DNA from: Chromatiales bacterium
GTDB taxonomy: Bacteria > Pseudomonadota > Gammaproteobacteria > Xanthomonadales > SZUA-36
Reading direction: 5' to 3'
Assembly: GCA_024640025.1 (NCBI GenBank)
Contig: JAHEFT010000007.1
Location: forward strand, 1 to 47,151
DNA: 47,151 nt
Below are positions 1 to 47,151 of this stretch, piece by piece (within the stretch, counting starts at the first letter, position 1; every line of letters starts with the position of its first letter). Below the pieces are notes generated by a model. That model did not search any database, was not told where the DNA came from, and was given only the letters and a program-made list of their open reading frames with translations. Both the position numbers and the translations under genes were made by a program.

Positions 1-2
1 GA

Positions 3-281
3 TTTTCCGCATTGGGTAATCTGACAGACACTGTCACAAAAAACATCTGTGCTACGGAAGCCGATGGTAGACGATTATTTCAACGCGGCGCGTGGACTTA
101 TCGCCTGCAACAGCAGGATCAGAATGATCTTCGAAATGAGCTCAACAAACTGCTTGACGACACCGATCAAGTAGCTAGAAAAATAATCCAAAAGTATGAG
201 GACAAAGATGACTATGCCGGGCAATTGACTGCAGGTGTCAGCTTTTTCTACTTTGAAGAGAACGCCGACCAATATAACTAA
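3..281 (+). CDS. hypothetical protein, 3' part of an ORF open to the left window edge
   Basis: Frame stays open upstream of the listed start at 12 (TTG); no family recognised. Confidence 0.4.
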   Translation, partial: FSALGNLTDTVTKNICATEADGRRLFQRGAWTYRLQQQDQNDLRNELNKLLDDTDQVARKIIQKYEDKDDYAGQLTAGVSFFYFEENADQYN

Positions 282-348
282 TGATTGAAAATTGGAGAGT
301 GGTTGAACGCTTCCTTGAGTCTAAATATTTAACTGAATTGATCGATAT

Positions 349-409
349 TGTCGGGACAGGTGATTTTAGGTTGAATCATAGCTAATGACACCTGACCATT
401 GACCCGACA
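349..409. repeat. imperfect inverted repeat TGTCGGG..CAGGTG / CACCTG..CCCGACA
   Basis: TGTCGGGACAGGTG at 349-362 versus CACCTGACCATTGACCCGACA at 389-409; intergenic. Confidence 0.5.
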
Positions 410-442
410 TTATCGGCAAGAGCAAGCCTCTGGTACGAAAAT

Positions 443-787
443 TTAACCAGGCGGCCAACCCATCTGCCGGCCACCCAGCAAGTGCAGATGAATGTGGTAG
501 ACGGCCTGCCCTCCTGCCCGATTGCAATTCATCACCACGCGGTATCCTTCCTGTGCAATTCCTTCGCTCTCGGCGAGTTCGGCGGCGACCAGAAATAGCT
601 TGCCCGCCATCTCGGTATGCCCTGGCCCCATCTCGTTCATCGTCCTGATGTGCTCTTTGGGAATAATCAATATATGAGTGGGTGCCTGCGGGTTGATGTC
701 ACGAAAGGCAAGGATCTCATCCGTTTCATAAACGATGTCGGCGGGAATCTCGCGATTGATGATTTTCAGAAAAAGATCGTCTGGCAT
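443..787 (-). CDS. hinT: histidine triad (HIT) family nucleotide-binding protein
   Basis: HIHLHLLGGRQMGWPPG triad motif; start at internal Met MPDDLFLKIINREIPADIVYE. Confidence 0.93.
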   Translation of the reverse strand: MPDDLFLKIINREIPADIVYETDEILAFRDINPQAPTHILIIPKEHIRTMNEMGPGHTEMAGKLFLVAAELAESEGIAQEGYRVVMNCNRAGGQAVYHIHLHLLGGRQMGWPPG

Positions 788-888
788 GTTGGCTTCCTGG
801 TGCGATGTCTGATCCCAGTATGGAATAAGCATCCATGAAATCGCAAGAATCGGGTGGCGGATGGAATCAGTCTGGCTAGAATGGCTTC

Positions 889-1722
889 ATGCAAAGAGCA
901 CAACATTTTGATCTCATCGCCGATACCATCAAGTGGATGGTGGAACACCAGGCCGAGCAACCGGACCTGAACAGCCTGTCATCTGCGGTGGGTGTCAGCC
1001 CTCATCATCTTCAGCGAACCTTTCAGCACTGGGCGGGCGTCAGTCCGAAGCAATTCCTGAAGTCCCTGACCCGGAAAGCGGCCCTGGCCCGGCTGGCGGA
1101 AGGTTGTTCTGTCCTGGATGCTGCGCTGGAGTCGGGGCTTTCAGGGCCGGGCCGTCTGCACGATCTGCTGATCTCGACCGATGCACTGACCCCTGGCGAG
1201 GTCAGGAAGCATGGAGAAGGGATTCAGCTCACGTATGGATTTGGCCAATCCCTGTTCGGCCTGTCGCTGGTTGCCTGGACTCCGCGCGGTATTAATTTCC
1301 TGGGTTTCTGCCAGGAAAAAGGAGCGGACCAGACGCTGGCTGATTTGCGCAAGCAGTGGAGCAATGCGAGTTTTTCGGAGGACCCTGCCGGTGCGCAACG
1401 CTGGCTGGACGCCATCTTCAGCAAGAGCGGTGAAAAGCCCATTCCTCTGTGGCTGCGTGGCAGTTCTTTTCAACTCAAGGTATGGGAAGCGTTGCTGGAA
1501 ATACCGGAAGGAACTCACGCCACTTATGGCCAGATGGCGTCACTGATCGGCCACCCCGGCGCCGCCCGTGCTGTTGGCACGGCCATTGGCAACAACCCGG
1601 TCTCCTTTATCATTCCCTGCCATCGCGTGATCCGGCAAATGGGAGAGTTGGGTGGTTACCGTTGGGGCGAATCCACCAAGAGGGCAATCATCGGTTACGA
1701 AGCCGTTTCAGGCGGTTCGTAG
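889..1722 (+). CDS. AraC-type HTH fused to methylated-DNA-[protein]-cysteine S-methyltransferase
   Basis: N-terminal AraC HTH (SPHHLQRTFQHWAGVSPKQF); C-terminal PCHRVI active site and GxxxAARAVGTAIGNNP. Confidence 0.92.
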   Translation: MQRAQHFDLIADTIKWMVEHQAEQPDLNSLSSAVGVSPHHLQRTFQHWAGVSPKQFLKSLTRKAALARLAEGCSVLDAALESGLSGPGRLHDLLISTDALTPGEVRKHGEGIQLTYGFGQSLFGLSLVAWTPRGINFLGFCQEKGADQTLADLRKQWSNASFSEDPAGAQRWLDAIFSKSGEKPIPLWLRGSSFQLKVWEALLEIPEGTHATYGQMASLIGHPGAARAVGTAIGNNPVSFIIPCHRVIRQMGELGGYRWGESTKRAIIGYEAVSGGS

Positions 1723-2418
1723 GTCTACTATCGTTTGGCCAGGCTCAATTTCTTTTTTCATGAGTTGCAGGATCTGTTCGGCGGCTTTTTCGGCTCCGGG
1801 CTGCAACATCGGGTTTTCTGCATGATAGGCCCGCGAACGCAAGGCCGAGCGCAATACCCCCGGGTTAATCCCCAGCACCTGCACGTTTGACGCCTGGCAC
1901 TCGGCGGCAAACTGGCGGGCCAGCGCTTCAAGCGCATGTTTGCTGACGCCATAGGCGCCCCAGAATGCGCCGTTCATTTTGGGCAGGTCTTCCAGCATGA
2001 AGTACAGGCAGGCAGATTCGGATTTTTTGAGCAACGGCAGGCTCTGGGCGCTGAGCAGCCAGGCGGCGTTCAGGTTGACCTGGATGGAGGCCAGCCACTC
2101 GGGCGGTGAAAACTGCTCCAGGGGAGTGAGGCCTTCAAACCGTGCGGCACAATGGACCAGGGCATCGAGCCCACCGAACTCTTCCGCAACTTTATCCAGC
2201 AGGTCGTCAAAATGCTCTGTTCCTGCACCGAGTAAATCCATCGGGTAAAGCCCGGGTTCAGGCAAACCCTGCCCCGTGATGCGGTCCCAGGCCCGCTCCA
2301 GCCCGGGCCGGTCACAGTCGAGCATTACGGTATTAAACCCCTCCTTGGCGCACACCAGGGACAGGGCGGAACCCAGACCCCCGGCTGCCCCGGTTATGAT
2401 GATGGTTTTTGCGCTCAA
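1708..2418 (-). CDS. SDR family oxidoreductase, YciK-like
   Basis: TGAAGGLGSAL NAD-binding motif and YGVSKHALE; probable TTG start at 2418 (track ORF extends to 2496 and would overlap the divergent FmdB gene). Confidence 0.82.
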   Translation of the reverse strand: MSAKTIIITGAAGGLGSALSLVCAKEGFNTVMLDCDRPGLERAWDRITGQGLPEPGLYPMDLLGAGTEHFDDLLDKVAEEFGGLDALVHCAARFEGLTPLEQFSPPEWLASIQVNLNAAWLLSAQSLPLLKKSESACLYFMLEDLPKMNGAFWGAYGVSKHALEALARQFAAECQASNVQVLGINPGVLRSALRSRAYHAENPMLQPGAEKAAEQILQLMKKEIEPGQTIVDLRTA

Positions 2419-2488
2419 GGCCGACTCCCGGTGATAAGCTAGTGGTTTGCCGCCGAAGTTTAACGGTTTTGGAAGGTGAGTTGAAAGC

Positions 2489-2770
2489 ATGCCCATTTAC
2501 GAATATCAGCCCAGCAGCGGCAAGCATTGTGATTACTGCATCGATGGCTTCGAATTATTGAGAAAAATCAGCGACGTCAACCTCGAGCAATGCCCGCAAT
2601 GCCACGCACCGGTCGTGCGGAAGATTTCGGCGCCCAACATCGGCGGTAGCGGGCCGTCTCTGGACTCGGAGAACATTGGAAAACACGGGTTTACACAGTA
2701 CAAACGGGCGGGTAAAGGTGTTTATGAAAAAACCGCCGGCAAAGGACCCAGCGTGATCACCGATGATTGA
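2489..2770 (+). CDS. FmdB-type zinc ribbon protein
   Basis: MPIYEYQPSSGKHCDYC...CPQCHAPVVRKISAP. Confidence 0.85.
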   Translation: MPIYEYQPSSGKHCDYCIDGFELLRKISDVNLEQCPQCHAPVVRKISAPNIGGSGPSLDSENIGKHGFTQYKRAGKGVYEKTAGKGPSVITDD

Positions 2771-2779
2771 TGACGGGCA

Positions 2780-3646
2780 TTACGCCAGGCGGCGCGCATG
2801 CTTCCAGGCAGTGAATAGATCTGGCGGGCCGAGGCGCACCAGTTCCGCCTGGAACTGATCCGGCGCTGTGGCGGCGAGGCGGCTTAATTTGCGGGCGGAC
2901 AAGCCACTGATCGCGAATATGTGCCGGGCCGGTGCATAGTCTTTTAACCGGTTAATGAATGATCCATCAGGGTCCCTGCCCCAGGAAACCGCTTCCTTCA
3001 GCAATTCAGCCATCAGATGGGTCACGCCCGGCGAACCCGGATCGTTCCTGATCTCCTCCCGGCTGACCCCGTGGCGGGCCAGTGACTTGAGCGGTATCCA
3101 CCAGTAACCGCCCTGCTCTTTGTGCCGGGCGCTTTCACGCAGCAGTTGCAACAGGCCATTTCGGGCGAGCAGTTCCGGCCTGAAATCACTCGCGGTGAGC
3201 GGCGATTCAGTCACGGCCAGCTCCAGTTCAAGCTGAGGCCGAAACAATTCCATGCAGGTGTCTTTCAATGCGCCCATGTCCGCCGGCGCTATCGCGGACA
3301 GCCTGTCTTCGACGCCACTGAACAGTTGCACGAGGCTTTTACCGGGCAGTACTTCAGCTGCTCCGGTGCGATTTAATTCCTTCACCAGGGGATGCTGGCT
3401 GGAAGTCCGGTTCTGATGCAGGCATTCGTTGCGCCACCAGCCCAATTTACTGATGGCGACTTCCACGTCGGACGATGCAGAGCCGATGAGTTCGACAACC
3501 GAAAAAAGCGCATAAAGCGGCAACAGCCTTTCCGCGCATTGGGCTGGTGCAAAAACGCGGGAAACACGAAACAGCCTGTTGGTCCTGGATACCTGTTCCC
3601 AGCAGAATAAACGGTCGTTGGCGCTTTCAGAACTTCGGGCAGTCAT
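2780..3646 (-). CDS. squalene/phytoene synthase family protein, probably non-catalytic
   Basis: YALFSVVELIG...KLGWWRNECL and LLQLLRESARHKEQGGYWWIP resemble the fold motifs; Asp-rich motifs absent. Confidence 0.7.
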   Translation of the reverse strand: MTARSSESANDRLFCWEQVSRTNRLFRVSRVFAPAQCAERLLPLYALFSVVELIGSASSDVEVAISKLGWWRNECLHQNRTSSQHPLVKELNRTGAAEVLPGKSLVQLFSGVEDRLSAIAPADMGALKDTCMELFRPQLELELAVTESPLTASDFRPELLARNGLLQLLRESARHKEQGGYWWIPLKSLARHGVSREEIRNDPGSPGVTHLMAELLKEAVSWGRDPDGSFINRLKDYAPARHIFAISGLSARKLSRLAATAPDQFQAELVRLGPPDLFTAWKHARRLA

Positions 3647-4324
3647 TCAATTCCCGGCAGACGGCTTCGACCGGATCAGCTCCACCAGGTCATTCGGATG
3701 ATGAACCGGCAGACTGGCCCTGACTTCTTCTCCGGTCAGTTCGTCCGAACCGTATCCATAGTAAACGGCAGCGGTTTGGGTGCCCGCGGCATTCCCCGCC
3801 TGCACGTCCCTGATGTCGTCTCCGACGAATAGCACCCCTGCAGGCTTTACTTCGAGCATTTCGCAGGCCAGCCAGACGGGCGCGGGGTGTGGTTTACTTT
3901 CGTTCAGGGTGTCGCCGCAAACCACGCATGCAATGGACGCCTTCAGGTTCGCGGCCTCGATGATGGGGAAGGTCAGCGATTCGATCTTATTGGTGACAAT
4001 TCCCCACGGAATCCGGTTGCGGCCCAGGAAATCAAGCAACTCCGGTATGCCGTCGTATAGCCTTGAATGGCGGAAACTGTTCACCGCATAGTGTTCCAGG
4101 AAGCGCTGTCTCCAGGCTTCGAAAAGGTCTGCATCCGTTGCCGGCATTCCTGCCTTGAGCAAACCAACCGCTCCTTTCGATGCATGGCGGCTCATCTCGG
4201 CAACCGCAAGCGGCTCGAGGTTTTCAGTTTCGCGAACCCAGTTCAGCGAACCCACCAGGTCCGGCGCCGAATCCAGCAGGGTTCCATCCAGGTCGAAAAG
4301 CACGGCCTCAATGCGGTTCATCAT
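3647..4324 (-). CDS. HAD-superfamily phosphatase, MupP (MurNAc-6-P phosphatase)/Gph-like
   Basis: LFDLDGTLLDSAPD, WGIVTNK, SKPHPAP, FVGDDIRDVQAGNAAGTQTAAVYYGYG; adjacent to ubiG with a yciK-like gene nearby. Confidence 0.85.
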   Translation of the reverse strand: MMNRIEAVLFDLDGTLLDSAPDLVGSLNWVRETENLEPLAVAEMSRHASKGAVGLLKAGMPATDADLFEAWRQRFLEHYAVNSFRHSRLYDGIPELLDFLGRNRIPWGIVTNKIESLTFPIIEAANLKASIACVVCGDTLNESKPHPAPVWLACEMLEVKPAGVLFVGDDIRDVQAGNAAGTQTAAVYYGYGSDELTGEEVRASLPVHHPNDLVELIRSKPSAGN

Positions 4325-5034
4325 TCGGGCTTGGACGCGTGGACCAGGTAATTGACCCTGACGTTTCCACCCAGCATGACGCTGCGCGTGACCGGGTTGT
4401 AATGCAGCCCGACGATGTCCTTGACCTCAAGTCCAGCATCCCTCAGCCAGGCGCTGAGTTCGGAAGGCCTGATGAAACGGTCATAGCGGTGGGTGCCACG
4501 TGGTAGCAGTCGCGCCACATATTCTGCACCCACAATACCCAGCGCAAATGCCAGCGGAGTTCGGTTCAGCGTCGAAAAGAATCCGTGTCCGCCCGGCTTC
4601 AGAAGCTTTTCTATCGACTGGATGATGGATGCGGGGTCCGGCACGTGTTCGAGCATTTCCATGCAGGTAATGACATCAAAGCCCTCTGGCGATTCCTGCA
4701 CCAGGTCTTCGACCGGTTTTTCCTGGTAGTCGACCGCCAGTCCTGACTCGTGCAGGTGCAGTTTTGCCGTGGCCAGCACGCGTGGGGCCACGTCGATGCC
4801 GGTGACGATTCCGCCCTTGCGGGCCAGGGACTCTGCCAGGATTCCGCCGCCACAACCGACATCCAGCACCCGCGCCCCCGACAATTCCGAACGGTCAGCA
4901 ATAAATTTCAGGCGCGCCGGGTTGAGTTCATGCAGCGGCCGGAAGGGCCCTTCCGGGTCCCACCAACCGGAAGCGACCGAATCAAATTTATCGCGCTCGG
5001 TGTTGTCGATGTTCTGGCTTGTTTGAGATGTCAC
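4321..5034 (-). CDS. ubiG: bifunctional 2-polyprenyl-6-hydroxyphenol methylase / 3-demethylubiquinol 3-O-methyltransferase
   Basis: SAM motif VLDVGCGGGILAESLARKG; WWDPEGPFRPLHELNPARLKFI. Confidence 0.95.
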   Translation of the reverse strand: MTSQTSQNIDNTERDKFDSVASGWWDPEGPFRPLHELNPARLKFIADRSELSGARVLDVGCGGGILAESLARKGGIVTGIDVAPRVLATAKLHLHESGLAVDYQEKPVEDLVQESPEGFDVITCMEMLEHVPDPASIIQSIEKLLKPGGHGFFSTLNRTPLAFALGIVGAEYVARLLPRGTHRYDRFIRPSELSAWLRDAGLEVKDIVGLHYNPVTRSVMLGGNVRVNYLVHASKPE

Positions 5035-6416
5035 AGGGCAAGTTCCTTTACTTCGGTTTCCGTTTCAGCTTCCAGGCCGGCAAGACGGGACTGCCACTTG
5101 CGTGCCGAACGGATCACTGAATCGAGATCTATGGTGGTTAACCGGCCGCCGTCCAGCAATCGTTTTCCGGCAACCCATACGTCCGTGAACTGCCTTCTGG
5201 AAGCCGCATAAATGAGTTGGGACACCACGTGGTGCAGGGGTTGGGTTTCCGGCGCGCTGAGGTCCAGGGCGCACAAATCGGCCTGCTTGCCCGGCTCGAT
5301 GCTGCCGGTGCGCTCGCCCAGGCCTAAAGCCCTGGCTCCGTTGATGGTCATCATATCCAGCACCTGATTGGCATTGACCGCCTTGGCGTCACCGGAAATC
5401 CCCTTGGCCAGCAAGCCAGCCGTCTGCGCCTCGGCGAGCAGGTCAAGATCATTGTTTGCCGCCGCGCCATCGGTTCCCAACGCCACGTTGATCCCCGCCT
5501 TCCAGAGCTCGGTCAGGGGGCAGATACCGCTGGCCAGCTTGAGATTGGACTGTGGGCAGTGCACCACGTTGACACCGGATTTCGCCAGTCGTGCTATATC
5601 ATCCGAGGACAACTGGGTCATGTGAACCGCCTGCAGGCTTGAATTCAACAAGCCATGCTGTTCCAGGCGGTTGAGCGGGTGCAAATCGTGTTGCTGGTGT
5701 GATTGCTTGATCTCCCACTCGGTTTCCAGCAGGTGCATGTGGACCGGCAGGCCCCATTCTGCTGAAAGGTGCGAAACCCGCGAAAGGGTTTCATCCGAGA
5801 CGGTGTAAGGAGCATGGGGCGACAGTGTAAAGCTGACCAGTGGCTGAGATTTCCACTGCTGCTGCAACCGCAGGCCTTTCTCAATATAACTGTCGACATC
5901 GCTGGCCCATGCCGTTTCAATCTCGATAATGGTGATCCCGATGCTCGCACGCATTCCGGTTTCGAGGCATACATCGATGGTTGCGTCAGGAAAAAAGTAC
6001 ATGTCATTGAAACAGGTTGTACCGGAGCGAATCATCTCCGCAACTGCCAACCGCGTGCCGTCAGCGACGAATTCGGGCCCGACAAATTTGCGTTCAGCCG
6101 GCCAGATGTGCTCTTTCAGCCAGACGGGAAGCTCCATGTCATCTGCATAACCACGCAGCAGGGTCATGGGCGTGTGGGTATGGGCATTAACCAGGCCGGG
6201 AAGCAGAACATGTTCGGGCAGACTGATGATCTCCTGGTCCGGCCAGCGACGCCGGGCGTCAGCCAGCGGCAGCACATCCAGGATCAGATCACCCTCTATC
6301 GCGACACAGTAATTTTCATGAACCACGCCTTGCGGCCTGACGGGAACGGTATAGCGGGCGTGAATCAGCGTCACCCCGCCTGACCGACGCTCTGATCTGG
6401 CGTTTGGGTTTCGCAT
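5031..6416 (-). CDS. mtaD: TRZ/ATZ-family amidohydrolase (5-methylthioadenosine/S-adenosylhomocysteine deaminase-like)
   Basis: LLPGLVNAHTHTPMTLLRGYADDMELPVWL; VALGTDGAAANNDLDLL. Confidence 0.88.
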   Translation of the reverse strand: MRNPNARSERRSGGVTLIHARYTVPVRPQGVVHENYCVAIEGDLILDVLPLADARRRWPDQEIISLPEHVLLPGLVNAHTHTPMTLLRGYADDMELPVWLKEHIWPAERKFVGPEFVADGTRLAVAEMIRSGTTCFNDMYFFPDATIDVCLETGMRASIGITIIEIETAWASDVDSYIEKGLRLQQQWKSQPLVSFTLSPHAPYTVSDETLSRVSHLSAEWGLPVHMHLLETEWEIKQSHQQHDLHPLNRLEQHGLLNSSLQAVHMTQLSSDDIARLAKSGVNVVHCPQSNLKLASGICPLTELWKAGINVALGTDGAAANNDLDLLAEAQTAGLLAKGISGDAKAVNANQVLDMMTINGARALGLGERTGSIEPGKQADLCALDLSAPETQPLHHVVSQLIYAASRRQFTDVWVAGKRLLDGGRLTTIDLDSVIRSARKWQSRLAGLEAETETEVKELAL

Positions 6417-6427
6417 CCGGCCGAAGC

Positions 6428-6997
6428 TTATTCCTTCACCCGGGAAACGTATTCGCCGGTCCGGGTATCGACCCGTATTATCTCTTCGTTGTTGACGAAC
6501 AGTGGCACCCGGACTACGGCACCGGTTTCCAGCGTCGCAGGCTTGCCGCCGCCACCGGAAGTATCGCCGCGCAATCCGGGATCGGTTTCCACGATTTTCA
6601 ATTCGGCGAAATTAGGTGGCATCACACTGAGCGGCTCCCCGTTGTACAGCGTCGTCAGGCAGATGTCTTCCTCTTTCAACCACTTGGTGGCGTCACCCAT
6701 GGCCTCTTTCGAAACGGCATGTTGCTCATAGGTTTCAGGGTTCATGAAGTGCCAGAAATCGCCATCGTTATAAAGATACTGCATGTCCATCTCGAACACG
6801 TCGGCGGCTTCTACAGACTCGCCTGAGCGGAAGGTGCGCTCAATCACCCGGCCGGATTTGAGGTTACGCACTTTGACCCGGTTGAACGCCTGGCCCTTGC
6901 CCGGTTTCACAAATTCGTTTTCAACAATATTGTACGGATCACCGTCAAGGATAATCTTCAAACCACTCTTGAATTCACTGGTGCTGTAGGTCGCCAT
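6428..6997 (-). CDS. efp: translation elongation factor P
   Basis: [60 protein letters not shown]; start at internal Met. Confidence 0.96.
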
Positions 6998-7221
6998 CTG
7001 GGACTCCGGCTCAAAAGGAGAATGATAACGCGAACGGCGATACGAAGCCATGCGGCCGTTATCTGCTGTCAATTCATTCGGAATTCGGCCATAATTAACC
7101 AGGGGAAGGATCCCCGCGCATTCTGGAATCCAGTTGCGAAATCAAATGTAATTTATTGATTCACAGTGGATATGTGTGTTAAAAATACTCTATAAGTAAG
7201 GGGCATGGAGGCCTATTACAC

Positions 7222-9246
7222 ATGCACAGCGTCAATCTCTTAGTCATAGACCGATCACCCGAGTCCGCTGAGCATGTCAACTCGCTGCTCCGTAATTCCG
7301 GAATTAAAATTCATGTAATTCATGCGCAGACCAGTTCCGAGGTGAAGCGTGCGCTGGACCACGATTCTCCGGTACTGATGCTCTATGCAGACCCCGACCC
7401 GGCTGACGCCCCGACAGAGGAGATCAGCGAGCTGGCCGCCGCATTCAACGTCCCGATGGCGCTTTTTACCACCATGGACGACCCCGAGCGCCTGGCCCGG
7501 ACACTGGCAACCACTGCCTGTTTCGTGATCAATTCACAGGACGAAGACCTGCTCACCGATGCGGTGAGCCGTTTGGTCCGGAGCAGTGAAAACGAACGGA
7601 ACCTGGAAAACCAGCAGCAGTACCTGGAAGAACTGGAACACCGCTACCACCTGCTGCTGGACAGTTCCCGTGATGCGATCGCGTATGTCCACGAAGGACT
7701 CCACGTTTATACCAACCGAACCTACCTGGAAGCACTGGGGGTCAAGGAGGATGCGGAGATCGCCGGCGTTTCTCTGCTGGAAATGCTCGATGCGGGGGAT
7801 GTCAACCTGAAAACACTTTTCAAGGGCCTGTCCAAGGGAACTTTTCCTGCCGGTCCGCTCGAAGTCAAGGTCACCCGGCCGGATGCCGACCAGTTTGACG
7901 CCAGCCTGGTGTTCTCCCCGGCACGTTTTGACGGCGAAGACTGCACCCAGATGATGATGCATCGCAAGGACTCTTCCAACGAGGTTGCAGCGGAACTGGA
8001 ACGCCTGCGAATGACCGACCCCCTGACCCGACTGCACAACCGGAGGGCGTTCTCAAATGCGCTGGAAGATTGCATCGCTTCACCGCCGACAAATGACACT
8101 GCGGCCGTTCTTTACCTGGAAGCGGACGGCCTGGAGCAACTGCAGAACGAACTTACCGTGGAGGCGTTGGACGCCTTCATCACCGACCTCGCCGGCGTCA
8201 TCCGGAAAAATACCGACAGCTCGGACTTTGCGGCCCGCATCACCGATTACGGTTTTGCCTTGCTGATCGCCCGCCCGACGAATGCCCAACTGGAAAAGAC
8301 TGCCCGGGAACTGCTGTCCGAGTACCGAAGCCACATCGTTGAGATTGGCGACCGCGCACTCTCCACTTCGTGCAGCATTGGCATGGCCGCCGTTGGGCGA
8401 CTGACCACGAGTGCGCCTGAAATCATCTCCTTTGCACGCGCAGCACAGACGGAAGCCGCTGAAAAGGGCGACCAACTGGTCGTGTACCGGCCGCAACTGA
8501 CCGCCGTGGCCGCCGTCAGCGGTGAACAGGACTGGATTGACCGGATCAGGATTGCCCTTTCAAACCAGGACTTCTACAGTGTCCAGCAATCGATCGTCAA
8601 CCTGGATGGCGAAGGCGAGCAAATGATGGAAAACACCACCTTCATGCGTGGTGAGGAAGGCGACTACGCGTCACAGGAATTCCAGAAAATTGCGGACCGT
8701 AACGATCTCGCGGGGGCGATAGACCGGCATGTCATTCCAGGACTGCTGAAGACGTTTGTCGATAGTGAGGAACGCCAGATCATCAGCCTGAGCAATAACT
8801 CTATCCTGGATTACGGCTTTCCCGGCTGGTTCGCAGAACAGCTGAAACTGTCCTGCGTGGAGGGCAGCAGGATTATTCTGCAGATAGAGGCCAAGGCCGC
8901 GCTCACCAACCTGCGGCCCGCCCAGCGACTGATGAAAGAACTCAAGCCGCTTGGTTGCAAACTGGCCATCAGCCAGTTCGATTCAGAACGGCGCTCCCGG
9001 CAACTGCTCGAGCACCTCGATGTTTCATTCGTCAAAATTCTTCCGTCGCTGACGGAAGACATGACAGCGATCACCAAGAACCAGGACGTCGTCAACAAGA
9101 TTGTCGAAGCTGCTGAGAAGAACGGTGTCGCCGTTATCGCAGAAGAAGTGGCGGATACGTCCAGCCTGGCCGTGCTTTGGCAATGCGGCGTCAAGCTGAT
9201 CGCCGGTACCTTCCTCAAAGAATCGTCCCAGGCGGCTGCCCAGTAA
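7222..9246 (+). CDS. FimX-like protein: REC-like, PAS, degenerate GGDEF and degenerate EAL domains
   Basis: RYHLLLDSSRDAIAYVHEGLHVYTNRTYLEALG PAS; MTDPLTRLHNRRAF GGDEF-domain start but TDYGF at the active site; EAL region with TTFMR instead of EAL. Confidence 0.82.
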   Translation: MHSVNLLVIDRSPESAEHVNSLLRNSGIKIHVIHAQTSSEVKRALDHDSPVLMLYADPDPADAPTEEISELAAAFNVPMALFTTMDDPERLARTLATTACFVINSQDEDLLTDAVSRLVRSSENERNLENQQQYLEELEHRYHLLLDSSRDAIAYVHEGLHVYTNRTYLEALGVKEDAEIAGVSLLEMLDAGDVNLKTLFKGLSKGTFPAGPLEVKVTRPDADQFDASLVFSPARFDGEDCTQMMMHRKDSSNEVAAELERLRMTDPLTRLHNRRAFSNALEDCIASPPTNDTAAVLYLEADGLEQLQNELTVEALDAFITDLAGVIRKNTDSSDFAARITDYGFALLIARPTNAQLEKTARELLSEYRSHIVEIGDRALSTSCSIGMAAVGRLTTSAPEIISFARAAQTEAAEKGDQLVVYRPQLTAVAAVSGEQDWIDRIRIALSNQDFYSVQQSIVNLDGEGEQMMENTTFMRGEEGDYASQEFQKIADRNDLAGAIDRHVIPGLLKTFVDSEERQIISLSNNSILDYGFPGWFAEQLKLSCVEGSRIILQIEAKAALTNLRPAQRLMKELKPLGCKLAISQFDSERRSRQLLEHLDVSFVKILPSLTEDMTAITKNQDVVNKIVEAAEKNGVAVIAEEVADTSSLAVLWQCGVKLIAGTFLKESSQAAAQ

Positions 9247-9296
9247 AGCGTTCTGCTTCCCTACCGGCGAATGAGGTTTGAAGATAAACTCTGTCC

Positions 9297-10151
9297 ATGA
9301 TCCGGACAGGCAGATTCGCTCCCTCCCCGACCGGGGAGTTGCATTTTGGTTCGCTGATTGCGGCGGTGGCGAGTTACCTGCAGGTAAAATCCGGCAGCGG
9401 CCGGTGGCTCGTCCGGGTCGAGGACATCGATCCGCCCAGGGAGGTCCCCGGCAGCGCTGAGAGAATCCTGCGGGACTTGCAGCGGTTCGGACTGCAATCC
9501 GACCAGCCGGTGCTTTACCAGAGCGAACGAACCGAAGCCTACGAGGCCGCCATTCGGCAACTTCTCGATTCCCGCCAGGCGTACTGGTGTGGCTGCAGCC
9601 GGTCCGAGTTGCCCGCCTCGGGCGTCTACCCCGGCACCTGCCGCACCGGCCTGCCCCCGGGTAAAAAGTCCCGCTCCATCCGCCTCAGGGTTCGTGACGA
9701 ACCCATCGGGTTCACCGACCTCGTGCAGGGTCCGGTCCGCGAAAACCTGGCCGAATCGGTCGGCGATTTCATTATCCGCAGAGCCGATGGCCTCGCCGCC
9801 TATCAATTGGCCGTGGTCGTCGACGATGCTTTCCAGGAAGTGACCGAGGTTGTCAGAGGAGCCGACCTGCTGGGATCCACGACCCGGCAAATCTATTTAC
9901 AGAGGTGCCTCGGGCTTCCCACACCCATCTACGCCCACCATCCGGTCGCCCTTGCAAGCGACGGCACCAAGCTGGGGAAGCGACTGGGGTCGGATCCCAT
10001 CGCCGCTGCTTCCCCGCAGCGGGCGCTGGAATTGGCGCTTCGATTTCTCGGTCAATCCTGCCCGCCACAACCGGAACTGCCGGAACTCTGGCACCAGGCA
10101 TTGGAAAATTGGCAACTCGCGAAGGTTCCCCGGACGGCTTTCACGCTATAA
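9297..10151 (+). CDS. gluQRS: glutamyl-Q tRNA(Asp) synthetase
   Basis: GRFAPSPTGELHFGSL; Zn site YWCGCSRSELPASGVYPGTCR; truncated GluRS length. Confidence 0.95.
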   Translation: MIRTGRFAPSPTGELHFGSLIAAVASYLQVKSGSGRWLVRVEDIDPPREVPGSAERILRDLQRFGLQSDQPVLYQSERTEAYEAAIRQLLDSRQAYWCGCSRSELPASGVYPGTCRTGLPPGKKSRSIRLRVRDEPIGFTDLVQGPVRENLAESVGDFIIRRADGLAAYQLAVVVDDAFQEVTEVVRGADLLGSTTRQIYLQRCLGLPTPIYAHHPVALASDGTKLGKRLGSDPIAAASPQRALELALRFLGQSCPPQPELPELWHQALENWQLAKVPRTAFTL

Positions 10152-10178
10152 TGCCGGTTCATTCGTGTGAGCAATGCA

Positions 10179-11135
10179 ATGAATTCCAATTATTTAGATT
10201 TTGAGCAGCCCATTGCCGAATTGCAGGCCAAGATTGACGAGCTCAGAAACGTCGGCTCGGACAACGCCATCAATCTCGACGAGGAGATCCAGAGACTCCA
10301 GGTCAAGATGCGCCACAAAATAAAAGGAATATTTAAAGATCTCACGCCGTGGCAGATTTCGCAGCTGAGCCGGCACCCCCTGAGGCCTTACACACTCGAT
10401 TACATCGAGAAGATTTTTGAAGACTTCCACGAACTCCATGGGGACCGGGCGTTCGCCGACGACCATGCCATCGTTGGCGGCCTGGCACGGTTCAGGGGCA
10501 GGGCCATCATGTTCATCGGTCAACAGAAAGGCCGCGACACCAAGGCCAAGGTTTTCCGCAACTTCGGAATGCCGCGGCCTGAAGGCTACCGCAAGGCCTT
10601 GCGGCTGATGAACATGGCCGCAAGGTTCCACCTGCCGCTGATCACTTTTATCGACACGCCGGGAGCATACCCGGGTGTAGGGGCTGAAGAACGGGGTCAA
10701 TCAGAAGCCATAGCGAAGAACCTGCAAGTGATGTCACGCCTTCCGGTGCCGGTTATCTGCACCATCATCGGGGAAGGCGGGTCAGGCGGAGCCCTGGCGA
10801 TCGGCGTTGGGGACCGGGTCAACATCCTTGAGTACAGCACCTACTCGGTGATCTCGCCGGAAGGCTGCGCCTCCATATTGTGGAAGGACGCGGCCAATGC
10901 GGAAGAAGCCGCGACGGCCCTGGGCATCACTTCGGATCGCCTGAAGTCCCTTGGACTGGTGGATGAAGTCATTCCTGAACCACTGGGCGGGGCGCACAAG
11001 GAACCCGGGGAAGTGGCGAAGCGAATTGCCGATTGCCTGGAAAAGCAGCTGACAGAACTCGAAAAGAAAACGACGGAACAGCTCGTGGAAGACCGTTTCC
11101 AACGGTTGCTGAAATTCGGTGAGTTCCAGGATTAG
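10179..11135 (+). CDS. accA: acetyl-CoA carboxylase carboxyltransferase subunit alpha
   Basis: [61 protein letters not shown]. Confidence 0.97.
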
Positions 11136-11150
11136 CCGGGGCAACGATTC

Positions 11151-12506
11151 GTGAAACCCGAAGATAGTGATTTCACCAGCCAGAATTTGCTGGACAGCCT
11201 GTCACGCCTGCCAACGCCCAGAAAATACTGGGTAGGTTTCAGTGGCGGCGCGGATTCGACGGCCCTGCTCCAGGCCATCCACGAGTGTGCAGCGCAGCTG
11301 CCGGCACCCATCCACGCGGTACATTTCCATCACGGGTTGCAAGCCGAGGCAGATTCCTGGCAGGACCACTGCGGCAGGTTCTGCGCTGAAAGAGGCATTC
11401 CCTTCCTGTCCAAAAAGCTCGAAATATCATCTATCGGCGGAAGCAGCCCCGAAGAGGAAGCGCGAAACTGCCGGTATCGTGCGGTTGCCGAAATCCTCGG
11501 CAGAAGTGAGATGTACCTGACTGCACACCATGCTGAAGACCAGGCGGAAACACTGTTCCTCAACCTGATGCGGGGCAGCGGAATCGAAGGCCTGGCGGGC
11601 ATTCCGGTGTTGCGAAACCTGGAAAATGGATGGGTTGCGCGCCCTCTTCTGGACCGTAACCGGCCTGAACTGGAGCGATTCCTCCAACAGCGGAACATAG
11701 GCTGGCTGACTGATCCGTCGAATGAGGACACGACGTTCGATCGCAATTATCTGCGGCGCGAGTTGTTTCCCCTGATGGAAAGGCGCTGGCCGGGCCTGGG
11801 CCGGCGTCTCTTCCGCACGGCCAGGAACGCACGCATTACTGCCGGCGCCATGGCCATGTTTATCGAAGGCCAGTCCGGCGACCTGATCCGTGACCGGCTT
11901 AAAATGTCCCTGCAAAAATTGCTGGAACTGGACCCGGAAATGCAGACACTGATTTTGCGCCAGTGGCTGCGCCGGCATGAAGTACCGATCCTGCCTGAAG
12001 CCCGGCTGGTGGAGTTCCTGGAGCAACTGGCCGGTTCCAACCTGACCAGCCAGGCGGAAGTCCGCTGGGAAGACTGGATGATCAAGCGGTACAAGCGCGA
12101 TCTCTGGCTGCACCGGAGGAAGCCTTTCCTCGCTTGTCCGGAAAAGAAATGGAAGAACCACATGAAGCTGGACCTTGGTCCCGATTCCGGTGTTCTCCGG
12201 CTGGTGGGTGAATCAACCGCGATTCCCGCCTCCTGGAAAGTTCGGGCGCGTAAGGCAGGTGACCGGATTCGCCTGTTGCCCAACGGGCCAAGTCACAAGC
12301 TCAAGCAACTTTTCCAGGCCGCGCTGATTCCACCCTGGCTGCGAACCGGCATACCCGTCCTCGAGTGGGATGGCGAACCGGTGGCGCTCGGAGACTGGGT
12401 CATTGGACACCGGTTGCAGAACTGGCTGTTCGACAATAGCCTCAAACTTCAGTGGCGCCCCGCCGACCCTGTATTGGGCCGCGTACGAACAGACTGCCAA
12501 CGTTAA
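11151..12506 (+). CDS. tilS: tRNA(Ile)-lysidine synthetase (GTG start)
   Basis: GFSGGADSTALLQAI PP-loop; HHAEDQAETLFLNLMRGSGIEGLAG. Confidence 0.95.
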   Translation: MKPEDSDFTSQNLLDSLSRLPTPRKYWVGFSGGADSTALLQAIHECAAQLPAPIHAVHFHHGLQAEADSWQDHCGRFCAERGIPFLSKKLEISSIGGSSPEEEARNCRYRAVAEILGRSEMYLTAHHAEDQAETLFLNLMRGSGIEGLAGIPVLRNLENGWVARPLLDRNRPELERFLQQRNIGWLTDPSNEDTTFDRNYLRRELFPLMERRWPGLGRRLFRTARNARITAGAMAMFIEGQSGDLIRDRLKMSLQKLLELDPEMQTLILRQWLRRHEVPILPEARLVEFLEQLAGSNLTSQAEVRWEDWMIKRYKRDLWLHRRKPFLACPEKKWKNHMKLDLGPDSGVLRLVGESTAIPASWKVRARKAGDRIRLLPNGPSHKLKQLFQAALIPPWLRTGIPVLEWDGEPVALGDWVIGHRLQNWLFDNSLKLQWRPADPVLGRVRTDCQR

Positions 12507-12513
12507 GAAGCAC

Positions 12514-12756
12514 ATGATGAAAAAAAACACCGATGAACTTCCTGATTTTGAAAAGGCTCTTGAAGAGCTCGAATCCCTGGTGGAGCAACTGGAGTCCGGC
12601 GACCTCAGCCTTGACCAGTCTCTCAGCCAGTTCAAACGCGGCGTCGAACTGACCCGCCACTGCCAGGGCGTCCTCGAGGAGGCGCAACAGGTGGTGCAGA
12701 AACTGATGAATGCCGACGATGAATCCTCCGCTGTTCCGTTCGAATCCCGTGACTGA
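12514..12756 (+). CDS. xseB: exodeoxyribonuclease VII small subunit
   Basis: FEKALEELESLVEQLESGDLSLDQSLSQFKRGVELTRHC; start at internal ATG 12514. Confidence 0.95.
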   Translation: MMKKNTDELPDFEKALEELESLVEQLESGDLSLDQSLSQFKRGVELTRHCQGVLEEAQQVVQKLMNADDESSAVPFESRD

Positions 12757-13633
12757 ATCTTCGACCGCGGTCATACAGTGGCAGAACCGGATCGAGACGA
12801 TTCTCGACAAATACCTGCCGCCCGAATCAAGTGAACCGGTCCTGCTTCACCAGGCGATGCGTTATGCCTCCCTGGGTGGCGGCAAGCGATTCAGGCCAGT
12901 TCTGATTTACTCGGCCGGCACAGCACTGGGGCTCCCGGAAAGCACCCTTGACCCTGTCGCGGCTGCGATCGAGCTCATTCACGCCTATTCCCTGATTCAT
13001 GATGATTTGCCGGCCATGGACGATGATGAACTGCGGCGGGGAAGGCCTACTTGCCACAAGGCCTTTGACGAGGCCACGGCAATCCTGGCCGGCGACGCAC
13101 TGCAGGCCCTGGCGTTCGAAATCCTTTCCAGCGGGCTGTCAGCAACCCTGCCCAACCGCCTGCTGGCCATCAACACCGTTGCCCGCGCCTGCGGTTCCCT
13201 GGGAATGGCGGGAGGCCAGGCGCTGGATCTGGGCGCCGTGGGCCGAAAGATCAGTGAACAGGAGCTCACAACCATGCACCAGCTCAAGACCGGTGCGTTG
13301 ATCACGGCATCTGTCACTACTCCGGCGCTTTTGTCCGGCGCCGAATCCGAAACCCTGCAACACCTCTCAGCCTATGGCGAGTGCATCGGCCTGGCCTTCC
13401 AGGTTCACGATGATATTCTGGATGTCACCGGCAACAGCAAGTTGACCGGCAAGAGTACGCTGGCTGATGCTGCATTGAACAAGCCCACATTTCCTTCTAT
13501 CCTCGGACTGGAAAATTCCCGGAAAAGGGCCCTTGAATTGCGCGATGAAGCCATCTTCCACCTGCAACATATCAAAGGCGACGCCCGGGACCTGGAATGG
13601 CTGGCCCGTTACGTCGTCAGTCGCGACCGATAG
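12719..13633 (+). CDS. ispA: (2E,6E)-farnesyl diphosphate synthase
   Basis: GGGKRFRPVLIY, DDLPAMDDDELRRG, FQVHDDILD; start uncertain (GTG 12749 also possible). Confidence 0.95.
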   Translation: MNPPLFRSNPVTESSTAVIQWQNRIETILDKYLPPESSEPVLLHQAMRYASLGGGKRFRPVLIYSAGTALGLPESTLDPVAAAIELIHAYSLIHDDLPAMDDDELRRGRPTCHKAFDEATAILAGDALQALAFEILSSGLSATLPNRLLAINTVARACGSLGMAGGQALDLGAVGRKISEQELTTMHQLKTGALITASVTTPALLSGAESETLQHLSAYGECIGLAFQVHDDILDVTGNSKLTGKSTLADAALNKPTFPSILGLENSRKRALELRDEAIFHLQHIKGDARDLEWLARYVVSRDR

Positions 13634-13657
13634 CTTCCCGGGCCCAGCACGGATAAA

Positions 13658-15580
13658 ATGAACCAGATGAACAAGCAGCATTACCCATTACTCAGCTCAA
13701 TCGACTCTCCAGCCGACCTGAGAAAGCTCGATGAAGAGCAATTGGCGCAAGTCGCGGAAGAACTGCGTGGCTACCTGATCGAATCCGTCGCCGCCAGCGG
13801 CGGGCATTTCGGCGCGGGTCTGGGTTGCGTGGAGCTCACTGTTGCGCTGCATTTTCTTTATGAAACCCCGCATGACCGGATTGTTTGGGACGTCGGACAT
13901 CAGGCCTACCCGCATAAAATCCTCTGCGAACGGGCCGGAACCATTACCACCATCAAGCAGCAACAGGGCCTTGCGCCGTTTCCGAAACGCACGGAGAGCG
14001 AGTTCGACACCTTCGGCACCGGGCACTCCTCCACATCGATCAGCGCCGCCCTGGGCATGGCGGCCGCCTCCGCCCTGCAGGACCAGGACCGCAAGTGCGT
14101 TGCCATCATCGGCGATGGGGCAATGACCGCTGGTATGGCGTACGAGGCGCTCAATCACGGCGGCGATCTCGATAACGACCTGCTGGTGATTCTGAACGAG
14201 AACCAGATGTCGATCTCGCCCAACGTCGGCGCAATGACCAAGATGCTGGGGCGCCTGATGAGCGGCCCCACGATGACCGGAATCCGTGAGCGCGGCAAGA
14301 GCATGATGCACCGGGATTCCCGCACCTGGCGTTTTATGAGCCGCTGGGAAGAACACATCAAGGGCATGGTCATGCCCAGCACTTTGTTTGAGGAACTGGG
14401 GTTCAATTACCTGGGTCCGATTGACGGGCATGATATTCCGACACTGGTCAGAACCATACGCACCGCACGGGACATCCACGGTCCGAACCTGCTCCACATC
14501 ATTACGGAAAAAGGCAAGGGCTACGAACCGGCAGAAAAGGATCCCATCAAGTATCACGCAGTGGGGCCGTTCAATCCGAAAACCGGTGTCGTGGCCTCGG
14601 TCGTCAGCGAGAAGCCCAAGCCGAACTATACAGAGGTTTTCGGAGAATGGATTTGTGACATGGCCGAACAGGACAAAAACCTGCTGGCCATCACGCCGGC
14701 GATGCGCGAAGGTTCAGGGCTGGTGGAATTTCACGATCGCTTTCCCGATCGTTACTTCGACGTGGGCATCGCAGAGCAGCACAGCGTAACACTTGCTGCC
14801 GGAATGGCCTGTGAAGGCGCCCACCCTGTAGTCGCCATTTACAGCACTTTTCTGCAACGCGCCTACGATCAGATGATCCATGATGTCGCTCTGCAGGACC
14901 TGCCCGTGCTGTTCGCCATTGACCGTGCGGGCCTGGTGGGGCCGGACGGCCCGACCCATGCCGGAAGTTTCGATCTCAGCTTCATGCGTTGCATCCCCGG
15001 CATGGTCATCATGGCGCCGGCAGATGAAAACGAGTGCCGCCAGATGTTGTATACCGGTTTCTGTCACCAGGGACCGGCGGCGGTGCGCTATCCCAGGGGC
15101 CGCGGCCCGGGTGTGGAAATCCAGAAGAAAATGACTGCCATCCCCCTGGGCAAGAGCGTGACGGTCCGCGAGGGCAACGAATTGGCCATCCTGGCGTTTG
15201 GCAGCATGGTGGAATCCTGCTCGAGCGTCGCGGAACAACTCGATGCGACACTGATCAATATGCGTTTCGTCAAACCCCTTGACCGCGAAGCCGTCCTGAC
15301 GGCAGCCAGGCAGCATGCTCACCTGGTGACCGTCGAGGAAAATGCCGTGGCAGGCGGGGCCGGCAGCGGCATCAACGAACTGCTGGCCAGCGAAGGCCTG
15401 AAGGTCGACATCCTCAACATCGGCCTGGATGACAACTACATCCAGCACGGCACGCGCGAAGAATGCCTGCACCTGGCTGGCCTGGATCGCGAGGGTATCC
15501 TGGCGAAAATTGTGCGGCGCTTCGGCGCAGGAAAACAGCGGGCGGTTCCGGAAACGGGTTTGCGTCAGACGGTGATTTGA
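13658..15580 (+). CDS. dxs: 1-deoxy-D-xylulose-5-phosphate synthase
   Basis: [45 protein letters not shown]-type motifs; follows ispA. Confidence 0.98.
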
Positions 15581-16164
15581 TTCCGGATTTGCCGGTCGTG
15601 CAGTTTTCCAAGCAGGATGATCGCAAGGCTGGCACCGACCAGGGCCCAGGCCATGTCGGACTGCGTGTCCCACACGTAGCCCTGCGTACCAAGGAATGAG
15701 TCAGCCGCTTCCGCGCTGAACAACGCCACCCACCATTCGATCAGTTCATAGAAGGCACTGATCGCCAGGCATATGCAGATCACGATAAAAGACAGCCAGC
15801 CGCGCCGGGCGACCACGTGATTGCGGATCAGAACCTCGCGAATGACGATGGCCGGAATGAAACCCTGGGCAAGGTGCCCCAGCTTGTCATAGTTGTTGCG
15901 GTCTCCGCCCATCCAGTCATTGACCCAGTCGCCGATAGGAACTTCTGCGTAGGTGTAATGCCCGCCAACCATCAGGATGAGGGCGTGAACAAGGATCAGG
16001 GCGTAAGCCAGGGACGTCAACGGGAAACGCTGACGGGTCAGTGTGAGAACCACGAGGGCAAGCAGCGCAGGAACGACTTCCAACCACCAGGTCGGGTAGT
16101 CGTGGGGCTTCCATCCCGACCATGCCAGGACCAGGAAGAAAATGGTCAGCCAGGCGTATTTCAA
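15565..16164 (-). CDS. DUF2238/YjdF-family integral membrane protein
   Basis: [51 protein letters not shown]; multiple TM segments. Confidence 0.88.
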
Positions 16165-16632
16165 CTATTCGGCGTCATAAACCCTGACCGCCAATACATC
16201 GCAACTCGATCCATGCAGCACGGAGTTCGCCGTGGCGCCAAGCAGTAACTGAACACCCTTCTGTCCATGGGTCCCCAGCACGATCAGATCCATATCGTGT
16301 TCTTCGGCAAACCGCCTGATTTCGCGCGCCGGCGTTCCGTTCAGAAAATGACGGGCGGATTCCGGCACACCGGAATTCTCACCGATACCATCGAGTTTCT
16401 GCTTCAGTTCAGACCGCAGATTCTCTTCTACCTCGTCCATGCCCACAAAAACCGGGCCGTACGGAACCACACCCATGTAAACCGAATCCATGGGCTCCTG
16501 CACGTAAATCAGGTGTATTTCGCCATCCGGAGCAGCAACATCATGCGCACGCTTCATGATGGCAGCGGATTCACTGCTCAAATCAATAGCGACAGCAATT
16601 TTCTTGTAACCGGACATATCGTTCTCCGTCAT
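16165..16632 (-). CDS. universal stress protein
   Basis: KIAVAIDLSSES...DLIVLGTHGQKGVQLLLGATANSVLHGSSCDVLAVR. Confidence 0.93.
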   Translation of the reverse strand: MTENDMSGYKKIAVAIDLSSESAAIMKRAHDVAAPDGEIHLIYVQEPMDSVYMGVVPYGPVFVGMDEVEENLRSELKQKLDGIGENSGVPESARHFLNGTPAREIRRFAEEHDMDLIVLGTHGQKGVQLLLGATANSVLHGSSCDVLAVRVYDAE

Positions 16633-16764
16633 GAGAGAGTTCCCCTTGTTTCATTCTAGACCAGGTAGGCTCAAAATGAATGACTGGGGTCAAAAATGGC
16701 CTGGATGGCAGGAATTATCATCTTTTCAATGGCTGAGGCAAAAACTCAAACCCGAGGCTCCTTC

Positions 16765-17793
16765 ATGCGGGCCATGCGAATTCACCAACTCGGAGTGATC
16801 GGAACCGGCGTGCCTGCTTTGAACCTGGATCGGATACCGGTGCCGGTCCCACGCGGCAACGACTTGCTTATCCGGGTTCATGCCTGCGGTGTCTGCCATA
16901 CCGAAATTGATGAAATCGAGGGCCGGACTGCACCCGCGGAATTGCCGATGACCCCCGGACACCAGGTCGTCGGCACCGTGGTTGACCAGGGCAAAGACTG
17001 CCACCTGGAATTGCTCAACCACCGCGTTGGCGTCGCCTGGATACACTCGGCGTGCGGACACTGCCAGTGGTGTGTCAGCGGCCGGGAAAACCTGTGCCCG
17101 GATTTTAGCGCCTGTGGCCGTGACGCGGCAGGCGGCTACGCGGAATACCTTACCGTTCCGGAATCCTTCGCGCACCCGTTGCCGGCAGGGATTGGCGACC
17201 TTGAGGCCACCCCGCTGCTCTGCGCCGGGGCAGTCGGTTTTCGTGCGCTGAGCCTGTGCCGCCTCGAAAATGGCCAAAGCCTCGGCCTGACCGGTTTCGG
17301 CGCATCCGGCCACCTGGTTCTGCAGATGGCCCGGCACCTTTACCCGGATTCGCGTTTATTCGTATTTGCCCGCAGTGAGAAAGAACGTGAGTTTGCAGCA
17401 AAACTGGGGGCATGCTGGACCGGAAACACCGCGGATAAACCGCCGGCCGGGCTGGATGCCATCATCGATACCACGCCAGCCTGGCTGCCGGTCGTGGCCG
17501 CAATGGAAGCGCTTGCTCCCGGCGGAAGGCTGGTGATCAACGCGATCCGCAAAGAATCCGGCGACCAGGACATCCTGTCGACCCTGGATTACGAAACGCA
17601 TCTGTGGAAAGAAAAAATCCTGAGCACGGTGGCGAACGTGACACGCCAGGACGTTCGTGAGTGCCTGCGCCTGGCGGCAGAGATTCCGTTACGGTCCCAC
17701 GTCACGGCATTCCCGCTCGAAAACGCCAACCAGGCCCTGCTGGAATTGAAACAGGGCAACATCCGGGGCGCCAAGGTATTGAAACTCATCTGA
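16765..17793 (+). CDS. zinc-dependent alcohol dehydrogenase family protein
   Basis: ACGVCHTEIDEIEG, PMTPGHQVVGTV, CGHCQWCVSGRENLC; start at internal Met MRAMRIHQLG. Confidence 0.92.
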   Translation: MRAMRIHQLGVIGTGVPALNLDRIPVPVPRGNDLLIRVHACGVCHTEIDEIEGRTAPAELPMTPGHQVVGTVVDQGKDCHLELLNHRVGVAWIHSACGHCQWCVSGRENLCPDFSACGRDAAGGYAEYLTVPESFAHPLPAGIGDLEATPLLCAGAVGFRALSLCRLENGQSLGLTGFGASGHLVLQMARHLYPDSRLFVFARSEKEREFAAKLGACWTGNTADKPPAGLDAIIDTTPAWLPVVAAMEALAPGGRLVINAIRKESGDQDILSTLDYETHLWKEKILSTVANVTRQDVRECLRLAAEIPLRSHVTAFPLENANQALLELKQGNIRGAKVLKLI

Positions 17794-17825
17794 CCGGCGG
17801 CACGAAATTCTGGCAAGATGCGACC

Positions 17826-18563
17826 ATGTCTCTTCCGCTGCTGATCCAGTTTCTGCTGTGCCCGCTGGTACTACTGAGCCTGCTTCGGGTAACAGCGCCC
17901 TATGGCCGGCATTACCGCAGGGGTTGGGGACCCACCCTGCCAAACCGGGCTGCCTGGGTGATCATGGAACTGCCCGCTTTGCTCGTCATTTCGCTGCTGG
18001 TGTTCGTCAGCCCGGCCCTGGACCGGCCGCAGACCTGGCTTCCGCTCTGTTTCTGGCTGTTTCACTATGGTTACCGCACATTCGTCTTCCCGGCCATGAT
18101 GCAGCCATCAGACAAGACGTTTCCGGTTCTCCTGGTGCTCTTCGCCATCGCCTTCAATACCCTGAACGGTTACAACAATGCCGAAGCGCTGATCCAGGCC
18201 GGAATAAAGAATGACCCGGTTGCATCGTTGCATTTTTTTGCCGGCGCAATGATCTTCCTGGCGGGATTCGCCATTCATTTTCAGGCGGACGCGACCATCC
18301 GTCGGCTTCGGAAACCAGGCGAGGCGGCTTACCGAATTCCGCGGGGCGGCCTGTTTCGATGGGTCAGTTCTCCGCACTATCTCGGCGAGATCATCGAGTG
18401 GACCGGCTGGGCTATCATGACGTGGTCGCTCGCGGGAGTCGCCTTTGCCCTGTTCACGTTCTGCAATCTCGCCCCGCGCGCTATCTCAAACCACCGCTGG
18501 TACCGTGAGCAATTTCCGGACTACCCCGCCAAGCGGCGCATACTGGTTCCCGGAATTTTCTGA
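17826..18563 (+). CDS. 3-oxo-5-alpha-steroid 4-dehydrogenase (steroid 5-alpha-reductase) family protein
   Basis: LRKPGEAAYRIPRGGLFRWVSSPHYLGEIIEWTGWA; C-term FTFCNLAPRAISNHRWYREQFPDYPAKRRILVPGIF. Confidence 0.88.
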   Translation: MSLPLLIQFLLCPLVLLSLLRVTAPYGRHYRRGWGPTLPNRAAWVIMELPALLVISLLVFVSPALDRPQTWLPLCFWLFHYGYRTFVFPAMMQPSDKTFPVLLVLFAIAFNTLNGYNNAEALIQAGIKNDPVASLHFFAGAMIFLAGFAIHFQADATIRRLRKPGEAAYRIPRGGLFRWVSSPHYLGEIIEWTGWAIMTWSLAGVAFALFTFCNLAPRAISNHRWYREQFPDYPAKRRILVPGIF

Positions 18564-18610
18564 CCAGGCTTCCTGCACCAACGCCCGGGGGGCCACAACG
18601 ACGGCCCCGC

Positions 18611-19030
18611 TCACCGCAACAGGGCATCCGGCACAAAAGGATCCGGAAGGTATTCAGACGGGGTCCACGACCGCGTTTCATCGCCGTCGCAACATGACAC
18701 AACCAGCGAGTCCGCGGCCATCAACTCGTGCATGACCTGCCGGCAGGCGCCGCAGGGCGAGTGAGCCGTCTGGCCGGGCGTATAAATCAACAGGGTCGTC
18801 AGGCTGCCTGGTGCGGCGCCGTCACAGACCGCTGCGGTCAAAGCGGATCTTTCCGCACACTGCGTCAGCCCGAAGGATGCGTTCTCGACGTTGCAGCCCC
18901 TGTAAACCCTGCCGGCTTCGCTGATGACCGCGGCGCCCACCCTGAATTGACTGTAAGGCGAATAGGACCTTCCGGCCGCTGTTTTGGCATGCGGCTCCAA
19001 CCGGATGATTGCAGCTTCGTGACGTGACAT
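18611..19030 (-). CDS. cdd: cytidine deaminase
   Basis: CNVENASFGLTQCAERSA; SPCGACRQVMHE. Confidence 0.95.
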   Translation of the reverse strand: MSRHEAAIIRLEPHAKTAAGRSYSPYSQFRVGAAVISEAGRVYRGCNVENASFGLTQCAERSALTAAVCDGAAPGSLTTLLIYTPGQTAHSPCGACRQVMHELMAADSLVVSCCDGDETRSWTPSEYLPDPFVPDALLR

Positions 19031-19031
19031 T

Positions 19032-20354
19032 TTACATCCCTCCCTGGACCCTGGAGTGGATCACGGGTGAATTCCTGCCCGGCTCGGATCCGACTTTAAA
19101 CCCGCATTTAAGCTGGGTCGCTGCATGTTCCCAACGGTCCTCGTTCGAAGCGTGAATGACGGCGAGCGGCGTGGCAGAATCCACCTCGCAGCCAATCCCG
19201 GCGATATCCGTAATCCCGACCGACGGGTCAATCGTGTCCTCCGCCCGTTGCCTCCCGCCGCCGAGGCTCACAACTGTCGAGCCTACGACCCTGGTGTGGA
19301 TCGAAACAATGAACCCACTGGTATCGGCAAACACGGGGCGGATGACCGGTGCCGCGGGTAAAAATTTTTCCGGCTCCTCGATCAAGCCAGCCGGGCCACC
19401 CTGTGCGGCAACCATCCTTGAAAACTGTTCGGCCGCCCGCCCGGTGTCGAGTGAATTTATCACCATCTCGTTTGCTTCTGTCGCGCTCCCGGCCAGGCCG
19501 CCGAGCTGCAGCAATTCACCGGACAGGGCAACCACAACGGAGAAAAGGCGATCATTGCGTCGCTCGCCGCGCAGAAAACGGATGGCTTCCAGCACTTCCA
19601 GTGCATTACCGGCCGACCACGACAGCGGCTGATCCATGTCGGTCACCAGCGCTTCGCACGGCAGGCCGGCCTCGTTGGCCACCGCGCAGATTTCCCCGGC
19701 CAGTTTCAAGGCATCTGCCGGCTCCGGCGTGAAGGCGCCCGAACCACATTTAATGTCCATGATCAATGCATCCAGACCTTCCGCCAGTTTCTTGGAAAGA
19801 ATGGATGAAATGATCAGGGGCGTGGATGCGACCGTAGCGGTCACATCACGCACCGCATAAATTCGCAGATCTGCGCTGGCAAGCTCACTGGTCTGGCCGA
19901 TGATGGCGATGCGATGTTGCCGAACCAATTGTTGAAATTGTTCGATACCGGGGCGGGAGTTGAATCCGGGGATACTCTCCAGCTTGTCCAGTGTGCCGCC
20001 GGTATGCCCCAGGCCGCGCCCGGAAATCATCGGCACATAGGCGCCACAGGAAGCCACAATGGGGCCGAGCAACAGGCTCACCATGTCGCCCACGCCCCCG
20101 GTCGAATGCTTGTCCAGAACCGGCCCGTCCAGCCCCTCCCAGGAAAGCACTCTGCCGCTGTCTCTCATGGCCAGGGTTAACGCCATTTGTTCACCCTGGT
20201 TCATACCCCTGAACCAGGTGGCCATGGTGAACGCGGCAATCTGGGCATCCGTCACCTGGCCACTGGTAATACCTGCAACGAAGGAACGGATCTCCTCTGT
20301 TCCCAGTTCCAGTCCATCACGTTTTCGCAGGATGAGTTCTTCAGCCAGGTGCAT
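19032..20354 (-). CDS. deoA: thymidine phosphorylase
   Basis: DKHSTGGVGDMVSLLLGPIVASCGAYVPMISGRGLGHTGGTLDKLE; start at internal Met MHLAEELILRKRDG. Confidence 0.95.
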   Translation of the reverse strand: MHLAEELILRKRDGLELGTEEIRSFVAGITSGQVTDAQIAAFTMATWFRGMNQGEQMALTLAMRDSGRVLSWEGLDGPVLDKHSTGGVGDMVSLLLGPIVASCGAYVPMISGRGLGHTGGTLDKLESIPGFNSRPGIEQFQQLVRQHRIAIIGQTSELASADLRIYAVRDVTATVASTPLIISSILSKKLAEGLDALIMDIKCGSGAFTPEPADALKLAGEICAVANEAGLPCEALVTDMDQPLSWSAGNALEVLEAIRFLRGERRNDRLFSVVVALSGELLQLGGLAGSATEANEMVINSLDTGRAAEQFSRMVAAQGGPAGLIEEPEKFLPAAPVIRPVFADTSGFIVSIHTRVVGSTVVSLGGGRQRAEDTIDPSVGITDIAGIGCEVDSATPLAVIHASNEDRWEHAATQLKCGFKVGSEPGRNSPVIHSRVQGGM

Positions 20355-20428
20355 GCAGAGTCCTACCGATTTGCCTTTTCCTCGTTTCGAGTCGTGACTA
20401 CCAACTGCATCATAAAGAAACGCGGCGC

Positions 20429-21313
20429 CTATTGCTTCAGAATGGAACCACGCTCGGCCAGCGAACGGCATTTTGCGGGGTCGATATCAACCTTTGGACC
20501 GCCCGGTTCATAACAGGAACACCGCCCGCTGTCCTGCGAGAAGGCGCATATCAGGGATGCCTCGCGTATTTCCTGCTTGGTTTTCCTGCTTCCATCCGGG
20601 TGAAACAATTCAGGGGCTGCCTTTTCTGCATTCCGCTCCCCAAGCGTTTCCACCAGCCCGCTAACCTCATCCCGAAAGGCAAAATAGGTTCCGGCAAACA
20701 AAACCACGAGCAGAGCGACCTGCAACCATCGCCACTTGTGGATAGCCGCCCCACCGAAGGGCTGGACTCGCGCTGATTCGATCATCTTGAGGATCCGCGC
20801 GGCCTGTTCCTCATCAAGCAGCGGCTGGGCCTTTTTGCGCATATACGCCAGCAGCTTTTCCGGTGCTACGACCCGCGCCGGCATCACTGTCCTGAAGCCC
20901 CTGTGGCCCAGCAGGACGAGCACAGGATGAATGGCCTTTGCAGGGACTTTCAGGATGTTCAGCAGGGCTTCCACCTGTAAGCTGTTCTTGTGCAGGGGGT
21001 TTTCCATGCGGGTGAAGCGGCCCCAGCGATATTGTTTCCAACGTTCCTGGAATTCTCCGCCGGACACCCAGCCCCGGGCGTGCTGGCTCTCGATCACGAA
21101 GACACCAAACCGGGAAACGACGACATGGTCGATATGCACCGTGCCGCCGCCCGAGGGCACGGTCACGTCGTTGAGAACGGTGTAGCGGTTTTTTTCAAGC
21201 CCGGCGGAAAGAATCCGCCGGACCCGGGTTTCGGCAATTTCGCCCCGGAACCGGGGCGATGCAAGAAAAGCGATCAGCAATACAAGCGGGACAATCCAGA
21301 ATCCGTGAACCAT
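20429..21313 (-). CDS. NERD (nuclease-related) domain membrane protein with Cys-containing C-terminal tail
   Basis: HIDHVVVSRFGVFVIESQHARGWVSGG core; TM helices at N-term and WLQVALLVVLFAGTYFAF; tail ICAFSQDSGRCSCYEPGGPKVDIDPAKC. Confidence 0.82.
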   Translation of the reverse strand: MVHGFWIVPLVLLIAFLASPRFRGEIAETRVRRILSAGLEKNRYTVLNDVTVPSGGGTVHIDHVVVSRFGVFVIESQHARGWVSGGEFQERWKQYRWGRFTRMENPLHKNSLQVEALLNILKVPAKAIHPVLVLLGHRGFRTVMPARVVAPEKLLAYMRKKAQPLLDEEQAARILKMIESARVQPFGGAAIHKWRWLQVALLVVLFAGTYFAFRDEVSGLVETLGERNAEKAAPELFHPDGSRKTKQEIREASLICAFSQDSGRCSCYEPGGPKVDIDPAKCRSLAERGSILKQ

Positions 21314-21341
21314 CAGCCTTTGTCAGGCAATACCAGGACCT

Positions 21342-22061
21342 TTAACCACACTTGGAGTAGCCACAGGACAGGCAGGTGGCGCAGTTGTCCATGATGATGA
21401 CGGCCTTGGTATGGCACTTGTTGCACAGCGTGGCCGAAGTAGGGTAACTGGAATCTGAATCTGATTCCGCGTTTCGTTTCACATCAGAAGCAACGGCCTC
21501 GGCACGTTTTTGATCGAGAATGAGCTGCTGTTGCTGGGAAAGCTCTTCTTTCTCCATCAGGCCGATCTTTTGCAGGTGGTGCTCAATCACGGCGCCAATA
21601 TCAGCAATGATGGAGGGCATGAACTTGCCGCCGGGTTTGAAATAACCGCCACGTGGGTCGAAAACCGCTTGTAATTCTTCGGCCAGGAAGGTCACGTCGC
21701 CACCCTTTCTGAATACGGCGGACATGAGCCGGGTCAGAGCCACGATCCACTGGAAGTGGTCCATGTTTTTCGAATTGATAAATATTTCGAACGGCCGGCG
21801 TTGTTCATGCTCGGTACCCTGGTTCAGGATGATGTCATTGATCGTGACATACATCGCGTGATCATCCAGGGGGGTCTTGATCTTGTAGGTAGAGCCTTCG
21901 AGCGCTTCCATGCCTTCCGGCCTGAGGACGCGTTCGGTCATACGGATGATTTTGGCTTTTTGACGCCCCTGGCCGTCGTTCGCGGCTTCTTCCCGGGCAG
22001 CAGTTTCTTCTTCCTTTACGACTTCGTAGCCTACGATTTTTGTGGCGATCTTGATACTCAT
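21342..22061 (-). CDS. nrdJb: class II (B12-dependent) ribonucleotide reductase, C-terminal subunit NrdJb
   Basis: YKIKTPLDDHAMYVTINDI...PFEIFINSKNMDHFQWIVALTRLMSAVFRKGG; Cys-rich C-term CNKCHTKAVIIMDNCATCLSCGYSKCG. Confidence 0.92.
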   Translation of the reverse strand: MSIKIATKIVGYEVVKEEETAAREEAANDGQGRQKAKIIRMTERVLRPEGMEALEGSTYKIKTPLDDHAMYVTINDIILNQGTEHEQRRPFEIFINSKNMDHFQWIVALTRLMSAVFRKGGDVTFLAEELQAVFDPRGGYFKPGGKFMPSIIADIGAVIEHHLQKIGLMEKEELSQQQQLILDQKRAEAVASDVKRNAESDSDSSYPTSATLCNKCHTKAVIIMDNCATCLSCGYSKCG

Positions 22062-22342
22062 TACATTAATCCTTCACTCGATCTTCTCATTTCCAGGAAA
22101 CATAAAAGAGGTGTACATCCTTGTACACAACACCTCCGTAAAGTTTGACGGAACCCAAAACTTCCCTCGCCGTCACGTTATCCTTGTTTTGTTATTGTTA
22201 ACGTCCCTGCTGTTTGTAGATACATCCATGTACCGGAAACAATTCCTGTTGCTTCCATTCCGAAGGCTGACGCCTTCTCCCTTTTCCTCTCCGGGCGTTC
22301 TATCTGCTTGCCTTCCCTGTGCCGGCGTTATCCGCGCTGTTA
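22062..22342 (-). ncRNA. candidate structured GGA-rich RNA element (CsrA/RsmA-binding leader or sponge) in the nrdJa-nrdJb spacer
   Basis: About 16 GGA on the minus strand versus about 3 on plus; hairpins GTGTACA-AGGA-TGTACAC, TACA-TGGA-TGTA, GGAAGCAAC-AGGA-ATTGTTTCC. Confidence 0.4.
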
Positions 22343-24490
22343 TTAAAGTTTTCCGTAATATCCTTCTTTCAGAGCATCGAAGAGATTCGCCGCAGTATGC
22401 AGTTCACCGTCATATTCGATCTCTTCGTTACCGGCCACTTCCACGACTTCGCCGTCATCCAGAACAAAACGATATGTCGTGTTTTCCAGGTCTTTGTCCT
22501 TGACCAGTACACCCTGGAAGGCCTCAGGATTGAAGCGGAATGTCGTACACCCCTTCAGTTGTTTTTTATGGGCATAGGTATAAATATCCTTGAATTCCTC
22601 ATAGGGAAATTCGGTGGGCACGTTTGCTGTCTTTGAAATGGAAGAATCAATCCACTTCTGTGCCGCTGCCTGGATATCCACGTGTTCTTTTGGCAATACG
22701 TCTTCAGCCGTGATGAAATAATCCGGCAAGCGCGAAGCGTCATCCTGGGCGTAAGGCATGGCCGCGGGATTGATCAACACCCGGTAGGCCAGCAGCTCGT
22801 AGCTGAACACTTCGACTTTTTCCTTGGTCTTGCGCCCTTCCCGGATGACGTTCCGGCTGTAATGATGCGCAAAACTCGGTTCGATTCCATTTGACACGTT
22901 GTTCGCCAGCGAAAGGGAAATCGTACCCGTTGGCGCAATCGAAGTATGGTGGGTAAAACGGGCGCCTTCTTTTGCTAGCGCCTCCACCAGGTCAGGGGCG
23001 CATTCCGCGACCCTTTGCATGTAACGACTGTATTTTGCGAGCAGAACCTTTCCCGCGACCATGTCCCCCAACTTGTAGCCATCCGATTGCATTTCCGGAC
23101 GGCGGCGCAACATGTCGCCGGTCACTTCGAATTGCTCTTCCATGATCGGCGCCGGGCCTTTCTCCCGACTCAATTCGAGAGACTCTTTCCAACCGGCCAA
23201 CGCCATTTCGCGGGCGATCTTCTCCGTGAACTCCAGCGAGTCTTCCTGGCCGTATTTCATACCCATCATGGTCAGCGTTGAGCCGAGACCGAGAAATCCC
23301 ATACCATGGCGCCGCTTGCGGGAAATTTCATCACGCTGCTTGCCAAGCGGAAGTCCGTTGATTTCCACGACGTTATCAAGCATACGGGTGAAGATCCGCA
23401 CGACCTCGCGGTACTCGTCCCAGTTGAAGGCGGCCTCTTTGGTGAACGGGTTTGCGACAAAACGGGTCAGGTTCACCGAGCCGAGCAGGCATGCGCCATA
23501 AGGCGGCAGCGGCTGCTCTCCACAGGGATTTGTCGCCCGGATATTTTCGCAGAACCAGTTGTTGTTCATCTCGTTGATCCGGTCGATCATGATGAAGCCA
23601 GGTTCGGCAAAATCATAGGTCGATGACATGATCATGTCCCACATCCTGCGGGCCGGCACTGTCTTGTAAATGCGGCAGGCTACCAGCCCATCTTCCCGCT
23701 TGATGTACCCGCGGGTCTGGGGCCACTCGCGCCAGATGACCTGTTCCGGATCATTCAGATCGAAACCGCCCGACTCGTGTTCATTGATGGGGAAAGCCAG
23801 CGACCACCCGGCATTCTGCTCTACGGCTTGCATGAACTCATCGGTCACCAACAGGGAACAGTTGAACTGCCTCAGCCTGCCGTCCTCCCGCTTGGCGCGA
23901 ATAAAGTCCATCGCATCCGGGTGCCCCACTTCGAAGGTGGCCATCTGCGCGCCGCGGCGACCGCCGGCTGACGAGACGGTGAAACACATCTTGTCATAGA
24001 TGTCCATGAAACTGAGAGGACCGGAGGTGTATGCGCCGGCGCCGGAAACGTAAGCCCCCTTGGGACGCAGGGTTGAAAACTCGTAGCCGATTCCACAGCC
24101 CGCTTTGAGGGTCAGTCCAGCCTCGTGTACTTTCTCGAGGATGCCGTCCATGGAGTCGGTGATGGTTCCGGAAACCGTGCAGTTGATGGTGGAGGTTGCC
24201 GGCTTGTGGTGCAGTGCGCCTGCGTTACTGGTGATCCTGCCCGCCGGGATAGCGCCCCTGCGTAAGGCCCACAAAAATGACGTGTACCACTCCTCCTGCT
24301 TCGCCGGGGTGTCTTCAACTTCAGAAATGGCCTTCGCGACTCGTTTGTACGTGTCGTCGATGGTCTCGTCGATGATTTCCCCGTTTTTTGCCTTCAGCCG
24401 GTACTTTTTATCCCATATATCCAGGGAGGCGGCCTGGAAAGGAATGTCTTTGGAATCAGTGCCGATCGCCTCAACTTGCACGCTGTTCAT
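22343..24490 (-). CDS. nrdJa: class II (B12-dependent) ribonucleotide reductase, catalytic subunit NrdJa
   Basis: NPCGEQPLPPYGACLLGSVNLTRFV; SIAPTGTISLSLANNVSNGIEPSF. Confidence 0.96.
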   Translation of the reverse strand: MNSVQVEAIGTDSKDIPFQAASLDIWDKKYRLKAKNGEIIDETIDDTYKRVAKAISEVEDTPAKQEEWYTSFLWALRRGAIPAGRITSNAGALHHKPATSTINCTVSGTITDSMDGILEKVHEAGLTLKAGCGIGYEFSTLRPKGAYVSGAGAYTSGPLSFMDIYDKMCFTVSSAGGRRGAQMATFEVGHPDAMDFIRAKREDGRLRQFNCSLLVTDEFMQAVEQNAGWSLAFPINEHESGGFDLNDPEQVIWREWPQTRGYIKREDGLVACRIYKTVPARRMWDMIMSSTYDFAEPGFIMIDRINEMNNNWFCENIRATNPCGEQPLPPYGACLLGSVNLTRFVANPFTKEAAFNWDEYREVVRIFTRMLDNVVEINGLPLGKQRDEISRKRRHGMGFLGLGSTLTMMGMKYGQEDSLEFTEKIAREMALAGWKESLELSREKGPAPIMEEQFEVTGDMLRRRPEMQSDGYKLGDMVAGKVLLAKYSRYMQRVAECAPDLVEALAKEGARFTHHTSIAPTGTISLSLANNVSNGIEPSFAHHYSRNVIREGRKTKEKVEVFSYELLAYRVLINPAAMPYAQDDASRLPDYFITAEDVLPKEHVDIQAAAQKWIDSSISKTANVPTEFPYEEFKDIYTYAHKKQLKGCTTFRFNPEAFQGVLVKDKDLENTTYRFVLDDGEVVEVAGNEEIEYDGELHTAANLFDALKEGYYGKL

Positions 24491-24530
24491 TAAATCTTCC
24501 GTGTATTTAGTTGGTTTTATTAAGTTATGG

Positions 24531-24546
24531 GCACAAGTAATTGTGC
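24531..24546 (-). promoter_or_regulatory. NrdR box 1 (proximal)
   Basis: GCACAAGTAATTGTGC 16-bp palindrome-like site. Confidence 0.78.
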
Positions 24547-24562
24547 GCTATTTTTTTTTAAG

Positions 24563-24578
24563 ACACAAGATGTTGTGC
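24563..24578 (-). promoter_or_regulatory. NrdR box 2 (distal), 32 bp from box 1
   Basis: ACACAAGATGTTGTGC, close to the ACACwAtATaTwGTGT NrdR consensus. Confidence 0.8.
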
Positions 24579-24590
24579 CTGTGGGAACAG

Positions 24591-24619
24591 AAGATACGCG
24601 TCTGCCAGCGCCCTGTCAA
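24591..24619 (-). promoter_or_regulatory. sigma70 promoter of nrdJa
   Basis: Minus strand TTGACA - 17 bp - TATCTT, reading towards nrdJa. Confidence 0.72.
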
Positions 24620-24831
24620 ATGGCGGGAAACAAGCGTAATTATCAAGCAATACTGACTTATTTACTTTATTTACAATAGGTTATAAGATTACTGTAGTAG
24701 AGCGATCAGTTCGCCGGCAACGGGTTGCGGGCTGAAATCCGCGTTAATGCTGGAATTCGCTTCGTCGCAAATTTGACCCGGGGTTTGACCAGCCTGCTGA
24801 AATGGCGCCTTTCCCGCCCCCGAGAGCACCC

Positions 24832-25296
24832 ATGCTGCATGTCATTTTGTACCAGCCGGAGATTCCTCCCAACACGGGTAACATCATTCGCTTGTGCGCC
24901 AACTCGGGGTCCCGTCTGCACCTCGTTGGCCCCCTGGGATTTGTTCTGGACGACGCACGTTTGCGGCGCGCCGGATTGGACTACCGCGAACTAACTGATG
25001 TGCGCCAGTATCTCAACTGGCCAGGTTTCCTCGATAGCAATCCCGGTCTGCGATTGTGGGCCTACTCCACCCGTGGCAGAAGGAACCACAGCCAGGCGAT
25101 TTTCCGGGAGGGAGATGGTTTGTTGTTCGGGCCGGAATCCCGCGGACTCCCGGAAGGGATTCTCGACACACTGGATCCGGACAGCATCATCAGGATTCCG
25201 ATGCAAAAGGAAAGCCGCAGCCTCAACCTGTCGAATACAGTCGCTATTGGTCTGTATGAAGCCCTGCGCCAACTCGGTTTCCACGGCTTACTGTAG
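24832..25296 (+). CDS. trmL: tRNA (cytidine(34)-2'-O)-methyltransferase
   Basis: MLHVILYQPEIPPNTGNIIRLCANSGSRLHLVGPLGF; LLFGPESRGLPE; IPMQKESRSLNLSNTVAIGLYEALRQ. Confidence 0.95.
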   Translation: MLHVILYQPEIPPNTGNIIRLCANSGSRLHLVGPLGFVLDDARLRRAGLDYRELTDVRQYLNWPGFLDSNPGLRLWAYSTRGRRNHSQAIFREGDGLLFGPESRGLPEGILDTLDPDSIIRIPMQKESRSLNLSNTVAIGLYEALRQLGFHGLL

Positions 25297-25330
25297 GTCC
25301 AGTAACCGAGACAATCGAGACTTGCCAACT

Positions 25331-26605
25331 CTATTTCGCCACCTCCTGACGGCTTTGAGGTGCCCGGGCGAGGACCCGGAAATCGGCTCCGGTCGGATTT
25401 TGGTACACCCGTAAATCGAATTCTGGCACCACGGCCAGGACGTGGTCAAAAATGTCGGCCTGGATGGCTTCGTAATTGGCCCAGACAGTATCCTTGCTGA
25501 ACACATAAATTTCTATCGGTAAGCCATTTTCCGATGGCGGCAACTGCCTGATCAGAAAAGTCATATCCATGTTGATCTGCGGGTGATTTTGCAGGTAAGC
25601 CTGGATATAGGCACGGAAAGTACCGATGTTGGTCATGCGTCGGCCGTTCGCGAGACTTGCATTATCAACCTTCTTCGTCTTATTGAACTCTTTCAGTTCA
25701 TTTTTCATTTTTTCGATGTACCCGGAAATGAACTGAATTTTTGCAAATCTTTCCAGCATTTCCTCATCGCAAAATTTGATGCTGCTCATGTCGATACTCA
25801 CCGAACGCTTAATGCGCCGGCCACCGGACTCAGACATGCCGCGCCAGTTCTTGAATGATTCACTGATAAGTGCATAAGTCGGGATTGTGGTGATCGTTTT
25901 ATCCCAGTTTTGTATCTTCACCGTAGTCAGCGCCACTTCAAGCACATCGCCATCAGCACCATAATTTGGCATTTCAATCCAGTCACCCACTGCAACCATC
26001 CTGTTGGCGGCCAGTTGGATGCCTGCCACAAATCCCAGGATTGCATCCCGGAATATCAGCATCATCACGGCCGCGAGTGCACCGAGCCCACTGAGCAGGT
26101 AGATGGGTGTCCTGTCTAAAAGTATGGAAACGATAAAGGTGCCAGTCAGGAAATACAGCACCAGTTTCAATACCTGGATGAAGCCCTTGATCGGTATTTC
26201 CCTGGAAGCCTGGAAGCCCTGGTAAATGACCTCAGCAGTATTCAGTAATGAATCCAGCACCAACATCAGGATGACAAGCATGTAGATTTGCAAGGCGCCA
26301 CTGATTATGGCAATGACAAAATCATGACCCTCCAACGCAATCGGTGTGAGTACATAGATAACCAGGGCCGGCGCCAGGTTTGCCAGGCGGTTCAGGGTGC
26401 GCTGACGAAGAATGGCGTCATCCCATTTTGATTGGGTCCTGGAAATGATATGGGTAAGTGCAGACAGGATGTAGCGTTTGGCGACAAAGTTTGCCGTGGC
26501 AGCCAGCACCAGCACAACGATGACGGCGAGCGCGCTTGCGGCATAATAGGTCAGGGCATCATTAACGCCGTGACCCAGGAGCCAGTTTTGTAGCAATTCC
26601 AGCAT
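25331..26605 (-). CDS. MscS/YbdG-type mechanosensitive ion channel family protein
   Basis: AGIQLAANRMVAVGDWIEMPNYGADGDVLEVALTTVKIQNWDKTITTIPTYALISESFKNWRGMSESGGRRIKRS. Confidence 0.92.
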   Translation of the reverse strand: MLELLQNWLLGHGVNDALTYYAASALAVIVVLVLAATANFVAKRYILSALTHIISRTQSKWDDAILRQRTLNRLANLAPALVIYVLTPIALEGHDFVIAIISGALQIYMLVILMLVLDSLLNTAEVIYQGFQASREIPIKGFIQVLKLVLYFLTGTFIVSILLDRTPIYLLSGLGALAAVMMLIFRDAILGFVAGIQLAANRMVAVGDWIEMPNYGADGDVLEVALTTVKIQNWDKTITTIPTYALISESFKNWRGMSESGGRRIKRSVSIDMSSIKFCDEEMLERFAKIQFISGYIEKMKNELKEFNKTKKVDNASLANGRRMTNIGTFRAYIQAYLQNHPQINMDMTFLIRQLPPSENGLPIEIYVFSKDTVWANYEAIQADIFDHVLAVVPEFDLRVYQNPTGADFRVLARAPQSRQEVAK

Positions 26606-26787
26606 AGAGATTCAGTTCCCGGCCAGCAGTTTGACTGTGTTAACAGGCAATTATATATGGAAAGGTCCGCTCAACCGTCACAATTGCCCGCCAGGGTAAA
26701 GTGAAAACGCTGGCTATGAATTGGCGCACCCGTATAGACGAGCATGGGGGGCATGATGCTTTGCCGAGGGAGGCGAGGCGCCAAGCT

Positions 26788-27825
26788 CTAAACGGTTTCG
26801 TGCTTCTGCTCGCGGGAGAGTAAGTCCCGGACACTCTGGTAGGGATCCCAACCCAGGTGGATGACGCCGTAGACCTGCTCGGATATCGGCATTTCGACTT
26901 CGTGTCTCCGGGCCAGCCGCCAGACTTCAAGTGCGGTTTTTACACCCTCGACGACCTGGCCTATTTCTGCAACGGCTTCATCAACCGACTTGCCTGCGCC
27001 CAGCGCAAGCCCGAGCCTGCGGTTTCGAGAAAGATTGCCGGTGCAGGTTAGCACCAGGTCGCCCATGCCGGCCAGGCCGGTCAGTGTCTGGTCACGTGCA
27101 CCGAGAACGCGCCCCAGGCGCATCATTTCCACCAGCCCCCGGGTTACCAGGGCGGCCCTGGCGTTATCGCCAAGCGCCATTCCATCACAGATTCCGGTAG
27201 CGATGGCCAGCACGTTTTTCACGGATCCGCCCAATTCGGCGCCAATGATGTCGTCGCTGGTGTAGGCACGGAAATTGCCGCCATGCAATGCGGCAGCTAT
27301 CCGGCCGCAGTATTCCGGCTCAGTGCCGGCAACGGTCAGCGCAGTTGGAAGGTTTGCCGCCACTTCTTTGGCAAATGACGGGCCGGTTACAACCGCGAGC
27401 GGGCGCTCTTCACCGAACAGTCTACGGGCGGGTTCGTGCAGGAACTGGCCGGTTCCGGGCTCCAGCCCTTTGCAGGCCCAGGAAACCCCCTGCCCCGGCT
27501 TCAGCCAGGGTTTGATTTGCCCGAGGAGACCGACAAAAGCATGTGACGGCACGACGATGAGGATTTCATCCGCCATGCGCACCGCTTTTTCCAGGTCCGG
27601 CTCGACCAACAGGGCGCCGGGTAATCGGTGGGCCGGCAAAAACCGTTCATTACAACGTTCCCTGCCGATCGACTCGATGTGTTCCCGGTCCCAGTCCCAC
27701 AACACCGCACGGGTGCCGGACCGGATCAACTGCATGGACAGGGCCGTACCCCAGGACCCCGCGCCGAGGACGGCGAACATGCGATCGCTGTCTTGCGGTG
27801 CGGCCGAACCCTGGTCTGCACTCAT
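26788..27825 (-). CDS. gpsA: NAD(P)H-dependent glycerol-3-phosphate dehydrogenase
   Basis: VLGAGSWGTALSMQL; GPSFAKEVA; GGSVKNVLAIATGICDGMALGDNARAALVTRG. Confidence 0.97.
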   Translation of the reverse strand: MSADQGSAAPQDSDRMFAVLGAGSWGTALSMQLIRSGTRAVLWDWDREHIESIGRERCNERFLPAHRLPGALLVEPDLEKAVRMADEILIVVPSHAFVGLLGQIKPWLKPGQGVSWACKGLEPGTGQFLHEPARRLFGEERPLAVVTGPSFAKEVAANLPTALTVAGTEPEYCGRIAAALHGGNFRAYTSDDIIGAELGGSVKNVLAIATGICDGMALGDNARAALVTRGLVEMMRLGRVLGARDQTLTGLAGMGDLVLTCTGNLSRNRRLGLALGAGKSVDEAVAEIGQVVEGVKTALEVWRLARRHEVEMPISEQVYGVIHLGWDPYQSVRDLLSREQKHETV

Positions 27826-27838
27826 CAGTTTCTACGGA

Positions 27839-28378
27839 TCAGTCGTTGGTGGGAAACTCGGGTGCTACTGAAGTTCCGTTGCCTTCACCGTTAGCGCCCT
27901 GCTTTTGCTCTTCCGCCATTTGCTGCAGGCGCTGTGCGTAAAGCGCGTCGAAGTTCACCGGCTGAAGCACCAGCGGAGGGAATCCACCTTCGGCAACCAG
28001 TGATGCGATGACCTGGCGGGCATACGGAAACAGCGTTGTCGGACACATGGTATTCATCACGGCATGCGCGGCCTGCTCATTGAAACCGCTGATCAGGAAA
28101 ATACCGGCCTGAGCCACTTCGACAAGATAGGCAGTTTTTTCGCCGACCGTGGCGGTAACCGTTATGGTCAAAACGACTTCGTTGATGTTTTCACCCAATT
28201 CCTCAACGCGTTGCGCGAGGCTCATTTTCACGTCCGCCTGGCCCGCCTCCTGGAAAATCTGGGGTGCATTGGGTAACTCGAAGGACACGTCCTTCGTATA
28301 CAACTTCTGAATCTGAAATTGTGCTGAGGCATTTTCGCCCGGCGTCATTACCGGATCCTGATTCTGTTCTTCTGCCAT
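27839..28378 (-). CDS. secB: protein-export chaperone SecB
   Basis: FQIQKLYTKDVSFELPNAPQIF; CPTTLFPYARQVIASLVAEGGFPPLVLQPVNFDALY; start at internal Met. Confidence 0.96.
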   Translation of the reverse strand: MAEEQNQDPVMTPGENASAQFQIQKLYTKDVSFELPNAPQIFQEAGQADVKMSLAQRVEELGENINEVVLTITVTATVGEKTAYLVEVAQAGIFLISGFNEQAAHAVMNTMCPTTLFPYARQVIASLVAEGGFPPLVLQPVNFDALYAQRLQQMAEEQKQGANGEGNGTSVAPEFPTND

Positions 28379-28442
28379 GGTTTTTTCACTCTTCTCGGTT
28401 GGGCCGCCCCTGTCGCTGGACGGCAAAAGGGAAATTATCTCA

Positions 28443-28868
28443 TTATTTGGTGGTGACCGGGAACTGGTCGCCACGCCACTGGGTCATGCCGCCCTTCAGG
28501 ACCGCCACGTTGGCGGCGCCCATCTTACGAAGGTTGCCTGCTGCCGAAATAGCTGTTTGGCCGTTTTTGCAGACGACCAGCAATTTGTGTTCTTTCAATT
28601 TCAGGATTTCTGCATCGGGCTTCGCCAGTCGCGAGGCTTGTAGATTCCGCGCATTGACAATGTGGCCCTTGTTGAATTCGGCGACCGGCGAAATGTCGAC
28701 GATAACGGTTTCGGGATCGTTGATCCACGCAACAGACTGGGCTGGAGTAAGCTCTGTCAAGCCCTGAACCTTTCGCATCACCTCGGTCCAGACCAAAAGG
28801 CCCAGTACCGCGACAAAACCACCCACCATGAGCAGATGATTTCCTGCAAATTCGACTACTTGCTCCAT
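28443..28868 (-). CDS. membrane-anchored rhodanese-like domain protein
   Basis: N-terminal TM then VIVDISPVAEFNKGHIVNARNL...VVCKNGQTA; start CAT at 28866-28868. Confidence 0.9.
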   Translation of the reverse strand: MEQVVEFAGNHLLMVGGFVAVLGLLVWTEVMRKVQGLTELTPAQSVAWINDPETVIVDISPVAEFNKGHIVNARNLQASRLAKPDAEILKLKEHKLLVVCKNGQTAISAAGNLRKMGAANVAVLKGGMTQWRGDQFPVTTK

Positions 28869-29008
28869 CCTGCATTCTCTTTTATGAAATAATAATGATA
28901 TCCCACAACTGCCGGATGGGCCGCTTTTCAACAATTGCCGTCCATCCGCTTGTGGGCCTGTCACATTTGGAGTCGACAGGGCTGAATTGCAAGTGGGTAA
29001 ACTCAAAA

Positions 29009-30556
29009 ATGAATCAAAAGATCCTGCACAAACCGCTTCTGCTCATGATCCTGGATGGTTGGGGATTTCGCGAAGAGGCCGAGAACAACGCCATCGCGCT
29101 GGCTGATACACCGTGCTGGGATACGTTGTGGAAAACAGACCCGCATACCCTGATCGAAACATCGGGCGAAGCCGTCGGCTTGCCGGATGGACAAATGGGT
29201 AATTCCGAGGTGGGTCATATGAACATTGGCGCCGGGCGCATTGTTTACCAGGACTTCACCCGTATTACCAAGGCCATCCGTGACGGAAGTTTTGCACAAA
29301 ATCCGCAACTATGCGCCGCCATCGACTCTGCCCGGGACCGGGGCGCCACGGTTCATATAATGGGTTTATTGTCACCGGGCGGGGTCCACAGCCACGATGA
29401 CCATTTTATCGCCACCGTGCAACTCGCAGCACAAAGAGGCGCTGGTTCAATTGCCGTCCATGGTTTTCTGGATGGAAGGGACACGCCGCCGCGCAGCGCA
29501 GAAACGTCGCTTATCCGCATGCAGGGGGCACTGGATTCCCTGCCGGGTGCTGAATTCAGCTCGCTCAGCGGGCGTTATTTCGCGATGGACAGGGACAAGC
29601 GCTGGGATCGGGTCGAGCGCGCCTATCGGGCGATAGCCCTGGCCGAATCCGCGCTGAACGAACCCACCGCCATCGCCGCGTTGCGCCAGGCCTACGCCAG
29701 GGGGGAAAACGACGAATTTGTTCAGCCCACGGTTATTGGCGGCGCCTCCGGTGTACGCGATGGTGACACCATCATATTTGTCAATTTCAGGGCGGACCGG
29801 GCTCGCGAGATCACCATGGCGTTCGTCAACGAGCCGTTCGATGGCTTCAAACGTTCCCGTATCGAACTGGCTGACTTTGTCTGCATGACCGAGTACATGG
29901 CCGGACTGCCGGTTTCCGTGGCGTTTCCGCCGTCCACCCTGCCCCATCTGCTGGGTGGCGAACTCGCTGAATCCGGACTCCGTCAGCTCAGAATTGCGGA
30001 AACAGAAAAATACGCGCACGTGACTTTTTTCTTCAATGGTGGCGAGGAAGAACCGTTTCCGCTCGAAAGCCGCATTCTGATCCCTTCTCCAGACGTCGCG
30101 ACATACGATCTGAAACCCGAAATGAGCGCCCCGCTGCTGACGGAAAAGCTGGTCGCTGCCATCCAGTCGGGAGATTACGACGTAATCATTTGCAACGTAG
30201 CCAATCCGGACATGGTCGGGCATACCGGAGATCTGGAAGCCGCCATCCAGGCCGTTGAAGCTGTCGACCGCTGCCTCGCCGCATGCAGGGAGGCCATTGA
30301 CAACGCCGGGGGCGAATTTCTGGTAACCGCGGACCACGGTAATATTGAATTGATGGTCGACCCGGTGAGCGGCCAGAAGCATACGGCGCATACAACGAAC
30401 AGGGTGCCGTTTCTGTTCCACGGACGGGCGGCACAAATGAAGGAAGGGGGGTCACTCAGGGACATCGCCCCCACCATGTTGTCTTTGCTGGGTATGCCCC
30501 AGCCCGAGGAAATGACCGGTCAGTCTTTGCTGGAATTCGAAGGTGGTCCGGCCTGA
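29009..30556 (+). CDS. gpmI: 2,3-bisphosphoglycerate-independent phosphoglycerate mutase
   Basis: LLLMILDGWGFREEAENNAIALADTP; GQMGNSEVGHMNIGAGRIVYQD; TADHGNIE. Confidence 0.97.
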   Translation: MNQKILHKPLLLMILDGWGFREEAENNAIALADTPCWDTLWKTDPHTLIETSGEAVGLPDGQMGNSEVGHMNIGAGRIVYQDFTRITKAIRDGSFAQNPQLCAAIDSARDRGATVHIMGLLSPGGVHSHDDHFIATVQLAAQRGAGSIAVHGFLDGRDTPPRSAETSLIRMQGALDSLPGAEFSSLSGRYFAMDRDKRWDRVERAYRAIALAESALNEPTAIAALRQAYARGENDEFVQPTVIGGASGVRDGDTIIFVNFRADRAREITMAFVNEPFDGFKRSRIELADFVCMTEYMAGLPVSVAFPPSTLPHLLGGELAESGLRQLRIAETEKYAHVTFFFNGGEEEPFPLESRILIPSPDVATYDLKPEMSAPLLTEKLVAAIQSGDYDVIICNVANPDMVGHTGDLEAAIQAVEAVDRCLAACREAIDNAGGEFLVTADHGNIELMVDPVSGQKHTAHTTNRVPFLFHGRAAQMKEGGSLRDIAPTMLSLLGMPQPEEMTGQSLLEFEGGPA

Positions 30557-31721
30557 GTCGCTGAAGCCCATCGCCACTTTTTTCTTTACCGGCATCGTCC
30601 TGCTGGTTGTGCTTGGCGCTCCGGTTGATGTACTGGGGCAACAGGAGCTCGACCAGGCGCAGGCGGAATCGCGCTTGAGCCAGCTGACGCTGGCCATCGG
30701 CGAGCTCAGGGAACAACTGGAATCGACTCGGGCCGATCACCGCAAGGAACAGGCGCGGATCCGGGAAGTAGACCTGGCCATCCAGGACGCCAACCTGAGC
30801 TTCAGGGCCCTGGAGCAACAACGCGCCATTCACCTGGATGAGTTGGCGGCGCTTGAACGCCGGAAGCAAGAGTACCTGTCCAGTCTCGACCAACGGCTCG
30901 GACACCTGGCGGATCAGGTCCGGTCCGCCTACCAGATGGGCAGCCAGTCCCGTATCAAACTGGTACTGAACCAGGATGACCCCGCCCGGATGGGCCGCCT
31001 GCTCGCCTATTACGACTACCTCAACCGCGCCCAGGTTAATAAAATTTCTGAACTCAAGGAAGCTCTGGCGACGCTCGATGAAATGCAATTGGCCATCGAC
31101 CGGGAACTGACACAGGTCGAAAGTGTTCAAAATGAGCAGCGTGTCGTGCTGGACGAGTTAAATCAGCAACGGCAGGCGCGCGAGGTTCTGCTCAGCCAGC
31201 TTTCCAGCCGGATCGACAACGAAGAATCGCGCCTTCGGGAACTGGAGCAAAACCGCAAGGACCTGGAAGCCCTGCTGGAACGACTGACTGACGTACTGGC
31301 TGATATTCCCGCTGACCTCGGAACCCGCACAGGTGTTGCGGCACAGAAGGGCAAGCTGCCCATGCCGCTGAAAGGCCCCGTGAAACACGCATTCGGACAA
31401 TCCAGAACGGGAGGATTGAAGTGGCAGGGATGGTTGATTGAATCACCCACGGGTGCTGAAGCAAGCGCCGTCGCCTACGGACGGGTAGCTTTTGCCGACT
31501 GGCTGCGCGGATATGGATTGATGATGATCATCGATCATGGCCAGGGGTTCCTGAGCCTTTACGGTCATAATGAGAGTCTGCTGCAAGATGTGGGCGCCTG
31601 GGTAGAACCGGGCGAGGTCATCAGCATCGTTGGCAGCAACCCCGGGACGGACCAGGGGCTGTATTTCGAGTTGAGGAAAAATGGAAAAGCGCTGGACCCT
31701 GCCGCATGGCTTGACCGTTGA
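30543..31721 (+). CDS. envC: murein hydrolase activator EnvC family (M23-domain) protein
   Basis: Long coiled coil followed by degenerate M23 domain (IDHGQGFLSLYGHNESLLQDVGAWVEPGEVI...LYFELRKNGKALDPAAWL). Confidence 0.9.
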   Translation: MVRPESLKPIATFFFTGIVLLVVLGAPVDVLGQQELDQAQAESRLSQLTLAIGELREQLESTRADHRKEQARIREVDLAIQDANLSFRALEQQRAIHLDELAALERRKQEYLSSLDQRLGHLADQVRSAYQMGSQSRIKLVLNQDDPARMGRLLAYYDYLNRAQVNKISELKEALATLDEMQLAIDRELTQVESVQNEQRVVLDELNQQRQAREVLLSQLSSRIDNEESRLRELEQNRKDLEALLERLTDVLADIPADLGTRTGVAAQKGKLPMPLKGPVKHAFGQSRTGGLKWQGWLIESPTGAEASAVAYGRVAFADWLRGYGLMMIIDHGQGFLSLYGHNESLLQDVGAWVEPGEVISIVGSNPGTDQGLYFELRKNGKALDPAAWLDR

Positions 31722-31763
31722 CGGGGTTGCACGACTTCAACCAAAAGGATAAGAATTCCGGAC

Positions 31764-33059
31764 ATGATGAAACACACTAACCGCACTATCTCAATTGCCC
31801 TGGTTTCGTTGGTCTGCGCCTCCCTGGCATTTGCGCAGGAAGATATTGAAACCGAACCGGCAAAAGATCAGCCCGGCAACGCAGCGCAGCTGACGCTCGA
31901 CGATCTCCGCACCTTCACGGATGTCTTCAACCAGGCGAGAAAAAATTACGTTGAAGAAGTGGATGACAGAACGCTGCTTGACGCCGCAATTCGCGGAATG
32001 TTGCAGGAACTGGATCCACACTCCAGCTACCTGCCGGCACCGGAACTGGAACAACTTAACGATGCGGCGGCGGGACGTTACAGCGGTATTGGCATCGAAG
32101 TAAAAGACCGTGAAGATAACATCGTCGTCAACGCCATTATCAACGGCAGCCCCGCCGACCAGGCCGGCATCAATCCAGGGGACGTCATCACTTCCATCAA
32201 TGGAAACCCGGTAGAAGGCCGGCCGGCATCCGAGGCAATGGACGAGTTGTTGGGCCAACCGGACAGCGATGTCGTGTTGCGGGTTATCCCCCCTGGCGGC
32301 GAGGAGCGCGAGGTGACGGTCACCCGCCAGTACATCAAGCTGCCAACGCTCAACTTTGAATTGCTCGATGGCTCCATCGGCTACTTCAAAATGTCCCAGT
32401 TTCACCGGGAAAGCGCGATCGACCTTGAAAATGCCATTGCCAGCGTTGGCGAAAGCGGTGTCGAGCTGACCGGTCTGATCATCGACCTGAGAGGAAATGG
32501 AGGAGGGGTTCTGCGCGAGGCCGTCACCATCGCTGACGGGTTTCTGGATGAAGGCGTCATCGTTTCCACCCGTGGCCGCAATGCAACCATGCAGCTGGAG
32601 TTTACGGCCACTCCGGGACAGTGGCTTCCGGGCATACCGCTGATGATCCTGGTGGATCAAAAATCGGCTTCGGCGTCTGAAGTCATGGCAGGCGCATTGC
32701 AGGATTACGGCCGGGCGGTCATCGTCGGAGAGCGCACTTTTGGCAAGGGTTCTGTCCAATCGGTCCTGCCGCTCAGGACCGGCGCAGGTATCAAGTTGAC
32801 GACTGCGCGCTACTACACACCCTCCGGCCGCTCCATCCAGGCTCACGGCATAGAACCCGACGTGGCCATCAAGTGGATGGCCGAGCCGGAGGAAGGGAAT
32901 GCTTCCTTACGTGAATCAGACCTTGAAAGGCATCTCGGATACGAGGCAGAAACCGAAACCCCCGAAGCGGCAAGAATCGATATCGTACTGGAAGATTTTC
33001 CGCTGGAGGAAATGCTTCAGGCCCTCAGAACGGCCGGCATTATTCCCGATCGGGATTGA
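31764..33059 (+). CDS. S41-family C-terminal processing peptidase with PDZ domain
   Basis: Signal peptide; PDZ GSPADQAGINPGDVITSING; LIIDLRGNGGGVLREAV; DQKSASASEVMAGALQDYGRAVIVGERTFGKGSVQ. Confidence 0.95.
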   Translation: MMKHTNRTISIALVSLVCASLAFAQEDIETEPAKDQPGNAAQLTLDDLRTFTDVFNQARKNYVEEVDDRTLLDAAIRGMLQELDPHSSYLPAPELEQLNDAAAGRYSGIGIEVKDREDNIVVNAIINGSPADQAGINPGDVITSINGNPVEGRPASEAMDELLGQPDSDVVLRVIPPGGEEREVTVTRQYIKLPTLNFELLDGSIGYFKMSQFHRESAIDLENAIASVGESGVELTGLIIDLRGNGGGVLREAVTIADGFLDEGVIVSTRGRNATMQLEFTATPGQWLPGIPLMILVDQKSASASEVMAGALQDYGRAVIVGERTFGKGSVQSVLPLRTGAGIKLTTARYYTPSGRSIQAHGIEPDVAIKWMAEPEEGNASLRESDLERHLGYEAETETPEAARIDIVLEDFPLEEMLQALRTAGIIPDRD

Positions 33060-33079
33060 GGGAATCCGGCTCGACGGCC

Positions 33080-33412
33080 CTAATCGGAAGCAGAGCGTCC
33101 ATGAGGCTGGACCGGGAACGGCGTGACTTTCTCACCGGACTCGCGGTCCCGAATCAGGCATTGGCCACGCTTTTCGACTTCTTCTATGCGCAATACGCTC
33201 TGGATGGGAAGGTGCAGCACCCGGGCGTTTTTGAATTCTTCGCGCATTTTTTCCTCCGTTGGATCGATCACCAGGCCTTCGGCGGTATCGAACACCAGTC
33301 CGGATACCTCTATAAAGCCCCAGAGTCCGCTGGACGTCACGCCCTCGCTGAACAATTCGTAGACCTTGCCGCTGTTCAGGAAAATAATTTTGTAGAGCCT
33401 TTTTTCTGCCAT
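33080..33412 (-). CDS. DUF1820 family protein
   Basis: YKIIFLNSGKVYELFSEGVTSSGLWGFIEVSGLVF...LVIDPTEEKMREEF. Confidence 0.85.
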   Translation of the reverse strand: MAEKRLYKIIFLNSGKVYELFSEGVTSSGLWGFIEVSGLVFDTAEGLVIDPTEEKMREEFKNARVLHLPIQSVLRIEEVEKRGQCLIRDRESGEKVTPFPVQPHGRSASD

Positions 33413-33441
33413 GTCTGTTTAATCTTTGTCCTTTGAAGAGA

Positions 33442-34128
33442 TTATAGCCTGATCTGTGCCAGCGCCCGGGCGATCAGTGCAAAACTCAGGCCCAGCGCAA
33501 AACCGGCGACGTGTGTCCACCAGGCCACTGCGCCGTCAATGGGGCCAAACACGGTGTAAAGCAGCTGGAGCGTAAACCACGAGCCAATCACCAATAAGGC
33601 CGGAACCCGTGCGAATTGCAGATACAGGCCAAGCGGCAAAAACAGTCCTATCCTCCTTCCCGGAAACAGCCCCAGGTAGGCGCCGACCACTGCGGAAACC
33701 GCGCCGCTTGCGCCAATGATGGGTGTCCCGAGTTGCGGCAGGCGCAAGGCAACGATCACGTTCGCCATGGCTCCGCCCAGGAGAAAAATCAGGGAAATTC
33801 CGACAGAGCCAAGCCGCTGCTCAACTTTGATGCCAAACACCCAGAGGTAAGCCAGGTTGCCCAGCAGGTGCAGCCAACTGGCATGTATGAACAGGGACGT
33901 CGCCAGGCTGAGAGCAGACACGTCCCACCATGATGCTGCATTTTGACCGAGCAAAGCGGAGATGGATGAAGGTTGCATTCCACCCATTTCGATCATTGCC
34001 TGCTGCATCACCGGGCTCAGGCCGGTGTAGATCAATAACGCGAGAATACAGACCAGGCTGATACCGATGGTTACAAAAGGGGGATGTGGCGGGTTTTCCG
34101 ACCAGTTCGTGACGATCCCGTTATTCAC
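33442..34128 (-). CDS. rhomboid family intramembrane serine protease
   Basis: HASWLHLLGNLAYLWVFG; GASGAVSAVVGAYLGLFPGRR; WWTHVAGFALG. Confidence 0.93.
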   Translation of the reverse strand: MNNGIVTNWSENPPHPPFVTIGISLVCILALLIYTGLSPVMQQAMIEMGGMQPSSISALLGQNAASWWDVSALSLATSLFIHASWLHLLGNLAYLWVFGIKVEQRLGSVGISLIFLLGGAMANVIVALRLPQLGTPIIGASGAVSAVVGAYLGLFPGRRIGLFLPLGLYLQFARVPALLVIGSWFTLQLLYTVFGPIDGAVAWWTHVAGFALGLSFALIARALAQIRL

Positions 34129-34132
34129 GTGA

Positions 34133-34918
34133 TCACCCTTTTACGAGAAAGCGATAATTCCTGTACAGAAAGACAGCCCCGTCTTTCCTGATTTCATCCA
34201 GCACCAGACCACCGTCCAACTGGTCCTTCTCTACCAAACGCTGGCCGTTTGACAACAGGAACCGGTCATTTGGTTGCTCGGCGTAAACCAATACAGTGAT
34301 CCTTATTTCCGGCAGGTCGTCCCTGATACCCTGCGGCAGTTCCCAGTAGCTGATAGGCTCCGAGACATGCGGTTCGAGGCCGGCGTTCCGGTCGGCCTTT
34401 TGCTCTGCCGGGCTTGCAGCCTCCTCTGGAGGAGATGAAACGGCGGCAGCAGTCGTTGTTTCGGCGAGTGCAGTGCCGGCCATCTCCGGGGCCGCTTCAC
34501 CCCGCTCTTCTTCTGCCTGGTAATTGCTGACCGACTGGCTCAACCTGGCCCGGTCCGGCGACACGCCGTCACTGTTCAGGGCCGGCAATTCCCCCGCGGC
34601 TGCCGGTGTGTCCGTGTTGTCCGAATGAAACGACTCGGTCAGGGTGCGGGGACCCGGCGCTTCAGTCTCCGGGACGGCAGGCCCTTCGGCGGCCGCATCA
34701 AGTACAACGGCCACCTGGCCGTTTTCCGGCAGGCGAAACTGCTGCCAGCCAAACCAGGCCATGACAAAGGCACTCACCGCGATCATCGAAAACAGAATCC
34801 ACGGGTTGAGCGAAGACTGGCCGCCCCGTGATTCCTCAGAGTGTGTCTGGAGGGTTGGTGTCTGGCCCCGTTGCCGCTCCTGCTCCGATTTTTTCAGCGC
34901 TTCAAGCAAAATCGACAT
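34133..34918 (-). CDS. general secretion pathway protein B (GspB/ExeB)-like protein
   Basis: MSILLEALKKSEQERQRG N-terminus, TM, Pro/Ala-rich linker, C-terminal ISYWELPQGIRDDLPEIRITVLVYAEQPNDRFLLSNGQRLVEKDQL. Confidence 0.87.
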   Translation of the reverse strand: MSILLEALKKSEQERQRGQTPTLQTHSEESRGGQSSLNPWILFSMIAVSAFVMAWFGWQQFRLPENGQVAVVLDAAAEGPAVPETEAPGPRTLTESFHSDNTDTPAAAGELPALNSDGVSPDRARLSQSVSNYQAEEERGEAAPEMAGTALAETTTAAAVSSPPEEAASPAEQKADRNAGLEPHVSEPISYWELPQGIRDDLPEIRITVLVYAEQPNDRFLLSNGQRLVEKDQLDGGLVLDEIRKDGAVFLYRNYRFLVKG

Positions 34919-34921
34919 GAT

Positions 34922-36631
34922 CTAAGACCTCTCTTCGCTGACCTGGACCAGGCGCGGCCGCGTAATTGTCGGCGCCATCAGGTAAATGAGCGTGTTGGGT
35001 CCGATAATACCATCCGCCCGTAGTCCATTGCGTCTTTGAAACGACTTGAGCCAGGATTCGAAAGACGAATCAAACACCCCTTCGCCGCTCCAGGCGGGTT
35101 CGGCATAACCCGCCATTTCCATGACGATGTCGACGGCCGCGCCTGATTGGCCGCGGCGAATCTGGGATGGCCAGTCCGGTGCCTGCGGCCAGGCCACCAT
35201 GTACTCGCCGAGCCACCGCTCTTCGATCACCTCGGGCGATACCGCGACCTGGCCTTCACCGGACCCCACCAGTAAACCATTCCGGGAGAATCCCTGCAGC
35301 ACGAGGTACCTCGGATTGTCACCCTGGAGCACCAGGATCACCGGCAAACCCAGATTTCTAATCCGGGACCAGTTTCCCTGGTCGCGAAAACAGGAATAGC
35401 CTACCCCTGAAACCCCGTCACATGCCGAAGCTATCGCATTGGCATTCTGCCCGTCCTGCCACAGTTCGGCCATGGTTCGCCAGGCCAGGCGGTGTTGTAA
35501 ATCGAACCAGTCCGGATCAGGCTGCAATTCCAGGCTGTCTGTGCCGATTTCCTCTCCGGCCAACTTGGCGGCTGCCAATTCAGCGCCAACAGCAGGTTCT
35601 GACCGGTCAGAATCCGCCTGGCCGGACAATTCCGGAACCGTTGCCAATGGCACCGGATCGATTGCCTGCTGGGCCATCGCCTTGATTTGCGGCGCGTCGG
35701 CCGGTCGGAATCGCTCCAGCATGGGAACACCCCAGGTGAACAGACTGATCACCGCGAGCGCTACAATCGACGCCGTGGCGATGAGCGCCGGCCAGCGCGT
35801 GGAGCGCACCCGTGATTCACTCGGCTGAACCTCGCTCGCTGCAGCGTTTACGAACGCGGGTGTCACAGTTTCCGCTTCCCTGGCGTATGCGCCGGCCAGT
35901 GACCGGTCGGCGATGATGTTGATCAAACGGGGAACACCGCCTGACCTCTGATAAAGCGCGCGCATGGCTGAGCGTCGAAAGGGGTTCCGCCGGGCTCCGG
36001 CGACATGCAGGCGATGCTTCACATAGGCCAGTGTTTCATCCTGGTTCAGCGGAGAGAGATGATAGCGGGCTGTAATTCGTTGTGACAGCTGCCGCAAGTC
36101 CTGTCTCTGCAGCAACTGCCTGAGTTCGGGTTGTCCCAGTAACACCATCTGCAACAACTTATCCTTAGCCGTTTCCAGATTGGTCAGGAGCCTGACCTGC
36201 TCCAGCGCTTCCGGGCTCAGGTTCTGGGCTTCATCGATGACAACGACAACCCGGCGGCCCCGTGAATGCTGATCCAGCAGATATGCATTGAGCGCGTCCA
36301 CCATTAGCTTATTGCTGCCTGAAATTTCCCGCGTGTCTATCCCGAGCTCCTCGCAAATGGTTGCCAGCAACTCGCGCGGCGTCACCAGGGAATTGAGAAC
36401 CAGCGCCACCCGGGTGTCTTCAGGCACCTGGTCCAGCAGGCAGCGGCAAATGGTCGTTTTGCCCGTTCCAACCTCACCCGTGAGCTGGACAAACCCGCCC
36501 GCACCGCCCTGGCCAACGCCATACAGGAGGTGCGCAAGCGCCTCACGGTGCGCCGCGCTCAGGTAGACGAACGCCGGATCCGGCGTAATCGAAAAAGGCG
36601 CTTCATTCAATCCAAAAAACTGCAGGTACAA
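34922..36631 (-). CDS. ExeA/GspA-family AAA ATPase with C-terminal peptidoglycan-binding domain
   Basis: MYLQFFGLNEAPFSITPDPAFVYLS; GEVGTGKTTICRCLL; VVVIDEAQNLSPEALEQVRLLTNLET; C-term FQRRNGLRADGIIGPNTLIYL. Confidence 0.92.
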   Translation of the reverse strand: MYLQFFGLNEAPFSITPDPAFVYLSAAHREALAHLLYGVGQGGAGGFVQLTGEVGTGKTTICRCLLDQVPEDTRVALVLNSLVTPRELLATICEELGIDTREISGSNKLMVDALNAYLLDQHSRGRRVVVVIDEAQNLSPEALEQVRLLTNLETAKDKLLQMVLLGQPELRQLLQRQDLRQLSQRITARYHLSPLNQDETLAYVKHRLHVAGARRNPFRRSAMRALYQRSGGVPRLINIIADRSLAGAYAREAETVTPAFVNAAASEVQPSESRVRSTRWPALIATASIVALAVISLFTWGVPMLERFRPADAPQIKAMAQQAIDPVPLATVPELSGQADSDRSEPAVGAELAAAKLAGEEIGTDSLELQPDPDWFDLQHRLAWRTMAELWQDGQNANAIASACDGVSGVGYSCFRDQGNWSRIRNLGLPVILVLQGDNPRYLVLQGFSRNGLLVGSGEGQVAVSPEVIEERWLGEYMVAWPQAPDWPSQIRRGQSGAAVDIVMEMAGYAEPAWSGEGVFDSSFESWLKSFQRRNGLRADGIIGPNTLIYLMAPTITRPRLVQVSEERS

Positions 36632-36645
36632 ATTATTGTCTCTCT

Positions 36646-39600
36646 TCAGTCATCCAATTCAAGCAGGACAGCATTGCCGCCGACCGCAGCCGTATTCACC
36701 GTCAGGGTCCGTTCCGTCGCAAACCGGAGCATGTAATGTGGACCACCAGCTTTCGGTCCGGTTCCGGACAGGCGTTCGCCGCCGAAAGGCTGAACACCGA
36801 CCACGGCGCCGATCATGTTGCGGTTGATGTAACAATTACCCGCCATGACACGCTTTGCGATATGCCTTTGCGTGCGGTCGATCCGGCTGTGTATTCCCAG
36901 GGTCAGGCCGTACCCGGTTCCATTGATTTCATCGATGATCCGGTCAAGGTCCCTGGCGCGGTACCGTACCACGTGCAAGACCGGACCGAACACTTCTTGT
37001 TCCAGCGTGTTGATCGAATCAATCTCGAACGCACAGGGTGCCATGTAGTGTCCCGAGAGTTTGGCCGGCACCGGCGCCTTCCCGACCAGGGTGAAATCTT
37101 TTTCCATTCTGTCGGCATGCGCTTGCAGTTCCTGCAACGCCGCATTGTCGATGACAGGCCCGACGTCGGTGGACAGGTTCCCTGGGTCGCCGATGACCAG
37201 TTCCTGCATCGCTCCGGCGAGCAGGCGGAGAATCCTGTCGGCCACATCGGCCTGGAGGAACAGGACACGAAGCGCTGAGCAGCGCTGCCCCGCGCTGTGG
37301 AAGGCGCTGCGAATGACATCTTTGACGACTTGTTCCGGCAAGGCGGAACTGTCGACCAGCATGGCATTCTGTCCCCCGGTCTCCGCGATCATTGCGGCAA
37401 GCGGGGCGCCTTCCCGCGCAGCGAGGCTGCGGTTGATCATGCGTGCGGTGTCCATGGACCCGGTCAACGCCAGGCCATCGATGCGTGGGTCCGCGGTGAG
37501 CTTCGCCCCGATTACCGAACCTCTTCCCGGCACCAGTTGCAGCGCGGCCCTTGGGATGCCGGCCCGATGCAGCATTTTCACGGCCAGGGCCGCGATGGCC
37601 GGCGTCTGGTCAGCCGGTTTGGCCAGGACGGTATTTCCGGCCGCCAGCGCCGCGCTGACCTGCCCGGTGAAAATGGCCAGGGGAAAGTTCCAGGGGCTGA
37701 TGCAGACAAAGACACCCTTACCATGCAGGCTGAGCTCGTTACGCTCTCCCGTTGGTCCCGGCAGCAGGGTCGGAGCATCGAAGTTCTTCCTGGCCTGCAT
37801 GGCATAATATCTCAGAAAATCAACAGCTTCTCTTATTTCTGCAACAGCGTCATGGGCTGTTTTGCCAGCCTCCCTGGTGGCCAGCGCCATGAATTCAGCG
37901 AAACTTTCCTCCATCAGGCCGGCAGCGGTCTCCAGAATTTCGGCCCGCCTGCCTGCCGGGGTATTGTCCCACTCGGCCCTGAAGCCATATGCCGCTTCGA
38001 CAGCACCCTCCAGTTCTTCCAGGCTGGTCTGGCGCACCGTGCCCACGAGATCACCCAACCGGCCCGGGTTTATGTTGTCCTTGGAGGTTCCGCCATCCTT
38101 GCTTAACGGTATCGCCAGGATGGGTTCCACGTCCCAACGGGAAGATGAAAACGGCTGCATCCGCCCGGCCAGTTCTGCAACTTCAGCCTCGTTGGCCAGG
38201 TTGACTCCACGGGAATTGAGCCGGTCTTTGCCGTAGAGTTTCCGCGGCAGCGGAATCGAGGGATGTGCAACCGGTTCCATGTCAGCGACTTTTTGAATGG
38301 GGTTCTCGACCACCTTTTCGACCGGCAAATTCTCGTCAACGATCCGGTTGACGAATGAGGTGTTCGATCCGTTCTCCAGCAAACGCCGGACCAGGTAAGG
38401 CAACAGGTCTTCGTGGCTGCCCACCGGCGCATAAACCCGGCACGCGTGGCGGAAGCCCTTCTCACTCATCACGATGTCGTAAAGGTCCTGGCCCATGCCG
38501 TGAAGTCGCTGGAATTCATAGTCCAGGCGGTCACCGGCCAATTCGGTGACAGCGGCAATGGTATGAGCATTGTGTGTGGCGAACTGGGGATAAAACGCGT
38601 ACCGGTTGGCCAGTACCTGCCGGGCGCACGCGATATACGAAACATCGGTATTCACTTTGCGCGTAAAAACCGGATAACCCGAAAGCCCCTCGACCTGCGC
38701 ATGCTTGATTTCGGCGTCCCAATACGCCCCTTTCACCAGGCGGACGGGAATACGCTGGCCACTCCTGGCGGACAGATGAGCCAGCAGGTCAATCACGGCG
38801 GGAGCCCGCTTCTGGTATGTCTGTAAAGCAATTCCCAGCCCGTTCCAGCCGGCCAGCGACGTATCCCTGATAACCGCCGCGAAAACATCCAGAGTCAGCA
38901 TCAGGCGGTCCGCCTCTTCGGTATCGACCGTCAATGCCATGCGATTGGCCATTGCCAACTGCGCCAGCTCCAGCAGCCTGGGCGGCAGCTCACGCAATAC
39001 CCGGTCTCTCTGGCCAAATTCGAATCGCGGGTGAAGCGCCGACAGTTTCACGGAGATGCTGGGCGCGGCGAATATCTCGTCCGGCTTTTTCCGGGCGCCT
39101 ATCGCACGAATACCCGCCCGGTACGAGTCCATGAAGCGCTCGGCATCCTTGCCGGTCAATGCGGCTTCGCCCAGCATGTCGAATGAATGACGATACGCCA
39201 GGTTCCTTTTCTGCAATGAGCGGTCCAGGGCTTCATCAATGGTTCTGCCCATCACGTACTGGTGACCCATGATGCGCATGGCCTGGCGTATCGCCGTGCG
39301 AACGACCGGTTCACCGCTGCGGTTGACCAGCCGTTTGAATATCGAGGTGAAACTGGCCTGGGTGGACCCGGACAGAGCAACCAGTTTTCCGGTCAGCATC
39401 AGGCCCCAGGTGGACGCGTTCACCATGACCGAAGCACTCTTTCCGAGATGAGACTCCCAATCGGCGTCGCCAAGCTTGTCGGCAATGAGCTTTTCCGCAG
39501 TATCGTCGTCTGGAATGCGTAACAGTGCTTCCGCCAGGCACATCAGGATCACCCCCTCTTCCGATGAGAGGTCATATTCCTGCATGAACGCATCCAGTAA

Positions 39601-39813
39601 TCCACGCTTCTCCTTCCGGTCGCGAACCAACTGGACCAGAGACCGGGCCCTTTGATCGACGCGCTGCTCGGTCTCCGGATCGAGTCTGGCCCCGGCGAGC
39701 AACAGTCGGACAGCATCGGCCTCATCCGAATCGTAAGCCCGGTTGACGGCTTCCTTCAGCGGATCCGCAATTGGAGGGGAAATCAGAAAATCAGCGCCCC
39801 GGTTGTCGTTCAC
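36646..39813 (-). CDS. putA: bifunctional proline dehydrogenase / L-glutamate-gamma-semialdehyde dehydrogenase
   Basis: PRODH (RLVKGAYWDAEIKHAQVEGLSGYPVFTRK) plus ALDH (ISPWNFPLAIFTGQ; GQRCSALRVL); probable GTG start at 39813 (VNDNRGADFL). Confidence 0.94.
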   Translation of the reverse strand: MNDNRGADFLISPPIADPLKEAVNRAYDSDEADAVRLLLAGARLDPETEQRVDQRARSLVQLVRDRKEKRGLLDAFMQEYDLSSEEGVILMCLAEALLRIPDDDTAEKLIADKLGDADWESHLGKSASVMVNASTWGLMLTGKLVALSGSTQASFTSIFKRLVNRSGEPVVRTAIRQAMRIMGHQYVMGRTIDEALDRSLQKRNLAYRHSFDMLGEAALTGKDAERFMDSYRAGIRAIGARKKPDEIFAAPSISVKLSALHPRFEFGQRDRVLRELPPRLLELAQLAMANRMALTVDTEEADRLMLTLDVFAAVIRDTSLAGWNGLGIALQTYQKRAPAVIDLLAHLSARSGQRIPVRLVKGAYWDAEIKHAQVEGLSGYPVFTRKVNTDVSYIACARQVLANRYAFYPQFATHNAHTIAAVTELAGDRLDYEFQRLHGMGQDLYDIVMSEKGFRHACRVYAPVGSHEDLLPYLVRRLLENGSNTSFVNRIVDENLPVEKVVENPIQKVADMEPVAHPSIPLPRKLYGKDRLNSRGVNLANEAEVAELAGRMQPFSSSRWDVEPILAIPLSKDGGTSKDNINPGRLGDLVGTVRQTSLEELEGAVEAAYGFRAEWDNTPAGRRAEILETAAGLMEESFAEFMALATREAGKTAHDAVAEIREAVDFLRYYAMQARKNFDAPTLLPGPTGERNELSLHGKGVFVCISPWNFPLAIFTGQVSAALAAGNTVLAKPADQTPAIAALAVKMLHRAGIPRAALQLVPGRGSVIGAKLTADPRIDGLALTGSMDTARMINRSLAAREGAPLAAMIAETGGQNAMLVDSSALPEQVVKDVIRSAFHSAGQRCSALRVLFLQADVADRILRLLAGAMQELVIGDPGNLSTDVGPVIDNAALQELQAHADRMEKDFTLVGKAPVPAKLSGHYMAPCAFEIDSINTLEQEVFGPVLHVVRYRARDLDRIIDEINGTGYGLTLGIHSRIDRTQRHIAKRVMAGNCYINRNMIGAVVGVQPFGGERLSGTGPKAGGPHYMLRFATERTLTVNTAAVGGNAVLLELDD

Positions 39814-39987
39814 TCCAGGTTCTCCATGTCGGGTTAGAAGCACTGGCCAGTTTACTCCCCGTGCGCAACCGTGAAAACACGAGTCGAAAATTATCAACCT
39901 TTTCTTGCCCATGACTTGGATGCGCGGATACAATTGGCGGCTTGGCGTGGCCGCCCTGGGATTTGGCGGCCGGCACAAAGGAACACC

Positions 39988-40494
39988 ATGGTCGTTACTT
40001 GGCAAAGTTCTGACAGGCATCGTGCCGGTATCCTGGCCAGGGGTAATTTTTCCCTGGAAGCCGGTGGAATGGTTAACCTGCTGCTGGCACTGGCTTTCGT
40101 CAGTTTGTGCCTCGCCGGTATCCTGGCTTTCCAGGGGTACTGGCCGATACTGCTGATTGCCGTTATCCAGCTTGTGCTGGTGGCATGGATCCTGGTCAGG
40201 ACCTGGGAACGCACCTGGGTCTCGGAATCCATCGAAATTGATGCGGACAAGATCAGGATAACGCACCAGAGACACCGGCGAAAACGCCGTTACGAACTCG
40301 AAACCGCATGGGCAGTGATCGAGTTGAAGCAACCGGAAGTCGCCTGGTACAGCCCGAGGATTCAGTTAAGGTCCCGGTCCCAGGTGGTGGAACTGGGCTC
40401 GTTCCTGACGAGTGAAGAAAAGCACGAACTGGTAAGGCACATTAATTGTGCAGTGGAAAAACATAGCGCCATCAAAGGTGCATTTAATTCTTGA
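39988..40494 (+). CDS. DUF2244 domain-containing membrane protein
   Basis: Two TMs then WERTWVSESIEIDADKIRI...RSRSQVVELGSFLTSEEKHELVRHI; directly upstream of coxB; ATG at 39988. Confidence 0.82.
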   Translation: MVVTWQSSDRHRAGILARGNFSLEAGGMVNLLLALAFVSLCLAGILAFQGYWPILLIAVIQLVLVAWILVRTWERTWVSESIEIDADKIRITHQRHRRKRRYELETAWAVIELKQPEVAWYSPRIQLRSRSQVVELGSFLTSEEKHELVRHINCAVEKHSAIKGAFNS

Positions 40495-40508
40495 GGCTTT
40501 AATTACCA

Positions 40509-41669
40509 ATGAAGAAACAAAATACTTTCATTGTTGCAGCAGCGGTAACCGCGGCGGTCATTGCCGCATTCTGGTTGCTCCTGGCCGCACCCGCTTATAC
40601 CGGGAATGCGATCAACATGACGCAGGGGGTCACTTCCCAGTCAGTGTTGAGCTATCAGCTGCATATGATCATTCTCTGGATATGCGTGGTAATCGGCATC
40701 ATCGTTTTCAGCGCGATGTTTTACTCCATCGTGATGCACCGCAAATCAAAGGGCCACGAAGCTGCGCAATTCACACACAGCACCAAGGCGGAAATTGTCT
40801 GGACCATTATCCCGATTATCATTCTCATCGTCATGGCGGTGCCTGCGACCACAGCTCTCGTCAACATGGAAGTGGCTCCTGAAACCGAAATGACGATCAA
40901 GATCACCGGTTTTCAATGGCGCTGGAAATATCAATACGTCGAAGATGAAATCGAGTTTATCTCCTCACTGGATACCGGCTCCAATTTCGCCCGCCGCCTG
41001 GCATCGGGCACCGATCCGTCCAGCGTTGAGAATTACCTGCTGAACGTGGACAAGCCGCTGGTTCTGCCAGCCAACACCAAGATCAAATTCCTGATCACGG
41101 CGGACGACGTGATCCACTCCTGGTGGGTTCCTGCTCTCGGCTGGAAACGCGACGCCATTCCTGGGTTCATCAACGAGGCATGGACGGAGGTCATGGAGCC
41201 GGGAACCTATCGCGGGCAATGCGCGGAGCTGTGCGGAAAAGACCATGGCTTCATGCCGATCGTGCTCAATGTGCTGCCCAAGGCGGAATATCAAGCCTGG
41301 GTTAACCAGCAGCGCCAGGGCATGGCGCATGAACAGGCAGAAATTGAGCGCCTGTGGGCGCGTGACGAGTTGATGGACCTGGGCCAGGAAGTGTACGCCG
41401 CCCAGTGCGCTACCTGCCACCAGGCAGACGGCCAGGGACTGGCTCCTGCTTTTCCGGCGCTGGCCGGAAGCCCGGTCGCCAACGGGCCGGTCGACGAAAA
41501 CATTGCGGTCATCCTGCACGGCAGGGAAGGCACAGCGATGCAGGCATGGGGCAGGATGTTGTCTGATTCAGACATAGCCGCCGCCCTCACCTACACAAGA
41601 AATGCCTTCGGCAATGAGACGGGTGACGTGGTGCAGCCACAGACCATCGCCCGCATCAAGAACGGATAA
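40509..41669 (+). CDS. coxB: cytochrome c oxidase subunit II with fused cytochrome c domain
   Basis: CuA site CAELCGKDHGFMPI; haem c motif CATCHQADGQG. Confidence 0.96.
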   Translation: MKKQNTFIVAAAVTAAVIAAFWLLLAAPAYTGNAINMTQGVTSQSVLSYQLHMIILWICVVIGIIVFSAMFYSIVMHRKSKGHEAAQFTHSTKAEIVWTIIPIIILIVMAVPATTALVNMEVAPETEMTIKITGFQWRWKYQYVEDEIEFISSLDTGSNFARRLASGTDPSSVENYLLNVDKPLVLPANTKIKFLITADDVIHSWWVPALGWKRDAIPGFINEAWTEVMEPGTYRGQCAELCGKDHGFMPIVLNVLPKAEYQAWVNQQRQGMAHEQAEIERLWARDELMDLGQEVYAAQCATCHQADGQGLAPAFPALAGSPVANGPVDENIAVILHGREGTAMQAWGRMLSDSDIAAALTYTRNAFGNETGDVVQPQTIARIKNG

Positions 41670-41689
41670 CGAAAACAGGAATTGATGAG

Positions 41690-43312
41690 ATGAGTATCGA
41701 GAGTCACGACATAGCACACGACGATCATCACGATCACAAACCCAGCGGATTCCTGGACCGGTGGCTGTATACAACCAACCACAAGGACATCGGAACGCTG
41801 TACCTGGTTTTCTCCCTGCTGATGTTCTTTATCGGCGGCAGCATGGCCATGGTGATCCGCGCCGAACTGTTCATGCCCGGTCTGCAGCTGGTGGAGCCGG
41901 AATTCTTCAACCAGATGACCACCATGCATGCGCTGATCATGGTGTTCGGCGCGGTCATGCCGGCCTGGGTCGGTTTTGCCAACTGGATGATTCCGATGAT
42001 GATCGGAGCGCCTGACATGGCGCTGCCGCGAATGAACAACTGGAGCTTCTGGATTCTGCCTTTCGCTTTCACCATGCTGCTGAGCACGCTGTTCATGGAT
42101 TCAGGCGGCCCCGCCGCCGGCTGGACACTCTACCCGCCCCTCAGTCTGCAGGGCGGTCAGAGTTTTGCCTTCGTGGTGTTCGCGGTCCACATGATGGGAA
42201 TTTCTTCCATCATGGGTTCCATCAATGTCATCGCGACCATACTCAATATGCGCGCACCCGGCATGACCCTGCTGAAAATGCCGCTGTTCGTATGGACCTG
42301 GCTGATTACCGCTTTCCTGCTGATCGCGGTCATGCCGGTTCTCGCCGGTGCGGTCACGATGCTTCTGACCGATCACTTTTTCGGCACGAGCTTCTTCAAT
42401 GCGGCCGGCGGCGGTGACCCGGTCATGTTCCAGCACATTTTCTGGTTTTTCGGGCACCCCGAGGTCTATATCATGATCCTGCCGGCGTTCGGCGTGGTCT
42501 CCGAAATCATTCCTACCTTTTCGCGTAAACCCCTGTTCGGCTATACCGCCATGGTTTATGCAACGGCCAGTATTGCTTTTCTTTCTTTCATCGTTTGGGC
42601 GCATCACATGTTCACGGTTGGCATGCCTTTGACCGGCGAGCTGTTTTTCATGTACGCGACAATGCTGATCGCGGTGCCGACGGGCGTGAAGGTATTCAAC
42701 TGGGTAAGCACCATGTGGCAAGGCTCGATGACTTTCGAGACCCCCATGTTGTTCGCCATTGGTTTTGTGGTGCTGTTCACTATCGGCGGCCTGTCCGGGT
42801 TGATGCTTGCGATGGCCGCTGCTGATTTGCAGTATCACGACACGTATTTCGTGGTCGCGCACTTTCACTATGTGCTGGTGCCGGGCTCTGTATTTGCCCT
42901 GATGGCCGGCGCATATTACTGGCTGCCCAAGTGGACCGGCCATATGTATTCTGAAAAGTGGGGCAAAATCCACTTCTGGGTGTCTGCGATCTCCGTCAAT
43001 ATATTGTTTTTCCCGCAGCACTATCTTGGCCTGGCCGGCATGCCGCGGCGTATCCCCGATTATTCAACCCAATTCGCTGACTTCAATATGATTTCGTCGA
43101 TCGGCGGTTTTATATTCGGAGCTTCCCAGCTGATTTTTGTGGGCGTGATCGTGCATTGCGTTTACAAGAGCCGCCAGGTCGCCACCGGACGTGTGTGGGA
43201 AGGCGCCAAGGGTCTGGAATGGACACTGTCGTCTCCCCCTCCCTATCATTCCTTCAACACACCGCCGGTGATCGATTCGACCACCATCGCGCATGTTGAA
43301 GAGGCGCACTGA
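41690..43312 (+). CDS. ctaD: cytochrome c oxidase subunit I
   Basis: FFGHPEVYIMILPAFGVVSEI; WAHHMFTVGM; HDTYFVVAHFHYVL. Confidence 0.98.
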   Translation: MSIESHDIAHDDHHDHKPSGFLDRWLYTTNHKDIGTLYLVFSLLMFFIGGSMAMVIRAELFMPGLQLVEPEFFNQMTTMHALIMVFGAVMPAWVGFANWMIPMMIGAPDMALPRMNNWSFWILPFAFTMLLSTLFMDSGGPAAGWTLYPPLSLQGGQSFAFVVFAVHMMGISSIMGSINVIATILNMRAPGMTLLKMPLFVWTWLITAFLLIAVMPVLAGAVTMLLTDHFFGTSFFNAAGGGDPVMFQHIFWFFGHPEVYIMILPAFGVVSEIIPTFSRKPLFGYTAMVYATASIAFLSFIVWAHHMFTVGMPLTGELFFMYATMLIAVPTGVKVFNWVSTMWQGSMTFETPMLFAIGFVVLFTIGGLSGLMLAMAAADLQYHDTYFVVAHFHYVLVPGSVFALMAGAYYWLPKWTGHMYSEKWGKIHFWVSAISVNILFFPQHYLGLAGMPRRIPDYSTQFADFNMISSIGGFIFGASQLIFVGVIVHCVYKSRQVATGRVWEGAKGLEWTLSSPPPYHSFNTPPVIDSTTIAHVEEAH

Positions 43313-43322
43313 ATCGGGCCCC

Positions 43323-43451
43323 ATGGAATTGACCGAGCATGACGACATCAGGAACCGGCGCAAGCGGGCTGTAAAAACAGCCTGGGCGCTGGCGATCGTG
43401 GCTATCATGATTTTTGTCGCCTTCATCCTTTCCGGCGTGCTGGGGACCTGA
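43323..43451 (+). CDS. 42-aa single-TM cytochrome oxidase-associated small protein (not in the ORF track)
   Basis: MELTEHDDIRNRRKRAVKTAWALAIVAIMIFVAFILSGVLGT; ends 1 nt before the ctaG ATG; charged N-term then one TM. Confidence 0.75.
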   Translation: MELTEHDDIRNRRKRAVKTAWALAIVAIMIFVAFILSGVLGT

Positions 43452-43452
43452 C

Positions 43453-44016
43453 ATGAATGGACCCTCGCATGGAAAGCTGGTGCGCAAACTGGTGCTTCTC
43501 GCCGTCGGCATGTTTGGTTTCGGCTTTGCCATGTGGCCGCTCTATAACGTTTTTTGTGACCTTACCGGGCTGGGCGGGCGTGGCGTGAAAGTGGTCGAGA
43601 GCGCCGGCGAGCTGCAGAAATCAGACCGCCAGGTCAAGATCCGCTTCGATGCAACCGTCAACTCCGGGCTACCCTGGATTTTCGAGGCAAAAGAGAAATC
43701 AACCATGGTTTCGCTGGGTGAAATGACCGAAGCCACGTACATGGCAATGAACCCCGGCAATGAAGCCATTGTGGGACAAGCGATCTATAATGTGACACCG
43801 CCCGAAGCCAGCCTTTATTTTGTGAAAACCGAGTGCTTTTGCTTTACCGAACAGGTTTTGCAGGCAAATGAAACCAGGGAAATGCCGGTTTATTACTTCA
43901 TACAGCCGGATCTTCCGGAACATATCAAGGAAATAACGCTGTCCTACACGTTCTTCCGGAATGAAAGCGCAAACGCCGTGGCATTGGCGACCGCGCGGGA
44001 AACCGATTCGGAATGA
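43453..44016 (+). CDS. ctaG: cytochrome c oxidase assembly protein CtaG/Cox11
   Basis: MWPLYNVFCDLTGLGG; KTECFCFTEQVLQANETREMPVYYFIQPDLPEHIKEITLSYTFF. Confidence 0.96.
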   Translation: MNGPSHGKLVRKLVLLAVGMFGFGFAMWPLYNVFCDLTGLGGRGVKVVESAGELQKSDRQVKIRFDATVNSGLPWIFEAKEKSTMVSLGEMTEATYMAMNPGNEAIVGQAIYNVTPPEASLYFVKTECFCFTEQVLQANETREMPVYYFIQPDLPEHIKEITLSYTFFRNESANAVALATARETDSE

Positions 44017-44053
44017 ACGCCCGGGCAGATGAAAGAACCAACGAGGCTTAAAA

Positions 44054-44923
44054 ATGGCACATCACGCTGACGACAGCTATTACGTACCCCATGGAACCAA
44101 GTGGCCGATTATCGGATCCCTGGGGATGATCACCATGATGGCCAGTGCGGGATTCTGGGTAAATGACTCACAAACAGCGCCCTGGATCTTCCTGGTCGGC
44201 ACGCTGATCCTTATTTACATGGTTTTCGGCTGGTTTGGCGAAGTCATCCGGGAAAGCGAAGCCGGCATGTACAACGCACAGGTGGATACGTCATTCCGCA
44301 TGGGAATGATGTGGTTCATCTTTTCGGAAGTGATGTTTTTTGCCTGCTTCTTTGGCGCACTTTTCTATGCGCGCATGTTCGCCGTGCCCTGGCTGGGAGG
44401 CGAAGGCAGCGGCGCGTTCACCAATGAAGTGCTGTGGCAGGGCTATGATGCCGTCTGGCCAACGGCCGGTCCGGAAGAACTCGGCGGCCCGTTTCAGACC
44501 GTCCCGGCATTCGGCGTGCCCTTCGTCAACACCCTGATCCTGCTGTCTTCCGGTTTCACAGTCACCATGGCCCACCATGCATTGAAAAAGGAGGCGCGGG
44601 GCAAACTCATTACCTGGCTGATCGCCACCGTTGTCCTGGGCTTTCTGTTCGTATTTCTGCAGGTCGAGGAATACAAGGAGGCCTATGTGCATCTTGGGCT
44701 GACCCTGGGTTCAGGAATTTATGGATCGACGTTTTTCATGCTCACCGGTTTCCATGGCATGCACGTCACGCTTGGCGCCATCATGCTTGCGGTCATTACC
44801 ATTCGCTGCATGCGCGGGCATTTCAAACCCGAACACCATTTTGGCTTTGAAGCCGTCGCCTGGTACTGGCATTTCGTGGACGTGGTCTGGCTGGGTTTGT
44901 TTATCTTCGTTTACGTTTACTAA
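44054..44923 (+). CDS. ctaE: cytochrome c oxidase subunit III
   Basis: GMMWFIFSEVMFFACFFGALFYAR; GFHGMHVTLGAIML; EAVAWYWHFVDVVWLGLFIFVYVY. Confidence 0.97.
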   Translation: MAHHADDSYYVPHGTKWPIIGSLGMITMMASAGFWVNDSQTAPWIFLVGTLILIYMVFGWFGEVIRESEAGMYNAQVDTSFRMGMMWFIFSEVMFFACFFGALFYARMFAVPWLGGEGSGAFTNEVLWQGYDAVWPTAGPEELGGPFQTVPAFGVPFVNTLILLSSGFTVTMAHHALKKEARGKLITWLIATVVLGFLFVFLQVEEYKEAYVHLGLTLGSGIYGSTFFMLTGFHGMHVTLGAIMLAVITIRCMRGHFKPEHHFGFEAVAWYWHFVDVVWLGLFIFVYVY

Positions 44924-44971
44924 GAAAACCGAAATGCCGCGAGTCGAAACCGCGGCAAAGCAGTAAATTAA

Positions 44972-45000
44972 GAGAAGGCCCGCCCAATGGCGGGCTTCTC
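44972..45000. terminator. probable intrinsic (bidirectional) terminator hairpin between ctaE and convergent DUF2909 gene
   Basis: GAGAAGGCCCGCC-CAAT-GGCGGGCTTCTC, 12-bp stem with one bulged G, between convergent genes. Confidence 0.75.
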
Positions 45001-45001
45001 C

Positions 45002-45247
45002 TTATTCCGGTTCCGCCGGTTGCTCTGCAGTCGGAACGCGAATCGGGCCGCTGTTGGGTTCTATCCAGCCCAGCTGGTAAGCACCCCACAGAAACAGGAA
45101 GAGCACGAGGGACAGGCCAATGCGCCACATCAGGCGTTTGACGGTCCGATCCCCTTCGCCATGATCTTTCACGAGAAAAATCAGGGCGGAACCGAGACTG
45201 TAAATAATGGCGAGCAGGAAAACGATGATCAGTATTTTGATGAGCAT
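45002..45247 (-). CDS. DUF2909-like twin-transmembrane protein
   Basis: MLIKILIIVFLLAIIYSLGSALIFLVKDHGEGDRTVKRLMWRIGLSLVLFLFLWGAYQLGWIEP; cox neighbourhood. Confidence 0.8.
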   Translation of the reverse strand: MLIKILIIVFLLAIIYSLGSALIFLVKDHGEGDRTVKRLMWRIGLSLVLFLFLWGAYQLGWIEPNSGPIRVPTAEQPAEPE

Positions 45248-45318
45248 GACTGTCTCGACTGAACGTTTTAGTGAGTCTTGATTATAGCCAATCAGAGTTG
45301 AATTAAACGGAACAAAAA

Positions 45319-46050
45319 ATGGTTTTCAAGCCTTCAATCAAGTTGACGCTGGTTTTGCTGGCTCTGGCGCTGGTTTTTGCGCGCATGGGCCTGTGGCAAC
45401 TGGAACGCAAAGCAGAGAAACAGCAACTGCTCCACCGGTTTGACGATGCTCCCGTTTTGAACATCGAGGATGCCCTTGCACAAAACGCGCTGTTCGCACG
45501 GGTAGAAGCCCATGGACGCTATGACCCCCGGCGCCATGTATTGCTGGACAACAAGATCGACAAGGGCCGGGCCGGGGTTCACGCCCTGACCCCTTTCGAG
45601 CTTCAGGACGGCCGGCAAATCCTGGTGAACCGTGGCTGGCTTCCCCTGCCCCCCGACCGGCGTTCGCTACCCGGCGTGCCGACTGAAAGCGGCCTGACAG
45701 CGATCAGCGGAATTCTGAACAAGCCTTCTGAAGGCGGCCAGCGCATCGGAGGCCCCGATATTCTGGTCGCGGATGAATGGCCGCAATTGGTCACTTACCT
45801 GGAGATCGACTCTGTGGGTTCGGCCCTGGATGTAAACCTCGTACCCTGGCTGCTGCAACTGGATGCTGTGGACGAAAGTGGTTTTGAGGGACGCCAATGG
45901 AAGGCCGCCGTGATGGGGCCCGAAGTCCACAGTGCCTATGCTGTGCAATGGTTTGGACTGTCGCTGGCTGCTCTCGCCATCTGGATAACACTCGGAGCCC
46001 GACGCGGAAGAAGGCTGGTCGATAAAAACGCTGAAAGGGAAGCAAATTGA
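45319..46050 (+). CDS. SURF1 family cytochrome oxidase biogenesis protein
   Basis: RMGLWQLERKAEKQ; GRYDPRRHVLLDNKIDKGRAGVHALTPFELQDGRQILVNRGWLP. Confidence 0.94.
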   Translation: MVFKPSIKLTLVLLALALVFARMGLWQLERKAEKQQLLHRFDDAPVLNIEDALAQNALFARVEAHGRYDPRRHVLLDNKIDKGRAGVHALTPFELQDGRQILVNRGWLPLPPDRRSLPGVPTESGLTAISGILNKPSEGGQRIGGPDILVADEWPQLVTYLEIDSVGSALDVNLVPWLLQLDAVDESGFEGRQWKAAVMGPEVHSAYAVQWFGLSLAALAIWITLGARRGRRLVDKNAEREAN

Positions 46051-46652
46051 AAATGAAACTCTCGCCCAGGGTCTCCCTGGTCATCATCGCAGCGATGTTC
46101 CTGCTGCCCCTGCTGCTGGCCTGGTTCATGTATGACGGAACCATTACCTACAAGCCAGCCGTGACCCGCAATTTCGGACAACTGGTTGAGCCGCCCCTGC
46201 CGCTGGACTGGAAGGACGCGTCTGTTATCCCCGGCGACGGTTCATCCGGTGCCGCAGCGGCTGAAGAGTTCAGCCGGCACTGGGTCATTCTCTACCAGGT
46301 TGCGGAGCACTGCCCCGAATCCTGTCTGCAGGAAGTCTCAGCCTTGCGGCAAATCCATCGTGCCGCGGGGCGTCACCAGGACCGGATACGGATAGCACTG
46401 TTGCTGCGGAATGACGCCGGTTACGAAGTCGAGTCCGACCTGCGTGAAATGTATTCTCTCTACCAATTGATAAGCGACCCATCCGGAAGAATCGGAACTA
46501 CCCTGGAGCGCGCGGCGAGCGGTCCGGGCGCCGTCTACCTAATTGATCCACTGGGGAATATAATGATGACTTACAAAGGGGGAGCCGACCCGAATGACCT
46601 CAAGCGGGACTTGAAGCGGCTCCTGACCTGGTCAAAACTGGACGAACAATAA
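46047..46652 (+). CDS. membrane-anchored thioredoxin-fold, Sco-like protein
   Basis: N-terminal TM; EHCPESCLQEVSALRQIH (CxxxC); GAVYLIDPLGNIMMTYKGGADPNDLKRDLKRLL. Confidence 0.7.
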   Translation: MKMKLSPRVSLVIIAAMFLLPLLLAWFMYDGTITYKPAVTRNFGQLVEPPLPLDWKDASVIPGDGSSGAAAAEEFSRHWVILYQVAEHCPESCLQEVSALRQIHRAAGRHQDRIRIALLLRNDAGYEVESDLREMYSLYQLISDPSGRIGTTLERAASGPGAVYLIDPLGNIMMTYKGGADPNDLKRDLKRLLTWSKLDEQ

Positions 46653-47151
46653 TGAACCGAGGCCTGCACCGCCTGGCGCTGATCGCCGCTATTGTCGCCT
46701 TTGCTGTCATCATCCTCGGGGCTTTTGTCCGGCTTTCCGACGCCGGACTGGGCTGTCCGGACTGGCCTGGCTGTTACGGCCAGCTAACCTGGCCGGCCGA
46801 ACCCCACGAAGTGACCGAGGCCAACCAGTCCTATCCCGAACGGGCCGTTGAAACCCACAAAGCCTGGAAAGAAATGGTCCACCGCTACCTTGCCGGAGCA
46901 CTGGTCCTGCTCGTGCTTGCCATTAATTACCTGGCCTGGAAATCAGCAATCCCTGGCCGTATACGCGCACTGGCGGCCCTGTTGCTGGCGTTGATCCTGT
47001 TCCAGGCGGCGCTGGGAATGTGGACGGTTACACTCAAGCTGTTGCCCCTTGTCGTGATGGGACACCTGATGGGCGGCCTCGCCACGTTCTGCCTGCTGCT
47101 CTGGCTTGCCTGGAGCACCTCAGACCGGCTCCCCACCACGGGCGGGGCCTT
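46652..47151 (+). CDS. ctaA: haem A synthase CtaA/COX15 family (truncated by window end)
   Basis: MNRGLHRLALIAAIVAFAVIILGAFVRLSDAGLGCPDWPGCYGQL...ETHKAWKEMVHRYLAG. Confidence 0.93.
   Translation, partial: MNRGLHRLALIAAIVAFAVIILGAFVRLSDAGLGCPDWPGCYGQLTWPAEPHEVTEANQSYPERAVETHKAWKEMVHRYLAGALVLLVLAINYLAWKSAIPGRIRALAALLLALILFQAALGMWTVTLKLLPLVVMGHLMGGLATFCLLLWLAWSTSDRLPTTGGA

Follow-up and report, generated by a model that had tools for sequence, protein, structure and literature searches.

A conserved candidate CsrA-sequestering RNA between the split ribonucleotide reductase genes nrdJa and nrdJb in an uncultured bacterial clade

A putative CsrA/RsmA sponge in the nrdJa–nrdJb spacer

The spacer between nrdJa and nrdJb in the window (the whole stretch of 47,151 nucleotides analysed here, from a Chromatiales bacterium) probably encodes an RNA that sequesters CsrA/RsmA and forms the 3' end of nrdJa transcripts. 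An earlier note on this DNA had proposed either a CsrA-binding leader of nrdJb or a sponge embedded in the nrdJ transcript. The embedded sponge is favoured here because the element is conserved in a clade, has a terminator at its 3' end, carries SELEX-type sites with changes at tolerated positions, and occurs together with a CsrA gene, while the leader has become the weaker option. The features are collected in Table 1.

The gene upstream of the candidate RNA, and thus its host, is nrdJa, whose product scored 573.9 bits with NCBIfam NrdJ_Z, over the cut-off, and matched Pfam Ribonuc_red_lgC. The gene downstream is nrdJb, whose product aligned to positions 592–759 of 759, the C-terminal end of the B12-dependent ribonucleotide reductase model NF006417, and matched Pfam TSCPD. 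According to the list of open reading frames, the spacer runs from the nrdJa stop to the nrdJb ATG (22062–22342) and measures exactly 281 nt, as previously delimited. On the same (minus) strand, a NERD-domain protein gene (20429–21313) lies directly 3' of nrdJb, and next come a gene for pyrimidine nucleoside phosphorylase (19032–20471) and an open reading frame (18611–19030) resembling cytidine deaminase; the stretch 18611–21313 looks like a nucleotide-salvage neighbourhood, the deaminase call having been made by eye. A search with one NrdR-type box pattern gave a single match, inside nrdJa, which was not above chance.

Table 1. Positions in the window of the nrdJ genes, the candidate RNA and its predicted elements
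Feature	Positions	Strand	Description
nrdJa	22343..24490	(-)	715 aa; catalytic part of split class II (adenosylcobalamin-dependent) ribonucleotide reductase
Proposed RNA (nrdJa 3' UTR/intercistronic)	22104..22342	(-)	239 nt, 14 GGA; putative 5' end
5' GGA cluster, CGGAGAGGAAAAGGGA	22278..22293	(-)	GGAGAGGA kept in closest relatives
Short hairpin, GAAGGC-GUCA-GCCUUC	22262..22277	(-)	similar hairpins in L005 and L008; unclear in other genomes
Hairpin H1, GGAAGCAA/UUGUUUCC	22235..22256	(-)	stem 94% paired in six relatives, some compensatory changes
Conserved core	22104..22234	(-)	covariance model R1; own match 130 bits, E 3.4e-26
Site 1, CsrA-type GUACAUGGAUGUA (ACANGGANGU)	22221..22233	(-)	SELEX consensus 11/12
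Site 2 position, AGCAGGGACGU in this genome	22201..22211	(-)	ACACGGANGU in most relatives
Site 3, CAAGGA	22181..22186	(-)	predicted single-stranded; mostly CAGGGAU in relatives
Hairpin H3, stem UGACGG/CCGUCA	22146..22175	(-)	loop with GAGGGA; compensatory A-U/G-C and C-G/U-A
Site 4, GAGGGA in H3 loop	22163..22168	(-)	AGGGA invariant, 11/11
Intrinsic terminator, GGAGGUGU...ACACCUCUUUU	22104..22137	(-)	sense orientation
Site 5, terminator apical hairpin GUAC-AAGGAU-GUAC	22113..22126	(-)	ANGGAN hexaloop closed by AC/GU
AAGGA at nrdJb Shine–Dalgarno sequence	22070..22074	(-)	present in this genome
nrdJb	21342..22061	(-)	239 aa; C-terminal part of split enzyme

The minus (coding) strand of the spacer holds 16 GGA against 3 TCC, which bears out the bias reported before, and 10 of the 16 are ANGGA. 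The accompanying chance expectation of 4–5 GGA was too low because the spacer is rich in purines and in G; shuffled sequences averaged 8.1 GGA with mononucleotide and 9.0 with dinucleotide shuffling. Sixteen GGA were reached in 4 of 1000 dinucleotide shuffles and ten ANGGA in none of 1000 (mean 3.0), so that both motifs occur above chance, as in the CsrA-sequestering class.

Conservation and distribution of the core

To describe the distribution of the element we searched with a covariance model built on its 131-nt core. Of the 39 family genomes, 11 gave a match, each a single copy, and in every case it lay in the nrdJa–nrdJb spacer. No further copies were found among 300 genomes at order level and 369 at class level, searched with stricter filters that can miss weak matches. 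The spacers of the relatives fell into two groups, with and without the element. Those of the 11 bearers, which could be aligned with each other, were mostly 277–362 nt long (521 in L032 and 157 in L018), and nearly all were rich in GGA with few TCC. Among the non-bearing family members, spacers that could be read were mostly 10–98 nt long, and L033 had a spacer of 238 nt without the element. The genomes G018, G019 and G034 (assemblies without nrdJb) and G004 (L010, in which the contig starts inside nrdJb) were uninformative.

On a tree of NrdJa plus NrdJb, the bearers lay on one side of a branch with support of 81/75, and their distribution required one change as compared with 9.7 in shuffles, which makes a single origin the simplest reading and gives moderate support to the element having arisen once within one clade. 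The most basal bearer, L018, carries a short version, with only five GGA in its spacer, which counts against the sponge reading.

Mean identity in the core was 70%, as compared with 49% at the third codon positions of nrdJb. The 5' part of the spacer was 57% identical (49% when shuffled), and the part 3' of the terminator was at background (42% versus 40% when shuffled). Core lengths differ by non-multiples of three, indicating that the core is not coding. Conserved unpaired GGA columns were 0.954 identical versus 0.690 for other unpaired columns (Mann–Whitney p = 1e-4), and random triplets equalled the conservation of the GGA columns in 6 of 20000 draws. Conservation of the GGA loops in the nrdJ spacers of relatives, which had been named as a check on which the proposal could fail, was thus observed across the 11 bearing genomes. 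With its conservation, its terminator and its lengths, the core has the properties of a noncoding RNA that is conserved and ends at a defined 3' position.

The GGA-bearing spacers of the distant genomes at L103, L106, L109 and L112 were rejected as homologues, being without visible similarity to the element. L106 and L109 share a CCCCTCTCCCCCAGGGAGAGGG sequence that resembles a dispersed repeat. L112, from a Chromatiales MAG, is an apparently unrelated nrdJa–nrdJb spacer of 228 nt with 14 GGA versus 1 TCC, possibly an independent case or a repeat.

Hairpins, terminator and CsrA-type sites

All four hairpin sequences named in the earlier note were readable in the spacer, which as a whole had an only mildly unusual folding energy (z = -2.17). 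The hairpin ACGUUA...UAACGU is present in this genome and was not kept in relatives, where the neighbouring helix of H3 was conserved instead. The GAGGUG/CACCUC extension followed by CUUUU, described before as terminator-like, was both present and conserved in relatives: across the bearers the stem GGAGGUGU/ACACCUC is followed by 4–6 U, and L018 has a diverged stem-loop followed by UUUUU. The distance from this terminator to nrdJb ranged from 36 to 238 nt among the bearers, with 36–63 nt in 6 of the 11 and about 40 nt in this genome. Compensatory changes in H3 and the terminator amounted to three pairs and six cells versus 0.5 and 1.3 in shuffles, counts that are not probabilities because the sequences are related. 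In H1, covariation among six sequences was weak as compared with shuffles (43 of 500 for pairing and 172 of 500 for pairs changed on both sides), and the loop AGGA occurred in this genome and L005 only.

The CsrA consensus obtained by SELEX is RUACARGGAUGU, in which ACA and GGA are fully conserved; most of the selected ligands form a hexaloop with AC/GU pairing, and loops of the form ANGGAN are contacted by RsmE (PMC7652899). As claimed before, GUACAAGGAUGU (within 22113–22126) agrees with this consensus at 12 of 12 positions and GUACAUGGAUGU at 11 of 12. Sites of the type ACANGGANGU numbered two or three per element in 10 of the 11 genomes and one in L018, as compared with 0.004–0.018 in shuffles and none on the antisense strand. 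The GGA of site 3 was invariant in all 11 genomes. Against the sponge reading, only 1–4 GGA lay wholly within hairpin loops in each predicted minimum-energy structure.

Site 5, in the apical loop of the terminator, read GUAC-ANGGAN-GUAC in 11 of 11 genomes, which is the architecture of a high-affinity site (an ANGGAN hexaloop closed by AC/GU). Its variation was confined to the two N (A/G/C and U/C/A), the positions that CsrA tolerates, as would be expected if CsrA binding, and not the stem alone, is kept. The GGA at the nrdJb Shine–Dalgarno sequence, also pointed out before, is present here and was not conserved across the clade.

Further hairpins were seen in individual relatives. L023 and L032 have, between the terminator and nrdJb, a second similar hairpin (approximately AUCGCCGAUCACARGGAUGUAUCGGCGAU) with a SELEX-like CsrA site, and at offset 45 of the L023 spacer a terminator-type hairpin with GUACAAGGACGUACACCU recurs at the site-2 position, as if duplicated.

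CsrA, promoter and Rfam searches

A csrA homologue, on which the proposal had been said to depend, is encoded in this genome, with a product of 66 aa (NCBIfam CsrA, 103 bits, over the cut-off), and CsrA was found in 31 of the 39 family genomes, several of which are incomplete. A UvrY/GacA-like regulator is also encoded, at 245 bits, below the cut-off of 280. The bearing loci contained no GacA box (TGTAAG-N6-CTTACA-like), no sigma-70-like promoter for the element was found or conserved, and an embedded promoter, sought as reduced synonymous change at the 3' end of nrdJa, left no extra constraint there. Independent Gac-driven synthesis is therefore unsupported, and the promoter of their own and GacA upstream activating sequence that mark the Gac-controlled RsmX/Y/Z were not found for this element.

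The Rfam comparison suggested in the earlier note came out negative, as none of the CsrA-sponge families (CsrB, CsrC, RsmX, RsmY, RsmZ and RsmV) reached its gathering score in the window, the spacer or the relatives. The RsmZ model RF00166 gave weak matches below the cut-off in the 39 family genomes and likewise in control genomes. The RsmV model (RF04320) gave a weak full-length match of 15.4 bits (E 0.041 for 601 bases searched), far below its gathering score of 100; since it was weak and was not seen in relatives, we did not use it as evidence. On these searches, the element is homologous to no Rfam family and should not be called CsrB or RsmZ. A search of open-access text found nothing linking nrdJ, CsrA and an sRNA.

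Alternative roles of the spacer

In Pseudomonas aeruginosa, class II ribonucleotide reductase function needs both polypeptides (PMC4520616), so a terminator between nrdJa and nrdJb invites a role in cis. Where the terminator stands 36–63 nt before nrdJb, there is little room for an nrdJb promoter, and nrdJb probably depends on read-through; moreover, the apical loop of the terminator is itself a near-ideal CsrA-type site. CsrA bound to the nascent spacer could alter the terminator (by attenuation or antitermination), RNA stability or nrdJb translation, and would set the NrdJa:NrdJb ratio, an effect that can coexist with sponging. Such control, the main rival of the sponge, is conceivable but not likely, as the stretch that separates the terminator from nrdJb is unconserved and variable in length, the Shine–Dalgarno GGA is not kept, and the many sites are a long way 5' of the nrdJb start codon. 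The same variable distance and lack of conservation make the nrdJb leader the weaker option, and the unconserved leader and Shine–Dalgarno region speak against ordinary translational repression. It is also doubtful that the operon holds a dual-use switch, in which the terminator loop serves as the sponge's final CsrA site, transcription would yield either the complete sponge or nrdJb mRNA, and CsrA would bias the choice; if true, deoxynucleotide synthesis would be tied to the global Csr state.

The element might instead be a conserved sRNA of another kind (3'-UTR or base-pairing), or might bind another protein or ligand in cis, with incidental GGA repeats. CsrA binding leaves the AAUAAUAAUAAAA linker and the conserved GGGWACC at the end of the H3 loop unexplained, and these would fit such a role, but we regard it as improbable because conservation is focused on GGA together with the ACA/GU flanks specific to SELEX, changes fall at the two positions that CsrA tolerates, and the element matched no Rfam riboswitch or sRNA family.

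A dispersed hairpin repeat family, the main alternative in the earlier note, was rejected for this genome, because BLAST against the 2.9-Mb assembly (completeness 82%) found the spacer in a single copy and because two of the three occurrences of TACANGGANGTA in the 2.9 Mb lie in the spacer (the third is in a long open frame). The hairpin pattern was not in excess in this genome, and the many copies of a REP/BIME family were not found. That such a repeat, with GGA loops by accident, landed in the spacer is very improbable: dispersed GTACANGGANGTAC hairpins do occur in some sister genomes that lack the nrdJ element (7 in G005 versus 0 in a reversed control), but these have other flanks, and the element occurs once per bearer (by BLAST in its own genome and by the covariance model), is syntenic in 11 genomes and is conserved over about 130 nt, more than a hairpin.

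The other GTACANGGANGTAC matches in sister genomes were assigned to a different dispersed repeat or to coding sequence. The repeat loci (L159-L165, L173, L176 and L178-L183, in G005, G036, G028, G017, G023 and G010) often lie just 3' of tRNA genes or gene ends, and in some of them two ANGGAN hexaloops stand in tandem, as in L176 (GUACAUGGAUGUAC...GCACAAGGAUGUGC). They may be ordinary REP-like repeats or CsrA decoys.

Comparison with known CsrA antagonists and proposed mechanism

RNAs that antagonize CsrA are well described in a few groups of gammaproteobacteria, but elsewhere they are difficult to detect by homology. The element resembles CsrB/CsrC and RsmX/Y/Z in its arrays of GGA in hairpin loops and linkers, its intrinsic terminator and its similar GGA density, and differs from them in giving no covariance-model match above threshold; RsmX/Y/Z, in addition, have GacA-dependent promoters of their own (PMC4950607). 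Closer in position are sponges from mRNA 3' ends. RsmW of P. aeruginosa, which binds RsmA, has seven GGA and is apparently processed from the PA4570 3' UTR, has no promoter of its own and is not activated by GacA (PMC4950607). The element is alike in its proposed mRNA 3'-UTR position and in that no Gac promoter was found, the sequence comparison being an Rfam scan only, and is unlike it in host gene and position. RsmU (sRX061) of Xanthomonas campestris is processed from the comEA 3' UTR, binds RsmA in vitro and in vivo, and has no known Rfam homologue (PMC7694677). Its host shares a broad order (Xanthomonadales/Lysobacterales) with the relatives of the element, and the two are similar in mRNA 3'-UTR position and in belonging to no Rfam family, a likeness by description and not by sequence. 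RsmU differs in its host gene, does not sit inside an operon between the two parts of a single enzyme, and has only 3–4 GGA, mutation of which did not abolish activity (PMC7694677).

The position of our element, in sense orientation downstream of nrdJa and ended by a terminator, fits that of a 3'-UTR-derived sponge. On sequence evidence, it would function as a member of the CsrA-sponge class, and the candidate is a new clade-specific RNA at a new location, between the two halves of one enzyme. The sequence, its conservation and single-clade distribution, the sites, the terminator pattern and the presence of CsrA are observations; from them we infer the following course of transcription, processing, CsrA binding, titration and read-through. 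RNA polymerase leaving nrdJa would cross the GGA-rich, hairpin-studded stretch and, a good part of the time, halt at the intrinsic terminator, some 40 nt short of nrdJb. The 3' end of the RNA would then carry the CsrA sites, namely ACANGGANGU, CAAGGA/CAGGGA, GAGGGA and the ANGGAN terminator loop closed by GUAC/GUAC. This RNA might stay on the nrdJa mRNA or, more likely, be freed by cleavage as an RNA of about 130–240 nt; in either form it would titrate CsrA dimers off their mRNA targets, and nrdJb would be expressed from read-through.

The element offers a concrete, conserved sponge candidate in an uncultured clade, without a match to a known family, and would extend the class of sponges from mRNA 3' ends exemplified by RsmW and RsmU. 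What is unusual in the candidate is its placement between the halves of one enzyme and a terminator loop that appears to double as a CsrA-type site. Because it apparently originated once, within a single clade, it can be used to study how such sponges arise. If the proposal is true, a sponge between the split ribonucleotide reductase genes would couple deoxynucleotide synthesis to the global control of carbon metabolism and lifestyle.
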